DNA of 64,000 bases, from assembly GCA_021801355.1 (NCBI GenBank), contig JAJYYB010000018.1, positions 1 to 64,000 of the forward strand, written 5' to 3'. A program made the position numbers and the translations under genes. The notes below the pieces were generated by a model. That model was not told the DNA's origin, searched no databases, and worked only from the letters and a program-made list of their open reading frames with translations. Shown here in pieces: positions 1-64,000 of this stretch; positions within the stretch are counted from its first letter, which is position 1; every line of letters starts with the position of its first letter. This DNA comes from Microcaldota archaeon (GTDB lineage Archaea; Micrarchaeota; Micrarchaeia; Micrarchaeales; Micrarchaeaceae).

Positions 1-1
1 T

Positions 2-331
2 TCCGGCCAGAACTACTACGACGCATGGGTCTTCGTAGCCTCTGAAGGCGAGAACATCGGGCCAGGCGGTCTCCCTGTCAACTTCTCCGAGTCGAACACC
101 GTGAACATGACACCGATAGGCACTATCCCGCCTTCAGGCACTGTGACGTTCAACTTCAATCACACAGCGGCCGGCGGCATACCTACTGCGAACATACCTG
201 TGGGAACAGAGTTCACAGGCTACATCTGGATCGCCTACTGCCTCAGCCCTGTCTGCAGCGGCCCGACAAACTTCGCGAAGGTCGGCTCCATATCAGCCAA
301 GGAAACCGGCGTAAGCACTTTCACGAGCGGC
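2..331 (+). repeat. Inverted repeat arm A (shared surface-protein N-terminal region)
   Basis: This segment pairs in inverted orientation with 26813-27142. Long stretches are identical (for example the bases encoding NTVNMTPIGTIPPSGT), with scattered, mostly silent substitutions. Similarity stops abruptly at the Ser/Thr linker. Confidence 0.9.
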
Positions 332-1465
332 GGACCAACCACCACATCATCAAGCACTACTTCTTCGTCCACAACCAGCACATCCACCACATCGATCTAC
401 TACGTTGTTATAACACTAACCCCTTCAAGTGCCACGTCAGCACCGTTCCAGCAGAACATAACGATAAGCCCATCGTCGTACTCAGGCCAGTGCCCGGCTC
501 TCGGGAGCACATGCGTCAGCAGCGACCTTGGCAACATAAGGTTCTATTCGTCCATGTCAGGCAACGTACCGTCCGGACCCCTAGATTCATGGCTGGAGGG
601 TTGCCCTGAGACACCGTGCTCGCCATCATCGACGCAGGCGCTATTCTGGGTCAACCTGCCAAGTGGTGAGTCAACGCCCAACACGGTAATCTACATGGTC
701 TTCAATTCGCTCGGCACAGAATTCGATGGCTCTGTCGCGGGCGAGGCGCCGCAGCTGAGCCCCTCTTACGCCCAGTACGACAACGGGCCAACTGTCTTCA
801 ACCTCTTCTATGACAACTTTGCAGGGCACGGCCTGAACCAGACAAAATGGTATAATGACGTAAGCGGTGGTGCGTGCGGTGGCAGCCAAGGCTCTGGCAG
901 CAATCAGTGGTATGTTGATAATGGTTTAATTGGCAGCCCGAATGGAAACTGGCTATGTTTTTACACAAAATCCACATTCCCATATCCTTATATAACAGAA
1001 GAGTACATCGCCTCTCAGAGCAACACCTACCCTGCCATATATGAAACGACATCAGGTTCCCACACAGGGGGATGCTACGGCCAATACAGTTCCTCTTATT
1101 TCGGATTCATACAAACAAGTTCGCCATACGTACAGTTTATTGTTGACAGCCCCAGCGGCTCGTGCACTACACTGTCTACCAGCACTTCAAACCCAAGCTT
1201 CCCTGACGTAGTCGAAGTCGGATGGTTTGCCACCGGAAATGAATACGCATCAGAGAGTAATTTAGGAACGAAATTGACGAGCTCCGATTCTACAGTTCCT
1301 ATAGCTAATTCATATATAGGCATAACATTTGTGAACCTGAATATAGGAGGTTCTAGCGCCGAAATTAACTATGTGATAGGTAGGTCGTCCCCGCCCGCCG
1401 GCCAGATGCCACAGACGGAGTGCGGCCCCAGCGCCCTAAGTCAATCATGCGCGCCGGTGCAGTGA
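2..1465 (+). CDS. Pilin-type surface protein with DUF2341-like domain, 5' truncated
   Basis: The reading frame is open from base 2, so the true start lies outside the window. The first 110 visible residues match residues 76-185 of the protein at 25727-27367 almost exactly, so the missing N terminus is probably also a class III (archaellin/pilin-type) signal peptide and TM helix. A Ser/Thr-only linker (about 330-400 bp) follows. Next comes a segment like DUF2341 domains (IRFYSS, a W..E..C pair, ALFWVNL) and a lectin-like C-terminal half ending in a SSPPAGQMP motif, comparable to DPAGFTMP in the paralogue. It is probably an extracellular, glycosylated filament or surface protein. The DUF2341 call rests on pattern recognition. 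The C-terminal halves of the two paralogues differ strongly. Confidence 0.8.
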   Translation, partial: SGQNYYDAWVFVASEGENIGPGGLPVNFSESNTVNMTPIGTIPPSGTVTFNFNHTAAGGIPTANIPVGTEFTGYIWIAYCLSPVCSGPTNFAKVGSISAKETGVSTFTSGGPTTTSSSTTSSSTTSTSTTSIYYVVITLTPSSATSAPFQQNITISPSSYSGQCPALGSTCVSSDLGNIRFYSSMSGNVPSGPLDSWLEGCPETPCSPSSTQALFWVNLPSGESTPNTVIYMVFNSLGTEFDGSVAGEAPQLSPSYAQYDNGPTVFNLFYDNFAGHGLNQTKWYNDVSGGACGGSQGSGSNQWYVDNGLIGSPNGNWLCFYTKSTFPYPYITEEYIASQSNTYPAIYETTSGSHTGGCYGQYSSSYFGFIQTSSPYVQFIVDSPSGSCTTLSTSTSNPSFPDVVEVGWFATGNEYASESNLGTKLTSSDSTVPIANSYIGITFVNLNIGGSSAEINYVIGRSSPPAGQMPQTECGPSALSQSCAPVQ

Positions 1466-1737
1466 GCGCGCCGGCTGACAATCGCGGCAAAAGGATTTTA
1501 ATTCTGGGCTGGCGTCTAATCGCATGGTTGCAAAGTCGTCTCCTGCGCAGGACCAAGCGCTCGTCTTCGACATGGGCAAGAAGAGGTTCGCCGCCATCGG
1601 CCAGCTTCCGCCTTGAATAATGCGAAGCGTTAAGCCTGTCGCCATCGCACTTGATTCGGGTGTGGGTCGAGACGATGAAAGCGCACATAATATAGTGCGA
1701 TACGATTAAAATTGATGTGGCAGAAATCAGCAGCGAG

Positions 1738-3729
1738 TCATTTCTTTCCAACTTCGCCGCTGAGCTGCGCGTATGCATTCTTTATCTCATCTATCGATGC
1801 CTCGTCGTCCAGCGTTGTTGTATCGCCTGGTGGCATTCCCATCGCGACAGCCTTGACCACCCTGCGCATTATCTTCGCGCTCCTCGTCTTCGGCAGCTTC
1901 GACGCGAAGAATACGTCTTTCAGCGATGCTATCGGCCCTACCTGCTGGCGTATGAGCTCCTTGAGTTCGCCCTTGAGCTGCTCGCTTGGGATGAATCCCT
2001 GTCTCAGTATAACGAACGCTACAGGGACCTCTCCCTTTATCTCGTCCGGCACACCAACTACGGCCGATTCGGCAACTGCCTTGTGTTGTATAAGCGCTGA
2101 CTCCAACTCATATGTGCCGAGCCTGTGCCCTGCGACCTTTATTATCTCGTCTGCCCTGCCAAGCACCCAGAAATAACCGTCCGGGTCCCTTACGGCGTAG
2201 TCCCCTGCGTAGAATTGGCCCGGGAACTTGGAGAAGTATACGTCCACGAACCTGTTCGGATCCTTGAATATAGTGAGCGGCATTCCTGGCCACGGCTTCT
2301 TCAGCACTAGGAAGCCCCTCTCCCCCGCCTTTTGGGGATTGCCTTTCTCATCAACCACTTCGGCATCTATCCCAGGTATCGGGAACCCGTTAGTGCCTGG
2401 TTTCATTGGCAGCATCATGAGTCCGGGTACGTGGCTTATCATTATCCCACCGGTCTCTGTCATCCACCATGTGCTTCCGAACGGCACCTTCTCCCTGCCG
2501 ACGAGCCTGAAGAGCCACTTGAACGCCTCCGGGTTTATCGGCTCTCCTACGGAATTCATCAGCCTTACCGAGCTTGTATCATGCATCTTGACCCACTGCT
2601 CGCCGCCCTTTATCCAGCCCCTTATGGCTGTCGGCGAGGTATAGAACACGCTCACCCCGTACCTCTCTATTATCGAAGCCCACCTGTTCTGTTCCGGGAA
2701 TACAGGGGAGCCCTCGTACATTACCTCGGTGGCGCCCTCCATCAACGGACCGAACACTATGTATGAATGGCCAGTGACCCAGCCTATGTCCGCCATGCAC
2801 CAGTATACATCGCTATCCTTTATGTCGAAGACCCATTTCATAGTGGCATGAAGCAGGGTCATATAACCGCCCACGTCATGCACCTGGCCCTTGGGCTTAC
2901 CTGTCGTCCCTGATGTGTATAGTATGTAAAGCGGAGATTCTGACTTGACCCTTTCCGGCTCGACATATGCGTTCGTATGCACGCCCTTCATCGCATCCTC
3001 GAAGTACTCGTCCCTCCCCTCAACCATGTTGACCTTGTTGCGCGTCCTCGTGACGACAACTACGTTCTTTACAGTCTTGGCCTTCTGCATCGCCTGGTCC
3101 ACTATGGACTTAAGATCAAGCATCTTTCCGGCGCGCCAAGAACCGTCTGCCGTGACTATTATCTTGGCCTCTGCATCGTTCATCCTTTCAGCTATCGCAT
3201 CGGAGCTGAAACCCGAGAACACTACGCAGAACGCCGCGCCCAGCCTTGAAGCTGCAAGCATGAATATTGGTAGTTCAGGTATCATTGGCAGGTATATGCC
3301 TATCACGTCGCCCTGCTTTATATTGTACTTCTCCTTGAGCATGTGCGCTACCCTGTTCACTTCCCTGTACATGTCATAGTAGGTGAGTTTCCTGACCTCT
3401 TTCGGCTTGCCATCCTCCATAGGCTCGCCCTCCCATATTATAGCTACCTTGTTCTTCCTCGCGCTCTTCACGTGCCTGTCAAGGCAGAGATACGAGGCGT
3501 TCAGCTCGCCCCCGGCGAACCACTTGTAGAAGGGAGGATTAGAATCGTCAAGCACCTTGTCCCACGGCTTGAACCAGTCAAGCTCAGTTGCGAGCCCGGC
3601 CCAGAATTCCTTGTATTCCTTTATGCTTTTCTTGTGGAAATTTGCGTAGTCATCAACCTTGGCTGCATTAGGCATCCCTTCGGGCGAAATCCTCTCATCG
3701 AAAGATATGGACCAGTTTAATTCGGTCAT
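1738..3729 (-). CDS. acsA: Acetyl-CoA synthetase (AMP-forming)
   Basis: This enzyme activates acetate with ATP and CoA to give acetyl-CoA, AMP and PPi in the cytoplasm. Counting from an upstream GTG at 3738, the A3 adenylation motif YTSGTTGKPKG lies at residues 274-284. The STWWMTETGG segment carries the tandem Trp typical of acetate-specific enzymes. The catalytic lysine is K622 in PKTRSAK, where most acetyl-CoA synthetases have RSGK. The length (663 aa) fits the family. I chose ATG 3729; GTG 3738 adds three residues. A TATA-like TTTAATAAATC (reverse strand, 3764-3774) lies 35-45 bp upstream, suggesting a short or absent leader. It is transcribed alone. Confidence 0.95.
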   Translation of the reverse strand: MTELNWSISFDERISPEGMPNAAKVDDYANFHKKSIKEYKEFWAGLATELDWFKPWDKVLDDSNPPFYKWFAGGELNASYLCLDRHVKSARKNKVAIIWEGEPMEDGKPKEVRKLTYYDMYREVNRVAHMLKEKYNIKQGDVIGIYLPMIPELPIFMLAASRLGAAFCVVFSGFSSDAIAERMNDAEAKIIVTADGSWRAGKMLDLKSIVDQAMQKAKTVKNVVVVTRTRNKVNMVEGRDEYFEDAMKGVHTNAYVEPERVKSESPLYILYTSGTTGKPKGQVHDVGGYMTLLHATMKWVFDIKDSDVYWCMADIGWVTGHSYIVFGPLMEGATEVMYEGSPVFPEQNRWASIIERYGVSVFYTSPTAIRGWIKGGEQWVKMHDTSSVRLMNSVGEPINPEAFKWLFRLVGREKVPFGSTWWMTETGGIMISHVPGLMMLPMKPGTNGFPIPGIDAEVVDEKGNPQKAGERGFLVLKKPWPGMPLTIFKDPNRFVDVYFSKFPGQFYAGDYAVRDPDGYFWVLGRADEIIKVAGHRLGTYELESALIQHKAVAESAVVGVPDEIKGEVPVAFVILRQGFIPSEQLKGELKELIRQQVGPIASLKDVFFASKLPKTRSAKIMRRVVKAVAMGMPPGDTTTLDDEASIDEIKNAYAQLSGEVGKK

Positions 3730-3833
3730 CGATATCACTAGTATTCTGTTATAGCTATGTTAGGATTTATTAAAGTTGTGCTAGGATTGCGGTGGCTAGA
3801 TTGCAATATATAGAATGATACGGCAGGGAGGAT

Positions 3834-4163
3834 TTATTTGCCTTTTGTGCCCTCAGTCTGGTACCCGGATTCCGACCATTCCTTTATGCCGCCCTCGTAA
3901 GCAGAGACATTGAAACTCTTGCCCTTCAGGAATTCGGCGCCTCTTTTCGAAGCCGGACACGTATAGCTGGCGCAGTAAGTGACTATCTGCTTGTTCTTGT
4001 CCAGCTTCTTCCAGCCATCCTTCTCCAGCTCCTCGATAGGGATTGAAATAGAGCCCTTTATGTGCTCCTGGTCGTACGAATCCTTTGACAGTACATTTAC
4101 CACTACGACTGAGCCTTCAGCTATCTTCTGCTTGAGTTCATCCTTAGAGACGGTATCTACCAT
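3834..4163 (-). CDS. Single-domain rhodanese-like sulfurtransferase
   Basis: This 109-residue protein is one rhodanese domain. It has the N-terminal VVVNVLSKDSYDQEHIKGSISIP stretch of the family in interrupted form (key residues D, H, I, G, S, I) and an active-site loop YCASYTCPASKR, where the first Cys is the expected persulfide carrier. A second Cys sits five residues later, as in a known subgroup with YC....C..S. It probably moves sulfane sulfur in the cytoplasm; the substrate is unknown. It is divergently placed from the small zinc protein at 4283. Confidence 0.88.
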   Translation of the reverse strand: MVDTVSKDELKQKIAEGSVVVVNVLSKDSYDQEHIKGSISIPIEELEKDGWKKLDKNKQIVTYCASYTCPASKRGAEFLKGKSFNVSAYEGGIKEWSESGYQTEGTKGK

Positions 4164-4282
4164 TTAATCATACATATATGGTGTCCTACATTTAAAATAC
4201 TTGTGGGTGGCCCTTTTGCCATTGGATCGGCCGGGCTAACCGATACGGCATATTTTTATAATGTTGAGATAAATGGGATATC

Positions 4283-4423
4283 ATGGAAGCGTACTGCATG
4301 AAGTGCAAGCAGACCAGGGAGATGAAGGACGCAAAGGCCGTAGAGATGAAGAACGGGAAGAAGGCCATGTCCGGATTGTGCGCAGTCTGCGGCACCAAGA
4401 TGTTCAAGATAGGAGGGAAGTGA
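4283..4423 (+). CDS. Small DUF5679-like zinc-ribbon protein (46 aa)
   Basis: A 46-residue ORF begins MEAYCMKCKQTREM and ends CAVCGTKMFKIGGK. The CxxC...CxxC spacing and the KAVEMKNGKKAMSG middle match the tiny DUF5679 family common in archaea. It probably binds one Zn2+; its function is unknown. A TATA-like ATATTTTTATAA lies about 30 bp upstream, consistent with a nearly leaderless mRNA. Confidence 0.8.
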   Translation: MEAYCMKCKQTREMKDAKAVEMKNGKKAMSGLCAVCGTKMFKIGGK

Positions 4424-4614
4424 GCCTTCCTCAGGTCTGACCAGGGAATCCGCCGGCCAGATTACCGGATAGGGTAACCAATCTGAAGTCTTAAGTTTTC
4501 CCGGATGGCTGTTTTGCATCTGACAAGGTTGCCGGCCAACCAGAAATGTCTGCTTTTTGACTAATGCATTCGATAGGCTTTAAACCTTTGGATGAGATAT
4601 TATACGGTGGTATT

Positions 4615-5346
4615 ATGGGATTTATGGACGATCTGAAGTTCCTCTGGGCCACTGTGTGGGATCCGGAGAGGAATGTGAAGAGGCAGCTTGACTTCTTCGG
4701 GGCTCTTAAGCTCTACTACACGCTGGCGTTTTTCGCTTTCGTAGCGTATGCAGTCATAGGCTCGATAGCTGTTGCCTTGGGCACTTACGCCGGTGCGATA
4801 GCTGCGCCGTCCTTCCCGGCCGGCGTGGTCGAGTCGTTCGTGAGCTCGGTGTCGTATTTCTACATAATAGCCGGAGGGATAGGGTTCTTCTTCATAGCCC
4901 TGCCCCTCGGTCTCGCGATAGACGCGCTGCTGTACCAGATAGTGGCCAGGTTCTTCCTCAACATATGGAAGGGCAGCTATGACAAGACTTTCGCGGCTGC
5001 GATCATGGGTTCGTTCCCTATACTGCTGCTCTACTGGCTTACGCCGGTGCCGTTCCTCAACGGCATATTCATAATAATCGCGCCGATATGGAGCCTGATC
5101 GTGCTGGTCATAGCGCTCTCGGTGCAGCAGAAGGTCAAGAGGCTTGAGGCGATACTGGCTCTGCTGCTCGTTGAGTTCCTCAGCGTGCTGGTGCTCTTGC
5201 TCGTCGGCCTTTCGCTCGTCAGCGCCATAGCTTACGTGGTAGGGGGCGTGACGAACCAGGGGGTCATGTCGTTCCCATGGCAGAGCATAAGCTCGCTTGT
5301 GCATGGCCTCGTAACCAACAGCACAAATACTACTGTAGTGCCATAA
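4615..5346 (+). CDS. Yip1-domain-like integral membrane protein
   Basis: The protein (243 aa from this start) has a short cytoplasmic N terminus containing WDPERNVKRQLDFFGALK and then about five hydrophobic segments. That layout is typical of archaeal Yip1-family membrane proteins. An in-frame ATG at 4564 exists. I prefer 4615 because GGTGGT lies four bases upstream and the MGFMDDLKFLW start fits the family. A CTTTAAAC TATA-like box lies about 40 bp upstream. Yip1 proteins in archaea have no defined role. It lies between the zinc protein and the convergent kdpC. Confidence 0.7.
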   Translation: MGFMDDLKFLWATVWDPERNVKRQLDFFGALKLYYTLAFFAFVAYAVIGSIAVALGTYAGAIAAPSFPAGVVESFVSSVSYFYIIAGGIGFFFIALPLGLAIDALLYQIVARFFLNIWKGSYDKTFAAAIMGSFPILLLYWLTPVPFLNGIFIIIAPIWSLIVLVIALSVQQKVKRLEAILALLLVEFLSVLVLLLVGLSLVSAIAYVVGGVTNQGVMSFPWQSISSLVHGLVTNSTNTTVVP

Positions 5347-5418
5347 GTATTCTTCGTGGGCGCCATTTACTGATGGCGCTCTTCCATTCTTGTTCTTTTT
5401 GATTGCATTTGCTATAGC

Positions 5419-5877
5419 CTACCCGCTCAAATTCGCATATTTCGAGTAAATCGCATTATACTTCTTTATCAGGTACAGGTTTGTCTGCACCACATTGATG
5501 AACTTCGGGCCGAAGAAGAATATCGTATACTGGCTCTGGTTGTTGACTATCCCTGTGAGCGTTGACTCGGAAAGGCCTGTCGCGTTGCTTATGCGAGCGA
5601 CCTGTGAATACGCATCGGCAAGAGTTATCGTAGGGTCAATCCCTGAAGCAGAGAAGTTGGCTGGTTCTGGATGGAAGAATACGCTGGCGTTGAAGCCCTG
5701 TGCGATTAGGTAAGAACCTGCTACCGAACCGTTGATCGTGAACTGCTCGCCGTTCGCTTGGAATGGGAATGCAACCCCCGCTATGAGCGTTATGACTACC
5801 GGATAAGCGAGCCCGCAGAGCAGCATTATCACTATCGCAAGAATCAAAGGGGACTTGATAGTCTCAAAAATGTCCAT
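5419..5877 (-). CDS. kdpC: Potassium-transporting ATPase subunit KdpC
   Basis: KdpC is the single-span accessory subunit that stabilises the KdpFABC K+ pump and increases its ATP affinity. One N-terminal TM helix (residues about 8-32) is followed by the conserved HPEPANFSASGIDPTITLADA and ARISNATGLSE segments in interrupted form, and the IVNNQSQ motif. At 152 residues it is shorter than the usual 185-200. The middle loop and C terminus are reduced, as often seen in small-genome archaea. GAGGT precedes ATG 5877. It is the last gene of the kdp operon, 11 bp after kdpB. Confidence 0.93.
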   Translation of the reverse strand: MDIFETIKSPLILAIVIMLLCGLAYPVVITLIAGVAFPFQANGEQFTINGSVAGSYLIAQGFNASVFFHPEPANFSASGIDPTITLADAYSQVARISNATGLSESTLTGIVNNQSQYTIFFFGPKFINVVQTNLYLIKKYNAIYSKYANLSG

Positions 5878-5888
5878 CACGATCTACC

Positions 5889-8030
5889 TCAAAGCGCCAG
5901 TATGAGGCGCCCTATCAGCTCTATGCCTATGAAAGGAAGTATCACGCCGCCTATCCCGTAAGTCACAGTGTTCTTAAGGAATATTGACATGGTGCTGCGC
6001 GGCTTCAGCTTCACCCCTCTCGTTGCAAGCGGTATCAGCGCAGGTATTATCGCAGCGTTGAATATGAGGGCTGCGAGCACGGTGGTCTCGGGGGGCATGC
6101 CCAGTACGTTTATCTGGTTCAACGCAGGGAGCGCTGCGAACATCACGGGGACTATGGCGAAGTATTTCGCGACGTCGTTAGCTATGCTGAATGTTGTCAC
6201 TGCGCCCCTTGTCATGAGCAGCTGCTTCCCGAGTATTATGACGTCTATTATCTTGGCGGGATTTGATTCCAGGTCGACGAGGTTGGCTGCCTCTTTCGCT
6301 GCGACTGTGCCGGAGCCCATTGCGAGGCCAACGTCAGCTGCGGCCAGGGCGGGGGCATCATTTGTGCCGTCACCGACCATTGCCGCTATCATACCGGCGG
6401 CCTCCTCCTTTTTCACTATGTCTATCTTTGTCTCAGGCTTAGCCTGGGATACGAACTCGTTTATGCCGACCTCTGAGGCTATGCTCTTCGCAGTGAGTGG
6501 CTGGTCCCCTGTTATCATGACTGGTCTTATGCCCATCACCTTTATCGATTCGATCTTCTCCTTTATCCCTGGCTTGATCTGGTCCTTGAGCCTTATGAGG
6601 CCTATAGCCTCATCGCCCACCGCTATCGCCATCGGAGTGTCGCCAGACGAAGCTATCTCGTCTACCAACTTTTGAAAGCCTTCAGGGATCCTCTGCGCTG
6701 ATTTCATTATTGCGTCCGGAGCGCCCTTGGAGATGTTGAGCTCCTCCACAGGTATGTCGGTCTGGTACTTCTTGCGTATCCTGCTGCCCTGCCTTGAGCC
6801 CTTGTTGCCCTTGGGGAGCAGGAACTTGTCCGCTTTCTCGAGCTTCACGCTGCTTATCCTCGTGACCGCGCTGAACTCAACCGCGGAAGCCCTGTCTATG
6901 GAGCAGAACACCTTTGGTATGAAACCCTTCCGGTAAGCCAGGTCTATTATGCTCCTGCCTTCAGGGGTGTCGTCGTGCCATGATGACAGGAAAGCTGCAT
7001 CGCCCACCTCCTTCTCAGTATGGCCACCGAGCGGCATGAACTCGGTCGCCATCCTGTTCCCGAAAGTTATCGTGCCGGTCTTGTCAAGAAGCACCACATC
7101 CGCATCGCCAGCGGTCTCCACGGCCTTGCCGGACTTCGCGATTATCTTGTTGACGGACATCCTCCTTATCCCTGATATGCCTATCGCAGGGAGCAGGGCG
7201 CCTATCGTGGTCGGGAGCAGGCAGACATAAAGCGCGATAAGAACAGAAAGGTCGACACCCAATGAAAGCGAGACCGAAAGCCAGAGGACCGCCACTATTA
7301 TTATTGTGAAGATTGCGGTGAAGCCGAGCAGGAGCGCAGCTATCGCCTGCTCGTTCTGCGTCTTAGGCCTCTTCGTGTTTTCAACCATGCTTATGAGCTT
7401 GCTCAGGTAAGTGTCACCGGGATCCACGGATATCTTCGCGACCAGCGAGTCCGATGCGAGCACCGAACCGCCTATTAGCACGTCCCCTGGAGCCTTCCTT
7501 ACCGGAGCGGATTCCCCGGTAAGCAGCGACTCGTCCACCATCGCGACGCCTTCCAGTATGGCGCAGTCTATCGGTATGTAGTCTCCCTTGTCTATCCTTA
7601 TTATGTCGCCCTTCTTCAGCACCTTGGATGAGACAACCTCAAGTTTCCTATCTGAGTCCATCCTCTTGGCTTTTACCTCGTGCTCTATCTGCCTGAGGCT
7701 CTCCGCTGTTGCGCGTATCTGCGCTTCTGCAATCGAGTCGGAGAGCGTGCTGAACCATACCGTAACAATGAGTATCACCGCAACGTAAAAGTAGAACGTC
7801 TGCATTGACTGGCTTGACACAATTGGTATAAGAGTCGGGTCTATCGCCATGCCCGCCACTATTATGAACATCAGTTCGACTATGAACATTACCGGATTTG
7901 ATATGAGCCTGCGCGGATCCATCCTGTAAACCGATTCGCGGAGTATGCCGTTTATATTGCCTGCTTTTGCATCCGCTGCGCTATTTGTTGTGCGGACCTC
8001 GCCCTTGCTTTTGTCATTGTCAGATTGCAT
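5889..8030 (-). CDS. kdpB: Potassium-transporting P-type ATPase catalytic subunit KdpB
   Basis: KdpB hydrolyses ATP to drive K+ uptake. Counted from ATG 8030 (713 aa), TGES of the actuator domain is at 171-174, the phosphorylated Asp is D316 in DKTGT, and GDGTNDAPAL follows in the P domain. KGAPDA marks the nucleotide-binding domain. I chose ATG 8030 rather than the longer frame from 8096 because the extra 22 residues overlap kdpA and do not look like KdpB. The chosen start overlaps the kdpA stop by 11 bp, suggesting translational coupling. A basic insert at about residues 400-428 (LPKGNKGSRQGSRIRKK) interrupts the N domain just before KGAPDA and is not usual for KdpB. Confidence 0.95.
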   Translation of the reverse strand: MQSDNDKSKGEVRTTNSAADAKAGNINGILRESVYRMDPRRLISNPVMFIVELMFIIVAGMAIDPTLIPIVSSQSMQTFYFYVAVILIVTVWFSTLSDSIAEAQIRATAESLRQIEHEVKAKRMDSDRKLEVVSSKVLKKGDIIRIDKGDYIPIDCAILEGVAMVDESLLTGESAPVRKAPGDVLIGGSVLASDSLVAKISVDPGDTYLSKLISMVENTKRPKTQNEQAIAALLLGFTAIFTIIIVAVLWLSVSLSLGVDLSVLIALYVCLLPTTIGALLPAIGISGIRRMSVNKIIAKSGKAVETAGDADVVLLDKTGTITFGNRMATEFMPLGGHTEKEVGDAAFLSSWHDDTPEGRSIIDLAYRKGFIPKVFCSIDRASAVEFSAVTRISSVKLEKADKFLLPKGNKGSRQGSRIRKKYQTDIPVEELNISKGAPDAIMKSAQRIPEGFQKLVDEIASSGDTPMAIAVGDEAIGLIRLKDQIKPGIKEKIESIKVMGIRPVMITGDQPLTAKSIASEVGINEFVSQAKPETKIDIVKKEEAAGMIAAMVGDGTNDAPALAAADVGLAMGSGTVAAKEAANLVDLESNPAKIIDVIILGKQLLMTRGAVTTFSIANDVAKYFAIVPVMFAALPALNQINVLGMPPETTVLAALIFNAAIIPALIPLATRGVKLKPRSTMSIFLKNTVTYGIGGVILPFIGIELIGRLILAL

Positions 8031-9669
8031 GGAATCCCTGAAGTAAGGACAGCACAGGCCCCAAGACGATGAAAGGCATGAACGTGAGCACGGCAAGCAG
8101 GAGTATGCTGCCTACCAGAATTGCAACAAAAAGCATGTTATCGGTCCTAAGCCCGGTCTCCGGTGTACGCTGGCGCTTTGACATGCTGTCCGCTATGATC
8201 AGCATTATGGCTATCGAGATGAACCTGCCGAACCATACCACTATCCCTGTAGAAATGTTGAAGAACAGCGTGTTAGCGGATGCGCCTAGGAAATCAGAGC
8301 CGTTGTTCGCAGCTGCGGACGCGAACTCATAAAGCACCTGGGTGTATCCGTTCGGTACTGCGCCCGAGCCAATGGCCGCAGCGGCACCAGTCGAGAAAGC
8401 GAGCGCAAGAGGTATGAGTATTAGGAGCGGGTGGGATATGAACGCTATCACTGCGCGCTTAACGTCTTGCGGGATTATTTTGGCGCCCAGATATTCGGGC
8501 GTGCGGCCCGCCATGAGGCCGACTATGAAAACCGCTATGACGACATACATAAGGAGGTAAATCACACCTCCGCCGAGGCCGCCGGGCGCCGCCTGAATGA
8601 ACATTCCCAGGAGCGCGGATATTATAACAAACGGACTGAACGCAGAAAGCGATGCATTGAGCGATCCTGTCATCGTAGAAGTCGCAGCTGCCGTCCAGAG
8701 TACTGATGAGAAAGCGCCCAATCTTGCCTCCATGTATGGCCCGAAACCAGTGAAGTTTATGAAAGCTATTGCTATGTTTATCCCGAATATCACGTATGTT
8801 GCGATGAGGAGCGTGCGGCCCTCCTTCCTGTTTCCTACCATGCTGCCGAAGAGGAATGGCATCGATGTTACCAGGACAAGCATAAGCACGAACTCAAACC
8901 AGTTAGTGAAAGGCGACGGGTCCTGATATGGGCTGGCGAAGTTGGCGCCGTAGTATCCGCCGCCGTTCGTGCCGAGCTGCTCTATTGATGCCATAGACGC
9001 TACCGGCCCGACAGGCAGGGTTATCATGCCGCCGCCTATAGTGTTAGCTGTGACATAGCCGCCAAGGGTCTGCGGCAGACCGGATGCAACCAGCACTATT
9101 GCTGCGATGGCGCTCAAAGGCAGCATTACCCTCGTGACGCTCCTGACGAAATCGTAGTAGAAATTGCCTATGCCCTTGAACTTTCCTGAGAAACCGCGGA
9201 AAACTGCGACCGCAGCGCACAGCCCGATGGCTGCGGAAGTGAACTCCAGGAATTGCAATGCCATCATCTGGCTAAGGTAGGAGAGCGCAGTTTCGCCGGC
9301 ATAATGCTGAAGGTCGGTGTTGGTTGCGAATGATAGCGCCGTATGCAGTGCAAGGTCCCATGAAAGTCCTGCGAAATGCTGTGGATTTAGCGGGAGAAGC
9401 CCCTGAAGCAGAAGTATGATGAAGCAAAGAGCCACGGTGAATGCGCTGAATACAAGCAGTACTATGAAGTATTCTTTGCCGCTCATCTCCCTTGACGGGT
9501 CTGCTCTTATTATCTTGTATATTGCTTTATCTATAGGGTCGAACAGCCTGTCGAGCCTCCCTTTCTTTCCGGTATAGACGGCGAATAGGTACTTTGAGAT
9601 GGCCCAAGCCAGGGCTATGATTAACCCGAACAGAAAAGCAGTCCAGAAAACGTACGGAAGTGCGCTCAT
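8020..9669 (-). CDS. kdpA: Potassium-transporting ATPase subunit KdpA
   Basis: KdpA is the K+-binding, channel-like subunit of the Kdp pump. It has about ten TM helices and the selectivity-loop motif GTNGGGYYGANFASPY, corresponding to GTNGGGFFNANSAHP in bacteria. The length of 549 aa is normal. ATG 9669 is chosen because AAGGAG (9677-9682) is spaced correctly before it; a TTG six codons upstream contains that site. The gene follows the RAM-domain protein by 23 bp. No kdpF is visible, and no KdpD/KdpE sensor pair occurs in this window. Confidence 0.96.
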   Translation of the reverse strand: MSALPYVFWTAFLFGLIIALAWAISKYLFAVYTGKKGRLDRLFDPIDKAIYKIIRADPSREMSGKEYFIVLLVFSAFTVALCFIILLLQGLLPLNPQHFAGLSWDLALHTALSFATNTDLQHYAGETALSYLSQMMALQFLEFTSAAIGLCAAVAVFRGFSGKFKGIGNFYYDFVRSVTRVMLPLSAIAAIVLVASGLPQTLGGYVTANTIGGGMITLPVGPVASMASIEQLGTNGGGYYGANFASPYQDPSPFTNWFEFVLMLVLVTSMPFLFGSMVGNRKEGRTLLIATYVIFGINIAIAFINFTGFGPYMEARLGAFSSVLWTAAATSTMTGSLNASLSAFSPFVIISALLGMFIQAAPGGLGGGVIYLLMYVVIAVFIVGLMAGRTPEYLGAKIIPQDVKRAVIAFISHPLLILIPLALAFSTGAAAAIGSGAVPNGYTQVLYEFASAAANNGSDFLGASANTLFFNISTGIVVWFGRFISIAIMLIIADSMSKRQRTPETGLRTDNMLFVAILVGSILLLAVLTFMPFIVLGPVLSLLQGFHAI

Positions 9670-9676
9670 GAAGGGT

Positions 9677-9682
9677 CTCCTT
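9677..9682 (-). promoter_or_regulatory. Shine-Dalgarno site deciding the kdpA start
   Basis: AAGGAG on the minus strand lies seven bases before ATG 9669. It overlaps the alternative upstream TTG frame, which argues for the shorter KdpA. Confidence 0.75.
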
Positions 9683-9692
9683 GTCAATATGC

Positions 9693-9956
9693 CTACTTCT
9701 TAGGCCCCTTGTCGGGCTTTAGCACAAGAGATGTCACAGTGGTCTTTATGCCCTTTATTTTCATGACCTTGTTCTTCAGAAGGTCCCTGAAGTCCTCCAT
9801 GTCTTTAGATTCAGTCATTATTATTATGTCGAACTCGCCAGTGACCTCGTAAACCTCAGTGATTTCGCTTATAGATGTGAGCTCCTTTATCACATCGTCC
9901 ATCAGCGCTGGATCGACAAATATTTCTATGAATGATAGTACCTTTCCACCCACCAT
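9693..9956 (-). CDS. Stand-alone RAM (Lrp/AsnC ligand-binding) domain protein
   Basis: The 87-residue product is a single RAM domain: KVLSFIEIFVDPALMDDV, ITEVYEVTGEFDIIIM and a C-terminal basic tail. There is no helix-turn-helix. Stand-alone RAM proteins form rings that bind amino acids or other small ligands and can modulate partner regulators. It is the promoter-proximal gene of the kdp unit, 23 bp before kdpA, which suggests a sensory role for K+ uptake; that is inference. GTG 9995 would add 13 residues outside the domain. An A/T-rich TATA-like stretch on the minus strand lies at about 10030-10042. Confidence 0.8.
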   Translation of the reverse strand: MVGGKVLSFIEIFVDPALMDDVIKELTSISEITEVYEVTGEFDIIIMTESKDMEDFRDLLKNKVMKIKGIKTTVTSLVLKPDKGPKK

Positions 9957-10095
9957 GAAAGCACCTTTTCCTAAGACCAAACAGACTTTCAGCACCAGTC
10001 AAAATGCCAATATAGAAGTTTGGCGAATATACTAATATAATAGTTCCTAAAGGCCATGCACAGGGGCTTGAAGTGTGCATTCACAGGCGATTTAT

Positions 10096-10806
10096 TCAGA
10101 AATGCAGGAAGCCCTTTTTCTTCTTGGCGAACTTCCGTTCCTCGTAAAATGAGGCAAGGAGATCTATACCATTTGAGAAGCCGGAATTCTTGTCCATGAG
10201 GTATATCGGCTTGTGTTTTTCCTCGGACTTGGCCACCCCCTTCTCCTCAGGCAGCGTTACCAGTGCTTCCTTGAAGTCCCCCATCTCCTCCTGAGCCATG
10301 TTTACTACGAGGTCCGTGTGAACGTCGTGTCTTTTTAATGCCGACCTTATCTCATCCAGGTTCTTCCTGATCTCTGCCTTGTCAGCTGATGATACCAGCA
10401 GTACATCGAAAGCCGCCGGGAACTTCTTGCCGAGCATGGGCGTGGGTCCATCAGCTATTATGTAATCATAACTTAGGAGCCCTATCCCGTTTAACAGAAG
10501 CCTTGCAATGTTGAAGTACGTGAACTCGGGCTTTATATCCGACTCTCTCAGAACTAGGTACAGGTCGGTATCCCTGTAGCGCGTTATTACATCTTTGAAC
10601 GGGACCAGGCCGTTGAGCGCATACGCAAAGCCGAACCTTGCTGGGGCTACACCCAAGCGCTTGGCTATGGAATGGTCCTCCTCCGAGGCGTCCACGAGCA
10701 GCACCTTGCGCCCGCGCTCCATTAGAGCCATGGCGAGATTGAGCGCTATGGTCGACTTGCCTGAGCCGCGCGTCCCGGACAGAACAGCGATTATTTTTGG
10801 TGCCAT
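10096..10806 (-). CDS. MinD/ParA-like P-loop ATPase
   Basis: The N terminus MAPKIIAVLSGTRGSGKST holds a P loop of the SIMIBI class. VLLVDASEEDHSIAKRLGV follows, where MinD-type proteins have their first Asp. Family members are membrane- or DNA-associated switches for positioning or partitioning. The deviant MinD lysine (KGG) is replaced by GTR, so this is a divergent member. The C terminus is basic (KKKKGFLHF). It is read alone, upstream of kdp and downstream of the HerA-like gene on the same strand. Confidence 0.75.
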   Translation of the reverse strand: MAPKIIAVLSGTRGSGKSTIALNLAMALMERGRKVLLVDASEEDHSIAKRLGVAPARFGFAYALNGLVPFKDVITRYRDTDLYLVLRESDIKPEFTYFNIARLLLNGIGLLSYDYIIADGPTPMLGKKFPAAFDVLLVSSADKAEIRKNLDEIRSALKRHDVHTDLVVNMAQEEMGDFKEALVTLPEEKGVAKSEEKHKPIYLMDKNSGFSNGIDLLASFYEERKFAKKKKGFLHF

Positions 10807-11024
10807 CTCATCTCAACTGCATAATACGGTTTATGCTAATAGTATTTAAATCCATCCGATTCTAGGGCTGGCACTGCCATATGATAACCATACATACATT
10901 TCAACACATAGGAGCCAGTAGTTGGAGTACTTGGTGGACGACTATATTATACCTTCGAAGTTCACATCGCACTTGCTTCACAGCGGCTTTTGTAGATGTC
11001 TGGTATATCCCTACTATGCAGTGC

Positions 11025-12644
11025 TCAGCTTAGCCTTGCCCCATACAACGCGTCTATGGTGAATATCCTGACCTTGTTGCCGTGCCTCAGCCTTATCTCA
11101 TATGCGGGTAGGTATACGCCCGTGAGCGAGATGATGAACGAACCTGGGAATAGGAGCGATACATAGTCCCTTATCGCACGCTCTTCGATGCCTGCCTTGA
11201 GTACGCTTTCCTTATCGTGAGTTTCCTCATCGTACTCTGGGGCTTTGTCAATGAGCAGCTTCCTGTTCGTTACGATTGACGCATTGCCATTTTTCAGTTT
11301 CATCAGTCCTGCTGAGCTCAGCCTGTTCAGGCTGTCATCTATTTGCAGTGGGTCCCTGTCTATGCGCCTCTGTATCGAATCGAAATTGGTCTTCTTCATT
11401 GAGGCCACGAATGAAAGGATCTCCCTGTCTATCTGGGACATCTTCACCTTTGGATCAACGCTGCCATGCACGAAAGATATCTTCCTTTCCAGCCTCACTG
11501 GGCGTAGCCTGCTGTCAATCATTATGTAGCGCTCCTCGAACTCGTCCTTCTGCCCGGTGGGCATGCGAATCTGCACGAGCGCTATGTAAATGAACCTCTC
11601 GCTTACCCTGTCCACGTCCTCCGCCGCACCACCAAAGAGTATGAACTTCTTCCTTTCCGCCCTGATGGCGTAGGACCTCGCTTCCTCTGCGCTTATCCTT
11701 GCAGGTATCACGTTGATCTTTGCCTTGCCCTGCTCCGTCTTGCCATTCGGCTGCTTCGATTGCCCGAACTTGAACTTTTGGAGCTCCTTTATTATGCCCT
11801 CCAGCCTTACCGGGCTCATGGCGCCTCCATGGATAGGGGGAGTTGAGCCCCCGTGCTCCATCGTGCGCTGCTTGACCGTGAACGACTCTTCGTAGCCTAT
11901 GCCGAACGAGGTGAATTCACCTATCCTGTGCTTTGCGAGCCTCTCCGCCTTCCCCCTTTCGCCCAGCAGCGTGACTACAGCCTTTATGTCGTTGTCTATC
12001 ACGAGCTTGCCTATGAAACCATAGGAGCACTGAGCGAGCACGTTCTTGCTTATGCTCGCGGGCCTCTGGGTTGCCACCACAAGACCTATCCCTCGTTTCC
12101 TGCCCCTTACGCTCATCTCCTCTATAATGTTGGGCTTCTGGCGCACCGCTTGGGGGGCGAACTTGTCGGCTTCCTCTATTATGACAAGATACGGCTTCTT
12201 CACCTCCTCCTCAATCTTGTATATGTCGCGCAGCGCGGCCTCTGCTGTCTTCTGCTTATCCAATTCATCTGCAACGTTAAGTATCACAGGTATGCCTTCG
12301 CTTATGCTGCGCTTGAATATCTCGGATAGGTCTATGGAAAGGCCAAGGTCGGCGCCGCTGCCACCTACGGTGATTATTTGGAATGCGTCCTTGAGGCGGG
12401 AATATTCCCCCTCGGTGTCTATCAGGCAGAACGGAAGGTTCAGTCTGCAGAGCTCCTCGGTTATGACGCCTACCAGATATGACTTGCCTGAGCCGCTCTG
12501 GCCTATTATGCAGCCCCTGCCGGTCATGACAAGCTGTGCGTCTATGTCAACCCCGTTCGCTATGTTTATGTCCATCATTCGGCGCACTTGGGTAAGCCCG
12601 GTCTCCCTTATCATATATTGCTGCAAAAGCAATAAAATAGGCAT
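11025..12644 (-). CDS. HerA/DUF87-family ATPase
   Basis: This is a hexameric DNA-translocase-type ATPase of the HerA-FtsK superfamily. Walker A GQSGSGKS is at residues 48-55. Walker B VIIEEADKFAP and the RKRGIGLVVATQRPASISK sensor region follow (key residues R, G, I, G, Q, R). The C-terminal 200 residues contain a winged-helix-like part (DREILSFVASMKKTNFDSI). The start is uncertain: ATG 12644 lies about 23 bp from a TATA-like AATAATATA on its strand, so a leaderless mRNA fits; ATG 12611 and 12578 are alternatives. It may act in DNA processing or transfer with the ATPase at 13238. Confidence 0.82.
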   Translation of the reverse strand: MPILLLLQQYMIRETGLTQVRRMMDINIANGVDIDAQLVMTGRGCIIGQSGSGKSYLVGVITEELCRLNLPFCLIDTEGEYSRLKDAFQIITVGGSGADLGLSIDLSEIFKRSISEGIPVILNVADELDKQKTAEAALRDIYKIEEEVKKPYLVIIEEADKFAPQAVRQKPNIIEEMSVRGRKRGIGLVVATQRPASISKNVLAQCSYGFIGKLVIDNDIKAVVTLLGERGKAERLAKHRIGEFTSFGIGYEESFTVKQRTMEHGGSTPPIHGGAMSPVRLEGIIKELQKFKFGQSKQPNGKTEQGKAKINVIPARISAEEARSYAIRAERKKFILFGGAAEDVDRVSERFIYIALVQIRMPTGQKDEFEERYIMIDSRLRPVRLERKISFVHGSVDPKVKMSQIDREILSFVASMKKTNFDSIQRRIDRDPLQIDDSLNRLSSAGLMKLKNGNASIVTNRKLLIDKAPEYDEETHDKESVLKAGIEERAIRDYVSLLFPGSFIISLTGVYLPAYEIRLRHGNKVRIFTIDALYGARLS

Positions 12645-12737
12645 CGCACCGCACCTGCGCGCGTATATTATTGGGAAAGTGCGGGCATGGCTTATCCGAA
12701 CAAAATTGGAAAATGTGAGGGTTCTGGGGTTTTGTGG
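12641..12737 (+). repeat. Direct repeat copy A: duplicated promoter and gene start
   Basis: This segment is about 85% identical to 13192-13287. It contains the same GCGCGTATATTAT box and a relic start encoding MAYPNKIGKCEGSGV, parallel to MADSNKIEKGAGSGV of the ATPase at 13238. The relic frame continues antisense through the neighbouring membrane-protein gene and is not expected to be functional. Confidence 0.85.
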
Positions 12738-12740
12738 TCA

Positions 12741-13112
12741 TCATTCGCCGTTCTTCCCTCCTTTCTTCTCCCTCTTCTGCATTTCCACGAGCATCTCTAC
12801 GCCAAGCTTAGCTATCTTATATCCAACGTTCGCGAAGAGGTACAGAACAATTATCTCTATGAAGAAGTTTGCATACGCACTCAGGTTCAGGCTTGATGTG
12901 ACGCTCTGTATCGCGCCGGTTATTATGGGCCCTATTATTGATGACGCATTGGAACCTGATCCGACGCTCGGGTAGTTTATTTGCGGGGAGGCAGACGGAG
13001 GATGGATAGCGGTTGCGGAAACATAAATCCGGTAACCTAGATAGAAAGTGAACAACAGTATCACAACCCCAAGAAACAGCAGCAAATAGCCTGCTTCTTC
13101 TCTGTTTTCCAT
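12741..13112 (-). CDS. Small two-TM membrane protein of unknown function
   Basis: The 123-residue product has an N-terminal TM helix (GYLLLFLGVVILLFTFYLGY), a Ser/Pro-rich loop, a second hydrophobic segment (FFIEIIVLYLFANVGYKIA) and a charged tail EMQKREKKGGKNGE. I do not recognise the family. The start at ATG 13112 is preferred because the longer frame to 13304 reads antisense through repeat copy B. The gene sits between the two direct-repeat copies, so it may have arrived with the duplication. A partner role for the flanking ATPases is possible but unproven. Confidence 0.6.
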   Translation of the reverse strand: MENREEAGYLLLFLGVVILLFTFYLGYRIYVSATAIHPPSASPQINYPSVGSGSNASSIIGPIITGAIQSVTSSLNLSAYANFFIEIIVLYLFANVGYKIAKLGVEMLVEMQKREKKGGKNGE

Positions 13113-13191
13113 GCAATAGCCCAAAATATTAACCAAATGAAGATATTTAAGGTCTAAGCAACTGGCAGTATGGGCCAGAACTGCTATTATT

Positions 13192-13287
13192 GCATCGCAC
13201 CACACCTGCGCGCGTATATTATGGGGAAGGTGCGGGTATGGCTGATTCGAACAAAATTGAAAAAGGTGCAGGTTCCGGGGTCGTGGA
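13192..13287 (+). repeat. Direct repeat copy B: promoter and start of the VirB4/TraG-like gene
   Basis: This is the intact partner of 12641-12737. It carries GCGCGTATATTATGG about 20 bp before ATG 13238, and the first 16 codons of that gene. Confidence 0.85.
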
Positions 13288-15154
13288 GGCGGCACAAGAT
13301 GCAAAGAGGTCTTCCAAGAAGTACGTGAAGGACTTCTATTACGAGCATTACCTACGTGTCAAGCTGCCGCCCAGATACTTCATGCATGGAGTCATATACA
13401 GCCTGTTTGCCTCATTCATGTTATGGGGCTTGTCCGGTTTCGTGCTCGGCAGGCTGTATCCGCTGCTTTTCTTCGAGATATGGGCACTGTATCCTGCATT
13501 ATGCGTGATTCTGTTTGTGAAATCTAACCTTGGATGGGGAAAGGGTGCAGTAAGGACCGCCTCGGTGATAGCGCCGGACAGGGCTTACAGGTTCGAGATG
13601 GCGGAGAGGCCGGTAGACCTGAGGAATTACCTGGGACAGAAGCCCAACGGCAACCTCTTCATATGCGGGACTTCGGGCGAGGGGAAGTCATTCCTGATGC
13701 GCTACATGCTGGAACAGATGAGGATGCAGAAGATCGTATTCAACTTCAAGCCCGACGACGAGTACCTGAGGCTGGGCTACCTTATAGTCGACATGAGCAA
13801 GGCGCTGCCTAACCCGTTCAATGACACCGAGGCTTTCGTCAACGCTTTCCTTATAACCTTCCCGATAGCCGAGATAGGAATAACTGCGCAGTACATCCCA
13901 ATAATGCTGCGTGAGATCGCTGCAAAATCAACCTCATGGGAAAGCTTCAGGGGTAATTTGCGCACAATCGCATCAAAGACCAAGGACAGGATACAGATGA
14001 GTGCCTTGCTCTACATAGAGGAGCATGCAAAGGCGCTGCTGGGCGATGGTACGAACGTTATAGAAATAGGCGATAATGATCTAATAATGGACTTCTCGAC
14101 GCTAGGCAACGATGACGCGAAGACATTCTACGCAGAGCTGCTGCTCAGGATGCTCTGGAAAATGATGGCATCTGGAAAGACGCAAAAAATGCTGCTCTGC
14201 ATAGACGAGGCGCACAGGCTCATCAGAAGGTTCGATAAGTACGGGAGCATATACTCGGAGATTTCAAGGGAGATAAGGGCTTTTGGGATGTTGTGGGCAT
14301 CGTCGCAGAACTTTACCGACATGGGGGACGATGTTAGGAACCAGTTCGCAACCCAGCTGTGCTTCAACACAACGCATCCGGATGACCTGCGCGCGCTGGA
14401 GTTGGCCGATGGCAAGCTCTCGTGGGCCGCTTCGTCGATGCCGCTGCATTTTTTCACAGATGCGAGATATGAATGGGTGCACGAGCTCGTCCCAGAGTTC
14501 ATACTTCGCTATACTCCTGTTGATAGGCCAAGGGCTTACTTCAATGGAGTAATGCAGAAAGGCGAGGCAGAAGGCGAGCCGGAGAGGCGCATTGATGCAT
14601 CTTCATTAGATTACTGGAGCGAGATAAAGCTCGCGCTCAGGGACTTGGGGGTAGCCAGATGCGGCAAGATTGCCGCCTTTATAGCGAAGAAATACGGTTT
14701 AGATTCGATCACAGTCAAGCTCAAGGTGATGCAAACCCTCAAAAAGATGGTCAACTGTTCCGAGATAAATATGGTAAGGCTTATGACAAAGTCCAATGCC
14801 TATTCGGCATACTATAACAGTGGTTCAGGCAGCCAAGCTTTGCACAGGTACATGCAGAGTTTCGTTGTTTCTGTTCTGGCGCTGCACGGGGTAAAAGTTA
14901 CGAAGGAAGCAGTCAGTGGGACCTCAGCGGCTGACGTGGAGACTAAAGCATTCGATATAGAGGTGGAGACCGGGCTTAAGAAGCACACGGATGACTTAAA
15001 GGTCCGGATGGCCAAGTCCGGGAAGCGCACGGTGATCGTAGTGCCGAATAGCAGCATAGCGGAAAGCTATATCGCATATGGGATAAAGGGCGCGATAGTC
15101 TCGACATTAGCGGATTTTGAGCAACTTCTAATCAGAGAGCTTATCAGGATGTGA
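13238..15154 (+). CDS. Membrane-anchored VirB4/TraG/HerA-like ATPase with C-terminal nuclease-like domain
   Basis: The 638-residue protein starts at ATG 13238, preceded by GGAAGGTG. Two TM helices lie at about residues 48-95. The P-loop GTSGEGKS is at 144-151 and Walker B LLCIDE at 319-324, followed by an arginine-finger-like SREIRAFGM region and WASSQN. The layout matches conjugation or pilus-type DNA-pumping ATPases. The last 100 residues contain ADVETKAFDIEVETG and KRTVIVVPNSS, which resemble the EVETG core of PD-(D/E)XK-like domains in archaeal ATPases; this part is tentative. Neighbours are a HerA-like ATPase and a small membrane protein. It converges with the epimerase gene, one base between stops. 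Confidence 0.8.
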   Translation: MADSNKIEKGAGSGVVEAAQDAKRSSKKYVKDFYYEHYLRVKLPPRYFMHGVIYSLFASFMLWGLSGFVLGRLYPLLFFEIWALYPALCVILFVKSNLGWGKGAVRTASVIAPDRAYRFEMAERPVDLRNYLGQKPNGNLFICGTSGEGKSFLMRYMLEQMRMQKIVFNFKPDDEYLRLGYLIVDMSKALPNPFNDTEAFVNAFLITFPIAEIGITAQYIPIMLREIAAKSTSWESFRGNLRTIASKTKDRIQMSALLYIEEHAKALLGDGTNVIEIGDNDLIMDFSTLGNDDAKTFYAELLLRMLWKMMASGKTQKMLLCIDEAHRLIRRFDKYGSIYSEISREIRAFGMLWASSQNFTDMGDDVRNQFATQLCFNTTHPDDLRALELADGKLSWAASSMPLHFFTDARYEWVHELVPEFILRYTPVDRPRAYFNGVMQKGEAEGEPERRIDASSLDYWSEIKLALRDLGVARCGKIAAFIAKKYGLDSITVKLKVMQTLKKMVNCSEINMVRLMTKSNAYSAYYNSGSGSQALHRYMQSFVVSVLALHGVKVTKEAVSGTSAADVETKAFDIEVETGLKKHTDDLKVRMAKSGKRTVIVVPNSSIAESYIAYGIKGAIVSTLADFEQLLIRELIRM

Positions 15155-15155
15155 C

Positions 15156-16082
15156 TCAGGTTTGCTTACTGGACTTCAACGCTTCAGAGACCGCATCGAT
15201 TATGCGCTCGAACTTGAACCTGTAGCCCAGTTTAAGCACCTCGGTGGGCACTGCCCTCTGGCTGTAGAAGAGGAGCTCATCCGCTTTCTGCCCTAGAGCC
15301 AGCTTTAGCATGAAGTCGGGCATCTTGAGTAACGGTTTCACTCCGAGCGCTGCCGATGCGGCATCGCAGAGCTCCTGGTTTGTAGCCGGTTTGGGCGAGG
15401 TAAGGTTGAAAGTTCCGGCATGGCGCCCCCCTATTATCAGCTTTATTATCGATACAAGATCGTCGATGTGTATCCATGACACCCACTGCTTTCCAGAGCC
15501 GGCCGTTATGCTTATCCTCACCTTGAGCGGCTTTATCATCTCAGGAAGCGAACCCCCTCCGCTACCTATCACGACCCCGAATCTTGTTATCGCGAGAGAT
15601 GTGCCGACTCCGTCAAGCTTGTGCGCCTCGGCCTCCCATGCGCTGCACACATCGCTGAGGAAGCCTTTGCCCCTTTGCGTCCCCTCTGTGACAGTGGCGT
15701 CTCCGGTATTGCCGTAGAACCCTACCGCAGATGCGCTGACCATTATAGGTGGTTTTTCGTGCGCGGTTAGTATTGCGTACACGAGAGCGCGGGTGGAAAC
15801 TACCCTGCTTTCCATTATCTTGCTCTTGTTCTCATCTGTCCAACTGTTAGATATCGAGTATCCGGCAAGGTTTACAACAGCGTAGGCACCGTTTATCGAA
15901 TCGTACCAAGTCGTGTCATTGGAATACGGGTCCCATTTCACATATTTTATGCGACCATCCGCATTTGTCGAGACATTTGAATCGTTAGTTGTCAGTACTG
16001 TAACTGAATATTCATCTGAGAGCTCCTTCGCAAGAGCTGAGCCTATGAAACCGCTGCCTCCTGATATCACTACGTTTTTCAA
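15156..16082 (-). CDS. TIGR01777-family NAD(P)-dependent epimerase (SDR39U1-like)
   Basis: The N-terminal Rossmann motif GGSGFIGSALA (residues 8-18) and GFYGNTGDATVTEG with FLSDVCSAWEAEA place this in the extended SDR family TIGR01777. The C-terminal domain has VSWIHIDDLV, GTFNLTSP and LKLGYRFKF. Length (308 aa) is typical. The substrate is unknown for the whole family; SulA-type cell-division labels attached to it elsewhere are unsupported. A 37-codon ORF lies four bases upstream. Confidence 0.88.
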   Translation of the reverse strand: MKNVVISGGSGFIGSALAKELSDEYSVTVLTTNDSNVSTNADGRIKYVKWDPYSNDTTWYDSINGAYAVVNLAGYSISNSWTDENKSKIMESRVVSTRALVYAILTAHEKPPIMVSASAVGFYGNTGDATVTEGTQRGKGFLSDVCSAWEAEAHKLDGVGTSLAITRFGVVIGSGGGSLPEMIKPLKVRISITAGSGKQWVSWIHIDDLVSIIKLIIGGRHAGTFNLTSPKPATNQELCDAASAALGVKPLLKMPDFMLKLALGQKADELLFYSQRAVPTEVLKLGYRFKFERIIDAVSEALKSSKQT

Positions 16083-16086
16083 TCAA

Positions 16087-16200
16087 TCAACCTAACGTTA
16101 TCTTCGTTAACCAGCCACTGGCCTGCCTTATCAAGTTGTTGAGATTGGTACGGTCCTCATGGCTATCTAGGTCCTTGGCGGATATCCTTAGCGTGTCCAT
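16087..16200 (-). CDS. Possible 37-aa leader-type small protein
   Basis: ATG 16200 opens a 37-codon frame (MDTLRISAKDLDSHEDRTN, then LNNLIRQASGWLTKITLG) ending four bases before the epimerase start. A TTAAAAG box lies about 28 bp upstream, as expected for a leaderless archaeal mRNA. The product is amphipathic near its end. I do not recognise it. It could be a real small protein, a leader, or the actual 5' end of the epimerase message. Confidence 0.4.
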   Translation of the reverse strand: MDTLRISAKDLDSHEDRTNLNNLIRQASGWLTKITLG

Positions 16201-16313
16201 CGCTTCTTAGTGGGGGTTTGCAACTTTTAACACTTTTGGATCGCTGCCACTGACAGATCAATTTTATAAGGACACTTTAAATATGTTGCCGGTGGGAGTA
16301 TTAGCGTGTTGGC

Positions 16314-16595
16314 ATGGAAGATACGGATGTTCCTATATCGATTGGAATTGATATACTCACCAACGGAAAGTCGCTTGCCGAAAACAAGTACAGGAAGCTT
16401 ATTGATAACATAGATTACGCGATAAAGCAGCTTGAAGAGTATAAAATGGGCGGCCATAAGAGCATGGACGCCATCGCGACCAAAATAGTCTATGCGCCAT
16501 TCAGCGAAGATAAGGCGTTATTGGAAGCTGCGACTGCAAGCATAGACGTGAACAAGGTCCTTGGGCAGGATCCGGAGGAGAAGCCCAAGAAGTAA
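16314..16595 (+). CDS. Small helical protein of unknown function (93 aa)
   Basis: The ATG at 16314 follows a likely promoter (TTTATAAGG near 16262 and CTTTAAATATG near 16275). The product is acidic-basic mixed, with a helical middle (KYRKLIDNIDYAIKQLEEYK) and a charged tail PEEKPKK. No motif is recognised. Codon use resembles neighbouring genes, so it is probably real. Confidence 0.6.
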   Translation: MEDTDVPISIGIDILTNGKSLAENKYRKLIDNIDYAIKQLEEYKMGGHKSMDAIATKIVYAPFSEDKALLEAATASIDVNKVLGQDPEEKPKK

Positions 16596-16639
16596 TCTTA
16601 TCAAGCATTGTGGATTGCAGAACCTATGGCGAAGCGCGC

Positions 16640-17347
16640 TCAACCGCGGCTCCGCACCCTCTTGGCGAAGTAGCTTGCCCAGACAATAGCGATTATCGCG
16701 GCGACTATTATAGGTAGGGTGTCGACCTGGCTTGCCAGCGCGCTGGTCTGGCTTACGAAAACGCTTTGCTCGACTGTAATCGAAGTAGTCGATATAGTTG
16801 TGCTAACCGTTGTGCTCAAGGTTGTTCGTATTATAGTGGTAGTTGCATGGGTCTCATTCTCTGGCACCGCGTATACCAGCATGTCTATTCTGCGATTATT
16901 CTGCGTGTAATTAATCCGGATGAGCCTTGCATAATACACTTCCTGACCTAAGCTTTGCAGCTCTATAGTCTGACCGTCGTTTATTGTGTAATTGTTGGCG
17001 TTTGATATAAACGAAGCACTGCTAGGCGTTATCAGATTTATGAACATGCTGAACTTCTCGCTCCCTATCTGAAACTTTCGTGTGCCGAAATTGCTGATAT
17101 TGATAAGCTCCCAGCCGGTCTCTGTGCCATTAGTGTATGGTACTTGAAGAGCGCTACTTTGAGATGAGGTACCATTTGCTGAGCTGAAAAAGAAACCCCC
17201 AGTGTTTGAAGCGCTAAACGCCGGGTTTGGTTTTATGCTCACGATGGATAGCGCCAGCAGCAGCTGAGAAAAAAGGAAGATCAGGATTAGTGAAACTCCC
17301 AACAGAGCGTAAGTTCCGCTTGGTAGACGCTGCTTTGACTTTCCCAT
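16640..17347 (-). CDS. Surface-anchored protein with Thr-rich stalk
   Basis: From ATG 17347 the product has an N-terminal signal anchor (TYALLGVSLILIFLFSQLLL), a Ser/Asn-rich ectodomain with several N-glycosylation sequons, a Thr/Ser stalk (TTTIIRTTLSTTVSTTISTT) and a C-terminal TM helix followed by KRVRSRG. The ectodomain segment LINISNFGTRKFQIGSEKF looks like a compact beta domain. It probably sits on the outer face of the cell membrane; the role is unknown. A TTG at 17383 would add 12 residues. Confidence 0.65.
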   Translation of the reverse strand: MGKSKQRLPSGTYALLGVSLILIFLFSQLLLALSIVSIKPNPAFSASNTGGFFFSSANGTSSQSSALQVPYTNGTETGWELINISNFGTRKFQIGSEKFSMFINLITPSSASFISNANNYTINDGQTIELQSLGQEVYYARLIRINYTQNNRRIDMLVYAVPENETHATTTIIRTTLSTTVSTTISTTSITVEQSVFVSQTSALASQVDTLPIIVAAIIAIVWASYFAKRVRSRG

Positions 17348-17681
17348 TGATCCCACGAATGCGTTTGCGACGGCAATATACAACTGACGTTTATGATTTT
17401 AACTTATACTGCATTCATTGCCAACAAAGAAACTTTCTAGTGACACGCTGAGCAATTATAAAAACCTTTCCGAATACGCTATATATAGGACTTGACATTT
17501 GATCTAGAAAGACCTGTTTTCTTCTCGTTTGAATGGAAGTTACAGTGGATTTTCCTCTACAAGCCATTTCCAGAAATTCGTTGCTTAACGTTTATTCCTC
17601 CGCTTTACGCTTATTTGTCAACTCCCCAGCTATATAATAAATAACGTTTGTTGCAAACGCTTTCGGGCTTTTTAAAAGGGA

Positions 17682-18215
17682 TTACTCGAGCTTTGAGCCG
17701 CATTTTTTGCAGAAGTGAGCACTGGCCGCGTCTTTCGCACCGCAGTTGCTACAGAAAATATATGCGCCGAGTTTGGCGTCGATGTCCGGTGAGATGCCGC
17801 TTGCCTCCGATGGGGCGTAAGTGCCCGATATTTTTTTTTCTATGTTGTCCGATATGGCCTGCGCATCGGTGTTGTTGAGCCCGCCTATCTCGCCCTCCTC
17901 TGTACCATTCTTGAGTAGGCCCTTGTCCCTATCGTAACCCAGCACCCTCACAAAGACAGACGAGGCTATTATGCCCTTCTCCAACCTTACACTGGCTATG
18001 TCCTTATATGGTATTACCTCGTAGTCCTTCCTTATACCGAGCGCTTCCCTGTTCACTACTATGAGCCTCATGTTCGTGACTATGATCGATGTTGGGGTAG
18101 TGACCGAGCCTCCCGGTCCTATCCTTCGCTGTCTTGCAGTTAGTTCTATATTCTCGCCATTCCAGAGCAGCTTTTGGACGACTTCGACGTCCTTTGGGTT
18201 TATTGCCATCTTCAT
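17682..18215 (-). CDS. PH-domain protein with C-terminal zinc ribbon
   Basis: The N-terminal part (to about residue 110) resembles bacterial-type PH/YvbH-like domains (SIIVTNMRLIVVNREALG, YEVIPYKDIASVRLEKG). A linker follows, then a zinc ribbon FCSNCGAKDAASAHFCKKCGSKLE in interrupted pairs CxxC and CxxC. Such proteins are cytoplasmic and may bind membranes or stress regulators; the function is unknown. I took ATG 18215; a GAT-preceded upstream ATG gives eight more residues. It is followed upstream on the same strand by a PspC-domain gene. Confidence 0.75.
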   Translation of the reverse strand: MKMAINPKDVEVVQKLLWNGENIELTARQRRIGPGGSVTTPTSIIVTNMRLIVVNREALGIRKDYEVIPYKDIASVRLEKGIIASSVFVRVLGYDRDKGLLKNGTEEGEIGGLNNTDAQAISDNIEKKISGTYAPSEASGISPDIDAKLGAYIFCSNCGAKDAASAHFCKKCGSKLE

Positions 18216-18262
18216 CACATAGTGGTAAGCAATTTCCATCCCGTGCTGTTTCTACTGCTTTG

Positions 18263-18535
18263 TCATTTGCCAGCATCATGTTGATGCTCTGGCACCATAA
18301 TCCAAAGAACTATGTAAAACGCTATCAGTACTATTATTACTGCATATATGAAGGACGCCTCTGCCAGGAATATTGGTACAAGGACAACTAGTATCGAGAG
18401 TATGAGAACTAAGGCGTAAATGCCTCTTATGAGCATCGGCTCTATGCCAAAATACTCCCCAAGTCCGCCGAAGACTCCGCCGACCATCCTATTGTGCTTC
18501 GTGCGGTAGAGCCTTTTTGGTTGACCTGCTTCCAT
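18263..18535 (-). CDS. PspC-domain membrane protein
   Basis: This 90-residue protein begins with the PspC signature KRLYRTKHNRMVGGVFGGLGEYFGI (key residues R, GG.FGGLGEYFGI), followed by two TM segments. PspC proteins take part in envelope-stress sensing in bacteria; the archaeal role is unknown. Adjacent to the PH-domain gene on the same strand, it may form a small membrane-stress unit. Confidence 0.9.
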   Translation of the reverse strand: MEAGQPKRLYRTKHNRMVGGVFGGLGEYFGIEPMLIRGIYALVLILSILVVLVPIFLAEASFIYAVIIVLIAFYIVLWIMVPEHQHDAGK

Positions 18536-18563
18536 ACGATCACATTAATTCTAATGCAACACA

Positions 18564-19526
18564 TTAATAATATCGACTTTTTCCCGCTTCATCCATTATT
18601 TCGATGGCGTACTTTACGGTGCTTAGGTAAGGCCGGACTGACATGGCCCTGAGCACAGCAAGCATGCGATCGTCGGTCACCTCCCTATTCGAAGCTGCTA
18701 TCGTGAACGCAGCGGCTACGTACATGAGGTAGTTTTTGTTTCCCTGCTTTGTGAGCAGGTGCACAAGTTTTTCATCAGGCTTAATGCCGGATGCTGAAAG
18801 TATCTTCGTGAGAATGCCCGAATCGACAGTCTCATATCCGGCGAACATGGTTGCCACGGAAGCGAAGAAATTGGCCGCCAATGATTTCGAATCGGTCTCG
18901 CCTATCAAACCGTTCTGCAGGTACTCTTTCAGCGACTTTTCCAGGGCCAGCTGTGTTACTATGGAGAGTTGTCTGCTTATCACCATCATGTTCTCCACTC
19001 TTGCATCTACAGCATTCGCTGCGTGGTTGTAAGTCGCTTGCGGGATTGAATGGGCTGAGGTGTAGATCCCTATCGCCTCTTCCGTGACCTTTGCCGCAGG
19101 AACGATATCAAGTATGCGTTCCAACCTCATGATGTTTTCGATGGTCGGTTCTGCGCCTGCCGACTCCAAAAACGCGGCTATAGCTATACGCACAAAGTGC
19201 GATCCGAAGTGGAATGAGCCTATTATTTCTGCCATCTTTTCCGAGAATTCGAAACCTAGCGCTTCTACTATCGCCTTTATTTCTATCCTGTTAAAAGGTC
19301 TGCCGCAGAAGTCAAGCAGCGCCAATGAAACGAAATGAGGGATCATGCCGTGGTCGAGCGACTCCATGAATGCCCGATCCGCCGAGGCTAAGCGCACCGC
19401 ATAATCCAGCCTAGTGGATATGCTGGCGCCCAATATGCCTATCAGCTTGTGCCCTATCCAGTATGCCTCGTTTCCAGACGTCTCATTATTGTACGGATTG
19501 GAACGCCCATCATCGGTGTTTTGCAT
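18564..19526 (-). CDS. Protein with four apparent stalk P1/L12e-like helical repeats
   Basis: From ATG 19526 the 320-residue product contains four segments of similar pattern at about residues 62-106, 110-152, 217-262 and 265-312. Each reads as a helix rich in small residues, a turn, I/L..ILxxxGIKPDE-type or related text, then another helix. Examples are SASGIKPDEKLVHLL and NYLMYVAAAFTIAASNREV. The pattern resembles the N-terminal dimerisation domain of archaeal ribosomal stalk protein P1 (aL12). No acidic P1 tail is present. This similarity is by eye only. The longer frame to 19637 is not preferred because MQNTDDGRS begins a plausible polar N terminus. Confidence 0.6.
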   Translation of the reverse strand: MQNTDDGRSNPYNNETSGNEAYWIGHKLIGILGASISTRLDYAVRLASADRAFMESLDHGMIPHFVSLALLDFCGRPFNRIEIKAIVEALGFEFSEKMAEIIGSFHFGSHFVRIAIAAFLESAGAEPTIENIMRLERILDIVPAAKVTEEAIGIYTSAHSIPQATYNHAANAVDARVENMMVISRQLSIVTQLALEKSLKEYLQNGLIGETDSKSLAANFFASVATMFAGYETVDSGILTKILSASGIKPDEKLVHLLTKQGNKNYLMYVAAAFTIAASNREVTDDRMLAVLRAMSVRPYLSTVKYAIEIMDEAGKSRYY

Positions 19527-19720
19527 GGTATTATTCGCTGGCTCATGGTATAAAACCTTATGCAATGATACCGATGCAGAATGAATTTTGGAAGTCCTCC
19601 ATTTGAACTGGGCCAGTATCGCTGCGATTACGCACATAAGCGTATGCTATGCAAGGTCTTTAAATACCATTCAGCAAAGTTATCTCTGCGATTTGCACAT
19701 TGCATTTTATACGTGGTCGG

Positions 19721-21055
19721 ATGCCGAAAAAGAAGGACAGGACTGCTTTACTGTACGGCCTGGCTATGAGATATTCTAAGTTTTACGGAGGTAAGATATC
19801 GGTAATGCCTAACGTGCCTATACGCAGCTTGGACGATTTTTCCATATGGTACACGCCCGGGGTCGCTGCGGTGTCAAGGGCGATAGAGAAGGACCACGAC
19901 CTGTCGTTCGAGCTGACCAGCAGGTGGAACACTATAGCGATAGTTAGCGATGGCACGAGAGTCCTTGGCTTGGGCAACGTCGGGCCCGAGGCTGCGATGC
20001 CAGTGATGGAGGGCAAGGCGATGATATTCAAGTACCTTGGCGGCGTGAACGCAGTGCCGATAACAGTAGGCGTGCACGACCAGCAGGAAATTTTCAACAC
20101 GGTAAAGGCGCTTGAGCCCGCTTTCGGTGGCTTCAACCTTGAGGACATAGAGTCGCCAAAATGCTTCTTCCTTCTTGACAGCCTCAGGAAAGAGGTGAAG
20201 GTGCCTGTGTGGCACGATGACCAGCAGGGCACTGCCGGAGCGACTCTCGCGGGGCTGTTCAGCGCGATAAAGCTCACTGGGAGGAAAGCTGCGGATACGA
20301 AGATAGTATTCCTTGGGACAGGCGCGGCGAACATAGCTACTGTCAGGATACTTACCAGCGCAGGATTCGAGGCTGGCAACATAATCATGGTGGACTCGAG
20401 CGGCATACTCGAGCCCGAGAGGGAGGATATGGACGAACTGAGCCTGCACAACCCATGGAAGTATGACATTGCGATAAAGACAAATGCCGAGAGGGTGAAG
20501 GGCGGCCTCGAAGAGGCGCTCAATGGTGCAGACGTCCTAGTTGCCGCATCGAAGCCGGGACCATCCACTTTCCCTAAGGAATATATCAAGGGGATGAACA
20601 GGAACTCAATAGTCTTCGCGCTTGCCAATCCGGTACCAGAGATATGGCCTTGGGAGGCCAAGGAGATGGGAGCCCGTATAGTAGCGACTGGAAGATCGGA
20701 CTTCCCGAACCAGGTCAACAACAGCATAATATTCCCTTCATTGTTCAGGGGTGCGCTTGACTGCAGGGCTTCGACAATAACCGACGAGATGATAGTGGCC
20801 GCTTCGTCGGAGCTTGCCAAGTACGCGCACGACAACGGGGCTAATGACGACCACATAATACCTACGATGCAGGACTGGGACGTATACCCCAAGGTGGCCG
20901 CCGCAGTGGCGATGAAGGCGGTAGAGCAGAGGATAGCAAGACACTCGATGTCATCAAAGAAGTTCCATGACAGGGCGAAAGCGATAATGGACGCCAGCAA
21001 GTCGATGGTCTCAACGCTGATAAAAAACAAATTAATTAAAATGCCTCCATCATAA
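19721..21055 (+). CDS. maeB: NAD(P)-dependent malic enzyme
   Basis: The enzyme oxidatively decarboxylates malate to pyruvate and CO2. Visible family segments include WYTPGVAAVSRAI, SDGTRVLGLGNVG, the metal/substrate loop VPVWHDDQQGTAGATLAGL and the Rossmann motif FLGTGAANIATVRIL. It is the short archaeal/bacterial form (444 aa) without a phosphotransacetylase domain. ATG 19721 is preceded by GTGGTCGG; a TTG seven codons upstream is less likely. It probably supplies pyruvate or NAD(P)H, alongside acetyl-CoA synthetase at 1738. Confidence 0.95.
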   Translation: MPKKKDRTALLYGLAMRYSKFYGGKISVMPNVPIRSLDDFSIWYTPGVAAVSRAIEKDHDLSFELTSRWNTIAIVSDGTRVLGLGNVGPEAAMPVMEGKAMIFKYLGGVNAVPITVGVHDQQEIFNTVKALEPAFGGFNLEDIESPKCFFLLDSLRKEVKVPVWHDDQQGTAGATLAGLFSAIKLTGRKAADTKIVFLGTGAANIATVRILTSAGFEAGNIIMVDSSGILEPEREDMDELSLHNPWKYDIAIKTNAERVKGGLEEALNGADVLVAASKPGPSTFPKEYIKGMNRNSIVFALANPVPEIWPWEAKEMGARIVATGRSDFPNQVNNSIIFPSLFRGALDCRASTITDEMIVAASSELAKYAHDNGANDDHIIPTMQDWDVYPKVAAAVAMKAVEQRIARHSMSSKKFHDRAKAIMDASKSMVSTLIKNKLIKMPPS

Positions 21056-21084
21056 TAGATAGTGCATTCAATACGGGTTTTTGC

Positions 21085-21567
21085 ATGGTGAAGATCGATA
21101 GCAAGATAAGATTCAGGGACGCGCTGGAAAACGATACTGATTCGCTTACGGATCTCGTGGTAAGACTCAAGAGGCTGAACGAGGAGTTTGACTCGATGCT
21201 TAAGGTCAGGGATGATATAAGGGAGCAGGCGCGCACTTACGTGTCAAAGGCGATAAAGGACAAGAACTGCATAGTGCTCGTTGTCGAATCCGAGGGCAAG
21301 GTCATAGGCCTGCTGAAGGCCGACCTAAGGGAGCGCTTCTTCAACGAGCCGGCTACTGAAGGAAGGATAATAGAGTTCTACATAATGCCAGAGTTCAGGA
21401 AGCATGAGGTAGGCACGGAACTCATGCGCCTGGCGCTCGATAAGATGAAGCACAAAGGGGTGAAGATCGTCTCTGCCGAATTTCCTTCGCAGAACAAGAT
21501 ATCTGTGGAGTTCTATGCCAAGCAGGGCTTCAGGCCGATAACCAATATACACGCAAAGATGCTGTGA
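21085..21567 (+). CDS. GNAT-family N-acetyltransferase
   Basis: The 160-residue product has a GNAT fold pattern: IRFRDALENDTDSLTDLV, NCIVLVVESEGKVIGLL (beta4), IIEFYIMPEFRKHEVGTELM (the acetyl-CoA loop, with a degenerate R..E.G motif) and SVEFYAKQGFRPI at the C terminus. The substrate is unknown. It follows malic enzyme after 29 bp on the same strand and may be cotranscribed. Confidence 0.88.
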   Translation: MVKIDSKIRFRDALENDTDSLTDLVVRLKRLNEEFDSMLKVRDDIREQARTYVSKAIKDKNCIVLVVESEGKVIGLLKADLRERFFNEPATEGRIIEFYIMPEFRKHEVGTELMRLALDKMKHKGVKIVSAEFPSQNKISVEFYAKQGFRPITNIHAKML

Positions 21568-21589
21568 TATTTTAATTGGAGCAGGCTTT

Positions 21590-22660
21590 TCATCTGCGGT
21601 ACATCTCTCCTGATATCTTCTCTTCAAGTTCAGCGAATTTCTTCGCGAGGATGGAGTTCTTGCGCTCCAGGTTCGAGCGCCTGAGTTCATGGTCGAGCTT
21701 CGAAATACTGCCTTCCCTGTCGAGTATTTGGTCCGCTACGCCATTGCCGAGCGCATCTGGGTTCTCGAAAGCCGTTTTCAGGAATCCGGCGAAGCTGTCC
21801 GAGCCGCGCTCCGACAGTCCCAGTATGATGCCATAACGCGGTATCCCGTAAACCAGGAGGAAGTAGCCGTTTATCTTGCATGCCTTGCGCACCTCTTCCA
21901 TGCCTGCATTAGTAACCTCCTCTTCGGTGTACTCCTTTGATACGCCTCTGGCTATGAGCGCCTCTATCCCTAGGTGCTTGATCGCGGCCTCGAAGTCGTC
22001 AGCCAGGTATCCGTGCATATTGCTGGCCCGCGACGCAATATCGTAAAGTTCTGCGGCCATCCTTTTTGAGAGGCTCTTGTTGTCGGACTTCTCGCCGCTC
22101 CTCCTCGCGGAAATGTACGCTCCTATAGCTTCAGCGAGGCTCTCCTCGTATACCTTACCTGGGCCCGAGTAAACTAGCCACTTCGGATATTCCTTTGTCA
22201 TATCCTTGTACTGGTCCCCGTTGATTATCTTGTCCTCGGTCTTCAGCGCGTCGAACACCGCGTGCCCTAGCTCGTGCCCTATGGTCTCATCCAGCATTTC
22301 CGCCATCAGCTTCCTTTGCTTCTCGGTAGTCCTGCTGTCGTTCATCTGCTGGAACATCTCGTAAGACGACAAGTAGAAGTTTACAGTGTAATTAGCCGGA
22401 TTGTATGACGCGAGGGTCTTATTTACGCCTTTCTCCGGGAACTGGTGATAAACCGTCTTTATATCGGCAAATTCTTTTGGCTTAACTCCCGTACCGAAGG
22501 CCTCGCCTGCGGTGTCGTAGTATACTCGCTTTGCCTCGTCGAGCAACTCATTGAACCTTTTCTCCACGTACCCCTGGAACTCCGCGTAGTCAGCCTGATC
22601 GACCTGCATGTTGACTTTGGTCATACGGTTTGTTGTCGGTCTTTTATTTATCTCAGGCAT
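21590..22660 (-). CDS. Cytoplasmic HExxH zinc metallopeptidase-like protein
   Basis: The 356-residue product carries ETIGHELGHAVFDAL (HELGH at residues 129-133), a zincin motif, and EESLAEAIGAY about 40 residues later, which could give the third Glu ligand of a gluzincin. No signal peptide or TM segment is visible, so it is probably cytoplasmic. The C-terminal third is helical and charged. I do not recognise the family beyond the motif. GAGGTG precedes ATG 22660. It is translated directly after the TRAM-like gene. Confidence 0.7.
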   Translation of the reverse strand: MPEINKRPTTNRMTKVNMQVDQADYAEFQGYVEKRFNELLDEAKRVYYDTAGEAFGTGVKPKEFADIKTVYHQFPEKGVNKTLASYNPANYTVNFYLSSYEMFQQMNDSRTTEKQRKLMAEMLDETIGHELGHAVFDALKTEDKIINGDQYKDMTKEYPKWLVYSGPGKVYEESLAEAIGAYISARRSGEKSDNKSLSKRMAAELYDIASRASNMHGYLADDFEAAIKHLGIEALIARGVSKEYTEEEVTNAGMEEVRKACKINGYFLLVYGIPRYGIILGLSERGSDSFAGFLKTAFENPDALGNGVADQILDREGSISKLDHELRRSNLERKNSILAKKFAELEEKISGEMYRR

Positions 22661-22671
22661 TGAACGCACCT

Positions 22672-22914
22672 CTAAATCTGCGTGGCTTGGGCGCCACCAG
22701 GGAACAGCTTCGTTATCATCACATCGATCGTACTTTCAGGTACGAGCGCGGCCTTGTCAGTGGCATGATTAACCTCTATGAGCCATGTGCCGTTTAGCTT
22801 CCCTACGCCGTCCTTCCCGTTCTTGTTAACCATAAGGAGCTTTACGCTCACTGTTTCCCCTACCTTGAGAGGCGGCATCGGCTTTATCCCTACCGGCTGC
22901 ATGTTCGTCATCAT
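22672..22914 (-). CDS. Small TRAM-like OB-fold protein
   Basis: The 80-residue product has LKVGETVSVKLLMVNKNG, DGVGKLNGTWLIEV and IDVMITKLFPGGAQA. This matches the order of the TRAM beta-barrel (GETVxVxI..., GDGVA...VxV, VxVxITKV...AxA) found as tiny RNA-binding proteins in archaea. A role as an RNA chaperone is plausible but inferred. It is cotranscribed with the metallopeptidase, whose start lies a few bases after its stop. Confidence 0.6.
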   Translation of the reverse strand: MMTNMQPVGIKPMPPLKVGETVSVKLLMVNKNGKDGVGKLNGTWLIEVNHATDKAALVPESTIDVMITKLFPGGAQATQI

Positions 22915-23000
22915 TCCATCCTAAGCAATAGATAAAGCGATGCTATATATTATTAAATGCTGCCTACAGCGATATTAAACCTGAAACGCGATATGATCCC

Positions 23001-23852
23001 ATGATAAAGCTCGGTTTCCATATGTCCATAGCCGGTTCAGTGGCAAACGCCCCGAGAAGTGCCATAGCCAGCGGGTATAATGCCTTCCAGATGTTCGTCA
23101 CCAGTTCGCGCTCGTGGAAACATTCGGAGATAAGGGCAGCAGATTCGAATGAGTTCAGGAGGCTCGTAAGCGGGGGCGGCTTGGCAGCATACGCACACAT
23201 CCCCTACCTTTGCAATCCGTCATCAACCAATAAGGAGATGCACGGCAAAAGCGTGCATATGCTTGTTGACAACATGAGGAACTGTGAGCAGCTCGGTGTC
23301 CAGTACCTTGTGGTGCACATAGGATCGCATCTCGGCAAGGGGCTGAAGTATGGCATTGCAAATACATCCAAGGCATTGGAATCCGGGCTTGCATCAAGCG
23401 GTAAGGTGATGGTCCTTCTTGAGAACACTGCCGGTTACACGAACAGCGTCGGATCCAAGTTTGACGAGATAGCGGAGATAATCGATGGAGTAGGGTCAAA
23501 AAGGGTCGGGATGTGCCTTGACACATGCCATACGTTTGCGGCAGGCTACGACCTCCGCACAGACAGCAGCGTGGCCGGGGTAATGGATGAGCTCGATTCT
23601 ACTGTAGGACTCGGGAAGGTCAAGCTCGTGCACCTGAACGACGCAAAATACGGGCTTGGAAGCCATCTGGACAGGCATTGGCACCTTGGAAAAGGTTACA
23701 TAGGTAGGGGCGGGTTCCTTGCGCTGTTTAGGAACGGAGCGCTAAACAGGTGCGGCTTCATAATGGAAACGCCTGTCATAAGCGCAGGAGACGAGAAGAT
23801 GAACTATGATTTCGCAAGTAGCGTCATCAGAGAAGCAGGGCTTGAGGTTTGA
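23001..23852 (+). CDS. nfo: Endonuclease IV (AP endonuclease)
   Basis: The TIM-barrel DNA repair enzyme cuts at abasic sites using three Zn2+. Visible ligands and family motifs are LGFHMSIAGSV, YLVVHIGSHLGKG, VLLENTAGYTNSVG, GMCLDTCHTFAAGYDLR, LVHLNDAKYGLGSHLDRHWHLGKG (split across metal ligands H, D, H) and GFIMETPV. Length (283 aa) is normal. ATG 23001 follows an A/T-rich promoter region. Confidence 0.96.
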   Translation: MIKLGFHMSIAGSVANAPRSAIASGYNAFQMFVTSSRSWKHSEIRAADSNEFRRLVSGGGLAAYAHIPYLCNPSSTNKEMHGKSVHMLVDNMRNCEQLGVQYLVVHIGSHLGKGLKYGIANTSKALESGLASSGKVMVLLENTAGYTNSVGSKFDEIAEIIDGVGSKRVGMCLDTCHTFAAGYDLRTDSSVAGVMDELDSTVGLGKVKLVHLNDAKYGLGSHLDRHWHLGKGYIGRGGFLALFRNGALNRCGFIMETPVISAGDEKMNYDFASSVIREAGLEV

Positions 23853-23880
23853 CTGGCAGTTATTCACCCAAGTCGACGGC

Positions 23881-24321
23881 TTATCTGCTGTACGTACCCA
23901 TGTAGCTAGCCTTCTCAATTATCTTGCCACGGAGAGCCGCATCAAAGCCTTGTCTGCCGCTGCCTGGTTCAAGCTTTTCGGCGTTAAGTGCGTATAAGGT
24001 GAAGTAATACCTGTGGGGCTTTCCAGCTGGCGGGCATGGACCCCTGTACCCTGCCATGCCAAAATCATTTATTCCGGACTTTATCGACTCCCCATTGCCG
24101 GCACCTTCCGGTATGGATTTTGTATCAGGCGATATGCCGTAGGCGATCCAGTGTGTGAATAGGCCTACAGGTGCGTCAGGGTCATCCATTATTATGGCCA
24201 GCGACTTTGTCCCGGGAGGAACATCTTCTATGGCCAATTCCGGTGAGAGATCGTTCCCGTCGCATGCATGCTTCCTTGGTATGACTGCACCATGGCCGAA
24301 CGCCTTGACTATTATCCTCAT
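23881..24321 (-). CDS. PEBP (YbhB/YbcL)-family protein
   Basis: The 146-residue protein matches phosphatidylethanolamine-binding proteins: SPELAIEDVPPGTKSLAIIMDDPDAP, FTHWIAYGI, YRGPCPPAGKPHRYYFTLYAL, in interrupted form. The anion-binding DPDAP and GPCPP.G.HRY motifs are intact. Its role in archaea is unknown. Confidence 0.95.
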   Translation of the reverse strand: MRIIVKAFGHGAVIPRKHACDGNDLSPELAIEDVPPGTKSLAIIMDDPDAPVGLFTHWIAYGISPDTKSIPEGAGNGESIKSGINDFGMAGYRGPCPPAGKPHRYYFTLYALNAEKLEPGSGRQGFDAALRGKIIEKASYMGTYSR

Positions 24322-24377
24322 GTTATCGTAATCAATAGCCCGTTAAAGATATAAATCCGCTTTCCTTAGTATTCCTG

Positions 24378-24740
24378 ATGCCCATGTCCGGAAAGAAGCT
24401 CACCAAGCAGGACGATATAGACGACGCCATAGCTAAATTTGAAGAGCGCGAGAACAGGACTTCACAGCCTGATGATCCGCAAAAGCAGGCGGGCAAGGAA
24501 CTCATAGGCAGAGTGGAGCGTTTCTTCGACAAGATAGATGTCGTTGCGATAAAGCTTGATGCCCCGCTCAGCGTGGGCGACATAATAGAGATAGGGACCT
24601 ATGAGGATGCAGTGAGGCAGAGGGTAACCAGTATGCAGATAGACAGGGTAGACGTGCATGACGCAGGGAAGGGCGACTCGGTAGGCGTGAAGCTGAAGCA
24701 CAAAGTGGAGGAGGGTAGCAGCGTATACAGGATCGGTTAG
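24378..24740 (+). CDS. EF-Tu domain 2-like small beta-barrel protein
   Basis: After a charged N terminus of about 40 residues, the product has a translation-factor beta-barrel pattern: ELIGRVERFFDKIDVVAIKL, APLSVGDIIEIGTYED, VTSMQIDRVDVHDAGKGDSVGVKL. The spacing of SMQIDRVDV.DA..GDSVGVKL is diagnostic of the EF-Tu/IF2 domain 2 family. Archaeal stand-alone forms often accompany U32 peptidases. Partner and role are unknown. Two ATGs (24378 and 24384) are possible. Confidence 0.8.
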   Translation: MPMSGKKLTKQDDIDDAIAKFEERENRTSQPDDPQKQAGKELIGRVERFFDKIDVVAIKLDAPLSVGDIIEIGTYEDAVRQRVTSMQIDRVDVHDAGKGDSVGVKLKHKVEEGSSVYRIG

Positions 24741-24848
24741 ATTTGTAGACTTACTATAGCACCCCCTGAAAAGTAATACAACTTCCGCTACTATAAATTT
24801 TTCGTAAAATTGTTATCTTTTCCTATCCAATCTTGAAAGACGACCATT

Positions 24849-25026
24849 TTGGAAGGCGACTCCAACATTCTTGGCGACCTGTACAAGAACTACAAGGACG
24901 CGAAGGAGAAGATACGATACGAGGCACTATACGCAGTGAGCAGGGGAAAATCCTCCGCCATCCTCTTGGGGGACCATACATAGACGCAGCAGAAATCGAC
25001 CGATTTATATGTGGAAGGAAGCCGCC
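24849..25026 (+). pseudogene. Decayed helix-turn-helix of an IS630-like transposase
   Basis: A TTG-opened frame (24849-24983) encodes DLYKNYKDAKEKIRYEALYA followed by VSRGKSSAILLG, resembling the N-terminal HTH of IS630-type transposases. It meets a stop, and a +1 frame then gives SRNRPIYMWKEA, the expected recognition helix (SRNTVYxW). A TATAAATTTTT box lies at about 24795. The fragment overlaps no other gene except the stop of the following minus-strand gene. The family call is by eye. Confidence 0.4.
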
Positions 25027-25027
25027 A

Positions 25028-25696
25028 TCATTGCATGTCCTCTGCTACAATGCCGGCCAACACCGTGCTGTTAAGCACCGCGCCCGAGACCGATAGATAG
25101 GTTATTGTGCTATTGCGGTAGCCCACGAACTGCGTGGAGTTGTACCCATTTATTGATACGCCTTCGTACGCGTAGGTCATTCCGTCCAGCGTAACGTTCG
25201 TCACATTGTACGTGTTCTGGCTGTGGTGTATCATCTGTGCGTAGAGGCTTTCCACATTGCCAGTCCTGAACACCTCCTCGGTGAGCGCAAGATTTGCAGA
25301 ACCGCCCTGGGATTTTCCGCCCTTAACCGAGTATTGGACGACCCAGGCGGTCACATTACTTTCCAGGTCACCGCTGGCGTTGCGAGGTGCGTACGCCAAT
25401 GCCAGTGGCATAAGCTTTAAGTTGGTGGACGTACTGGCATTGTATGCCCCGCCTGTGCCGAGAAGCGAGGCAGCTTCGGGTTCGTTGATGCAGTAGCTAG
25501 CAGGACCACATGATGCGGCCTTAATCCCAATAGTGGTCGACGCCGCGATTGAAGTAGTATCATTAATAACGACCGCGCTTGGCGGTGCTGGTTCTTTTTG
25601 ATTAATCGAAAGAGCTATCGCTATGATTGCTATAAATACTATAAATACTACAGTAGCCACCTTTATCTTTGCTGGCGCGCCGTTAATCAGAGTCAT
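25028..25696 (-). CDS. Secreted or membrane-anchored protein of unknown function
   Basis: The product has an N-terminal signal anchor (VATVVFIVFIAIIAIALSIN) and a Ser/Thr/Asn-rich ectodomain of about 190 residues with two or three Cys (SCGPASYCINEPEAASLLG) and many N-glycosylation sequons. The segment YVSINGYNSTQFVGYRNSTI is typical of small extracellular beta proteins. No family is recognised. It lies 30 bp downstream of the pilin-type surface gene on the same strand and may be cotranscribed. Confidence 0.6.
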   Translation of the reverse strand: MTLINGAPAKIKVATVVFIVFIAIIAIALSINQKEPAPPSAVVINDTTSIAASTTIGIKAASCGPASYCINEPEAASLLGTGGAYNASTSTNLKLMPLALAYAPRNASGDLESNVTAWVVQYSVKGGKSQGGSANLALTEEVFRTGNVESLYAQMIHHSQNTYNVTNVTLDGMTYAYEGVSINGYNSTQFVGYRNSTITYLSVSGAVLNSTVLAGIVAEDMQ

Positions 25697-25726
25697 GCAA
25701 TCATTGTTTGTATATGCACGGCTTCT

Positions 25727-27367
25727 TTAAACGTTGCCGTTGTTGTATGAGACTCCGGGCATCGTAAAGCCAGCAGGGTCATTCCTTATGCGTATCCAGT
25801 ACTGGACTATATTGCCTGCGGCAGAATTGGCGTCTGCAAGGAAGCCGACGTAGCCGGTGCTGTTGCCCCAGAAGTAGTTGATGTCGTCCAACGTTTGGAC
25901 GTTGTAGTCGTAGCTCATCTCGGTCTGCGACCCGCTTACCGCTATTGACCAGACCGATGGCGTCGATGTAGAGCCGTAGTTGAATGCCATATCCTGACCA
26001 CCGCAGCCACACGCATCATGGTTATTGGCGTCGTAGGTGTTGCCATACGCTGTAATCAGGTATTGATTAGCACTTCCTTGGCTGCCGTAATAACCAGTCT
26101 GATCGTTGTTGTTGCCACCTACGTTCAGATTTGTGAAATATTCGTACATGTCCAATGTTACCGATCCCATGCTTATCCCTGTATCGTTATACAAGCCACA
26201 TGGCGTATAGCAGTTACCAGGCGATAATGTAAGCCCGTCATTTATGTTTATAGGATCACTGTTCAGCACCCATCCGCCAGGGGGAGATGGCCCACCGCTT
26301 TTCCAATTCTGGTATAGGGTCGGGAACACGTTCTTTCCATTGTCGTACTCTCCATATGTAATGCTAGTGCAGCTGGATGGATTGGATGGATTGGAGCAGC
26401 TCTGAGTCGGAGCTTCACCTGCATAATCTGCATCGTAGTTAACATTTGGAGAGTCAAACGTCATGTTTATCACCAATGATCCGCCAGCCGGAACCACTTC
26501 GGAGCCTAGGTTGACCCAGAATATGGCATTAGATGAGCTGCTACTTGAACAGTTTGTTTCGCACCAACTGTATAGCGGCCCTGATCCAGTGATTGCGTTG
26601 CCGGAATAGAAGCGTATGTTACCTAGGTTTGAGCTTTCTACGTTGCTAGGGTATTGAGATGGATTAAACGATATCATCTGCTGGAACCCATTAGGCGTTT
26701 GCGCGCCATTTGTATTGGTAAGGGTTATCTGGACGTATGGAATTGATGTTGTGGAGGTGCTTGTAGTTGATGTAGATGTCGAAGATGTCGACGTGATTGA
26801 TGTAGATGAACCACCGCCTGTGAAAGTGCTTACGCCGGTTTCCTTGGCCGATATGGAGCCGACCTTCGCGAAGTTTGTTGGTGTGGGGCAGACAGGGCTG
26901 AGGCAGTAGGCGATCCAGATGTAGCCTGTGAATTCCGTCCCGACAGGTATGTTAGCAGTAGGTATGCCGCCGGCCGCTGTGTGATTGAAGTTGAACGTCA
27001 CGGTGCCTGAAGGAGGGATAGTGCCTATCGGTGTCATGTTCACGGTGTTCGACTCTGAGAAGTTGACTGGAAGACCGCCAGGTCCGATGTTCTCTGATTC
27101 AGAAGCGACGAAAACGAATGCGTCGTAGTAGTTCTGCCCCGAATCCTGGCTGATCGTCGCCGTTATGCCGTTAGGCGTGTAAATCGGATTCGAGCATGTG
27201 AAACCGGGCTGCGGGGAGCAGCCGTTTGGAGTTGCCGCAGAGCCGTTGAAAAGGCCGAGTGCGAAGAGAACGCCAACTACTATCGCGAGGATGAGTATCG
27301 CCCACCCATAAGTCATCAGGTACTCCATCGAGGACTGAGCTCTTGCGGACTTTTTATTTATAGACAT
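25727..27367 (-). CDS. Pilin-type surface protein with DUF2341-like domain
   Basis: The N terminus SARAQSSMEYLMTYGWAIL is a class III signal peptide: basic residues, cleavage before Gln11 and Glu at +5, then a TM helix. Prepilin peptidase processing and filament or surface display are expected. Residues 76-185 form the domain shared with the truncated gene at 2-1465. A Ser/Thr linker follows, then a DUF2341-like segment (NIRFYSG, WCETNC, AIFWVNLG) and a lectin-like C terminus ending DPAGFTMP. Length is 546 aa. Different C termini on a shared N-terminal scaffold suggest antigenic or substrate diversification. Confidence 0.85.
   Translation of the reverse strand: MSINKKSARAQSSMEYLMTYGWAILILAIVVGVLFALGLFNGSAATPNGCSPQPGFTCSNPIYTPNGITATISQDSGQNYYDAFVFVASESENIGPGGLPVNFSESNTVNMTPIGTIPPSGTVTFNFNHTAAGGIPTANIPVGTEFTGYIWIAYCLSPVCPTPTNFAKVGSISAKETGVSTFTGGGSSTSITSTSSTSTSTTSTSTTSIPYVQITLTNTNGAQTPNGFQQMISFNPSQYPSNVESSNLGNIRFYSGNAITGSGPLYSWCETNCSSSSSSNAIFWVNLGSEVVPAGGSLVINMTFDSPNVNYDADYAGEAPTQSCSNPSNPSSCTSITYGEYDNGKNVFPTLYQNWKSGGPSPPGGWVLNSDPININDGLTLSPGNCYTPCGLYNDTGISMGSVTLDMYEYFTNLNVGGNNNDQTGYYGSQGSANQYLITAYGNTYDANNHDACGCGGQDMAFNYGSTSTPSVWSIAVSGSQTEMSYDYNVQTLDDINYFWGNSTGYVGFLADANSAAGNIVQYWIRIRNDPAGFTMPGVSYNNGNV
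26813..27142 (-). repeat. Inverted repeat arm B (partner of 2-331)
   Basis: On the minus strand this reads like 2-331 with scattered substitutions. It encodes residues 76-185 of the surface protein. Confidence 0.9.
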
Positions 27368-27482
27368 GATTGCAATATCTAAGCACCGCAGAAAGAATCG
27401 GGATTATATAGTTCATAAGCGAACTAATAAATTACTTTGTAAATTTTATACAAATTTTAAGAGCCATGCAGACTTGACAATA

Positions 27483-28046
27483 CTATTCTTTGCCAAGTAT
27501 TGCACCGAGCTTCTTATTGTTCTTCTCAATCACTTTTGCATAATCGATATTGTAATAAGTCGAATAAACGCTGCCATGCGGTACGTTGCCTATCAGCTTC
27601 CCTTTTATGGCGAGCTTCTTGTACATGTCTTTGATCGCTGCAACACTGAGACCCTCTATTTCGACGTAATAAGGTATACCGGGCCATTTGTCGATTGTTA
27701 TCTGTACGCCTCCAAGCATGTATTCTTCCCTCGTGTTCAACTCATAGATTGGCTTGGATTTGATGTATTTGCAAAGTATTTTTGCAGCCGTATCAAAGTC
27801 GCTTACCTCGACTTCGTATTCGTAAGTCTGGTCCAGCCCAGGCCCTGTGCGCTCCTTCAATGTCATGGTGCAGACTTTTCCATCGGTCCTTATCCTCAGA
27901 TTCTTTATCTTGCTGCCATGCCCCGTTTCAAAAACTACCCTGCGAAATTTGTGCGTCGCGACATGCTTCGCTCCAAGCTCGCGCAGCCTTGACTCCACCT
28001 CCTTTTTATCGACATTTATTACCTTCAGCTCTATCTCTTTCGGCAT
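27483..28046 (-). CDS. cyaB: CYTH-domain protein (class IV adenylate cyclase-like)
   Basis: The N-terminal MPKEIELKVINVDKKEVESRL carries the ExExK motif of CYTH enzymes. The rest has RRVVFETG, LRIRTDG, MTLKERTG and EIEGLSVAAI in the expected order. CYTH proteins act on triphosphates (cyclase, thiamine triphosphatase or polyphosphatase activity); which activity applies here cannot be told. It follows the lipoate ligase-like gene on the same strand. Confidence 0.88.
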   Translation of the reverse strand: MPKEIELKVINVDKKEVESRLRELGAKHVATHKFRRVVFETGHGSKIKNLRIRTDGKVCTMTLKERTGPGLDQTYEYEVEVSDFDTAAKILCKYIKSKPIYELNTREEYMLGGVQITIDKWPGIPYYVEIEGLSVAAIKDMYKKLAIKGKLIGNVPHGSVYSTYYNIDYAKVIEKNNKKLGAILGKE

Positions 28047-28057
28047 GTTATCAGACT

Positions 28058-28978
28058 TTACTCGATTTGGTCGGACATCTTCATGAAATCCCTGTCCTTC
28101 ACTTGGCTGTAAAGGCAGTAACCCAAATCCTTTTTAAGCGGACCATCCAGCTCTTCACCCGGAATCGCTTCGGCTTCAGTTTTCTTGAAGGCCGGCTTCC
28201 TCTCATCGACCCATGGCGAGCCGAGGTGCGTCCTTGCGATCATGTCATGCGCCTCTTGAACCGTCCTCTCGGTAAGCTTTTTTTCTGCGTATTTTCCTTC
28301 GGTGACCTGCTTGAGCACCTCTTTTGCAATCAGCCGTTTCACGAAGTCTGCCCTCATTCTGGTCTGCACGCTATCGAGTCTCTTATCCAGAAGCTTCGAT
28401 ATCGCAGGAATGTTTTTCAGCGCTGAATATTCGCTGTAAACGTGCTTTCCTATCTTTCTTTCCTTGAGCATCACTCTTTCAAGTATCCTGTCTACATCGT
28501 AATCGTTTATTACCATTAGACCGTGCAGCAGCGCGCTCTTTACGCCCCAGAATATGGCGTGGCTTGCGACTACCTTGTCGTCCACGTTTATCGTCGAAGC
28601 CCTGTTGTCCACCGCGCTCACTTCTATACCGAGTTCCTGGAACGCCTCGGATATCTTGGCAGCGTAATACTTTCTCATGTCCTCGAAATATCTGAAGCTG
28701 CCGTCCCTTGGCGCGGTGAAAGAATAGGCGAAGCAGTTAGGGTCGAACTGTATGTGTGACCCTCCGGTAATCCTCCTTTCAAGATCAAAAGTGCCGTCGA
28801 CCTTTTTTACTACGCTCTCTGACTCGCCGTAACCTAGGACGATGGCATCCTTAGAGACGTTCCAGAACCTCACCGTAGCTGCGTTGAGCCTCGCAGACCG
28901 CTCGAGCATGTACTCCTCGAGCGCCTGGTTCGATGACATAGGCAGGTCGTTTGTACCCCAGTACTCGTAGTCGAACAT
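28058..28978 (-). CDS. Lipoate-protein ligase A-like protein
   Basis: The product matches the biotin/lipoate ligase fold: MSSNQALEEYML, VRFWNVSKDAIVLGYGES, DLERRITGGSHIQFDPNCFAYSF (the RRxTGGG-like loop, here RITGGSHIQ), INVDDKVVASHAIFWGVKSALLHGLMVIN. The extra C-terminal 90 residues (AKEVLKQVTEG... to LGSPWVDERKP) resemble the accessory part. The GG to GS change in the loop is a variation. No lipoylated enzyme genes are seen here. Confidence 0.82.
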   Translation of the reverse strand: MFDYEYWGTNDLPMSSNQALEEYMLERSARLNAATVRFWNVSKDAIVLGYGESESVVKKVDGTFDLERRITGGSHIQFDPNCFAYSFTAPRDGSFRYFEDMRKYYAAKISEAFQELGIEVSAVDNRASTINVDDKVVASHAIFWGVKSALLHGLMVINDYDVDRILERVMLKERKIGKHVYSEYSALKNIPAISKLLDKRLDSVQTRMRADFVKRLIAKEVLKQVTEGKYAEKKLTERTVQEAHDMIARTHLGSPWVDERKPAFKKTEAEAIPGEELDGPLKKDLGYCLYSQVKDRDFMKMSDQIE

Positions 28979-29016
28979 TGCAACAACTATTCAAAAGCCA
29001 TACCAAAAGCGTAAGA

Positions 29017-29100
29017 CGCCGGGAGTGGGAATTGAACCCACGAAGGTCAAATGACCAAACAGCTTAGCAGGCTGCCGCCCTACCACTAGGCGACCCCGGC
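29017..29100 (-). tRNA. tRNA-Ser (anticodon GCU)
   Basis: On the minus strand the acceptor GCCGGGG pairs with TCCCGGC, followed by discriminator G. The anticodon loop CTGCTAA gives GCU. A long variable arm (TTTGGTCATTTGACC) marks a class II tRNA, as required for serine. The T arm GTGGGTTCAATTCCCAC is canonical. CCA is not encoded. A T-rich box about 25-30 bp upstream lies in the short gap to the SRP RNA. Confidence 0.96.
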
Positions 29101-29145
29101 ACGTAAACGCTAATAGTTTCCAGTAAAACAATAAAAGCTTAATCG

Positions 29146-29411
29146 ATGTGGCAGAGGCCAGCATTGCACTGCAGTGAAATCCAGAGTTGACCGCACCTCT
29201 GCTCGGCCCTGTATCCTAAGAGCATAGACTAAATACGCTTAAGGTTGCTCCTTCCGGCCTGGCCTGGTTCACATATCAGACTATCACTTGGGGCAAAGCG
29301 TCTACGCTTTGGTGCAGGCTCTGAAAAACTCTGCAGCACTCAACTGGCACTGGCCCGCCTGAAGGGATTTGCGAATGGGAAACCCTTAGCTTCCCGGCCC
29401 ATCTGCCACAG
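29146..29411 (-). ncRNA. ffs: Signal recognition particle 7S RNA
   Basis: The minus strand has the helix 8 motif CCAGGCCGGAAGGAGCAACC, the SRP54 binding site. The two ends (TGTGGCAGA and TCTGCCACA) pair as the closing helix. The long internal helices fit the archaeal 7S form; the length of about 266 nt is slightly short. With SRP54 and SRP19 it targets membrane proteins cotranslationally. It lies 45 bp upstream of tRNA-Ser on the same strand. Confidence 0.9.
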
Positions 29412-29430
29412 AAGTATTACGCGCCTCAGT

Positions 29431-29440
29431 TTAAAAAGCT
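29431..29440 (-). promoter_or_regulatory. TATA box of the SRP RNA
   Basis: AGCTTTTTAA on the minus strand is centred about 25 bp upstream of the inferred 7S RNA 5' end. Confidence 0.6.
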
Positions 29441-29555
29441 TGTCAGGCCCTTCGCAATGCACGGACTTGGCTAAAATGGCATTGTGGTCGCATTTTTGCC
29501 TGTAAGCTTTATAACATCTATCACCAAGTAGGATGGAACGTAAGCAGGTGTGCCA

Positions 29556-29867
29556 ATGGCTGAATTTGTTAAGGTAGCTAGTTTAGACAATGTCCCCGAG
29601 GGAAAGATGATCGAGGCGAATTTCGCCGGCAAGGAAGTTATGCTGGCAAACGTAGGAGGCAGCGTATATGCTATAAACGACAAATGCTGCCACAAGGGCG
29701 GTCCGCTTCACGAAGGCACGCTCGAAGACCACAACGTCGTATGCCTATGGCACAGGGCGAGATACGACATCGCTACAGGGAAGGTTGCGAAGGAGACGCC
29801 GTGGGGAGTGGACGCAAAAACTTACGAAGTCAAGATTGAAGGCAACGACATACTGGTCAGGGGATAG
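29556..29867 (+). CDS. Rieske [2Fe-2S] ferredoxin-like protein
   Basis: The 103-residue protein matches soluble Rieske ferredoxins of the nitrite reductase small-subunit/dioxygenase type. The cluster ligands lie in KCCHKGGPLHEG and VVCLWHRARYD (C.H ... C..H). There is no TM segment, so it is a cytoplasmic electron carrier; the partner is not in the window. AGGTG precedes ATG 29556; GTG 29550 adds two residues. Confidence 0.93.
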   Translation: MAEFVKVASLDNVPEGKMIEANFAGKEVMLANVGGSVYAINDKCCHKGGPLHEGTLEDHNVVCLWHRARYDIATGKVAKETPWGVDAKTYEVKIEGNDILVRG

Positions 29868-29985
29868 ATTGGCATTCTCCCCTGATCCATTTTAACGCTC
29901 TGAAAGGGAGGTTGGAGCGCAATAAGGCATAAATATTCCGAACAACACATATAAATGGCGCGTTGGATTGCCAGCGCGCATTTGA

Positions 29986-30411
29986 GTGGTACAATTGAGC
30001 GACGAGGAATACATGAAACTGCTTGACAGGGCTTTCGATAGCAAGCCCATAATGGCTGCCAGCACCAGCGACTTCGTCATACCTAACGTAGACGCTTTGG
30101 TGCAGGGCAACAAGACGATAATAAAGAACATAGCCGCGATAGCCGACAAGGCGAGGAGGAAGGCTGACGAGATAGGCAGGTACATGAGCAAGGAGCTCTC
30201 GGTGCCGATAAGCGTCGAGGACCAGAGGCTGATAGTCAACAGCAAGTTCAATGCTCCTGACCTGGACAAGATAATAAAGAGATATTTCAGCACATACGTT
30301 ATATGCAAGGAGTGCAGCAAGCCTGACACGCACCTTGACAGCAGCGGCAGGGGGATGTTCACGCTCGTGTGCGAGGCGTGCGGTGCGCACTATAAGGTAA
30401 AAAGTTACTAA
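29986..30411 (+). CDS. Translation initiation factor aIF2 subunit beta
   Basis: This subunit of the Met-tRNAi carrier has the N-terminal helix MKLLDRAF, KTIIKNIAAIADKARR, SKFNAPDLDKIIKRYFSTYVICKEC in part, and the C4 zinc ribbon CKEC...CEAC. Length (141 aa) is normal. ACATATAAATGG at about 29947 supports a nearly leaderless GTG start at 29986; TTG 29995 is an alternative. aIF1A follows 11 bp after its stop, so two initiation factors share a transcript. Confidence 0.95.
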   Translation: MVQLSDEEYMKLLDRAFDSKPIMAASTSDFVIPNVDALVQGNKTIIKNIAAIADKARRKADEIGRYMSKELSVPISVEDQRLIVNSKFNAPDLDKIIKRYFSTYVICKECSKPDTHLDSSGRGMFTLVCEACGAHYKVKSY

Positions 30412-30422
30412 GGGTTGATTGC

Positions 30423-30752
30423 ATACCGGGATTTGGAAGGAATAGATACAAGAAATTTGACAAGCACGGGCGCGGAGGGCCTACCGAGTACGTATTGAAG
30501 ATGCCGGGGGAGGGCGAGGTGGTCGGGACTGTTACTAAGATAGCTGGCGCCACTAAGTTCATGGTTAATTGCGGCGATGGCAAGGAGCGCCTCTGCATAA
30601 TACCCGGAAGGCTCAGGAGGAGGTTCTGGATAAAGGAGAATGACGTAGTGATTGTGAAGCCGTGGGTGGTGCAGACCGATGAGCGGGGCGACATAGTCTG
30701 GAGGTACAGCATGCTTGACATAGGCAAGCTAAGGGAGAGGCACGTCCTTTAG
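30423..30752 (+). CDS. Translation initiation factor aIF1A, apparent AUA start
   Basis: The S1-like OB core (GEVVGTVTKIAGATKFMVNC, GKERLCIIPGRLRRRFW, DIVWRYSMLDIGKL) is unmistakable. The first standard start in frame is TTG 30495. The 24 codons before it encode a conserved-looking basic tail (PGFGRNRYKKFDKHGRGG) that must be translated. No ATG, GTG or TTG opens it; ATA at 30423 stands exactly where MPGFGRNRYKK would begin. AGGGTTGAT just before could be a weak Shine-Dalgarno site. The gene overlaps the next start by one base. The start is inferred. Confidence 0.85.
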   Translation: MPGFGRNRYKKFDKHGRGGPTEYVLKMPGEGEVVGTVTKIAGATKFMVNCGDGKERLCIIPGRLRRRFWIKENDVVIVKPWVVQTDERGDIVWRYSMLDIGKLRERHVL

Positions 30753-32074
30753 TGGTTACCGTGGCGGCTGAAAAGCCCGAGACCCAGAGGGGCTTGGTCA
30801 ACGTTTCCCCTGAAGTCAGGAACGATTTGGGCATGTCGCCCAAAAAGACCGCACTTTTTGCTGCGAAAGCCATACGGTTATTCGCTTATTCGCTTATCAG
30901 CATTGCTCTGCCTCTCTATCTTGCCCTGGTTCTTCACTACAGCGATATAAGCATAGGAATAGTAGTCGCTATAGCGGTAGGCAGTGGCGCCATATACAAT
31001 ATACTAGTCAGCAAATACGCTGATTCTTTTGGCAGGAAAAAATCCCTTATCGCACTTTCGCTCTTGATGGCCGTATCTGGCGCGCTCTTTGCACTGAACC
31101 TTGGCTTCTACTCTATAATAGTTGCATCGCTGATAGGCTCGATATGCGTAAACGGGACAGAGACAGGGCCTTTCATGAACATAGAAGTCGCATCCCTTAC
31201 AAAATTCTCAAACGATTCTAACAGGACCATCACATACAGCATGTACAATTTTCTTGGGTACGCGGCAGCTTCGATAGGCCCGCTTTTCGGCGGTGCTATG
31301 CTCGGTTTCTTCAACAATTCACAGTTCATTTTCCAGATTCTTTTTGCAATCTATTCCATCATGGCGCTTGCGCTGGCCTTGATCTACGCAACATTTGGCG
31401 AGGAGCTTGAAGTCAAAGTTAAAAAAGAAGTTGGCGCGCCAAGGCTAAGCGGCGATGCAAAAAACAAGATATTGAAGCTAGGCGCGCTTTTTTCACTGGA
31501 CGCTTTCGGCGGGGGCTTCGTTGTGCAAAGCCTGATAACCCTATGGTTCATCACCAGATTCCCTAGCTTTCCAACGCTTTACATAGGCATAATATTATCA
31601 GTAGCTAACATCATAACCGCGTTTTCTATATTCATGGCTTCTTGGGTGGCAAAGCGCATAGGTCTTCTAAATACCATGGTATTTACGCATGCACCGTCAT
31701 CCGTTTTCCTTATAGCGATCCCGTTTGCTCCGACCCCGCTTATCGCAGCCATGTTGCTGTTCCTTAGGCAGTCAATGTCACAGATGGACGTACCGACCAG
31801 GCAGTCGTACATGATGGCGATAGTGAAGCCGGAGGAGAGGACCGCAACTGGAAGCCTGATAAACACGCCCAGGACAATAGCCCAGGCCTTAAGCCCTACA
31901 CTGTCGGGCTACTTCATACAGGCGATGGCTTACGCTGACCCCTTCGTGATAGGCGGTTCACTAAAGATACTTTATGACACACTGATTTTCTTCACGTTCA
32001 GGAAAATAAAGCCGCCTGAAGAAACCACCAATGAAAATGCACGTATGGATGCGTACAAGCGCACCCGCGCTTGA
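30752..32074 (+). CDS. Major facilitator superfamily transporter
   Basis: Twelve hydrophobic segments are visible, with the MFS loop 2-3 motif SKYADSFGRKKSLIAL between helices 2 and 3 and the loop RQSMSQMDVPTRQSYMMAIV in the second half. A hydrophilic N-terminal tail of about 30 residues precedes helix 1. Substrate is unknown. GTG 30752 overlaps the aIF1A stop by one base (TAGTG), suggesting coupling. Confidence 0.92.
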   Translation: MVTVAAEKPETQRGLVNVSPEVRNDLGMSPKKTALFAAKAIRLFAYSLISIALPLYLALVLHYSDISIGIVVAIAVGSGAIYNILVSKYADSFGRKKSLIALSLLMAVSGALFALNLGFYSIIVASLIGSICVNGTETGPFMNIEVASLTKFSNDSNRTITYSMYNFLGYAAASIGPLFGGAMLGFFNNSQFIFQILFAIYSIMALALALIYATFGEELEVKVKKEVGAPRLSGDAKNKILKLGALFSLDAFGGGFVVQSLITLWFITRFPSFPTLYIGIILSVANIITAFSIFMASWVAKRIGLLNTMVFTHAPSSVFLIAIPFAPTPLIAAMLLFLRQSMSQMDVPTRQSYMMAIVKPEERTATGSLINTPRTIAQALSPTLSGYFIQAMAYADPFVIGGSLKILYDTLIFFTFRKIKPPEETTNENARMDAYKRTRA

Positions 32075-32116
32075 GCATGCAAAATGCCGATAGATTTTAC
32101 ATGAAGATCGTAGAAA

Positions 32117-32150
32117 AGGTTTTAAACCTCTATCAGTCATACATATATCG
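32117..32150 (+). promoter_or_regulatory. Palindrome and TATA-like boxes before orc1/cdc6
   Basis: AGGTTTTAAACCT (32117-32129) is a near-perfect palindrome with a TATA-like core; ACATATATCG follows at 32140-32149. Both lie upstream of the cdc6 start and could act as promoter or autoregulatory site. Replication origins often lie beside cdc6 in archaea, but I see no clear ORB repeats here. Confidence 0.4.
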
Positions 32151-32185
32151 CCTGCGGCTTTTCTGTTGCGGCAGTGGGGACGAGG

Positions 32186-33412
32186 ATGCAGACGCTTAAC
32201 GACCTTCTTACAGAATCCATAATATTCGCCAACAGGGAGGTGCTCTCGCCGCACTACACCCCCCAGAAGCTGATCTATAGGGAGCGGGAGATAAACAACA
32301 TAGAGAAGGCAATAGCTCCTTCGCTGAAGGGGGAACGAGGCAGGAACCTTTTCATATACGGTAAGACAGGAACCGGCAAGACGTCGTGCGTTAGATACGT
32401 GATAAACGAGGTCAAGAACATACCGAACACGAAGGCGCAGATATCATACATAAACTGCAGGATATACAACTCTAGGTACAGGGTCTTCAGCAAGATAATA
32501 AGCGACCATCTTCCGACTTATGCCAAGAGAGGGTATGGCGCAGTGGATCTCTACGAGAAGCTAACCAGTTGGATCGAGGAGGAGGGGAGGATACTGGTAG
32601 TCGCACTTGACGAGATAGACGTGGTCAAGGACCTCGACGACCTGGTGTATACGCTCACAAGGATAAACAGCGACATAAAGACAGGGGGCGTCACGATAAT
32701 AGGGATATCGAACAAGGTATCCTTCAAGGAGGAGCTCGACCCGAGGAGCCTTTCGACGCTTTATGAGACAGAGCTGGTCTTCGCGCCCTACTACGCCACG
32801 GAACTTTACGAGATAATAAAGGACAGGGTCGCGGTCGGCTTCAGGAAGGATGTCATAACCGAAGAGGTGCTGCGCTTCATAGCCGCTTCCGCAGCCAAGG
32901 AAGGAGGCGATGCGAGGTTCTCGCTCAAGGTGCTCTCCAGGGCCGGTGAGATCAGCGAGGAGCGCAACAAATCGAAGATAACCATGGACGAGGCTACGCA
33001 GGCCGCGAAGGTCACAGAGGAGGACGTGGTTTACGAGGTGATATCGACGCTGCCTGAGCACCAGAAGCTAGTCCTCTACGCGATCGCTATGCTCGCCCAC
33101 GGCGGCGGGACATACAAGAAGCTCACTGACGGAGTTGACACTTACCTTTTCAGCGGGGAGGTATATAACAGGTACAAGTCCCTGTCGGAAAGCATGCACA
33201 GGGAGTCGAAGAGCGAGAGATGGTACAGGAAGTACCTCGCGGACCTCGAGATGCAGGGACTGATAACATCTTTCGAGTCAGGCAAGGGAATACGCGGCCA
33301 TACGAAGCTGATAAAGCTTATGTACCCGTCGGAGAAGACCAAGCAGGTCCTCGAGAGCGATATATTCGGGGCTGCAAAGGAGCCGCCAGGTACAGAGACG
33401 GCTGGCCGATAA
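32186..33412 (+). CDS. cdc6: Orc1/Cdc6 replication initiator
   Basis: The AAA+ ATPase has Walker A FIYGKTGTGKTSCVRYV, Walker B LVVALDEIDVV, sensor 1 TIIGISNKVSF and the C-terminal winged helix (EHQKLVLYAIAML ... YRKYLADLEMQGLI). It marks and melts archaeal origins and loads MCM. ATG 32186 follows GGGGACGAGG; the ATG at 32174 region gives four extra residues. It directly precedes the RNase P/proteasome/exosome gene series, 17 bp before rpp30. Confidence 0.94.
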   Translation: MQTLNDLLTESIIFANREVLSPHYTPQKLIYREREINNIEKAIAPSLKGERGRNLFIYGKTGTGKTSCVRYVINEVKNIPNTKAQISYINCRIYNSRYRVFSKIISDHLPTYAKRGYGAVDLYEKLTSWIEEEGRILVVALDEIDVVKDLDDLVYTLTRINSDIKTGGVTIIGISNKVSFKEELDPRSLSTLYETELVFAPYYATELYEIIKDRVAVGFRKDVITEEVLRFIAASAAKEGGDARFSLKVLSRAGEISEERNKSKITMDEATQAAKVTEEDVVYEVISTLPEHQKLVLYAIAMLAHGGGTYKKLTDGVDTYLFSGEVYNRYKSLSESMHRESKSERWYRKYLADLEMQGLITSFESGKGIRGHTKLIKLMYPSEKTKQVLESDIFGAAKEPPGTETAGR

Positions 33413-33429
33413 CCGGAGGGCGCATCATC

Positions 33430-33957
33430 TTGGATTTTTACGACTTGGTTGGCCCTGGTTTCAAGCCTGATGGCGATCTTGCCGCCAGGCTCGGTTACAA
33501 GAGCGTATTCACGGCCGGGAATGAGCTGCTCGTCATTGATGCCGGAAAGGAGAGCGGCGGGCATTTGCCGTACGTAGCCAATGGCAATAACCAGGGCAGG
33601 CTGGCGTACCATGCCAAGAACGGCGCGCAGGGGGTGATGCCGGACGGTTTCGCAGCTGACGCCAGCCTGATAGAGACGATGCGCGATGGAGAATGCATAA
33701 TGGTCATAGCGATAAGCCAGATAACTCAGGCGGGCGCAGAATCGCGGCCGAAGATGCTCTACATGGCTGCGAAGCTGTTCTCCGCCTGCAGGAAGGCAGG
33801 GATTAACGTGGCTTTCGTGAGCATGGCACGCTCCAGGGCTTATTTGGAATCATATATACAGATGATAGAGCTGGCCAAGCTCATCGGCGCCGATGAGCAG
33901 TACGCGAGGTACAGCATAAGCAGGGTGAACGGCACACTAGGTGGGATGCATGATTAG
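33430..33957 (+). CDS. rnp3: RNase P protein component 3 (Rpp30)
   Basis: The protein has the TIM-barrel pattern of Rpp30: LDFYDLVGPGFKPDGDLAARLGYKSVF at the N terminus, GQGVMPDGFAAD-like middle and SRPKMLYMAAKLFSACRKAGINVAFVSMARS, LAKLIGADEQYARYSIS near the end (motifs broken for clarity). At 175 aa it is a compact form. TTG 33430 is chosen because GGAGGG precedes it by eight bases and upstream frame overlaps cdc6. The stop overlaps the pop5 start. Confidence 0.78.
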   Translation: MDFYDLVGPGFKPDGDLAARLGYKSVFTAGNELLVIDAGKESGGHLPYVANGNNQGRLAYHAKNGAQGVMPDGFAADASLIETMRDGECIMVIAISQITQAGAESRPKMLYMAAKLFSACRKAGINVAFVSMARSRAYLESYIQMIELAKLIGADEQYARYSISRVNGTLGGMHD

Positions 33958-34282
33958 GGAAAAGCACAGGTACCTGCTTGTAGAGGCGAGCGAGCCGATA
34001 GACATCGGGATCGACAGGGCCGCGAGGCAGAAGTTCGAGAGGGAGCTTTACGCGGCGCTCAGGGCGGAGCTTGGCGAGGCGCACTACTTCTCTGTGAACC
34101 CTAGGCTTGTGCTCAACACTGGCAACAACTCCTTCCTAATGAAATGCTCGCTCAAGGGTTTCCAGAGCCTTGTTCTGGCATTCGCACTGATGAAACAGTT
34201 TGACGGCAGGGAGATGGGCTTCTACACCCTGAAAAGCTCCGGCACGATAAGGGCCCTGAAGGATTCACTGAAAATGGCGTGA
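33950..34282 (+). CDS. rnp2: RNase P protein component 2 (Pop5/Rpp14)
   Basis: The 110-residue product begins MIREKHRYLLVEAS, the typical Pop5 start, and has FERELYAALRAELGE, NPRLVLNTGNNSFLMKCSL and FALMKQFDGREMGFYTLKSSGTIRAL. With Rpp30 it forms the protein core that supports RNase P RNA in cutting pre-tRNA leaders. It overlaps rnp3 by eight bases, matching the archaeal gene order rnp3-rnp2-psmA. Confidence 0.9.
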   Translation: MIREKHRYLLVEASEPIDIGIDRAARQKFERELYAALRAELGEAHYFSVNPRLVLNTGNNSFLMKCSLKGFQSLVLAFALMKQFDGREMGFYTLKSSGTIRALKDSLKMA

Positions 34283-34295
34283 ATCATAGCAAAAA

Positions 34296-34306
34296 GGTTA
34301 TAAATC
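34296..34306 (+). promoter_or_regulatory. TATA-like box upstream of psmA
   Basis: GGTTATAAATC lies about 110 bp before the psmA ATG. It would give a leader of roughly 80 nt, unusually long for this genome. ACGGTGA precedes the ATG. Confidence 0.5.
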
Positions 34307-34413
34307 TGTTTATCTCTATTATTATACTAATTCAGGGGGCGTCACGTTCGCATCATCAGTCCGGCTTTTTGAGGCTGCGCGTCTTGCTTCATTCATATTG
34401 AAACGGTGAAAAA

Positions 34414-35112
34414 ATGTATCCTAACGTACAAGCATACGACAGGGGAGTCATGTTTAGTCCTGATGGAAGGCTTTTCCAGGTGGAATACGCGAGAGAGGCC
34501 GTCAGGAGGGGGGCGACCTCAGTAGGCATAGTGGCCACTGACGGGGTGGTACTGGTAGCGCACAAGAACATAAACGACCCGCTTGCTGTAGCAAGCACTA
34601 TACAGAAGATATTCAGGATAGACTCATTCATAGGCGCGACGTACAGCGGCATGGTATCAGACGGACTGCACGTGGTCAACGCGATGAGGGGGAAGACACA
34701 GACCCACAGGATGATTTATGATGAGACCGAGTCCATAGAGATGGTGGCAAAGGAGATATCCGAGGAGATGCAGGCGGCGACGCAGTACGGAGGCATAAGG
34801 CCTTACGCGATATCGCTGCTCATAGGTGGAATAGGCGGCGGCAGGCCGAGCCTCTTCGAGATAGAGCCGGGAGCCTCGTACCTTGGTTACAAGGCCGATG
34901 CGATAGGCATGGGAAAGAAGGTCGCAGAGGAGATGCTTGTGAAGGAGTACAAGGACGGCATGACCGTGCAGGACGCGATAGCCCTCGGTGTGGGCATAGT
35001 GAAGAAGGTAAACGAGAAGAAGTTAGGGGAAGACAACGTTGATATTTCAGTAATTAAGGCCGACACGGGGTACCAAATGCTACAGCCTCAGGAAATCTCC
35101 AAGTACCTCTAG
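34414..35112 (+). CDS. psmA: Proteasome subunit alpha
   Basis: The N-terminal gate segment YDRGVMFSPDGRLFQVEYAREAV is the alpha-subunit signature (shown in part: SPDGRLFQVEYA). AVKRG-type text is RRGATSVGI. The remaining family blocks are GATYSGMVSDG, IGGIGGGRPSLFEIEPGAS and DAIALGV. Length (232 aa) is slightly short for the family. It forms the outer ring that gates the 20S proteasome. It is followed after 10 bp by SBDS. Confidence 0.97.
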   Translation: MYPNVQAYDRGVMFSPDGRLFQVEYAREAVRRGATSVGIVATDGVVLVAHKNINDPLAVASTIQKIFRIDSFIGATYSGMVSDGLHVVNAMRGKTQTHRMIYDETESIEMVAKEISEEMQAATQYGGIRPYAISLLIGGIGGGRPSLFEIEPGASYLGYKADAIGMGKKVAEEMLVKEYKDGMTVQDAIALGVGIVKKVNEKKLGEDNVDISVIKADTGYQMLQPQEISKYL

Positions 35113-35122
35113 TGTGGTATGG

Positions 35123-35803
35123 ATGTCCAAGACTGTAATAGCAAAATACTCGCGGAACGGCGAGGATTTCGAACTCTTTATAGATGCCGACATGGCTTAC
35201 GAGTACATAACTGGCAAGCGGAGCGATCCGGTTACTGTGCTAGAAGTCGAGGAGATATTCAAGGATGCCAGGAAAGGGGAGAGGCAGAGCGAGGAGAAGG
35301 TCAAGAAGATATTCGGGACCGCAGAGCTCAGCAAGGTCGCTGCCGTAATCCTGAAGAACGGCGACGTTCCGATAACTACGGAGCAGCGCAGCAAGCTGAC
35401 CGAGGAGAAGAGGAAGCAGATAATAGAGATAATATCGAAGAACTCGATAGACCCTAGGACTAACGCGCCGAACCCACCGCTAAGGATAGAGAACGCGATG
35501 AAGGAAGCGAGGGTATCGATAGACCCTTTCAAGAACGCCAACGAACAGGTTGAGGAGGTCGTGAAGAAGATAAGCCTCCTTGTGCCGATAAAGTTCACAA
35601 CCGCGAAGTTGCAGGTCACGATTCCTGCTGAATTCTCGAACCGATGCTATGGAATACTTAAGCAGTTCGGGCTGAAGACCGAGCAGTGGCTGAACAACGG
35701 AAGCCTGCAGGCTACGCTCGAGTTCCCAGCAGGGATGCAAAACGACTTCTTCGACAGGATAAACAGCGCCACGCAGGGCAGGGCTGAGATAAAGCTTCTA
35801 TGA
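35123..35803 (+). CDS. sdo1: Ribosome maturation protein SBDS
   Basis: The three-domain SBDS/Sdo1 protein helps release aIF6 from the large subunit. Visible blocks are VIAKYSRNGEDFELFID, EIFKDARKGERQSEEKVKKIF, SIDPRTNAPNPPLRIENAM and IPAEFSNRCYGILKQFG. Length (226 aa) is normal. ATG 35123 is chosen; GTG 35114 adds three residues. It lies between psmA and rrp4, the usual archaeal order. Confidence 0.96.
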   Translation: MSKTVIAKYSRNGEDFELFIDADMAYEYITGKRSDPVTVLEVEEIFKDARKGERQSEEKVKKIFGTAELSKVAAVILKNGDVPITTEQRSKLTEEKRKQIIEIISKNSIDPRTNAPNPPLRIENAMKEARVSIDPFKNANEQVEEVVKKISLLVPIKFTTAKLQVTIPAEFSNRCYGILKQFGLKTEQWLNNGSLQATLEFPAGMQNDFFDRINSATQGRAEIKLL

Positions 35804-35843
35804 ATTAATGAATTACGTTTTGATTTTGCTTGAGTGATTCCCA

Positions 35844-36458
35844 ATGAGAGAGATTGTTGTCCCGGGTGATGTCGTAGCCGAGAGGCCCATGAGGATGCAC
35901 AACTCGTACATCTACGGCAACCGAACGTATGCAGCCACAGTAGGGCTTTTTGACAAGGAGCACAACGAGATAATACCGCTCGAGGGCGGATGGGTGCCGC
36001 ACATAGAGGATGCCGTAATAGGCATAGTGAAGAACGTTAAGAACAGCGTGTATGAGGTCGATTTATCGTATTTCAAGAGGAGCATACTCATAGGAAGCAA
36101 GTTCGAGACCCACCCGATGAAGAGGGGCGACGTGATAGAGGCCTCGATAAAGGACATAGAGGACAGGAGGACGATAATACTTTACAGGGAAAGGGTGCTG
36201 CGCGGTGGCACGATGATCGAGGTAAAGGCATCGAAGGTGCCGAGGATCATAGGGAAGAACAGCACGATGATAAACCAGATAGCGGAGTTCACGAGGACGA
36301 GCATAACTGTAGGCAGGAACGGAGTGATATGGGTGCGCGGGGAGGATGTGGAGCTCGCGACGGAGGCCATACTGAAGGTCGAGAGGGAGGCCCATGTAGC
36401 TGGATTGACTGAGAGGATAAAGATGATGTTGGAAGAGAGAACGAAAACGGGTGAATGA
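35844..36458 (+). CDS. rrp4: Exosome RNA-binding subunit Rrp4
   Basis: Rrp4 caps the archaeal exosome. An N-terminal domain (VVPGDVVAERPMRM), an S1 domain (AVIGIVKNVKNSVYEVDL, MKRGDVIEASIKDI) and a KH domain (VKASKVPRIIGKNSTMINQI) are visible in order. Length is 204 aa. Its stop abuts the Rrp41 start. Confidence 0.96.
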   Translation: MREIVVPGDVVAERPMRMHNSYIYGNRTYAATVGLFDKEHNEIIPLEGGWVPHIEDAVIGIVKNVKNSVYEVDLSYFKRSILIGSKFETHPMKRGDVIEASIKDIEDRRTIILYRERVLRGGTMIEVKASKVPRIIGKNSTMINQIAEFTRTSITVGRNGVIWVRGEDVELATEAILKVEREAHVAGLTERIKMMLEERTKTGE

Positions 36459-37208
36459 ATGGCTTCTAAAGCTAATAAACCGGAATTGATTGTGAAAGGC
36501 AGGAGGATTGACGGCAGGGACTTCAACGAGTTGAGGCCGATAAAGATAGAGGCGGGCATATTGAAGAACGCGGACGGCTCGGCTTATGTCGAGTGGGGCA
36601 ACAACAAGATACTCGCAGCAGTTTACGGCCCGAAGGAGGCGATGCCGAAGCACATAGCTGACCCTGCCAAGGCCATAATAAAGTGCAGGTACGCTATGGC
36701 GCCATTCTCGTCTCTTGCTGAGCACGGGAGGACTGGCCCGAACAGGAGAGCCATAGAGATATCAAAGGTCACGAAGGAGGTCTTCGAGAACGTAGTGATA
36801 CTTAGCGAGTTCCCGAACAGCGAGATAGACGTATTCATAGAGGTTCTGCAGGGCGACGGCGGTACGAGGGCTGCAGGCATAACGGCCGCATCGGTGGCGC
36901 TTGCGAACGCCGGGATATTCATGAGGGATCTTGTCTATGCGGTGAGCGCGGGTAGGATAGAGGACAAGATAGTGCTTGACTTCAACATGATCGAGGACAA
37001 TTACTCCGAGGCGGACATGCCAATGGCCATAGCGCCGAGGAACAACGAGGTGCTGCTGCTCCAGATGGACGGCGGCCTAGACAGGGACCAGCTGAAGCAG
37101 GCTATTGGGATGGTGCTCGAGGCGGGGAAGGAGATAAGCAGGCTGCAGAGGCAGGCTCTCAAGGAGGATTACAGCAGGGTGGAGGAGAGCGCTAGGGGGA
37201 ACAAGTGA
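36459..37208 (+). CDS. rrp41: Exosome catalytic subunit Rrp41
   Basis: The RNase PH-fold phosphorolytic subunit degrades RNA 3' to 5'. Motifs include RRIDGRDFNELRPI, GSAYVEWGNNKILAAVYGPKEA, GRTGPNRRAIEIS and LQGDGGTRAAGITAAS; the D residues in IVLDFNMIEDNYSEADMP are the catalytic region. Length 249 aa. Forms the hexamer with Rrp42. Confidence 0.97.
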   Translation: MASKANKPELIVKGRRIDGRDFNELRPIKIEAGILKNADGSAYVEWGNNKILAAVYGPKEAMPKHIADPAKAIIKCRYAMAPFSSLAEHGRTGPNRRAIEISKVTKEVFENVVILSEFPNSEIDVFIEVLQGDGGTRAAGITAASVALANAGIFMRDLVYAVSAGRIEDKIVLDFNMIEDNYSEADMPMAIAPRNNEVLLLQMDGGLDRDQLKQAIGMVLEAGKEISRLQRQALKEDYSRVEESARGNK

Positions 37209-37214
37209 GGTGAT
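37207..37214 (+). promoter_or_regulatory. Strong Shine-Dalgarno site for rrp42
   Basis: GAGGTGAT lies four bases before ATG 37219 and overlaps the rrp41 stop. It decides the rrp42 start against the GTG contained within it. Confidence 0.8.
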
Positions 37215-37218
37215 TAGT

Positions 37219-38013
37219 ATGGAAGCAATAGATTCTATAAAGAGCAATTACATAAGGGAGCTTTTGAACAACGGCGCGAGGGAGGATTCGAGGGGGCCTT
37301 ACGACTTCAGGAGCATAATGATAAAGACGGGCGTGATAGAGCACGCCGAGGGATCCGCGCAGGTAGACCTCGGAGCAACGAAGGTTTTGGCAGGAGTGAA
37401 GCTGGCGGACGGTGCGCCCATGGCAGACACGCCCGACCAGGGCACTATAAGCATGTCGGCTGAACTTCTTCCGCTCGCATCTGCAGACTATGAGATGGGA
37501 CCTCCGAGCCCCCAATCCATAGAGCTCGCAAGAGTGGTCGACAGGGGGATAAGGGCAGGAAACTGCGTAGCCCTTGAAGACCTTATCCTTGGCGAGGGCA
37601 AGTGCTGGAACGTTTTCGTAGACATATACATACTTAACTATGACGGCAACCTGTTCGATGCGAGCGAGCTCGCCGCGATGGCCGCGCTCATGACGACCAA
37701 GGTGCCCAAGTACGAGGACGAGAAGGTAATCAGGGAGGAAAGAGTTAAAGACATTAAGCTGAATAATATAGTCACGTCATCGACGTTCGCCAAGATAGGC
37801 GGGCACCTCGTGCTTGACATGAACAGGAACGAGGAGAACGCTGCGGACGCAAGGCTCACCATAGCCAGCGACGGTAATGTCGTGAGGGCGATGCAGAAGG
37901 GGCTGAACGGCGGGATAACGGTGAACGAGATCGATGAGATGCTTGACGTCGCTTTCAAGAAGCACGGAGAGCTGAAGTCGCATTTGGAAAAAGCTACAAA
38001 CAGGTCTTTGTGA
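37219..38013 (+). CDS. rrp42: Exosome subunit Rrp42
   Basis: The inactive RNase PH-fold partner of Rrp41 provides RNA contacts in the ring. Blocks include REDSRGPYDFRSIMIKTG, GSAQVDLGATKVLAGVKL, ALEDLILGEGKCWNVFVDIYIL and GGITVNEIDEMLDVAFKK. Length 264 aa. The stop overlaps the eL43 start (TGATG). Confidence 0.96.
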   Translation: MEAIDSIKSNYIRELLNNGAREDSRGPYDFRSIMIKTGVIEHAEGSAQVDLGATKVLAGVKLADGAPMADTPDQGTISMSAELLPLASADYEMGPPSPQSIELARVVDRGIRAGNCVALEDLILGEGKCWNVFVDIYILNYDGNLFDASELAAMAALMTTKVPKYEDEKVIREERVKDIKLNNIVTSSTFAKIGGHLVLDMNRNEENAADARLTIASDGNVVRAMQKGLNGGITVNEIDEMLDVAFKKHGELKSHLEKATNRSL

Positions 38014-38252
38014 TGTCTAATGCAAGTATAAGGTACGGTGCAAGAATAAGGAAGATGAATGCTGCGGTCAAGCGCGAGAAGCAGGCGCTCTACAAGTGCG
38101 AGGTGTGCGGCAAGATGTCTGTCAAGAGGATAAGCACGAGCATATGGAGGTGCAGGCACTGCAACACCACATACGCAGGAGGCGCTTACTCCATGACTAC
38201 CACTGCTGGAGAGGCTGCAAAGAGCCTTGTGCAGAGCCTTTCACGCCAGTGA
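38013..38252 (+). CDS. rpl37ae: Ribosomal protein eL43 (L37Ae)
   Basis: The 79-residue zinc-ribbon protein has the family pattern RYGARIRKMNAAVKREKQ, YKCEVCGKMSVKR and WRCRHCNTTYAGGAYSMTT. Both CxxC pairs are present. It is translationally coupled to rrp42 and occupies its normal superoperon place. Confidence 0.97.
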   Translation: MSNASIRYGARIRKMNAAVKREKQALYKCEVCGKMSVKRISTSIWRCRHCNTTYAGGAYSMTTTAGEAAKSLVQSLSRQ

Positions 38253-38264
38253 TCAGGTTTTTTG

Positions 38265-38621
38265 ATGCTCAAGGTAACCTTTGACCCGATCAAGGAGCTT
38301 ATAGTGCACGAAGTGCTCAAGGTGGACTACGACGACCTGCTCAGGGAGAGGATAACACCTGCCGGATCGGCGCCGCTCTGCTGGTGCAACGGCTACCTTT
38401 TCAGTTTCGCCTCGCTCCCGTTCTCGAAGGCAGTCATATCGGATTACCTTGAAGGGAAGGTGCATTGGGCTGAGGTGCATTACACGGAGATGAAGAGCTA
38501 TACTCCGATATTGGAGCTCAACGATGAGCATTATACTGGGACGCAGAAGATAAGGGCCATAGACACGAGCAGGTCTGGGCTGCATACTGAATTCACCAAG
38601 TGGCTCAAAAAGAACAGGTGA
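38265..38621 (+). CDS. Unrecognised protein in the superoperon (118 aa)
   Basis: The product (MLKVTFDPIKELIVHEV, PLCWCNGYLFSFASLPFSK, AEVHYTEMKSYTPILELND, RSGLHTEFTKWLKKNR) has no family I recognise. The place between eL43 and RpoP usually holds Pcc1 or a Brix protein, but the sequence does not fit either by eye. The CWC pair and mixed beta/alpha pattern suggest a small folded domain. ATG 38265 follows a T-rich stretch; RpoP starts five bases after its stop. Confidence 0.65.
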   Translation: MLKVTFDPIKELIVHEVLKVDYDDLLRERITPAGSAPLCWCNGYLFSFASLPFSKAVISDYLEGKVHWAEVHYTEMKSYTPILELNDEHYTGTQKIRAIDTSRSGLHTEFTKWLKKNR

Positions 38622-38625
38622 TTGT

Positions 38626-38757
38626 TTGGCGTACGCATGCACACATTGTGGAAAGAAGATAAAGCAGCTTGAGAGCTTCATAAGATGCCCATACTGCGGA
38701 GGCAGGGTCCTACTTAAGGAGAGGCCCAACATAGCGCGTGAAGTGACAACTGATTAA
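38626..38757 (+). CDS. rpoP: DNA-directed RNA polymerase subunit P (Rpb12-like)
   Basis: This 43-residue protein (MAYACTHCGKKIKQLESF, then IRCPYCGGRVLLKERPN) has the two CxxC pairs and the C-terminal VLLKERP motif of archaeal Rpo12. It starts with TTG 38626, three bases after AGGTGAT. It is the last gene of the superoperon. Confidence 0.95.
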   Translation: MAYACTHCGKKIKQLESFIRCPYCGGRVLLKERPNIAREVTTD

Positions 38758-38830
38758 GTGAGCGGAGCCATTATCACTTCGCCCTTTTTCTTGCGAGACC
38801 GGCTTTGTTAGGCAGTTGGCAGTTTCCCTT

Positions 38831-39079
38831 TCACTTCGGCGCGCTGCTTACTATTATCGACTGTGAGACGCTCTTGACCCTCTCGTACTTCACGCTGTTC
38901 TTAGCGAGCACCTGCGCGGTATTGTCGCTCCTTATGACGTCGTCTATCTTTGTAAGAAGGAGGCTGTACACTGCGCCCTTCTCGAAGTCTATTATTATAT
39001 CTCCGACCGCACCCATTATCTGCCCTGAGCTGCTTATAATCTGCTTGCCGTAGAGGTCAGAAAGCATTATGTTCGCCAT
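38831..39079 (-). CDS. PRC-barrel domain protein
   Basis: The 82-residue protein matches small archaeal PRC-barrel proteins: MLSDLYGKQIISSSGQIMGAVGDIIIDFEKG, then a beta-rich end (shown by key residues L, GK, G, GxVxD). They are thought to aid RNA or cell-division processes in archaea (CdpB-like members exist). GGTGTG precedes ATG 39079; two further residues upstream are possible. Confidence 0.85.
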   Translation of the reverse strand: MANIMLSDLYGKQIISSSGQIMGAVGDIIIDFEKGAVYSLLLTKIDDVIRSDNTAQVLAKNSVKYERVKSVSQSIIVSSAPK

Positions 39080-39094
39080 TTTCACACCAAATAA

Positions 39095-39643
39095 TCATTT
39101 TATGCTTGTTATCTTTTTGGATGACAATATTCTTATTATGTAGCCCTTGAGCTCGGCCACGAAGGCTGGCTTGTCGGCCGAGAGCTCCTTCAGCTCCTGC
39201 TCGGTGAACATCTCCTTGTTGTTCAGGACCAGGTACTCGAGGTATTCATCAGTGAGGTAATAGCTCTGCGCCCTGCAGTTCTTGCAGGTATAGAGCGGCA
39301 GGACGGGCAGCATGTCGCTGCTCCTGAACTCCTCGACGTACCTGCGCAGCTCCTTCTTGCCGCAGTTAGGGCATTCCCTGTCGAATGTGACCTCCTTGTA
39401 ATCGGCTTTCGCCACCTCGTCCAGCTGGAGCGACCTTATGAAATCGTCCGATATCTCTCGCAGCAGCTTGCTATCGTGGTCTATGAGCCTCTGCGCCATT
39501 ATGGAGCCATCGGCGTTGAAAGTCACTTCCAGGACCTTCTGCTTCGCCGGCTCCCAGAGCTTAGTTATGGCGCGCCCGCCAGATGAATAGTCAAGCCTTA
39601 TGCGCCCGTCGCTGCTCTCCGACATATAGGCCTTGCCCGTCAC
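39095..39643 (-). CDS. Zinc-ribbon protein of unknown function
   Basis: The 182-residue product has an N-terminal beta-like part (IRLDYSSGGRAITKLWE), a zinc ribbon (CPNCGKKEL ... YTCKNCRAQSYYL) and a helical C terminus. The ribbon resembles that of transcription- or RNA-linked proteins. The family is not recognised. GTG 39643 starts where the histone gene stops; ATG 39625 is an alternative. Confidence 0.65.
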   Translation of the reverse strand: MTGKAYMSESSDGRIRLDYSSGGRAITKLWEPAKQKVLEVTFNADGSIMAQRLIDHDSKLLREISDDFIRSLQLDEVAKADYKEVTFDRECPNCGKKELRRYVEEFRSSDMLPVLPLYTCKNCRAQSYYLTDEYLEYLVLNNKEMFTEQELKELSADKPAFVAELKGYIIRILSSKKITSIK

Positions 39644-39883
39644 TCAATCCCCGAACTTTAGCCTGTACGCCTCGATGTCCTCCTCGAGGACGGTCTTGCG
39701 CTTCTTCTCCTTGGACCTCTCTACAGCGTACTTGGCTATCTTGTTGGCCTTCTGGTCGAGCATCTGCGATATCGCCTCGGCTGCGCTGTCGCTTATTATC
39801 GCGCCGAAGTTCTCGCGCACTATCTTTTTAACTGCCGACTTTGGGATTTTCTGCATGGAATCAGCACTCAAGATCCTCATCAT
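39644..39883 (-). CDS. Archaeal histone
   Basis: The product has the histone fold pattern: IPKSAVKKIVRENFGAIISDSAAEAISQML, then KANKIAKYAVERSKEKKRKTVLEEDIEAYRLKFG (key residues RKTV..EDI). It wraps DNA as homo- or heterodimers. An ATG at 39856 gives the more standard N terminus; the frame to 39883 adds nine residues. A TTTATTTATT box at about 39932-39943 on this strand serves as promoter. Confidence 0.92.
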   Translation of the reverse strand: MMRILSADSMQKIPKSAVKKIVRENFGAIISDSAAEAISQMLDQKANKIAKYAVERSKEKKRKTVLEEDIEAYRLKFGD

Positions 39884-39978
39884 AGCCTAAGCTCAGAGCG
39901 CTAGATCATCACAATAGGCTTGTATAGCCAATAAATAAAAAGGTTGTGCACGGCGACGTGAGACTGCACACGGACGGC

Positions 39979-40557
39979 TCATTTCCTGAGCATTGAGCCG
40001 GAGCCGCCCTGCTTTATGCCGAGCATCTCGCGTATCTCCTCCTTGGCCTCGTCTGTCAGCTCGAAGTCCATTATCATTATCGATGTATAGACAGCGAGCG
40101 CGGTCTTCATAGGCTTGGACGAAATCTCCAGGTCCGCAAGCGCCTTCTCATCCGTATTGAAGTTGCTGCTCGCCTGAAGGGCCTTCCTGAGCTCGCCATC
40201 CGACGGCTTCGTCCCTCCGTTAGCCTGCGTCATCGACCTTTCTAGGGAGTTGAGCTTGCTCAATGATGCATATGAAAGCGTTTCCACCTTGGCTGCCATC
40301 TCCGGAGACATCGACTGCGTAACGCCATCAAGCTCCCTCTGGGAATCCTGCATCACACCTATGCAGGAGAGCACCTCCTTCCTGTCGAATTCGCCCAGCT
40401 CCACCTTTGAAAGGTCGGAGTACATGCGCGTGAGTATGTCCTGCACTGCGTCGTGGTATTCCTGTATTGTAGTTATTGCCTTTGTAGCAACATAAGGAAC
40501 GCTTTTTGATGCCATATTGATTACCATTTTCACTGACGTTAATACTGACTCGCTCAA
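39979..40557 (-). CDS. Helical protein of unknown function (192 aa)
   Basis: The sequence is mostly amphipathic helix (YHDAVQDILTRMYSDLSKVE, LADLEISSKPMKTALAVYTS, LTDEAKEEIREMLGIKQGG). The N terminus has an uncharged segment that could associate with membrane. No motif or family is recognised. ATG 40557 or 40527 are possible starts. Placed between the histone and the thioredoxin gene, divergent from the latter. Confidence 0.6.
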   Translation of the reverse strand: MSESVLTSVKMVINMASKSVPYVATKAITTIQEYHDAVQDILTRMYSDLSKVELGEFDRKEVLSCIGVMQDSQRELDGVTQSMSPEMAAKVETLSYASLSKLNSLERSMTQANGGTKPSDGELRKALQASSNFNTDEKALADLEISSKPMKTALAVYTSIMIMDFELTDEAKEEIREMLGIKQGGSGSMLRK

Positions 40558-40693
40558 CGTATTTAAATGCTATTGAGATGCCAATTTAGAGCTTGGACGC
40601 AAAGATGCAGCCCGGGGAATCAGCGACAATTTTTTATAACCTGCCATAAATAGTTATAAATAATAAAACTGAGAAATAATACACGTGGATATT

Positions 40694-41014
40694 ATGGCAG
40701 TAAAAGACGTAGACGAGAAGTCGTTTGATGAGGAAGTGCTGAAATCCAAGATGCCTGTGATAGTCGATCTCTGGGCTCCGTGGTGCGGACCTTGCAGGAT
40801 ATACAGCCCTATAATAGACGACGTCTCGAAGGACTATGAGAACAAGGTCAAGTTCGTGAAGGTAAATGTCGACGAGAACGAGAACCTTGCGGGCAAGTAC
40901 AATGTCGAGAGCATACCGACCACGCTGCTCATACAGAACGGCAACATAAAGGCCATGAGGGTGGGCACAGCTCCGAAGGAGGACTTGAAAAAGTGGATTA
41001 ACGGCTACCTCTGA
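40694..41014 (+). CDS. trxA: Thioredoxin
   Basis: The redox motif WAPWCGPCRIYSPI and the cis-Pro loop SIPTTLLIQNG identify a thioredoxin of normal length (106 aa). It reduces protein disulfides in the cytoplasm. ATG 40694 is preferred over GTG 40685. A TTATAAATAATAAAA stretch about 35-45 bp upstream is a promoter. Confidence 0.97.
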   Translation: MAVKDVDEKSFDEEVLKSKMPVIVDLWAPWCGPCRIYSPIIDDVSKDYENKVKFVKVNVDENENLAGKYNVESIPTTLLIQNGNIKAMRVGTAPKEDLKKWINGYL

Positions 41015-41082
41015 TCGGTTGCCTTATTTTACATCAAGCGCGATTGCACGGCCCTTGAGGGCCATTTGGACATGATGATCCT

Positions 41083-42357
41083 ATGCCTGACGTTCCGTTC
41101 CCCAGGGGTATGCGCGACCTCATGCCGAACGAGGCCCTTTTCAGGAACGTTGCGCTCAAGAAGATAGAGGGGGTCTTCCAGACTTTCGGCTTCCTTACGA
41201 TAGACACGCCCACGCTCGAATCACTCGACGTCCTCAAGGCTAAGAACGCCATAGGGGAGGACACCAAGCTAATATACGAGTTCAAGGATGAGAACCTGGG
41301 CCTTAGGTACGACCATACCGTATCGCTCGCCAGGTACTTCGGAATGCACCGAGACCTGCAGCTCCCGTTCAAGAGATACTACATAGGCAAGGCATGGAGG
41401 AGGGAGGAGCCGCAGAAGCTAAGGTACAGGGAGTTCACCCAGGCAGATATAGATATAATAGGCGGGAGCAGGGATTTCGTGGAGGCCGAGCTGATAGCTG
41501 CGGCGAGCAAGGCGCTGGACAGCATTGGCATAGAGCACATAATAAGATTCAGCAATAGGAAGCTAATAGACGCCGCGCTTCAGAAGCTCGGGGTGCCGCA
41601 GGAGAAGGTCCTAGGTGTCTTCAGGATTATAGACAAGCTCGATAAGGTGGGGGCGGACGGCGTCTCCCAAAGGCTGGGCGATTCAGGGGTGAATAACGAG
41701 GTAGTGGCGAAGGTGCTCTCGTTCATAACGTCTGGCGGAGAAAACGAGGACAGGATAGAGTACGCGGAAAACTTGCTTGGCAAACACGAATCAATCGGCG
41801 AAATCAGGTCTTTCTTGGCGGCGATGGAGCCGTACCAGATAAAAGGCGAGTTAAGGATCGACTTCTCACTTGTGAGAGGCCTGGACTACTACACGGGAAC
41901 TGTGTTCGAGTTCGCTAGCGCTGAAAACGAGAAAGGTCCGTCCATAGGCAGTGGCGGCAGGTACGACAACCTGATAGGGCTTTACGGAGGCAAGACGGTT
42001 CCGGCTGCAGGAGCCTCCATAGGGGTAGACAGGGTTCTGGACCTGCTAGGTTTCTCCGCGTCGCCGCAATCCAGCTATGCAAAGGTTTTCATCGCCGAGA
42101 TAAACGACCAGAGCCACAATTATGCGGTCAAGGTCGCCAAGGCTCTAAGGGAAAAAGCCATAGAGACCGACCTGAATGTTGCTTCAAGGAATCTCTCCAA
42201 CCAGTTGGCATATGCGAACGCACTTAAGTTCAAGTACGCCATAGTGGTGGGGCCTGCTGAAGAGAAGCTAGGGAAGGTCAAGCTCAAGAACCTGGTCAGC
42301 GGGGAAGAGAAACTGGTCATGATAGACGAAGCTATTAAAACGATAGGGACAGAATGA
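41083..42357 (+). CDS. hisS: Histidyl-tRNA synthetase
   Basis: A class II synthetase with GMRDLMPNE at the start, motif 2 YYIGKAWRREEPQKLRYREF, the HisRS block RGLDYYTGTVFEF, and motif 3 AAGASIGVDRVL. The anticodon-binding domain follows (AKVFIAEINDQ, VASRNLSNQLAYANALK). Length 424 aa is normal. Confidence 0.97.
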   Translation: MPDVPFPRGMRDLMPNEALFRNVALKKIEGVFQTFGFLTIDTPTLESLDVLKAKNAIGEDTKLIYEFKDENLGLRYDHTVSLARYFGMHRDLQLPFKRYYIGKAWRREEPQKLRYREFTQADIDIIGGSRDFVEAELIAAASKALDSIGIEHIIRFSNRKLIDAALQKLGVPQEKVLGVFRIIDKLDKVGADGVSQRLGDSGVNNEVVAKVLSFITSGGENEDRIEYAENLLGKHESIGEIRSFLAAMEPYQIKGELRIDFSLVRGLDYYTGTVFEFASAENEKGPSIGSGGRYDNLIGLYGGKTVPAAGASIGVDRVLDLLGFSASPQSSYAKVFIAEINDQSHNYAVKVAKALREKAIETDLNVASRNLSNQLAYANALKFKYAIVVGPAEEKLGKVKLKNLVSGEEKLVMIDEAIKTIGTE

Positions 42358-42385
42358 TTATGGCTTATCAGGGATCGTGGTTGTG

Positions 42386-42895
42386 ATGGCGAAATCCGAG
42401 TTGGACGAAATAACAAGGTCCGCATTGGAGAAGGGCGGCATACTCGTCAAGCTGTACTTTGATGTCCAGGACGCTGACAAGAGCAAGTTGCAGCCTCTTC
42501 TGGTGAATCTTATAAACGAGCACCTGCTCAAGGAGAAAGGCGTTATATACTGCTACGGCGCGGTAGAGGAGCCATTGGAGAAGGACAAGGTATTCATAAC
42601 GAGCGCCCAGGTCACGATGCTTGTGGACGGACTCACGCCGCTCATAAGCATAGCGTTCAACTATTCACCGGCAGGGATTGAGGTCCTTAAGCCTGACGAC
42701 AAGCTTGTTCTAAACGTAAACCAGCTGCAGTCGGCAATAATAGAGATATCGCAGGTCTCGTTCAACTATTCTAAGTACGTCCTGGAGAAGATCCTCAAGC
42801 CGGAGGAACTGAACGATATAAAGAAGCAGATAGAGGCCAGAACTGAACTTGGCAAGAGGATGATGGATCAAAGGAAGGACGAAAAGAAGCAATAG
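42386..42895 (+). CDS. Conserved-looking archaeal protein of unknown function
   Basis: The 169-residue product begins MAKSELDEITRSALEKGGI and has beta-like parts (LVKLYFDVQDADKSKLQPLL, VFITSAQVTMLVDGLTPLISI) and a charged helical tail (IKKQIEARTELGKRMMDQRK). No family is recognised. It lies 28 bp after hisS on the same strand. GTG 42377 would add three residues. Confidence 0.6.
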   Translation: MAKSELDEITRSALEKGGILVKLYFDVQDADKSKLQPLLVNLINEHLLKEKGVIYCYGAVEEPLEKDKVFITSAQVTMLVDGLTPLISIAFNYSPAGIEVLKPDDKLVLNVNQLQSAIIEISQVSFNYSKYVLEKILKPEELNDIKKQIEARTELGKRMMDQRKDEKKQ

Positions 42896-42931
42896 CTGAT
42901 CGGACAATCATCCAGTCTTACGGCGGGACAA

Positions 42932-43630
42932 ATGGCTGAGAATGACGACCTCAATTACAGGCTTTTTTACGAGATAGAAGAGGGCAAACTTGGCGAGGTA
43001 AAGAAGCTCATCGATGCTGGAGCGGATGTCAACTTCGTAAATGATAATGGATACACGCCGCTCATATGGGCTGGATCGCTGGGAAATGTCGAGATAGTGG
43101 ATGCCTTAATAAGGAACAAGGCGGATGTCAATGGCAAATTCAAGCTGGCGGACAAGACAGCGCTGATGGTCGCTGCCGAGGCAGGCCAGCTCGGTGTGGT
43201 GAAACTTCTTTTGATTAAGGGCGCCAGGACCGGTGAGAAAACAAGCACGGGACGCACTGCGCTAAGGTACGCCGCAGAGAATGGGCATCTGGATATAGCA
43301 AGGCTGCTCATAGAAAGAGGTGAGGACGTAAACGCGCGCGACGTAAACAAATGGACCGTGCTTATGGCCGCGGCGATGTCCGGAGAAGCAGACATGGTCA
43401 AACTGCTTTCCGATCATGGGGCAGAATTGAACGCGAGGGATGACGAGGGCCTGACTGCGCTCATATGGGCTGTGAGGATCGGCAGCCTTGAATCTGCAAG
43501 CGCGCTCATAGAAGCCGGAGCGGACGTAAACGCGAAGGCAAACGACGGGCGCAGCGCGCTAACATTCGCGGATATGAGCGAGAACAGGGAAATGGCCAAG
43601 ATGCTTATAGAGAAAGGAGGTGTGCCTTAA
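42932..43630 (+). CDS. Ankyrin-repeat protein
   Basis: The 232-residue protein is almost entirely ankyrin repeats (six to seven), for example NGYTPLIWAGSLGNVEIVDA, TGRTALRYAAENGHLDIARL and DGRSALTFADMSENREMAKM. No signal peptide is visible, so it is a cytoplasmic binding scaffold. Ankyrin proteins are scarce in free-living archaea and appear in host-associated DPANN; the partner is unknown. Confidence 0.95.
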   Translation: MAENDDLNYRLFYEIEEGKLGEVKKLIDAGADVNFVNDNGYTPLIWAGSLGNVEIVDALIRNKADVNGKFKLADKTALMVAAEAGQLGVVKLLLIKGARTGEKTSTGRTALRYAAENGHLDIARLLIERGEDVNARDVNKWTVLMAAAMSGEADMVKLLSDHGAELNARDDEGLTALIWAVRIGSLESASALIEAGADVNAKANDGRSALTFADMSENREMAKMLIEKGGVP

Positions 43631-43631
43631 T

Positions 43632-45068
43632 TCACTCTATCGGATACCACACCGAACCGTATTCCGTATCCTCTATCGATACTTTGTACTTGCTTTTCAG
43701 CTCGTCCCTTATCCTGTCGGCCTCGGTGAAATTGCCTGACTTCCTGAGCTCCTCGCGCCGTTTTACCAGCATGTCGGCCTCGAGCGGTATGCTTTGCTTG
43801 TAAGTCTCCTTTTTAAGCAAGCCGAAGATGCCGGCCATCTCCTTTATTGAAGATATAGCGTGCTTCTTGACATCAGAATTTATTGATTCATGCGTCTCTG
43901 CGAAGCTGCGGAGGTCGTTTATCAGTATGACAAGTTTGGAGAGCGCGAGCGAAGTGTTGAAGTTGTCGTTCATCGCATCCTCGAAATCCTTGACGAATGA
44001 ATCAATTTTTGCTTTTATTGATACGTCATCTTCGGCATTGGCCTTGCTCTCGCGCATGTTGTAGAATATGCTGAATGCAGCATACATGTAGTTTATCTTC
44101 TTCCTTGCGTCCTTCATGAGGCTCTCCGAATAGTTCATCTCCTTGCTGTAGTGCGTTGAGGCGCACAATGTCCGCATCGTTTCTGCATCGTACTGCTTTA
44201 GCACGTCCCTTATAGTGACGAAGTTCTTAAGGCTCTTGCTCATCTTTGTTCCGTTGACGTTTACAACTCCGGTGTGCACCCAATATTTGACGAATGGCTT
44301 GACGCCGAAAGCCCCCTCGGCCTGCGCTATCTCGTTCGTATGATGGGGGAATATCAGTTCGCTGGCGCCTCCGTGAATGTCGTATTGCGGCCCGAAGTTG
44401 ACGTACGTTATGGCCGTGTCCTCTATGTGCCACCCCGGCCTGCCCACGAGCTCTATCTCTGAGCCTTTCGCATTGATCTTTATCCTCCATGAAGGCTCGC
44501 CAGGCTTGGCCGCTTTCCATAGTGCGAAATCGTATACGTTTTTCTTGTCAGGATTCGGCTCTATCCTATGATTTTCCAGCTCCTCTATCTTGATGCCCGA
44601 AAGCTTGGTGTAGTCCTTGAACTTAGCTACATCGTAGTAGACGTCACCTTCAAGCACGTAAGCGTATCCTTTGTCGATAAGCAGCTGTATCTGCTCCCTA
44701 ATTGCATCTATGTAGTCATGTGACCTTGGATAGTCATCAACGTCCTTCCTTACCCCGAGGGCGTCCATGTCCTCAAGAAAACGCTTTTCGTACAGCCCGG
44801 CCAGCTCCGAGGCTTCCATTCCCGCCTCCTTGGCCCTGTTTATTATCTTGTCATCAACGTCCGTTATGTTCTGTATATACTTTACGTCATAGCCTATGTG
44901 ACGTAGCCATTTGACTATTATGTCGAAGCTTATGAACGTCTTTGCATGGCCTATATGCGCATCGTCGTAGACTGTTAGTCCGCACACGAACATGTTGACA
45001 TGCTTGCCGTTCATGGGCCTGAACTCCTCGTCAGACCTCGAAAGGGTGTTGTAAACAATAAGTGCCAT
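43632..45068 (-). CDS. cysS: Cysteinyl-tRNA synthetase
   Basis: A class I synthetase with the zinc-ligand Cys in FVCGLTVYDDAHIGHAKTF (HIGH motif), WHIEDTAITYVNFG and KMSKSLKNF (KMSKS motif). Length 478 aa is normal; the C-terminal DALR domain follows. Read on the same strand as the DUF763 gene, which ends just upstream. Confidence 0.97.
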   Translation of the reverse strand: MALIVYNTLSRSDEEFRPMNGKHVNMFVCGLTVYDDAHIGHAKTFISFDIIVKWLRHIGYDVKYIQNITDVDDKIINRAKEAGMEASELAGLYEKRFLEDMDALGVRKDVDDYPRSHDYIDAIREQIQLLIDKGYAYVLEGDVYYDVAKFKDYTKLSGIKIEELENHRIEPNPDKKNVYDFALWKAAKPGEPSWRIKINAKGSEIELVGRPGWHIEDTAITYVNFGPQYDIHGGASELIFPHHTNEIAQAEGAFGVKPFVKYWVHTGVVNVNGTKMSKSLKNFVTIRDVLKQYDAETMRTLCASTHYSKEMNYSESLMKDARKKINYMYAAFSIFYNMRESKANAEDDVSIKAKIDSFVKDFEDAMNDNFNTSLALSKLVILINDLRSFAETHESINSDVKKHAISSIKEMAGIFGLLKKETYKQSIPLEADMLVKRREELRKSGNFTEADRIRDELKSKYKVSIEDTEYGSVWYPIE

Positions 45069-45072
45069 TATA

Positions 45073-46191
45073 TCACAGCTTGGCTTCTACCGGCCCGGTT
45101 AAGTCGGTATATTTTCTGGCCAGTTCCCTGCTCAGCCTCTTCATTATCTTTGTTGACTCTGCTTTATCTATCTTGGCGTTATTTACTATTCCGGCCATTG
45201 CATTAACCACGTCATCGTATTGTTTGAGATTTATCTTGTAAGGTATGCCATCCTTTCCACCTAGGTTGTAGGCGTACATCACCGGATCCCTCTTGTAAAT
45301 CAGTGTATCGTATACGAGCGATGATATTATAGCAAGCGACCGGAGAGTGCGGGCGCCTATGCCCTTCTGATTCAGAAGCTCCTGGTAAGATCCAGGCCTC
45401 ATCTCGCTTGCAGCAAGAAGTGCTTCCTTGGCTGCCGTTGATAGATCCACTTCCGGATAAATCTTATGCCGTGAAGGCATGAACAGCCTCTGCTGTCCGC
45501 CGTTGAGCACGGACCTTATATCATCGTTTACCAAGTCAACAGTCAACTTCTTCAAATCGCTGTTCATCGAGTAAGTCATATCGGTTGTCACTTCGCTCAA
45601 GTTCGATACAACTGCCCTGTTCGTTTCGTTAGTTACGTCCTTCTCATTAACAGATTCGCCCAGCACCTGAAACCTGACTGCGTAGTGGGACTTTCCACCA
45701 ATCATGCCCTGCTGTATTATGCCCCAATCACTGTCCTTCGAGAAAAGGAAGACATGGTGGTATATGCTTACATCGTTGTAGACGAGTCCGGAATCTATTT
45801 TAGCTATTGTCCTGCTCAAGCCTATGAATCTCTCACTTTCGTTAGGTATGGAGAGCTTGTCTGTGCCATCTGCTATCTGCTCCGGAGTTGATGTTCCGGT
45901 ATTTCCCTTCCCTCCGGCTATGAAGATATCTGAATTGCCATTCAGCGCCTCCTTGAGTGCGCCCAAAGTGACGGTTGTAGTGCCGCTGCTGTGCCAATCG
46001 TAGCCTATGGCGCACGAGAGAGCCTGGAACCAGTACGGATCGCCAAGCCTCCTTATGAATTCCTTGCTGCCGTATTCATCTATGACTGCTTCGGATATAA
46101 GCCCGCCTAGCTTGACCATCCTGGCGAAGAGCCACCTGGGAGCCTTCCCGCCATGAAGCGGGAGCAGAGTTACGCCCTGCACAATAAGCAC
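45073..46191 (-). CDS. DUF763 protein
   Basis: The sequence has the DUF763 signatures LPLHGGKAPRWLFARMVKLGG, GDPYWFQALSCAIGYDWHSSG and ALKEAL...IFIAGGKG, in interrupted form. DUF763 proteins contain a helix-hairpin-helix-like segment (GIGARTLRSLAIISSL) and may act on DNA or RNA; the function is not established. GTG 46191 overlaps the stop of the upstream secreted-protein gene by one base. Confidence 0.93.
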   Translation of the reverse strand: MLIVQGVTLLPLHGGKAPRWLFARMVKLGGLISEAVIDEYGSKEFIRRLGDPYWFQALSCAIGYDWHSSGTTTVTLGALKEALNGNSDIFIAGGKGNTGTSTPEQIADGTDKLSIPNESERFIGLSRTIAKIDSGLVYNDVSIYHHVFLFSKDSDWGIIQQGMIGGKSHYAVRFQVLGESVNEKDVTNETNRAVVSNLSEVTTDMTYSMNSDLKKLTVDLVNDDIRSVLNGGQQRLFMPSRHKIYPEVDLSTAAKEALLAASEMRPGSYQELLNQKGIGARTLRSLAIISSLVYDTLIYKRDPVMYAYNLGGKDGIPYKINLKQYDDVVNAMAGIVNNAKIDKAESTKIMKRLSRELARKYTDLTGPVEAKL

Positions 46192-47268
46192 TTAAGCATG
46201 TGAAATGTTGAGAGCTACGGGCTTTATGCTGTGCGCCGGAGGCGTGTTGCTAATCCCGAAGTCACCGACTGCTATGTAAGTCTGCCTTCGCAGTGTATCA
46301 GCCACTATGCGTACGCGCACAGGCTTCCCTATGAAGTAAACAAGCGGAATGCTCGCGTTCCTGAACGTCGTGGTGGCGTTGACGCCGTAAGCGGTGTTGT
46401 TGAACGTGTCGTAGTTCGCGGTGATGTACTGCGTGTTGTTGTACAGCACCTCGACATACAGCCCCGAATTGTCAGCGCTTATTATCTTGAAGTTGAGGAA
46501 CGGCTCTGAAGCGTTGAAGTAGTCAGAAGTGAGGTTGCCCGGCGAGTCGGTAAGACCGCAGTTGAATGTAGTTGCGACGAAATAGCCGACATAGCTGCTC
46601 AGGTTCCATGGAGAGCTGAGGAAGCACTGGCGCTTGTTCGCCAGACTCATGTTTAGCGGCCCGGTCCCGAAACCGGGCATGCTGGCGTTCCATCCGGTGT
46701 ACTCTCCGGTAGAGAATGCCCCATTATAGACGTTGTGGTATACTATGAGAGGCGCCTTGAGTGAAGTATTGAATAGGACTATCGAAGCACCGCAACTACC
46801 GCTCTCTGATGATCCAGTCACCAGGTTGACGTAGAGCTTCTGCGGCGGAAGGTTCACATCCTGTATGAATGTCGTGCAGTTGTAGAACGTTGACCCGTTA
46901 AAGTAAACTGTGCCGTTGGTTCCCTTTACCAGTATGTGGTTCCTACCCGCATTGCCAGTTGCGGACCAGAGGCCAAGCTCGCCGCCAGGCCACATGCACT
47001 CCTTCGTCACGTTTGCGCTGAACGAAAGATTTGATATCTCAAAGCCCGAACATGATGGTGTGTAGTTCGCTGATATGGTGGTCGTAACAGAAGAAACAAC
47101 CGTAGAGGTTGGCGCTGTGGTCTTAGGCACAGTAGTAGTAGTCACGGTTATTGAGTTTGTAGGCGGCGTGGTGCGGTTGAATACGTGAAGCACCCCGACA
47201 AGGAACCATATTGCTATGAGCACTATTACAAGCGCTATGTAAGCAATGCCATTTCTTGAAATCTCCAT
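46192..47268 (-). CDS. Secreted/anchored surface protein with Thr-rich stalk
   Basis: The N terminus has one TM anchor (GIAYIALVIVLIAIWFLVGV), then a Thr/Ser/Pro stalk (ITVTTTTVPKTTAPTSTVVS). A 290-residue ectodomain follows with many N-glycosylation sequons, several Cys and aromatic residues (ECMWPGGELGLWSATGNAG). No family is recognised. It is probably displayed on the cell surface. Confidence 0.65.
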   Translation of the reverse strand: MEISRNGIAYIALVIVLIAIWFLVGVLHVFNRTTPPTNSITVTTTTVPKTTAPTSTVVSSVTTTISANYTPSCSGFEISNLSFSANVTKECMWPGGELGLWSATGNAGRNHILVKGTNGTVYFNGSTFYNCTTFIQDVNLPPQKLYVNLVTGSSESGSCGASIVLFNTSLKAPLIVYHNVYNGAFSTGEYTGWNASMPGFGTGPLNMSLANKRQCFLSSPWNLSSYVGYFVATTFNCGLTDSPGNLTSDYFNASEPFLNFKIISADNSGLYVEVLYNNTQYITANYDTFNNTAYGVNATTTFRNASIPLVYFIGKPVRVRIVADTLRRQTYIAVGDFGISNTPPAHSIKPVALNISHA

Positions 47269-47296
47269 TTTATCACGCGGCCGTTCTATTATACTC

Positions 47297-47584
47297 CTAC
47301 ACTTTATAAATTACTTTGCCAATTATTTCGCAGCTTTTCACGTAGCCGAATGACCTGCTGTCATCGCTCAGCTTTGCGTTGTCGCCAAGTACGAACAACG
47401 AATCGCCCTTTATCCCGCTTACCCTCTTTATCAGGTACAGCCCGGTCTTAGGATGCGGAAGGATTACTACATCGCCATTGCGGAGCCGGGAGTGCAGCGC
47501 GCTTACCAGGACGTAATCGCCATCCATTATCGCAGGCTCCATGCTGCGGTCCCTGACATGGAATATCCTGATTGGCAGGCGCAT
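47297..47584 (-). CDS. sodX: Nickel superoxide dismutase maturation protease (S26-type)
   Basis: A 95-residue signal-peptidase-like protein without TM segment. The catalytic dyad is S14 in RDRSMEP and K53 in YLIKRVSG, the bacterial Ser-Lys type, not the Ser-His type of archaeal signal peptidases. GDNAKLSDDSRSFGYV is the family C block. In bacteria this protein cleaves the NiSOD propeptide to expose His1. It lies 14 bp after sodN in the same operon, which supports that role. Confidence 0.9.
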   Translation of the reverse strand: MRLPIRIFHVRDRSMEPAIMDGDYVLVSALHSRLRNGDVVILPHPKTGLYLIKRVSGIKGDSLFVLGDNAKLSDDSRSFGYVKSCEIIGKVIYKV

Positions 47585-47598
47585 ATGAAGCGCTTGGA

Positions 47599-48117
47599 TC
47601 AGAGCTTCGGCAGGACCATCTGCCTCTTGGTCGGGTAAGGCGCCTCGACCCGCTTGCTCTCTATCTTCTTGGTCTTCCAGAACGCCTCGGCTATCTGCAT
47701 TACAGTATCGAGAAGCGCCTCTGCATTCTTCACGTCTATCGTCTGTTTGGCCTTGGATGCCTGCTTCATTGCCGTGAAGAACAGGTTGTGTATGTTAGGG
47801 TCTGCCTGTATGTGCTCTGGCTTGAAATAATCTCCCCACAGTACGCGCAGCTCGTGCTTGCATATCTCTGCGTACTTCTCCTTCAGCTCAGTTGCCCTTA
47901 TCATGCTGTGCCTGTCATCGAGTGACATATTGTCACCATGAGCCTTGAGTTCGTTTATGAGATCGTCCATCCTTATTACTGTATGTGCTGCCAGCTGTGC
48001 ATCGAAAGGATCGTATATGCCGCACGGATAGTCGCAGTGCGCGTACACATTGTCGAAGTGCAACATCCTGTCGGCCGCGTACAGAACCTTCCTTGCAAAA
48101 GAGTCTATTTCTTGCAT
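47599..48117 (-). CDS. sodN: Nickel superoxide dismutase
   Basis: The nickel hook HCDYPCGIYDP is present at residues 27-37 from ATG 48117, giving His1, Cys2 and Cys6 after removal of a 26-residue propeptide ending VYA. ELRVLWGDYFKPEHI and AEAFWKTKKI match the helical body of NiSOD. The enzyme disproportionates superoxide. AAGGTG precedes ATG 48117; GTG 48126 adds three residues. The propeptide is longer than the 14 residues of Streptomyces. It is uncommon in archaea. Confidence 0.95.
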   Translation of the reverse strand: MQEIDSFARKVLYAADRMLHFDNVYAHCDYPCGIYDPFDAQLAAHTVIRMDDLINELKAHGDNMSLDDRHSMIRATELKEKYAEICKHELRVLWGDYFKPEHIQADPNIHNLFFTAMKQASKAKQTIDVKNAEALLDTVMQIAEAFWKTKKIESKRVEAPYPTKRQMVLPKL

Positions 48118-48352
48118 CAAGAACACCTTATTATTAATTGCATTGCACTTTTAAATATGTTTAGGCTATTTTGTGGAGCCATGCTTGTGTATGACAAAAA
48201 TATACCACCTTTGGAGCCGTAGAAATGACAATGTTATTTTAGGCGCCATATGACATACGAATGCAGTAAATGCTGCTCGTATTGATAGAAACGCGCTTTT
48301 CATATTCCTACCAGAGGCTAAGGAGGGATTGTATTTCTCCGGATCCAGAAAA

Positions 48353-49702
48353 CTAATCCTTTTTAACTCTTGAGCCACCGAATGTCCTGACGTCGCTATG
48401 GTTCGGGACTATTTTATGTTTTTTCAATCCTACAACCCTATTCAAGAGCCCCGTATTCTTCGCTGCATAATAAAAAATGCCTATCATAGTTGTCACCAAA
48501 ATAATTTCTAGGCTTACGATATCTAGATAAGCCACGAGGAGCAATATGCTAAGCATTCCTGCAATGGAAACCGCAGGGATATAACGCTTTTCCCGCTTCT
48601 TTTCTTTTTTAAGTTTAAAATAGAAGTAGAATGCAGAGAAATTTATTATGAAATAGGAGCCGAGGACTGCGGCATTAGAAGAATCTACAATTGCCCCGAA
48701 TGATATGAAAAGTATGAATAACGCGGAAAGCACGGAAGATACGATTATGGCATTTGAAGGGGTGGAGAACCTGTCAATAAAAGAAAGCTGCTTTGGCAGT
48801 TCGCCATCTCTCCCCAACGCAAAAAGGACCCTTGAAGTGCCCAGTATCCCTGTAAGTATCACTCCGGAGGTTGCAGTAACTCCACCTATCCCTATAATTA
48901 CCAAAAGTATTCCGATGTGAAGGCCCGAGATTGCCGTCGCAAGCGGAGCGCTTGCCTTTGCAAGTAGATTGTAAGGGACCATTCCAACTGCCACAAAAGC
49001 AACCGCAGCGTACAACGCTATTGATATTACTATGGAGATTATTATTGCTCGAGGGATAGTCCGTTCTGGATCCTTGACCTCATCACTTATCGTGGTGATT
49101 CTTGAAAAGCCCGTAAACGCAAAAAATATTATAGCAGCCCCGGTGAGCGTACCTGAAAATCCATTAGGCGCGAAATCGATAAGATTCGATGGGTTGAAGC
49201 TGAAAATCCCGGCGATTATAAAAAGTATCAGGACGGCTACGTTTATGACAACAAAGACGGTTATCGTCTTTGCAGAATTTTTTATCCCGAGCAGGTTTAT
49301 TCCTGCAAACGCCGCTATTGATATAAGAGCAAAGTAAAGCGGTGGTATGCCTATCGAAAACAAGTTGTCGACATACCCTCCAAAACTCAATGATACCGCG
49401 GATATCGCTATGATATTTCCGAACGTCCAAAGCCAGCCGCCAATAAAGCCTGCCGAAGGCCTAAATGATTCTTTTGCGTATTCATAAACCCCACCTTCCT
49501 TGGCAACATGCCTGGCAAGTTCGGCAAAGCTTAGCCCCGTAAGCATCGCTATTATTCCGGATATTACTATGGAAACTACTATCGAAGGACCGGCCTCGCC
49601 TATGGCAATGCCAATTATCACAAAGATTCCGGCGCCTATTATCGCGCCGAGATTTATCATCACTGCCTGAAGCGTATTAACAGATCTTGATAATTTATTC
49701 AA
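48353..49702 (-). CDS. APC-family amino-acid permease
   Basis: About twelve TM segments with the APC motif 1 region LGAIIGAGIFVIIGIAIGEAGPS and LSFAELARHVAKEGGVYEYAKESFRP, in interrupted form. It imports amino acids or polyamines by antiport or symport. The gene is visibly more AT-rich than its neighbours, which could indicate transfer. The Ni-SOD gene follows downstream on the same strand after 226 bp. Confidence 0.92.
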   Translation of the reverse strand: MNKLSRSVNTLQAVMINLGAIIGAGIFVIIGIAIGEAGPSIVVSIVISGIIAMLTGLSFAELARHVAKEGGVYEYAKESFRPSAGFIGGWLWTFGNIIAISAVSLSFGGYVDNLFSIGIPPLYFALISIAAFAGINLLGIKNSAKTITVFVVINVAVLILFIIAGIFSFNPSNLIDFAPNGFSGTLTGAAIIFFAFTGFSRITTISDEVKDPERTIPRAIIISIVISIALYAAVAFVAVGMVPYNLLAKASAPLATAISGLHIGILLVIIGIGGVTATSGVILTGILGTSRVLFALGRDGELPKQLSFIDRFSTPSNAIIVSSVLSALFILFISFGAIVDSSNAAVLGSYFIINFSAFYFYFKLKKEKKREKRYIPAVSIAGMLSILLLVAYLDIVSLEIILVTTMIGIFYYAAKNTGLLNRVVGLKKHKIVPNHSDVRTFGGSRVKKD

Positions 49703-49913
49703 ACGTACACCGCAAGTGAGATATTACATGTAATCCCTAATAGGATAACAAGTTATTAACCGTTCGTTAGGCTGCAGTGTCGAACGGCTATCCTTATGGG
49801 TGAGAACTTCGGATCGATCTTAGGGGATTGGTTACCGCAGAAATGCCAATGTTATGTTGGGGGGCTTTAGAACCCCTTAAATACTTTATTCACCCTATAT
49901 AAGATGTATTTGC

Positions 49914-50813
49914 ATGACTGTTATAGCACAGATACCATACAAGGACGGCATATTGGTGGTAGCCGACAGCAGGATCACAATAGAGCCGAAGGAATATTCG
50001 AGCGCAGATGATTTCGAGAGCAAGGTAACTTATTCTGATGGGCAATCCAAGATAACCAAGTCAAAGGATGGTATGGTCGTCACCGCAGATGGGGGCGACG
50101 TGCTTATCGATTGTGAACTTGTAAGCGTGATCATTGGTAAATCCAGTGGTCTGGAGGGCATTAATGCAGGCAATCGCCAAGGCTTGGACGAGGTCAATGC
50201 CGAACTTGATAATGTGATGGCCGCCATAAACGGTAGCAAAACCTTCGGAGGCAAACACGGCATCGTACTGGCTACGGTGAAGTGCACCGATGGCAGTATA
50301 AGGTCGCTCATATCAAAGATGCGTACGACGAGCGATGCAGGAACGCAAGGCAATGCGAGCGCAAGGCTGGTGGATATGAAGCTGGAAAGCCCTGCAGGGT
50401 ATGCAGCGGGACCGGACATTATGGCGCAGGACCTCCTTAAGTACTTTGTCAACATGAACTGCCCTGATGCAAGCAAAAGGACGATGGAGGATGCCATGGC
50501 TGCGGCGATAATGCTAGAAAACTATTACATAAACCAGCCAACATACGAAAACACCAAGTACGGTAAGGCCAAGATATCCACAGTCGGTGGGCCGATTACG
50601 ATGACCGCGGTGCAGAAGGACAAGGACTTGGATGTGGTAATGGGCAAGACCGAGATGAGTATAATGGAAGGAAAGGACTTCAAGGAGGTCAAGGAGTTTA
50701 TAGTAAAGAAACTCGGCTGGGACCGCGAGGTTGAAGAGTTCCGTAAGATGAAGGCTGCTGGCGCACTTGAGGCAAATTCTGAGTCGCCGGAGCACCAGAA
50801 GAGCAAGAACTGA
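49914..50813 (+). CDS. Divergent proteasome-like Ntn hydrolase
   Basis: The N terminus MTVIAQIPYKDGILVVADSRI resembles mature proteasome beta subunits (Thr1 directly after Met1, then VVADSR where beta has the AADxR Asp block). QSKITKSKDGMVVTADGG takes the place of the Lys33 region. GYAAGPDIMAQDLLKYF and EDAMAAAIMLENYY match the later helices. At 299 aa it has a longer middle and a 60-residue C-terminal extension. No propeptide is needed. It is distinct from psmA; ring partners are unknown. A CTTAAATAC box lies about 30 bp upstream. Confidence 0.65.
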   Translation: MTVIAQIPYKDGILVVADSRITIEPKEYSSADDFESKVTYSDGQSKITKSKDGMVVTADGGDVLIDCELVSVIIGKSSGLEGINAGNRQGLDEVNAELDNVMAAINGSKTFGGKHGIVLATVKCTDGSIRSLISKMRTTSDAGTQGNASARLVDMKLESPAGYAAGPDIMAQDLLKYFVNMNCPDASKRTMEDAMAAAIMLENYYINQPTYENTKYGKAKISTVGGPITMTAVQKDKDLDVVMGKTEMSIMEGKDFKEVKEFIVKKLGWDREVEEFRKMKAAGALEANSESPEHQKSKN

Positions 50814-50920
50814 GCCTTTGCGCTGTTTCTGTTTTATTTTGGTACATGTTTAGCTTAGCCTATGCCATTTGTTGCAGTATATTTATTGCTTAGCAGACCT
50901 AATCCTAAATCAGTGGCTTG

Positions 50921-51682
50921 ATGGGCATCCTATCAGAGATAAAGCGACGCTACCGTGAAAGCGAGGTAAAGGCGATATCTAGGGAGACTTATAGGCTTGA
51001 CAAGAGGCTAACCTCTGCGCTGAGCGGTTTCGGGATAGAGCAAGGCGGGAGCGAGGCAGAGAGGTACTTTTCGGTACTCGGCATAAAGCCCACCGGGAAT
51101 AAGAGAGCAATACGCGACGCGTACCTGAAGCAGATAAAAAAGTACCATCCTGACATAAACGACGACCCAGGGGCAACTGAGAAGACGAAGATGATAAACC
51201 AGGCATACAGCATGCTGACCGGTTCCGGCCTCAGGTATGATGTTAAAGAGACCGGAGAGATAAGTGAAAAGCTTGCGCTCTCGATAAAGCGGGAGCTGCT
51301 CAAGGCGTACGAGGCGAGGAGGAAGAAGGAGTATGAAGCGCTGCTCACCTCTGCGGGCTACAACAGGAACAACTGGGACATAGTCAGGGCGGACATAAAG
51401 AAGTTCGCGGACTGGAGGACCAGCTACAGGTATGTATGCAAGGAGCAATTCGGCGTAATATTCGCTTCAGAAAAGAGGATAATGAAGCTTAATTCAAGAG
51501 CCGAGGCGCTGCTGGACAGGCTAGGAGACGAGCATTTAGGCTCGCAGCTCAGGGGCAGCATCGATAGGCTGGCAGCGATGAAAGCGGTTTCCGGTTCCGT
51601 CTCTGAATCGCTCAATAGCATCATAAAAGAGGTTGAGAAGGAACTGGCGAAAACCGAGGACCGGAACTCTGTAAGTTGGTAA
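50921..51682 (+). CDS. J-domain cochaperone
   Basis: The J domain lies at about residues 47-100: AERYFSVLGIKPTGNKRAIRDAYLKQIKKYHPDIN, with the HPD triad, then KMINQAYSML. A coiled C-terminal part (LNSRAEALLDRLGDEHLG...) completes 253 aa. There is no G/F or zinc domain, so it is a specialised class C protein that would stimulate a DnaK-type or other ATPase. ATG 50921 is preferred to TTG 50918. Confidence 0.9.
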   Translation: MGILSEIKRRYRESEVKAISRETYRLDKRLTSALSGFGIEQGGSEAERYFSVLGIKPTGNKRAIRDAYLKQIKKYHPDINDDPGATEKTKMINQAYSMLTGSGLRYDVKETGEISEKLALSIKRELLKAYEARRKKEYEALLTSAGYNRNNWDIVRADIKKFADWRTSYRYVCKEQFGVIFASEKRIMKLNSRAEALLDRLGDEHLGSQLRGSIDRLAAMKAVSGSVSESLNSIIKEVEKELAKTEDRNSVSW

Positions 51683-51933
51683 TATCGTAGGTTCTTCTCC
51701 TGTTTTATTGTAAGAGCAACTATACGCTTCGCAAATTTCTTCGTATGCTAATATTTCTGCGCTACAACACGCGCAGTCGCATGGATCCCGACTAATTTTA
51801 TCCTCTAGGTAGTTTTACATACACTGTATCACCTTGATGCAGGGGACTTACAGTTGAAGAGAAAGGAGAACCTGCGTTCAAGGTCTTATGTTACACTAAA
51901 GTATAAAATTTGTCAAGTCCCTATTACCTTAGT

Positions 51934-53184
51934 ATGTTTTCCGCACCGCTATCAGTCATAGTCCTAGCTATCGTATTTGTACTGATAGCCGTAAGGAGGG
52001 TGGGCACATTGAGGCTGCAGATATGGCAGGTCATGCTCGCCGGAGCCATAGCAGTGCTGCTTACGGGCCAGATCTCGCCGCTGACAGCTATATCATATGT
52101 TGATCCGACAGTAATAGTGTTCCTTCTCGGGATCTTTGTGGTTGGGCAGGCGCTGACCGAGAGCGGGTATATGCAGTATCTCTCATATAGATTGTTCAGA
52201 AGGGCGAAATCGGTTGACTCCCTTGTTTTGCTCATACTTTTTGCCATGGGGCTAGCCTCGGCATTCCTGATGAATGATACATTGGCAATAATAGGCACGC
52301 CGGTAATGCTGTTCTTCGCTGCCAGGGAGCGCATAAACCCTAAGCTTATGCTTATGGCGCTGGCTTTTGCGGTGACGATAGGAAGCGTTGCGAGCCCGAT
52401 AGGCAACCCCCAGAATCTGCTCATAGCATCGAGCGGGCTCCTGGGCGCCGAACCCTTCGCCACGTTCTTCGCGAGACTGGCCATACCTACCGTGATCAAC
52501 CTGCTGATAGCGTTCGCACTGCTTAGGCTATTCTATAGGGATGAGTTCAGAGGCAGAAGGCTCGCCCATGAGAGCATCAAGATTAAGGACGTGAAGTTGG
52601 CAGGGATATGCAAGATATCGCTATCGCTGCTTGTAATATCGATAATAGCTTACATTACCACGTTGTCGCTCAAAATCGACATGGGCTTCAACCTTGCCTA
52701 TATAGCGGTCATATCTGCGGCGCCTATCCTCATTCTGAGCGAGAAGAGGGCGCGGATAGTCAGGGACATAGACTGGGGCACAATAGTGTTCTTCATAGCG
52801 CTGTTCATCCTCGTCGGGAGCGTGTGGCAGTCCGGATTCATTAACACGCTCATGCAAGGCTCGGGCATAAATTTTGACTCTATGCCGGCAATATTCGGGG
52901 TGAGCATCATAGGCAGCCAGTTCATCTCCAACGTACCGATGGTGCTGCTCTATCTCAAGCTCCTGTCTTTAACGAAGCTGCCGGTAGCCGCGGTTATGGC
53001 TCTGGCTGCTGGAAGCACCATAGCCGGGAACATGTTCATACTCGGAGCCGCTAGCAACGTCATAATAGTCCAGAACGCGGAAAAACGGAGCGGACAGACC
53101 CTGACGTCCCTCGATTTCGCGAAGATAGGCATACCGCTCACTATCCTGAGCGCCCTGGTGTATTGGGCCTTCCTCTCGTTATAA
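51934..53184 (+). CDS. ArsB/NhaD-type anion permease
   Basis: The product is a ten- to eleven-TM transporter of the ion-transporter superfamily: LGIFVVGQALTESGYM, FLMNDTLAIIGTPVMLFF and VASPIGNPQNLLIASS (the clamshell repeat with SPIGNPQN) followed by a second-half ISNVPMVLLYLK and GAASNVIIVQNAEK. Substrate could be arsenite, dicarboxylate or Na+/H+; undetermined. ATG 51934 chosen; TTG 51910 adds eight residues. It ends just before the tRNA-Ala integration site. Confidence 0.85.
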   Translation: MFSAPLSVIVLAIVFVLIAVRRVGTLRLQIWQVMLAGAIAVLLTGQISPLTAISYVDPTVIVFLLGIFVVGQALTESGYMQYLSYRLFRRAKSVDSLVLLILFAMGLASAFLMNDTLAIIGTPVMLFFAARERINPKLMLMALAFAVTIGSVASPIGNPQNLLIASSGLLGAEPFATFFARLAIPTVINLLIAFALLRLFYRDEFRGRRLAHESIKIKDVKLAGICKISLSLLVISIIAYITTLSLKIDMGFNLAYIAVISAAPILILSEKRARIVRDIDWGTIVFFIALFILVGSVWQSGFINTLMQGSGINFDSMPAIFGVSIIGSQFISNVPMVLLYLKLLSLTKLPVAAVMALAAGSTIAGNMFILGAASNVIIVQNAEKRSGQTLTSLDFAKIGIPLTILSALVYWAFLSL

Positions 53185-53360
53185 AGCGATATGCGATATG
53201 CCTTTTGGCAAATTATATCTGTGGCTGCCTTCTATCGGACTGTATGCAAACGTCCTATGATAATCGCTTTTAAATGCGTATCAGATGCGGTAACCGCACC
53301 CAGGCCCGGCGGCGGATCTGGCGCAGGAATTCCCGCTTAATAGCGTGAGTGGACTTGGCT

Positions 53361-53399
53361 GGGATCGCACCCGCGACCTTCCGCTTGCAAAGCGGACGC
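53361..53399 (-). repeat. Attachment site copy 1 (tRNA-Ala 3' part)
   Basis: A 39-bp core is identical to 55144-55182 and to 59624-59662 inside tRNA-Ala, including the anticodon loop and T arm. The flank to the left is degenerate (GTGGACTTGGCT for GTGGACTCTGCG), suggesting the oldest site. Confidence 0.85.
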
Positions 53400-53458
53400 T
53401 GGTGTAGCTTTTTCGTCTAGCTCTTGTTTCATTTTACCACAGTGTATCTTGTTTTCAA

Positions 53459-53502
53459 AGACGCGAACATCTGTGTCTTCGCACACAGATAATAGCGCGT
53501 CT
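53459..53502. repeat. Nested inverted repeat, copy 1
   Basis: AGACGCG and CGCGTCT enclose ATCTGTGT-CTTCGC-ACACAGAT, giving an 8-bp perfect stem with a 6-base loop inside a 7-bp outer stem. It is conserved exactly in copy 2 at 55243-55286 although flanking bases vary. Confidence 0.8.
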
Positions 53503-53520
53503 AGAGATATGAATGGATAA

Positions 53521-53547
53521 GGTGCGGTTCCAAGCTGTATTCGCACC
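53521..53547. promoter_or_regulatory. GGTGCG...CGCACC inverted repeat
   Basis: This 27-bp motif recurs at 55057-55083 and 55305-55330, always beside intN or an attachment site, followed by CAG. It may be an integrase arm or repressor site. Further right, CCTTTCCAAAAAGG inverted repeats at 53565-53578 and 53608-53620 recur at 55349-55362. Confidence 0.5.
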
Positions 53548-53667
53548 CAGTGTTTTCGGTCAAGCCTTTCCAAAAAGGTTTGCCGCGCCCAGAGTTTTTG
53601 ATAAAACCTTTCCAAAAAGATTTACCACGATTGGACTGTATTATACTCATCATCATTAAAGTGTTCC

Positions 53668-54951
53668 TCAATACTGCTGCTTAGTTAGAAGCCATTTCCA
53701 TAGTGGGATGCATTCTATGCTTGCTTTATCGAACTTTATGATGGACTCGTAGTCCCATGTTACTATTACCAATCTTTTACAGTTTAGTTCTTTGGAACAG
53801 GAAACCAGCGCATTTATCTCTCTTTCAGCTATTTCATCCCTGGAAGACGCGTACGTTACCTGCACCAGCGCAGACACTCTGTCTGATTCCTTCAAAACAA
53901 AATCAATTTCTTCCTGGGTTTTACTTTTCCAGTAGAAAAGCCTTAATAACGGTGATTCATTCGTAAATCGCATTAGCTCAAGGAACACGCAATTCTCCAT
54001 CAACTTGCCGATATCGCTCGAAAACCTGACTATCTTAGTCAATCCAGTATCGCATACGTACGCTTTCTTAGGCCAACCTTCTCTGGCCTTAACACTGCTT
54101 GAGAACTTATTAAGGAAGAATAATGCTGCAGAATCTTGGATTTTGTCCACATAATCGTACGTTGCATCCTTGCTCATGCTTATACCTGATACTTTGTTCA
54201 TTATGCCATTTATGCTGAACTCTTTTGAGAAATTTTGCAGGAGTTGTTCCAGCAGGAACCTTGCCAATGAGATATTCCTCATCGAATTACGCTCTATTAT
54301 GTCTCTGAACAGTATCAGATCGTAATACTCTTTCAGTATGGACTCCCTGCTCTTCGGATTGAGAGTGGATTCCGGGAAGCCGCCCCATTCGAGATAATCG
54401 CGCAGTGCATTTCTCAATGCCGCAGCGGCATCTTTAGTTATTTTAATGTCATCTTCTTTGCCCTTGGCTTTGAGGTACTCGGCAAAGCTGAAGGGGAGCA
54501 TGAGGTATGTTATCGACCTTCCTCTTAGCTGCGTTGCAATCTCCTTGCTTAGCATTCTGGACGATGAACCGGTTATGTATATTGAGTAAATTCCGGCGTC
54601 CAGTAGTTCTCTCACTATAAGTTCCCAGCCTGAAACATTCTGTATCTCATCGAAAAGCAGGGTAGTAGGAGGTCTTGATGTTATCTCTATATATATTCTT
54701 ATCAAATCTCTTATGTTCTGCGGCTCTATGTTGCGGAGCCGTGTATCCTCAAAGTTGAGGTATAAAACTTTGTCCTTTCCGATTTTGTTTGCAATCTGAT
54801 ACAGGTAATAGGTCTTGCCAGCCCTTCGCGGCCCTATTACGATTGTCGCTCTGCTGCGTATGTTTGACACTCTTAACGTTCTCTCAACGCCGGCCTCTAT
54901 AGACTTACCGATCCATTCTAATACGTAATCTCTCGAAGCTTCCTTATCCAT
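53668..54951 (-). CDS. AAA ATPase with DUF4143 domain
   Basis: Walker A IGPRRAGKTYYLYQI and Walker B TTLLFDEIQNVSGWE belong to the AAA_14 family; ITGSSSRMLSKEIATQLRGR is the arginine/sensor block. The C-terminal DUF4143 part has YVCDTGLTK and YWKSKTQEEIDFVL, a PD-(D/E)XK-like core. Such proteins are frequent in archaea and bacteria and may be mobile or defence linked. Length 427 aa. It is the only intact gene between attachment copies 1 and 2. A TTTAAATATTGTCC region lies upstream. Confidence 0.92.
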   Translation of the reverse strand: MDKEASRDYVLEWIGKSIEAGVERTLRVSNIRSRATIVIGPRRAGKTYYLYQIANKIGKDKVLYLNFEDTRLRNIEPQNIRDLIRIYIEITSRPPTTLLFDEIQNVSGWELIVRELLDAGIYSIYITGSSSRMLSKEIATQLRGRSITYLMLPFSFAEYLKAKGKEDDIKITKDAAAALRNALRDYLEWGGFPESTLNPKSRESILKEYYDLILFRDIIERNSMRNISLARFLLEQLLQNFSKEFSINGIMNKVSGISMSKDATYDYVDKIQDSAALFFLNKFSSSVKAREGWPKKAYVCDTGLTKIVRFSSDIGKLMENCVFLELMRFTNESPLLRLFYWKSKTQEEIDFVLKESDRVSALVQVTYASSRDEIAEREINALVSCSKELNCKRLVIVTWDYESIIKFDKASIECIPLWKWLLTKQQY

Positions 54952-55070
54952 GATAGTATTAAAAGGATAAAATATTTAAATATTGTCCTTTTTAAAAGGA
55001 AATTATTTGAACTCCGCAATCGCTGTTATGGAGCGTTTAGAGATATGAAAGGAGCTGGTGCGGTTCCAAG

Positions 55071-55182
55071 CTGTATTCGCACCCAGACCTGCTTACTGTT
55101 CTGCCGCCGATATTCCTGCTTTTAGAAGAAAGTAGACTCTGCGGGGATCGCACCCGCGACCTTCCGCTTGCAAAGCGGACGC
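55071..55182 (-). repeat. Attachment site copy 2
   Basis: These 112 bp align without gaps to 59551-59662 with about six mismatches. They include the 3' part of tRNA-Ala and about 60 bp downstream of it. To the left lies a partial repeat of the intN flank (55032-55086). Confidence 0.9.
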
Positions 55183-55345
55183 GGGTGCCTAACTTCTCAT
55201 CTAGCATTTGTTCCATTTTAGCACCGTAGATTTTGTTTTCGAAGACGCGAACATCTGTGTCTTCGCACACAGATAATAGCGCGTCTAGAAATATGAAGGA
55301 ATACGGTGCGGTTCTAGCTGTATTCGCACCCAGTGTTTTCGTCAA
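55183..55345 (-). pseudogene. Integrase N-terminal fragment 2 (intN)
   Basis: The frame from 55345 encodes ARTAPYSFIFLDALLSV, CEDTDVRVFENKIYG and AKMEQMLDEKLGTRVRFASG, then continues through the attachment site as RVRSPQSLLSSKSRNIGG. The same frame begins the catalytic part at 59633 (MRSPQSPLSSKSRNIGG). Joining the sites in the excised circle would restore one continuous integrase. The exact start codon is uncertain. Confidence 0.7.
55243..55286. repeat. Nested inverted repeat, copy 2
   Basis: Same nested stem as 53459-53502: AGACGCG-AAC-ATCTGTGT-CTTCGC-ACACAGAT-AATAG-CGCGTCT. It lies inside the intN coding frame. Both copies are identical over the arms. Confidence 0.8.
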
Positions 55346-55652
55346 ACATTTCCAAAAAGGTTTGTCGCACCCAGAGTTTTTGGTAAAGCTTTTCGTAAAA
55401 AGGTTTCATAGGTTGCACATGGCCCTATGCTACGGCAGCTCGTGCGCGCCCAACATCACTTACGAGGTCTAACGTGCGCAAATGCACTGCAAGTCTCCAC
55501 CAGGCATTACTTTAATAAATCCTCAATCATTCGCCTTTCCTCAGCAGTTATACCATATATTTTATATACAAAATTATCAATGGCATTTTCAACTTCAACT
55601 ATTTCGTTTTCTATCTGACTACTATTCGGAAGTACTGTTAAAGAAAAGTTGC

Positions 55653-56195
55653 CTACTTACCATACACGTTTATTTTACCGCCAGTGTGATGGATCTCTCT
55701 TATACCTCCTGGTGGTCTTAAAGGATTTCCATTGCAATCATGTGTTTCTGGGACCCAATGCCTAGCACAAAAGTATCCATCGCAATATCTACATTGGTGA
55801 ACGTCTGCCCAATTATTATATTTCTCATCACAATAGGAGCAAAAATTATCTGTATGATATTTTTTAAACTCTAACTGCTTCTTCTTAAGATACGCTTTTT
55901 TCTCAGATTTCTTCATTTTAGCGAAATCTTCAATATTGAGTTTTTCGTATGGAACTGAATATTTATTTTCTAATTTCTCTATTTGCGTATAATCTTTTTC
56001 CATGGTGGAACATTCAGAATTATGCTTTTCTGGTGCCATATGTCTAGAACAAAAATATTTATTGCAGAACTTGCAAACGTGTTTATCTGTATTATCAAGA
56101 TACCTTTTAGCGCATCTTGCACAATAATTTTTATTGTTAATATGTTTGTGTATAAAGTCTAGTATATCTTTACTTATACTGCTTATAACGCCCAT
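55653..56195 (-). CDS. Double AN1-type zinc-finger protein
   Basis: Two similar zinc fingers occur: CARCAKRYLDNTDKHVCKFC followed by CSRHMAPEKHNSEC, and CSYCDEKYNNWADVHQCRYC followed by CARHWVPETHDC. Cys/His spacing matches AN1 fingers. A helical charged spacer (KMKKSEKKAYLKKKQLEFKK) separates them. AN1 proteins link to stress or protein turnover in eukaryotes and occur in archaeal viruses and plasmids. The gene is AT-rich and carried by the element. ATG 56195 chosen; 180 aa. Confidence 0.85.
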   Translation of the reverse strand: MGVISSISKDILDFIHKHINNKNYCARCAKRYLDNTDKHVCKFCNKYFCSRHMAPEKHNSECSTMEKDYTQIEKLENKYSVPYEKLNIEDFAKMKKSEKKAYLKKKQLEFKKYHTDNFCSYCDEKYNNWADVHQCRYCDGYFCARHWVPETHDCNGNPLRPPGGIREIHHTGGKINVYGK

Positions 56196-56264
56196 ATTAT
56201 TAATTTTAAGCCGGTGTTTTTATTGCTATCTTTCTAGGACACCCTAGCCCTTAAGCCACGCCAG

Positions 56265-56644
56265 CACGTTCATCCTTCGGATTCACGTGGGCTAACGCGC
56301 CAACACGCTGCAAGCCTAGCCATCTAGGCAGTGTAAGGAACCTCAAGGAGCCGATTTTGCCCCCACCCAAAATCGGCTCTGGGCTTATGCAGGCTAAGCC
56401 CAAAACCGGCGTTTTCTTGGGCAAACCTTCTTTCTGAAAAGAAGGTTGGTCGCACGCAGCAGCGAGCAGCCCCGGAGGCTGCGAAGCTGCGCAGGGCGAC
56501 TTTAACCGATTTCTTTAACCGAAATCGTATATTAGCTGTGTAAAGTCGCTCGACGACAGATTTTGGGTCATTTCCGCCTTGTCGTCGGAGCGTGAACTTT
56601 AACCGATTTTCGGGCTTTGGTTAAAGCCCGTTTTGGTTAAAGTT
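56265..56644. repeat. Dense palindromic region of the element (possible origin or structured RNA)
   Basis: The 511-bp gene-free stretch 56196-56707 holds at least nine perfect inverted repeats: 56265-56289 (CACGT..ATCC/GGAT..ACGTG), 56314-56329, 56348-56379 (12-bp arms GAGCCGATTTTG), 56381-56401, 56424-56447 (10-bp arms AACCTTCTTT), 56456-56490 (nested GCAGC and GCAGCC), 56496-56549 (9-bp arms around CGATTTC/GAAATCG), 56551-56587, and 56595-56644 (AACTTTAACC arms around CGGGCTTT-GGTT-AAAGCCCG). CTTTAACCGA recurs three times. No coding frame explains it. Confidence 0.8.
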
Positions 56645-56707
56645 GAAAGCAGGAAAAGTGGCTTATAAAGATGGGATGCGAAATACCGCTTATGGGCCGG
56701 GGAAGCG

Positions 56708-57367
56708 TTGCGTTCGCCCGTCTGGTCGGCTGGCTTGTCGGTAGCCAACCTGCTATTCCTGCACCTGCCGCTTAGCGGCTTCATAGTGCTAGGTTTCATA
56801 CTGCTCTGGGGCTTTGCCGTTGTGCTCATATTCCTGACCTTCATTTACGTGGTGGCTGCCTTCATCTACTCGCTCTTCAGGAGCTACCTGTTCAACTTCA
56901 CCATGTTCACGCTCCTACTGGTAACTCAGTACCTAGCTCCCATGCGGCTAAATCAGGTCATATACCCGCTTTACGTGCTCGGCCTTCTGGCCCTGTTTCT
57001 GGGCCTGGGAGGCTTTGAGGCTTGGTGGGAGCACCACGCCGGCGAGCGCGACAGGAGGCTATTCGAGGAATGGCAAGCACAGGAGAGGGAAAGACGGAAA
57101 AGGCAGCAGGAAGCTAAGAGGGAAAGGAAGAAGCAGCAGGGAGAGGAACCATACCGTAGGCACGATACGGCATGGTGCTATTGGGTGCTAGGGATACCCG
57201 AAACGGCCGCCTTGCAGGAGGTAAAGCAAGCTTACCGCAGGATGGTGCTAAGATACCACCCGGACGTGAACAAGAGCAGGGATGCAGAGGCTAGGATGAA
57301 GGAGATAAACGAGGCGTATGAGAGACTAACTGAGGCATTATATAAGACTGAAAAGAGGAATAACTAA
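56708..57367 (+). CDS. Membrane-anchored J-domain protein
   Basis: Three to four N-terminal hydrophobic segments (about residues 10-105) precede a charged helix (RRLFEEWQAQERERRKRQQE) and a C-terminal J domain (YWVLGIPETAALQEVKQAYRR, LRYHPDVNKS, MKEINEAYERL). HPD is intact. It would recruit a DnaK-like or other ATPase to the membrane. TTG 56708 is the likely start; the exact start is uncertain. It lies on the mobile element beside the palindromic region. Confidence 0.88.
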   Translation: MRSPVWSAGLSVANLLFLHLPLSGFIVLGFILLWGFAVVLIFLTFIYVVAAFIYSLFRSYLFNFTMFTLLLVTQYLAPMRLNQVIYPLYVLGLLALFLGLGGFEAWWEHHAGERDRRLFEEWQAQERERRKRQQEAKRERKKQQGEEPYRRHDTAWCYWVLGIPETAALQEVKQAYRRMVLRYHPDVNKSRDAEARMKEINEAYERLTEALYKTEKRNN

Positions 57368-57418
57368 CGAACCAATCAAGAAATTATAAATATTCGGTAA
57401 GGAGAACTATATAAAGCT

Positions 57419-58606
57419 ATGAAAAAGATACGAAGGTGCAGGGAAATGGCCAAGAATTATGGCAGGAGCATTGGCTTGGAAATGAAGGATTTCAAATATA
57501 TTGATAGCACTGTGGACATCAAGAGCGAAGATAGCGAATGGGGCAACATAAAGACTGGATTATATGAACCACCAGAATACATTGTAAAACTGCTTCTTTT
57601 AGGGGTCATTAAACTCGTTAACTTGGGCCCGTATACCAATAAAGTATATTGGCGAACCCAGTTCAGCTATAGAGGACATTACTTTTTAATCCGTGACTAC
57701 AAGTTTGGCTCGTGGACTATAGAAGGAGAACACAAAAATCCAGAGGCCATAAAGTTAGCTTCAGAGATTGAGAGCAAGATAGGAAAGGCGTCTTTGATGC
57801 TTGACAAAATTTTGAAGCCTGCTATTAACGATCAAATAAAAAAAGATGACTTCTACATTCATAACGAATATTATACCTTGTATAATATCTTCAGATTTTA
57901 TCGCAACAAGATAAAAGTAGTATTAAAAGAAAGAGATAAGATGAAGGCGCCGGTGTGGGATTCTGGCAGTGCACGTGAATTCGGCAGTGCGCTTACAGAA
58001 TATATGAATAAACACGGAAGATATGGAAGTGAAATATCAAATTATTCATTCGCCCTTATCGCGGCATTTTTTTCTCTACAAGAATTTCTTTTTAATGTGT
58101 TCTATGCATTCCAGAATGAGGGAAAGGGGCTTCTTCCATTCATAAAAAAATATGGGTGGAAAGAAAAATTTAAAGATGTATACGGCCCCGTATATAAAGG
58201 AGAAATTAAGCAGCTTCATGATGGACTGCTACAGTTGCGAAATGACTTTCGGAATCCTCTATCGCATGGACTAACAAACGAGACGCGGGTGCTTGTTGTC
58301 TTGGGGGGCACGTTAGTACCCCTATCAATCGAATATCTTTCAAAAGGACCACAATACGATATTCTATTAATTAAAGATGAGGAAGCAAAGCAAATAATTG
58401 ACAGATTTGATAGCATGCTAAAGTATATTTCTAAAACCGACCCGTTCCGTTTCTATATGTTGTACTTAAGAGGCGGATTTACGATTCCTGCAACACAAAA
58501 AGAACTTGCCAAAATAAAGGCGGAAATGACTGATTACAAGAATTTCAAAATGTATGTTGTACGAAGAGCTGAATACGAAAGTGATCGCATGAATCGTGAT
58601 ATTTAA
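57419..58606 (+). CDS. HEPN-like protein on the mobile element
   Basis: The 395-residue product has RNDFRNPLSHG near residue 280, giving the R-x4-H motif (RNPLSH) of HEPN RNases, preceded by helical text typical of HEPN (ALIAAFFSLQEFLFNVFYAF). The remaining parts are not recognised. It could be a toxin or defence RNase protecting the element or its host, or an inactive relative. It is AT-rich. ATG 57419 follows ACTATATAAAGC; ATG 57446 is an alternative. Confidence 0.6.
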   Translation: MKKIRRCREMAKNYGRSIGLEMKDFKYIDSTVDIKSEDSEWGNIKTGLYEPPEYIVKLLLLGVIKLVNLGPYTNKVYWRTQFSYRGHYFLIRDYKFGSWTIEGEHKNPEAIKLASEIESKIGKASLMLDKILKPAINDQIKKDDFYIHNEYYTLYNIFRFYRNKIKVVLKERDKMKAPVWDSGSAREFGSALTEYMNKHGRYGSEISNYSFALIAAFFSLQEFLFNVFYAFQNEGKGLLPFIKKYGWKEKFKDVYGPVYKGEIKQLHDGLLQLRNDFRNPLSHGLTNETRVLVVLGGTLVPLSIEYLSKGPQYDILLIKDEEAKQIIDRFDSMLKYISKTDPFRFYMLYLRGGFTIPATQKELAKIKAEMTDYKNFKMYVVRRAEYESDRMNRDI

Positions 58607-58694
58607 GGAAAACTTAACCTTCTAACGCAAAAACAATAATATAGAGTTGTAGATTGCGCATTGTTTTATCTCGCCATTATTTACGTCGGATTTT

Positions 58695-59633
58695 TTAACT
58701 GATTCTAGAAAGTCTGGCCTTTAAAGTTATGGCTTGATTTACGCTAAATGCGCCGTCTATGTTTTCGTATAGTTGCTTCTTGTTTGTGTTTATGTAGGCC
58801 ATTGTTACGCTGGGCTGTAGGTGCCGGGCGAACTTGCTAGTTAAGAAGACGTTGCCGTTGGTCTGCTCTGCAAAATGCTTTATTGCGTAATGCCGTAAGC
58901 TGTGAGTTGTTAATCTGTGTAGCTTTCTTGAGGATTTTTTCGTTGATGATTCGTCGCTCATGTCATACACCTCATCTAAGCCAGCTTTGTTTATGAATTC
59001 AGTGAACTGGTTGCGCACGTAACCCTCATCCAAGTAAGGCTCCAAGGTGCGGCCTTTGCCCTTTTCTTTGAAGAAAAGGTAGCCAGCCGCGCCTTCTATC
59101 GCCTTCTTGTTTGTGCTGATATAATCCAAAGTCTCCTTAAAGAGCGGAGCGGGAATCAGCAGGGTATCCAGAGTCATAGCTTTCTCTGTCTTTACCACTA
59201 ATTCCCTGGTCTCGAACTTTATGTCCTTTATGTTTATCCTTCTGGCCTCGCCCAGTCTTAAACCTAACTTGGCTTGGTACGAGAAGAGCAAGTGGAACTT
59301 CGGATTCTTTATGACCCTGAAGAAAGCCTGCACCTCTTGCTCGCTGAAGCCCTTGTTTATCGAGCCGTATTTCGGCACACGGTTCTTCTTGAAGCGCTTC
59401 ACGAACTGGGCGGTGACCTGCTTTCTTATTTCCACCAGGTAATGCTTTGGCAGCATTGGTAGTGTGGTCTCTAGGCTCGCTTTTAATGCTTTGTATGCGG
59501 TTTTTGCATCCGAACCGCACGCAAAGGCTTGTGGAATATCGGCTCCTCCACTGTAACCGCACCCAGACCCGCTTACAGTTCTGCCCCCGATATTCCTGCT
59601 TTTAGAAGAAAGTGGACTCTGCGGGGATCGCAC
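58695..59633 (-). CDS. int: SSV-type tyrosine integrase, catalytic part (intC)
   Basis: Catalytic residues are R126 (LGLRLGE), H244 and R247 (THSLRHYA), H271 (ARHLQPS) and Y280 (TMAYINTN), counted from GTG 59633. The first 27 codons are the tRNA-Ala 3' part and its flank, so the frame enters from the attachment site; the true N-terminal piece is at 55183-55345. In the integrated state this part may be untranslated or start internally (for example near SDAKTAYKAL). It catalyses site-specific recombination at tRNA-Ala. Confidence 0.92.
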   Translation of the reverse strand: MRSPQSPLSSKSRNIGGRTVSGSGCGYSGGADIPQAFACGSDAKTAYKALKASLETTLPMLPKHYLVEIRKQVTAQFVKRFKKNRVPKYGSINKGFSEQEVQAFFRVIKNPKFHLLFSYQAKLGLRLGEARRINIKDIKFETRELVVKTEKAMTLDTLLIPAPLFKETLDYISTNKKAIEGAAGYLFFKEKGKGRTLEPYLDEGYVRNQFTEFINKAGLDEVYDMSDESSTKKSSRKLHRLTTHSLRHYAIKHFAEQTNGNVFLTSKFARHLQPSVTMAYINTNKKQLYENIDGAFSVNQAITLKARLSRIS

Positions 59634-59662
59634 CCGCGACCTTCCGCTTGCAAAGCGGACGC
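59551..59662 (-). repeat. Attachment site copy 3 (intact tRNA side)
   Basis: Partner of 55071-55182 (112 bp, about six mismatches). It covers the tRNA-Ala sequence from the anticodon arm to the 3' end and 60 bp beyond, which is also the 5' end of the intC frame. Confidence 0.9.
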
Positions 59663-59684
59663 TCTACTACTGAGCCAAGAGCCC
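59613..59684 (-). tRNA. tRNA-Ala (anticodon UGC)
   Basis: On the minus strand acceptor GGGCTCT pairs with AGAGTCC and the third pair is G3-U70, the alanine identity element. Anticodon arm TCCGC-TTTGCAA-GCGGA gives UGC. T arm GCGGGTGCGATCCCCGC is canonical. Discriminator A; no encoded CCA. The 3' half is the integration target of the adjacent element. Confidence 0.97.
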
Positions 59685-59714
59685 TTTTCGCTAAGAATAA
59701 GAGCGCATAACTAT

Positions 59715-60104
59715 TTATCTTTTCTTGGAGCGCTTGCCTTTGCTTTCCGTCGCCTTCTGCTTGTGCATCGGGGCCTTTTTCTTCACGGCCTTCGGCCTGC
59801 TTCTTGCCGCATTTTGATGGCGCGAGGTGCGCCTTGCAATGCCCCTCTCTGCAGAGATAGAGCCCCCTGTAGTGAGCCTTTCGAGAGTGTCGAGGTTCTT
59901 CTGCTCCTGCGGATTCGCAGTGGCAGAAGCGGCATTGTTGAGCAGTTCGTCTATTATGTCATCGCTTATCGGCTCCGATTCCTTTGAGGTGTTGGACAGG
60001 ACTGCGTTCTCTATGTCGCCTATGTTGAGCACTGTGCTCAGCGACCTTAGCCTGCGTATCTCCTCCTGCTCCTTCATGAGCTTGCTCTTTTTGTTGCTGG
60101 ACAT
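59715..60104 (-). CDS. Basic-tailed protein of unknown function (129 aa)
   Basis: The N-terminal half is acidic/helical (IGDIENAVLSNTSKESEPIS, DDIIDELLNNAASA) and the C-terminal 45 residues are strongly basic (RRTSRHQNAARSRPKAVKKK). It could bind nucleic acid. No family is recognised. It lies outside the element, upstream of tRNA-Ala; its stop overlaps the tRNA promoter region. Confidence 0.6.
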   Translation of the reverse strand: MSSNKKSKLMKEQEEIRRLRSLSTVLNIGDIENAVLSNTSKESEPISDDIIDELLNNAASATANPQEQKNLDTLERLTTGGSISAERGIARRTSRHQNAARSRPKAVKKKAPMHKQKATESKGKRSKKR

Positions 60105-60177
60105 AAAAATTACTCTAACTTTTCAAGGTTAGCACTTCATATGGCTAAAAAGGTATTTAACCTTTTACCCTTTTCAC

Positions 60178-61488
60178 TTATATCGTGAACGATTCTCCGA
60201 GCTTCGGCACCACTGCGTTGTACTTCTGGCCCAGCGCCTGCCTGAGCTCCTCGGCCTTGCTGTGCTCCCCGTGGACTATGAATACGCTGCGCAGCCCCTT
60301 TATCTTGGCAGGTATGCTTTCCAGCTGTGCCCTGTCCGCGTGCGCCGAGAGATGGTAGGTCTCCACTCTAAGGCCTATCTTTATCTCCTTCCCGTTTATG
60401 TTTATTGCCTTAACGCCGTCCTGCATGGCCCTCCCTAGCGTCCCCTCGGCCTGGTAGCCGACGAGTATGAGCTTGTTGAGCGATCCGCCAGCAAGCTTTG
60501 AAAGGTAGAACATTATAGGGCCGCCCGAAAGCATTCCGCTTGTCGTGACCACTATCGAGCTCTCGTCCTTTGATACGACCTTGTTCCTGGTGCCCTTCGT
60601 CTCGACGATAGTGAAGTTGGGGCTCTTGAACGGGTCGTAGTCGCTCATGAGTATCCGGCGCTGCATCTCCTCCCTGCAGTATATCACGTTGTGCCTGTGT
60701 ATCCTGAGCGCCTTGTTTATCATGCCGTCAACATAGAGCGGAACCTTCTGCAGCACACCGGAATTCATGTAGTCGTCAAATATAAATAGGACCTCCTGCG
60801 CCCTCCCTACAGCGAAGCTCGGCACGAGCACCTTCCCGCCGTTCTTCACTGTGTCGTTGACGCTGTGCAGGAGCTTCTGCTCGGTATCGTGCTCCTTCGG
60901 GAATATGTCCTTTTTCGCTCCGTATGTGCTCTCGGTTATCAGCGCGTCGGCCTCTAGGTTCTTGAGGTCTGCGCCGTCGAGAAGCCGGGTCTTCATCAGG
61001 TTTATGTCCCCCGTATAGACAAGCCTCTTCTTCCCGTCGCTCACGGATATGAGGGCGCTGCCGAGTATGTGCCCTGCAGGTATGAACTTTATCGTGAGAT
61101 CCCTGAACTTGAACGCCTTGCCGTACTCTATTATCTTGAAATGCCTTGACAGCTCGGCCATCCCCGCCTTGGATATGTTCGGGGGGTTAGATATCCTGAG
61201 ATAGTCGCTGAGCAGCACGTTCGTCAGCTCTATTGTGGGCTTTGTCGCGAAGACGTCGCCGCGGTATCCTGCGGTGTATATGTGCGGCAGGTACCCGGTA
61301 TGGTCGAGGTGCGCGTGGGATACGAATATGCCGTCTATCTCCCTGAGCTGGCTGTCGCCTATGACAGGGTATTCGTCGGTCTCGCCCAGCTTCACGCCTG
61401 CATCGAGCAGTATCTTAGTCTGCTCGGTGCTTACCATTATGCAGCTTCTGCCGACTTCATCGGCTGCTCCAAAAAACGAAAGATTCAA
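60178..61488 (-). CDS. Beta-CASP metallo-beta-lactamase RNase (aCPSF2-like)
   Basis: The metallo-beta-lactamase core has SHAHLDHTGYLP (motif HxHxDH), TGDIN and the beta-CASP motifs VPSFAVGRAQE, SGMLSGGP and LSAHADR. Length 436 aa without the N-terminal KH domains that mark aCPSF1. Family members are 5'-3' exo- or endoribonucleases in mRNA 3'-end processing and decay, complementing the exosome genes at 35.8 kb. The ATG at 61488 begins MNLSFFGAADEVGRSC, typical of the family. Confidence 0.95.
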   Translation of the reverse strand: MNLSFFGAADEVGRSCIMVSTEQTKILLDAGVKLGETDEYPVIGDSQLREIDGIFVSHAHLDHTGYLPHIYTAGYRGDVFATKPTIELTNVLLSDYLRISNPPNISKAGMAELSRHFKIIEYGKAFKFRDLTIKFIPAGHILGSALISVSDGKKRLVYTGDINLMKTRLLDGADLKNLEADALITESTYGAKKDIFPKEHDTEQKLLHSVNDTVKNGGKVLVPSFAVGRAQEVLFIFDDYMNSGVLQKVPLYVDGMINKALRIHRHNVIYCREEMQRRILMSDYDPFKSPNFTIVETKGTRNKVVSKDESSIVVTTSGMLSGGPIMFYLSKLAGGSLNKLILVGYQAEGTLGRAMQDGVKAININGKEIKIGLRVETYHLSAHADRAQLESIPAKIKGLRSVFIVHGEHSKAEELRQALGQKYNAVVPKLGESFTI

Positions 61489-61515
61489 TCAAAACACCGT
61501 TTATGCAGGGATTGC

Positions 61516-62229
61516 TTACTTTGCGCCCTTCTTCTTTATCACTGCTATGTCCTCGAGGTTTATCTCCGGCATCGATGGCGGCTGTATTGGCCTCTTCTTC
61601 TGCAGGTGCTTCTCGTGGCCTATTCCGAGCATCTTCCTCAGCGACCTGTACTTGTCATCGAGCTTCACGTCCACCTCGTCTATCTGCTTGTTGAGCCCGC
61701 CTAGCTCGCCCTCGTACTTGGTTATGTCGCCCTTTATGTACTCGACCTTCCTCTGCAGCCTGACCAGCTTCAGTGCCTCGTTGAGCTCCAGGCTCACCTC
61801 GTTTATCTTCCTCACGAGGTCCCTCTCCGAGGCCTGCGATGATACTTCGGTAGAAATCTTGAACTCCAGCCTGTTCTTGAGGTGCTTCAGGTAGCCTATG
61901 CGCTTCGACCTTGCGTTCGGGTCGTCGTTCTGCTTCTCTATGGTGAGCAGCTTCTCTATGGCTACGAGCTCAGCCTCCTTGTAGCCGAGCCTGTGGCGGA
62001 GTTCTTTCAGCTTGATTATTATGGCCATCCTGCCCTTCTTTATCTCGTCGATTTCCTTCTTGAGCGCCTTGATTTCCTCGTTGTTTGATTCGCTGACGAG
62101 CTGCTCGAGCGACTTCCTTGCGGGCTGGTCTGCCTGTGGAGGGGTTGCCGGCGCGGGCCCATCGGGCTTTTTCTCAGTTTCAGGGGCTTTGGCAGCCTCC
62201 TTCTTTGCCTCTGTTTCCTTATTATCCAT
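61516..62229 (-). CDS. Coiled-coil protein (COG1340-like)
   Basis: After a Pro/Ala/Lys-rich N terminus the protein is predicted coiled coil over about 150 residues (EIKALKKEIDEIKKGRMAII, LKHLKNRLEFKISTEVSSQA, EYIKGDITKYEGELGGLNKQ). The pattern resembles archaeal COG1340 coiled-coil proteins, whose role is unclear. It follows the beta-CASP gene after 27 bp upstream on the same strand. Confidence 0.75.
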   Translation of the reverse strand: MDNKETEAKKEAAKAPETEKKPDGPAPATPPQADQPARKSLEQLVSESNNEEIKALKKEIDEIKKGRMAIIIKLKELRHRLGYKEAELVAIEKLLTIEKQNDDPNARSKRIGYLKHLKNRLEFKISTEVSSQASERDLVRKINEVSLELNEALKLVRLQRKVEYIKGDITKYEGELGGLNKQIDEVDVKLDDKYRSLRKMLGIGHEKHLQKKRPIQPPSMPEINLEDIAVIKKKGAK

Positions 62230-62291
62230 CTACATACCTTACATCAATGATGCAAATGCGCACTAGCGCTCCATCTCATATTTAATCTTAG

Positions 62292-63455
62292 TTAGGACAC
62301 CGTCATCCTGTCAATCGCTTTCTTGTACGTGTTGAGCAGCCTGTCGGTCGCGCGTTCTATTGAGAACCCTGAAGCCGTCTTACGCATTGTATTATAGGAA
62401 CCGATATTATTTATAACCTTTTCTATCTTCCTCGCGCAGTCGACTGAATCCCCAGGGCTGAATTTCTCGCCGTTCTTGCCGTCTTTTATGAGCTCTCCGA
62501 GAGCAAGGAAGTCTGCCCCGACGACCGGCTTGCCGCATGCCATGGCCTCGAGCGAGACTATGCCCTGGGTCTCGAAAATCGATGGTATACAGAATACGTC
62601 TGATGCAGCGTAATAGCCTGGCAGCTCTGCGTTGCTGGCAAAACCAGCGAACGTTACGTTGGGTAGCTTCAGCCTCTTCGCCATTGAGCGATAGTACGAT
62701 TCTGCCGGGCCTGCACCGACTATGACCGCCTCGATCGGCTTGCCCTTGAGGTGGCTCATCGCGTGGAGCAGCGTGTCGAGCTGCTTCTCCTTGCTCAATC
62801 TTCCGACGTAAAGCACAATGGCGCTGTCCTTCTTTTTGAGGAGCTTTGCCTTTACCGCGGACCCGTCCACCTTGGGGCTGAACCTGTCTATATCTACGCT
62901 GTTAGGCACCACGTCCGCGCCGTGTATGCCGTTCTTCTCGAGCACTTTCTTTATCGTTTCGGTCGGGGCCGTGACCCTGTTGCAGCGGTTGTAGAAGAAA
63001 CGCGCGTAGCTCCATGCGTACTTCGTGATCATGCTGCCTACCATCCTGTTTGATGAAACGTACTCCTCTATGACTGTTTTCTCGGTAAACATTGTGTGGA
63101 ACGTCCCTGTTATCGGTATCATGTTGAGCTTTGAGGTCATCAGTGCAGAGAAACCCATGAAGAACGGCGTGTGGGCGTGTATTACATCGAAATTGATCTC
63201 GTTGACATTCCTGAAGTAAGGGAGCAGGGCAAAATTGTACTGCGGGTATTTGTTGAACTTGATGCTCTTCGCTATGAAGAGCTTGTCGTCCTTGCCGGCC
63301 ATCTGCCTCGTCTTCCCGTTGCCCGAGGTGAACAGGTAGACGTCATGCCCGCGCCGCTGAAGCTCCATCCTGAAATTCAGTATTGATGATACCACTCCGT
63401 CCTGGGCTGGAAGAAAAGAGTCCGAATAGAAAGCGATAGTTAGCTTTTCTGACAT
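62292..63455 (-). CDS. GT4-family glycosyltransferase
   Basis: The GT-B enzyme has FYSDSFLPAQDGVVSSIL at its N terminus, VVPNSVDIDRFSP and IVLYVGRLSKEKQLDTLL in the linker region, and the donor-binding FETQGIVSLEAMACGKPVVG (E-x7-E). It resembles lipid or surface glycosyltransferases such as monoglucosyldiacylglycerol synthases. Substrates are unknown; surface glycans or lipids are likely given the many glycosylated proteins. Confidence 0.92.
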   Translation of the reverse strand: MSEKLTIAFYSDSFLPAQDGVVSSILNFRMELQRRGHDVYLFTSGNGKTRQMAGKDDKLFIAKSIKFNKYPQYNFALLPYFRNVNEINFDVIHAHTPFFMGFSALMTSKLNMIPITGTFHTMFTEKTVIEEYVSSNRMVGSMITKYAWSYARFFYNRCNRVTAPTETIKKVLEKNGIHGADVVPNSVDIDRFSPKVDGSAVKAKLLKKKDSAIVLYVGRLSKEKQLDTLLHAMSHLKGKPIEAVIVGAGPAESYYRSMAKRLKLPNVTFAGFASNAELPGYYAASDVFCIPSIFETQGIVSLEAMACGKPVVGADFLALGELIKDGKNGEKFSPGDSVDCARKIEKVINNIGSYNTMRKTASGFSIERATDRLLNTYKKAIDRMTVS

Positions 63456-63467
63456 TGTAAGTCCTTT

Positions 63468-63881
63468 TCACTCCTGTGCGTCGTCGCCAAGAGCAACCGC
63501 GGTGCCTCCCGCGGCCTTTATCTTCTCCATCGCCTTCTTGGAGAATCCGGCGGCTTTTATCGTGATTGGTTTCTGCAGTACGCCGTTGCTCAGGACCTTT
63601 ACGTTCTCGAGCTCTAGCACGTTGTCCTTGGCAGCTCCCGACATCCTGCTTATCTGATCAAGCGTCATCTCATCCAGCTTGTGCTGGTCCCACTTCGTGA
63701 AGCCCTTCTTGTGGAGCAGGTGGCGGAACTTGGTTGTCATTGTGGAGAAGTTGTGCTTCCTCGCGCCTGCGCCGCCCACGCCTCCGCGGTCTCCGGCGCC
63801 CCTGGCGTTCTTTATGTTGCCTACGCCCCATCTCCTTGTGCCGAGGTACTTCCTGTTCCTTTTCCCCTTCCTTACTACCAT
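63468..63881 (-). CDS. rpl15: Ribosomal protein uL15
   Basis: The start RKGKRNRKYLGTRRWGVGNI and the glycine-rich GAGDRGGVGGAGARKHNF segment identify archaeal uL15. The C-terminal domain (NVKVLSNGVLQKPITIKAAG) is present. Length 137 aa. It follows uL30 as at the end of the archaeal spc operon; secY, usually next, is absent here. Confidence 0.96.
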   Translation of the reverse strand: MVVRKGKRNRKYLGTRRWGVGNIKNARGAGDRGGVGGAGARKHNFSTMTTKFRHLLHKKGFTKWDQHKLDEMTLDQISRMSGAAKDNVLELENVKVLSNGVLQKPITIKAAGFSKKAMEKIKAAGGTAVALGDDAQE

Positions 63882-63884
63882 TAA

Positions 63885-64000
63885 TCACACCATCCTGTTT
63901 ATCAGCTTGTTTATCTCGGGCCCCATGTAGCCCAGGCTGCCGCCCTGGTTGAAGTTCAGCTTCGTGCTCTTGAAACCATGGCGCGGCGGATGCAACTTGA
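63885..64000 (-). CDS. rpl30: Ribosomal protein uL30, 5' truncated by the window edge
   Basis: The minus strand encodes [20 protein letters not shown] and [16 protein letters not shown] before a TGA stop. This is the C terminus of archaeal uL30. The stop lies three bases before the uL15 start. The N-terminal part is outside the window. Confidence 0.92.

Follow-up and report, generated by a model that had tools for sequence, protein, structure and literature searches.

A probable AUA start codon for aIF1A in a Micrarchaeota archaeon, with near-cognate starts behind a close Shine-Dalgarno motif in related genomes

Where does translation of an archaeal initiation factor gene begin if none of the standard start codons opens its conserved coding sequence? 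The question is raised by the gene for aIF1A, the homologue of IF1/eIF1A, in a 64,000-nucleotide stretch of Micrarchaeota DNA (the window). A sequence-only reading of this DNA had claimed that no ATG, GTG or TTG opens the basic N-terminal tail of the protein, that the tail is nonetheless conserved coding sequence, and that ATA stands where the first Met is expected. The features on which the argument turns are the following.

29986-30411, plus strand: aIF2beta gene with a GTG start, directly upstream of aIF1A (open reading frame; PF01873, E 5.9e-29).
30414-30419, plus strand: Shine-Dalgarno-like GTTGAT, separated from the ATA by 3 nt and identical to GGTGAT in 5 of 6 positions (RNAduplex energy between GAUCACCUC and the 18 nt that precede the ATA, -7.0 kcal/mol).
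30423-30425, plus strand: ATA, almost certainly the aIF1A start codon (no in-frame ATG, GTG or TTG upstream; ATA at the same place in the sister species G002 and G004; near-cognate codons in 10 of 89 genomes).
30423-30752, plus strand: aIF1A coding sequence, 109 aa plus stop (PF01176 on residues 31-94; NCBIfam NF003084; PDB aIF1A chains, best 1jt8).
30426-30497, plus strand: basic N-terminal tail of aIF1A (PGFGRNRYKKFDKHGRGGPTEYVL; synonymous excess between sister species).
30495-30497, plus strand: TTG, first standard start codon in the aIF1A frame (CTG at that codon in G002 and G004).

The product matches PF01176 (eIF-1a domain) with an E value of 2.8e-20 and 72.2 bits, over the cut-off of 30.2, and the NCBIfam model NF003084 (IF-1A) with 105.4 bits, over the cut-off of 91. 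Family scans returned aIF1A/eIF1A/IF-1 models only, and PF01176 has a single match in the genome to which the window belongs (G000; 21 contigs, 96% complete). The open frame runs from 30396 to 30749, with its stop at 30750-30752, and reads GGT AAA AAG TTA CTA AGG GTT GAT TGC ATA CCG GGA at its beginning. It contains no ATG, GTG or TTG before the TTG at 30495, and the next standard codon is the ATG at 30501; the frame and the coordinates of the sequence-only reading were thus correct, as was its statement on the lack of a standard start. Fusion with aIF2beta, or readthrough from it, is ruled out, since the stop codon of that gene (TAA, 30409-30411), which lies 11 nt before the ATA, is out of the aIF1A frame.

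Both sister species, whose proteins are 88% (G002) and 87% (G004) identical to that of the window, keep ATA at the same place, which bears out the claim that this codon occupies the position of the initiator Met. There are no standard starts upstream of the ATA in G004, and there is a GTG four codons upstream of it in G002. A sequencing or assembly error might mask an ATG or TTG (through a G at 30425, or a base missing near 30415): a single base change would yield a standard start, and the assemblies are mostly metagenomic. We consider such an error extremely unlikely, because the ATA recurs in separate assemblies and ATA or ATT stands in this position in five more genera, while the out-of-frame TTG near the Shine-Dalgarno motif meets a stop two codons later in both sister species. 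The same stop rules out initiation at the out-of-frame TTG at 30415 followed by a frameshift. From the same codon in two sister species, and ATA or ATT in six genera, we conclude that the aIF1A start is almost certainly AUA and not the product of an error.

Could the ribosome instead begin further downstream, at the TTG at 30495 or the ATG at 30501, leaving the tail unmade? These are the first standard starts in the frame, but the tail behaves as coding sequence. Between G002 and G004 it has accumulated 11.2 changes in 17.8 synonymous sites as against 5.8 in 63.2 other sites, and the corresponding figures are 9.0 in 14.5 and 4.0 in 54.5 for G000 and G002, 8 in 19.2 and 1 in 64.8 for G008 and G051, and 12 in 14.2 and 5 in 57.8 for the loci L068 and L027. 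Substitutions between sister species are therefore mostly synonymous, in line with what had been claimed from the sequence alone, and such strong purifying selection directly after the ATA shows that the tail is translated. Relatives do not lack the tail, and in 58 of the 89 genomes the start column of the alignment is occupied by ATG. Moreover, the first standard codon lies 30 codons into the frame in G015 and is the 47th codon in G023. A downstream start is accordingly very improbable.

How widespread the odd start is was judged from a set of 99 genomes, of which 92 (that of the window included) contain aIF1A. The aIF1A protein matched 39 named loci, 37 of them labelled Micrarchaeota, Micrarchaeaceae, Micrarchaeum or Marsarchaeota, one Thermococci and one 'uncultured archaeon'. 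In the family alignments, taking one locus per genome, ten of 89 genomes (including G000) are without a standard start in the interval that reaches 15 codons before and 5 codons after the aIF1A start column. Eight of these have ATA (G000, G004, G008, G015, G023, G033, G041 and G051) and two have ATT (G018 and G056). The odd codon falls on the column in five cases and is one codon away from it in three; in the other two, G000 and G004, the automatic alignment places it four codons ahead of the column. The tail varies in length. Another ATT-started aIF1A was found in G233, among 51 further loci. Six more genomes (G002, G005, G011, G021, G043 and G040) have an upstream GTG or TTG that could be the true start.

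The ten genomes all belong to family f1 and are spread over six genera. On a tree of aIF2beta and the aIF1A core, with the tail omitted (a quick build with SH-aLRT support only, in which 33 of 86 inner branches are weak), at least six gains are required to account for the near-cognate start, every one of them in f1, and all 38 members of f2 are without it. The class of codon is common to several species within three genera (g1, g5 and g15): ATA in G000, G002 and G004 and in G008, G033 and G051, and ATT in G018, G056 and G233; the exceptions are G001 (g1), which has ATG, and G040 (g15), which is ambiguous. Two genomes are particularly instructive. The ATA of G015 immediately follows a TGA stop, with no ATG, GTG or TTG in the 23 codons inspected, and this, together with the distant first standard codon of G023, means that no better-placed start is available in either. 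As G023 reads TCG-ATA where the related locus L068 reads TTG-ATA, it is the ATA that stays constant. In a check at class level under a lenient rule, none of 27 loci from outside the order (L260-L286) was found to be without a standard codon; in four of them (L264, L265, L276 and L286) there is none in the stretch read, or one only inside the tail.

What the near-cognate genes share is the sequence immediately before the start. Near the predicted 3' end of 16S rRNA (L181) we found GATCACCTC, which makes GAGGTGATC the Shine-Dalgarno sequence. A motif identical to GGTGAT in 5 or 6 of 6 positions precedes the odd codon by exactly 3 nt in all ten near-cognate aIF1A genes (the window having the imperfect GTTGAT), compared with 24 of 2522 anchors placed inside genes and judged by the same rule. 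Pairing with the anti-Shine-Dalgarno sequence had a median energy of -8.35 in a near-cognate set of ten (the above genes with G002 in place of G041; G015 with only 12 nt upstream), against -4.65 for the 58 ATG-started and -6.0 for the eight TTG-started aIF1A genes; the difference from the ATG-started genes has a p value of 1.4e-5, uncorrected for kinship. In a tally of codons at GGTG-N5, ATA made up 20 of 222 (nine of the 20 being aIF1A), as against 28 of 1187 over ten other spacers summed.

Within the genome of the window ATA is not generally enriched at this spacing: in a 231,423-base sample (open reading frames of at least 120 codons, aIF1A itself not included), 7 of 124 codons at spacer 3 were ATA, with similar values at several other spacers. 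The pattern GGTGNTNNNATA occurs 38 times in this genome, and so does its reverse. The lack of an excess indicates that the near-cognate arrangement is rare per genome.

A special initiator tRNA was ruled out, because the initiator-like tRNA (L166) is ordinary, with the anticodon CAT and an A1-U72 pair. It was the only CAT tRNA in the loci of 37 of 42 tRNA matches read by ARAGORN in G000 (L151-L180 and L212-L218); no elongator Met or Ile2 tRNA was identified in this incomplete list, in which L218 gave no tRNA and L170 gave the neighbouring one.

Taken together, these data make it highly probable that aIF1A starts at the AUA at 30423, read by the ordinary CAU initiator tRNA with the help of a start-proximal Shine-Dalgarno motif, in a manner common to a few genes. 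We infer that a 30S subunit, probably coming from just-terminated aIF2beta, would be held by the motif exactly 3 nt before the AUA. The initiator tRNA would then decode AUA, tolerating a C:A mismatch at the third codon position, and so place Met as the first residue; most likely, pairing so close to the start offsets the near-cognate codon. The AUA would be expected to cut the output of aIF1A, and to render it sensitive to the strictness of start-codon checking. The same arrangement (GGTGNT, 3 nt, then AUA, AUU or AUC and less often ACG or CUG) appears to serve a limited number of genes within this Micrarchaeota order, and aIF1A would be among those most often affected.

Genes without a standard start were sought in 42 family alignments of at least six genomes each, after removal of open reading frames that contained N, had fewer than 60 codons or ran off a contig end. 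The alignments replaced a crude screen that had flagged 111 of 1022 testable genes, many of them through missed starts or wrong frames. No standard start was found for 45 of the 870 family members; 34 of the 45 have a near-cognate codon together with a Shine-Dalgarno motif that matches in 4 or more of 6 positions, and in 29 of these 34 the match reaches 5 or 6 of 6 at spacer 3. The other 11 of the 45, as well as two cases in fam11 and one in fam29, look like misplaced start columns. A few other genes of these archaea have ATA, ATT or ATC (or ACG or CTG) at the same spacing, and in the genome of the window the arrangement extends firmly to one further gene and probably to another.

One gene of that genome, a 297-aa open reading frame (L232; G000:C13:93601-94491, minus strand), reads GGTGTTGCA-ATA-ACC-GTA. 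Sixteen loci homologous to it are known in genus g1, and 14 of them have ATG (12) or GTG (2) followed by ACN, L243 and L244 being the remaining two; its product gave no Pfam match and no PDB match. A second gene encodes a putative DNA-binding regulator (L330; G000:C21:108754-108858, minus strand), whose matches to HTH models are all sub-threshold. It reads GGTGGTTCA-ATA-CCT and probably starts at this ATA. Its homologues have ATC in G003 and G002 and ATA in G001, G009 and G065, so that ATA or ATC occupies the place in six of 11 genomes. In five of these six the stretch read contains no standard codon before it, G002 having an ATG ten codons upstream; a GTG lies three codons downstream in G000, G001 and G003.

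A further case in the window concerns a gene that has a standard start here and near-cognate codons in its relatives.

39095-39643, minus strand: gene with a weak Zn-ribbon match and a GTG start (the orthologue starts at ATA in G002 and at ATC in G004, each right after TGA).

The Zn-ribbon match of the G002 orthologue is below its cut-off. Other homologues have ACG right after a stop (G030) or ATG (several genomes).

Another family is fam15, of about 124 aa (L147:10135, with the homologues L148, L110, L125, L126, L138, L143 and L114), in which ATA, ATT or ATC follows GGTGNT. In genus g31 one of these three codons is found in all eight aligned genomes and ATG at that place in none; a GTG precedes the place by three codons in G075, an ATG follows it two codons later in G064, and G079 and G095 are near-identical.

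It may be asked whether such starts serve any regulation at all. Near-cognate codons could be mild mutations that are tolerated under a strong Shine-Dalgarno motif and play no regulatory role, which we regard as a real possibility, though short of probable. This would account for the variety of the codons (ATA, ATT, ATC, ACG and CTG) and their scatter over families, and for the strong motif that accompanies them. It sits less well with the uniformity of fam15 in g31 and with the ATA or ATT that species share within three genera in the case of aIF1A, as under drift a return to ATG would be expected.

The alternative raised by the sequence-only reading is autoregulation resembling that of IF3, a protein family distinct from aIF1A: the infC gene of Escherichia coli starts at AUU, and an odd start might likewise let aIF1A control its own synthesis through the stringency of start-codon selection. 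We consider this conceivable but doubtful. In its favour, aIF1A is itself an initiation factor gene, and its near-cognate start has been gained repeatedly within f1 and is shared by several species of g1, g5 and g15. According to a study of Staphylococcus aureus (PMC13009471), infC (AUA), ccpN (AUA) and cvfC1 (AUU) have extended Shine-Dalgarno motifs there, in the case of infC 'likely enabling auto-regulation', and reporters of cvfC1, ccpN and citZ (AUA) gave about 10% of the AUG output in poor medium. The S. aureus infC thus resembles the present gene in being an initiation factor gene with an AUA start and a strong start-proximal motif, whereas the present gene encodes the IF1/eIF1A homologue, its host is archaeal, and its near-cognate codon varies between and within genera.

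Against autoregulation stands the occurrence of the same arrangement in genes other than those of initiation factors. Furthermore, each of the 30 aIF1 loci read (of 58 matches, with only G008, G023 and G033 from the ten near-cognate aIF1A genomes) offers a standard codon; the conserved place is occupied by ATG in 29 of them, and L307 has CTG there with GTG three codons upstream. The expected sign of the feedback also differs. In yeast, poor start codons are used more readily through the action of the basic N-terminal tail of eIF1A (PMC5756025), so that an archaeal loop acting through the aIF1A tail would be positive, and not negative as with IF3.

A broader proposal, which we put forward tentatively and consider rather unlikely, is that near-cognate genes behind the fixed GGTGNT motif at 3 nt form a regulon that reads the stringency of start selection, with aIF1A acting positively through its tail and aIF1 as the brake. 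In Sulfolobus aIF1 is reported to discriminate against non-canonical starts (PMC6237735). The regulon might comprise aIF1A, the putative DNA-binding regulator, the family of about 124 aa, some aIF2beta genes, the Zn-ribbon-like protein and others.

Eukaryotic eIF1 is autoregulated through a poor AUG context. Like aIF1A it would represent a start-selection factor whose own start is poor by design, but there it is the context and not the codon that is poor, and the factor is eIF1 and not eIF1A. If our reading is true, the recurrent AUA/AUU start of aIF1A would be the third independent case of a poor start on a start-selection factor, besides bacterial infC and eukaryotic eIF1, and on a different factor. 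Sister species with ATG and ATA make a feedback origin of such starts directly testable. Gene callers restricted to ATG, GTG and TTG would be expected to truncate or miss such genes.

Rare near-cognate switches are on record: among 61,358 ancestral AUG codons in 36 bacterial and archaeal groups, two changed to CUG and one to AUU, the word AUA being absent from the main text (PMC5622118), whereas here 10 of 89 aIF1A genes have AUA or AUU. Searches of titles and the beginnings of abstracts in the open-access PMC literature found no archaeal AUA start, and no paper was found there on start codons in Micrarchaeota or Micrarchaeum.

Codons other than ATA were also seen in this survey. Among 88 aIF2beta genes, five are without a standard start (L090, L119, L129, L140 and L087); at the Shine-Dalgarno spacing four of these show CTG and one shows ATA; in L090 (G055) an ACG is also present where the siblings G014 and G037 have ATG. 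In the genome of the window, an open reading frame with an N-terminal region QSSMEYLMTYGW follows GGTGATGTA-ACG (L221:10983, plus strand), and an ACG start is possible there. A gene of G034 (L089), presumably exosome-subunit-like, has GGTGATTTT-ACG with no standard start nearby.

Follow-up and report, generated by a model that had tools for sequence, protein, structure and literature searches.

In the 64,000-nt stretch of DNA analysed here (the window), the palindrome-rich segment between two cargo genes of an integrated element is, with a probability of about one half, an origin-type module that acts in cis as DNA, would be served in trans and belongs to a very small element integrated in a tRNA gene. 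The module is real and conserved and matches no described family. Its origin function and the factor acting in trans are what we infer; replication, transfer and packaging are not distinguishable from sequence.

The genome measures 1.07 Mb, and the window corresponds to its contig C12. An earlier note had described the segment as gene-free and as holding at least nine perfect inverted repeats with arms of 6-12 bp, several of them nested, together with a repeated sequence, and each of these observations held up. Between 56314 and 56644 (331 bp), a search for perfect inverted repeats (arms 6-12 bp, loops 3-30) gave exactly nine that do not overlap, as against a mean of 3.0 and a maximum of 8 in 100 dinucleotide shuffles of the region. 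Repeats with arms of at least 8 bp numbered six, compared with 0.26 expected from the shuffles (maximum 2). The region is the densest palindrome spot of the 64 kb, in which 512-bp intervals outside the region held at most three repeats with such arms. Some of the repeats are nested, that at 56611-56630 sitting within that at 56595-56644. The sequence CTTTAACCGA occurs exactly three times, and GGTTAAAG, an inverted partial copy of it, occurs twice (Table 1). Both strands, as RNA and as DNA, fold far more strongly than shuffles, with z-scores of -7.2 (+) and -5.8 (-) for RNA and of -9.1 (+) and -7.7 (-) for DNA. The region is bounded by the flanking genes at 56195 and 56708, and the structure seen in relatives reaches slightly further upstream in the window, to ~56240. 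It holds no credible gene: the sole overlapping ORF of at least 60 aa (56599-56844, minus strand) is without support. According to Rfam searches, no family matches the module, and a loose threshold yielded a tRNA fragment and a chance match only.

Table 1. Positions in the window of the integrated element, its genes and the parts of the palindrome-rich module.
Feature	Position	Strand	Remarks
Whole integrated element, ~4.48 kb	55135..59662		A copy of the tRNA-Ala 3' part at each end
att copies	55135..55182; 59615..59662		48 bp identical, 4480 bp apart
tRNA fragment	55133..55197		
tRNA-Ala gene	59612..59684		
Cargo gene, two AN1/FYVE-like zinc fingers	55653..56195	-	Starts at the outer edge of the module
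Palindrome-rich cis module, whole	56240..56645	+	Strand gives the orientation shared with relatives (toward the integrase), not a transcript
Hairpin H1 (CACGT...ACGTG)	56265..56289		Stem sequence differs among elements
Hairpin Hb (G-NNN-CAAC-NNN-C)	56297..56308		CAAC loop conserved; stem changes are compensatory
Hairpin H3 (GCCTAG-CCAT-CTAGGC)	56314..56329		Perfect inverted repeat
Hairpin HG, loop CCCCCACC	56348..56379		12-bp perfect stem; loop in either orientation in relatives
8-bp perfect hairpin TGGGCTTA/TAAGCCCA	56380..56402		From inverted-repeat search
10-bp perfect hairpin AACCTTCTTT/AAAGAAGGTT	56424..56447		From inverted-repeat search
Hairpin H4	56455..56485		Outer stem, asymmetric internal loop, covarying inner stem
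Word pair	56500..56522	+	CTTTAACCGA at 56500 and 56513, 13 bp apart
Hairpin CGACGACA/TGTCGTCG	56551..56587		Between the two word groups
Integrase-side word group	56595..56644		CTTTAACCGA (+) at 56597, GGTTAAAG inverted at 56619 and 56635; nested hairpins
Cargo gene, membrane protein with J-domain	56708..57367	+	
Cargo gene, 395-aa orphan	57419..58606	+	In 1 of 118 genomes
Tyrosine-recombinase integrase	58695..59633	-	Pfam Phage_integrase, 2e-8; PHROG integrase; overlaps the tRNA-Ala gene

The element lies in a tRNA-Ala gene and carries an integrase and three cargo genes. The 395-aa orphan is without Pfam, PHROG or PDB match, and its AlphaFold model (pLDDT 35) is unusable. The other two cargo genes have counterparts elsewhere. 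A relative of the zinc-finger gene, at 1498-2034 of locus L231, is likewise divergent from a module, but one with a different word (see below); a second J-domain membrane protein, very like that of the window, is encoded at 7093-7650 of L025 (G000:C2) and adjoins a tRNA-Asp and decayed integrase pieces. Past the second att copy, 28 aa of an integrase N-terminus survive as a remnant at 55070-55153 (86% identical), and the minus-strand ORFs at 55037-55345 and 53337-53615 have a repeated segment, FLDALLSVCEDTDVRVFENKI..., in common. The remnant and the shared segment are left over from a previous insertion at this tRNA.

Related elements are frequent in the same genome and its relatives. A DNA search of the genome itself gave module copies in contigs C16, C20 and C3, and a fifth was seen in C21; each of these four further copies adjoins an integrase at a tRNA (Leu, Glu, Gln and Gln). 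The integrase has seven strong relatives in the genome, itself included, and relatives at E <= 1e-30 in 62 of 119 related genomes. We assembled 65 micrarchaeal integrase loci, 60 being neighbourhoods from relatives and five from the genome itself. At about 32 of them, perfect repeat arms made up 20% or more of a 300-bp stretch, as compared with 0-7% in shuffles. The module usually abuts the 3' end of the integrase gene, although cargo may intervene as in the window, and in every copy compared by sequence it is read toward the integrase. Five related integrases (L079, L080, L083, L086 and L089) seem to be without a module. A further locus, L024 (G000:C7, 6028-8327), lacks a palindrome module; it holds a pair of related, divergent integrases placed back to back, of which one is interrupted by an in-frame stop, and adjoins a DNA methylase/restriction-like gene set. 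A scan of GTDB genomes with the core of the commonest module type gave ~22 true loci, which by record label belong to Micrarchaeota except for four Marsarchaeota and one 'bacterium'; in ~8 of them there was no integrase within the stretch examined. In G002, G094, G103, G108 and other relatives, many integrase contigs stop 0.1-3 kb beyond the integrase, as if palindromes or multiple copies had broken the assembly.

The integrase, present at 65 of 65 loci, is the only widely common gene. Chance antisense frames aside, the next families (a winged-helix/RelE-like pair, mercury reductase with ArsR, and methylases) occur at no more than seven loci, in a count that leaves aside one 39-locus cluster unseparated from overlapping frames and in which two-thirds of the gene content was assessed only at the level of families. 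Mercury-reductase-like and ArsR-like genes are the common cargo of L058, L081, L102, L103, L105 and L233. At L176, L183, L231, L023 and others, a small winged-helix-like gene and a second small gene lie between the word array and the integrase or tRNA; the two look like a toxin-antitoxin pair. Element size, taken from att repeats of at least 20 bp, was 3.3-5.9 kb with a median of 4.3 kb (n=14), a small and uniform size that would suit a virus satellite, although sizes above ~5.5 kb are invisible in most loci and larger elements would be missed.

In the orientation of the window, the hairpins follow the order H1, Hb, H3, HG and H4, and then comes the word array. Across modules, the loop of H3 is GCAACC or similar and that of HG holds a run of G or C; the loop of H4 is a GNA-type triloop in most relatives and CCGGA in the window. 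The earlier note had proposed comparing the stems among homologues. We used 26 distinct Hb sequences, chosen by loop and context rather than by pairing. In this set, 95.2% of cells were paired as against 62.4% after shuffling, and the covariation score was 0.84, compared with 0.17 in shuffles and at most 0.11 when the partners were slid. The inner stem of H4 likewise varies by compensation, in a set partly chosen by pairing. Homologues exist and their stems are kept by compensatory change, so the objection that the structure lacks both falls. C(GNA)G triloops, which form very stable DNA hairpins, were found in 12 distinct hairpins, as compared with 0.15 expected in shuffles; since nearly all are the same hairpin, H4, the excess is only supporting evidence. 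A selfish or neutral palindromic repeat family, spreading within islands and of no function for the element, might also be multi-copy, modular, shuffled and sometimes without an integrase, as the module is. Such a family would be a highly improbable source of a module whose order, orientation and spacing are fixed and whose stems show compensatory change over many lineages.

Selected stems may reflect constraint on DNA or on RNA, and a selected RNA should tolerate G.U but not A.C. Mismatches in Hb comprised two G.T and three A.C; those in the inner stem of H4 comprised two of each. By contrast, consensus pairs in two real RNAs of the same clade gave 106 G.T to 6 A.C (RNase P RNA) and 281 G.T to 35 A.C (SRP RNA). 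Consensus pairs were used because a single-sequence stem finder proved a weak test, the RNase P and SRP helices being too short for it. Consensus folds of 12 module members gave 35:18 (+) and 24:15 (-), with no strand preference. Moreover, some hairpins are inverted. On one and the same stem, the HG loop can face either way (GCCCCACTCC in L100, GAGTGGGGGC in L178), with further flips between L102 and L208 and between L073 and L070, whose integrases are 93.6% identical. In L109 (4539-4759), H4 is its own reverse complement while the neighbouring parts are in the usual orientation. Such flips are DNA events and would completely alter an RNA loop. The equal rarity of G.T and A.C, together with the inverted hairpins, indicates a constraint on DNA rather than RNA. 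We lean strongly toward this reading of the alignments, as a lean rather than proof given the small counts and a module that was not randomly sampled.

The main rival to an origin-type DNA module is a structured ncRNA, either large and ornate or a regulator, that the elements would transcribe across the module and whose complementary words would form helices or kissing loops. Strong folding in a gene-free segment, compensatory stems and the mobile-element context would suit such an RNA, as would the CAAC-type loops, which are conserved on one strand (loops were collected in that orientation only). Several word copies are mutually complementary, but it would be odd for an RNA to make all its pairings through one same word. 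The lack of an Rfam match, the mismatch counts and the inverted hairpins also speak against it; promoter spacing is not consistent, and no T-run at a 3' end is seen by eye. We consider an ncRNA unlikely. The earlier note had offered an origin, a structured ncRNA or a recombination or packaging site; an origin-type cis module in DNA is favoured, and the ncRNA is disfavoured by the missing G.U preference and the inverted hairpins.

The second component of the module is an array of four to six copies of an element-specific word of 9-10 bp. Two direct copies are followed by an intervening hairpin and then by one direct and two inverted copies. The spacing (12-13, ~84, 22 and 18 bp) is constant, though the word itself changes between elements: CTTTAACCGA in the window and elsewhere CTCTACATG, CTTGGAACGA, CTTTATCTG, CTTCATCTG, ACTAAAGACC and others. 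Seven loci (L011, L068, L101, L106, L084, L100 and L067) have two tandem arrays with two words. Arrays of the window word and of CTTTATCTG were found in integrase elements only; two apparent word arrays outside such elements were both chance matches inside coding sequence. The array searches found no helper bearing the same words. The idea that the words are displayed in hairpin loops, as kissing loops, was rejected, since only elements of the CTCTACATG group keep a stem around the word.

The words do not follow the integrase tree, and we therefore rejected them as integrase binding sites. L066, L067 and L011 have integrases that are 85-92% identical and different words, and the word pair CTTGGAAC+CTTTATCT is common to elements whose integrases are only 55-57% identical. 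On the integrase tree, this pair requires as many changes as shuffled labels. Words overall are more clustered on the tree than chance, as expected from recent common descent. These comparisons show that the module is exchanged between elements independently of the integrase. This bears on a further reading, in which the integrase itself uses the module for recombination or regulation (as accessory arm sites, for control of excision or as an attC-like folded DNA substrate). The module usually comes directly after the integrase gene, whose product is the only common protein, and folded DNA hairpins can serve as substrates of a tyrosine recombinase, as integron attC sites demonstrate (PMC6393395). 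Nevertheless, we consider an integrase site very unlikely: besides the discordance of words and integrases, 2 kb of cargo separates module and integrase in the window, and integration, unlike that at attC, uses tRNA repeats at the opposite end of the integrase gene from the usual module side.

The array also has features of an iteron-type theta origin. Direct repeats at fixed spacing flank an AT-rich core, TATAATATTGATGTGCAGT, an arrangement that is clear in the CTCTACATG group. A theta origin of the excised circle, with an AT-rich core and iteron-like words and fired by a host initiator (Orc1/Cdc6 or other), would make an element-encoded initiator unnecessary. However, three or more word types were counted within a single genome, and one type spans two host families, which makes it improbable that any single host protein reads them. 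The words are decoupled from the host as well as from the integrase, and no candidate binder emerged. Iteron origins, in addition, do not need hairpin conservation. A theta origin is, in our estimate, quite unlikely.

An origin-type module served in trans calls for a partner protein, and we searched for candidates. No replication protein was recognised by Pfam or PHROG among the genes of the five delimited elements of the genome. Rep_1 had no match in 119 genomes, the control being likewise without match. The MobA-type relaxase PF03432 had none in the 119 relatives, the control matching in one genome; in this PF03432 search, no relaxase helper that would read the site, as in iOriT-type elements, was found. 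Viral contigs searched with the integrase protein gave nothing real, and IMG/VR searched with the module core pattern gave only nine chance matches. Zot matches in relatives were marginal stretches in frames of 330-850 aa. L058 contains a geminivirus-like nonanucleotide, TAATATTAC, to which we gave no weight: the usual form in relatives is TAATATTGATG, and no HUH Rep turned up. Hairpins kept in structure, with separate element-specific words of variable sequence at fixed spacing, are the layout of a rolling-circle dso; the element-encoded cognate Rep of a dso is missing from the five delimited elements. As no cognate protein was found, membership in the rolling-circle, iteron or oriT families is not established.

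Base-paired, strand-neutral DNA, a swapped specificity array and an integrase without an initiator together fit an origin-type site served in trans. By the mechanism that we propose, the integrase would excise the element as a circle, and an initiator not encoded by the element would bind the words. The bound initiator might then open or nick the hairpin-forming DNA, starting replication, transfer or packaging, much as in rolling-circle origins, where a bind site is paired with a nick hairpin. Each word type would then suit its own initiator, and an element with two tandem arrays would be open to two of them. As a broader and doubtful proposal, Micrarchaeota may carry minimal islands of a class not described before, which would depend on helpers, resemble natural phagemids or iOriT elements in kind, and combine an integrase, a single-strand-folding DNA origin or transfer module with swappable words, and cargo. 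If this were true, the module would be bait for whichever archaeal initiator, relaxase or virus carries DNA from one of these symbionts to another.

Gene exchange in ultra-small DPANN archaea is largely unknown, and a conserved cis site with element-specific words offers a direct handle on it. The module DNA should fetch the protein that acts on it, and the words predict which elements have a common helper. The elements also carry traits, including mercury reductase, toxin-antitoxin genes and ParA.

The module has likenesses among known systems. The intergenic region of filamentous phages, also used in phagemids, is a gene-free hairpin chain of ~500 nt; it houses the packaging signal along with the origins of both strands, and it functions in trans. 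The micrarchaeal module is likewise a gene-free hairpin chain, a likeness of build; unlike the phage and phagemid case, no inovirus-like helper was found. Among archaeal systems, passages on the genomic islands of Mia14 describe an XerD-family integrase, ParA, toxin-antitoxin and hypothetical cargo (PMC5498576). The elements resemble what is described there in being integrase-bearing islands in a micrarchaeon, and those passages do not describe a palindrome module. Charybdis elements, of ~4.6 kb, lack hallmark genes, and one clade integrates into archaeal genomes (PMC12324425); they carry a conserved structural gene set, whereas the micrarchaeal elements have only the integrase in common.

The origin of SNJ2, a betapleolipovirus with Rep-Arvir, requires a conserved hairpin and a bind site that is not conserved (PMC13107129). 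That of pRN1 depends on a stem-loop, and its replication proteins can be supplied in trans (PMC3869888). As in both, the module consists of gene-free DNA hairpins beside a bind site of non-conserved sequence, and, like SNJ2, the element integrates via a tyrosine integrase. The module is longer than these origins, with about nine hairpins and five or six word copies, and SNJ2 and pRN1 encode an initiator beside the origin whereas none was recognised in the micrarchaeal elements. Bacterial hitcher elements, namely iOriT-type integrative elements and phage satellites, carry only a cis site; according to the review that covers them, archaeal relaxases are not known (PMC11389934). Hitchers are bacterial and have known helpers, whereas here the host is archaeal, the helper is not recognised and an oriT or packaging role is putative only. 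In gene content, the micrarchaeal elements match the hitchers: each consists of an integrase, a cis module and cargo, without transfer or replication proteins of its own.
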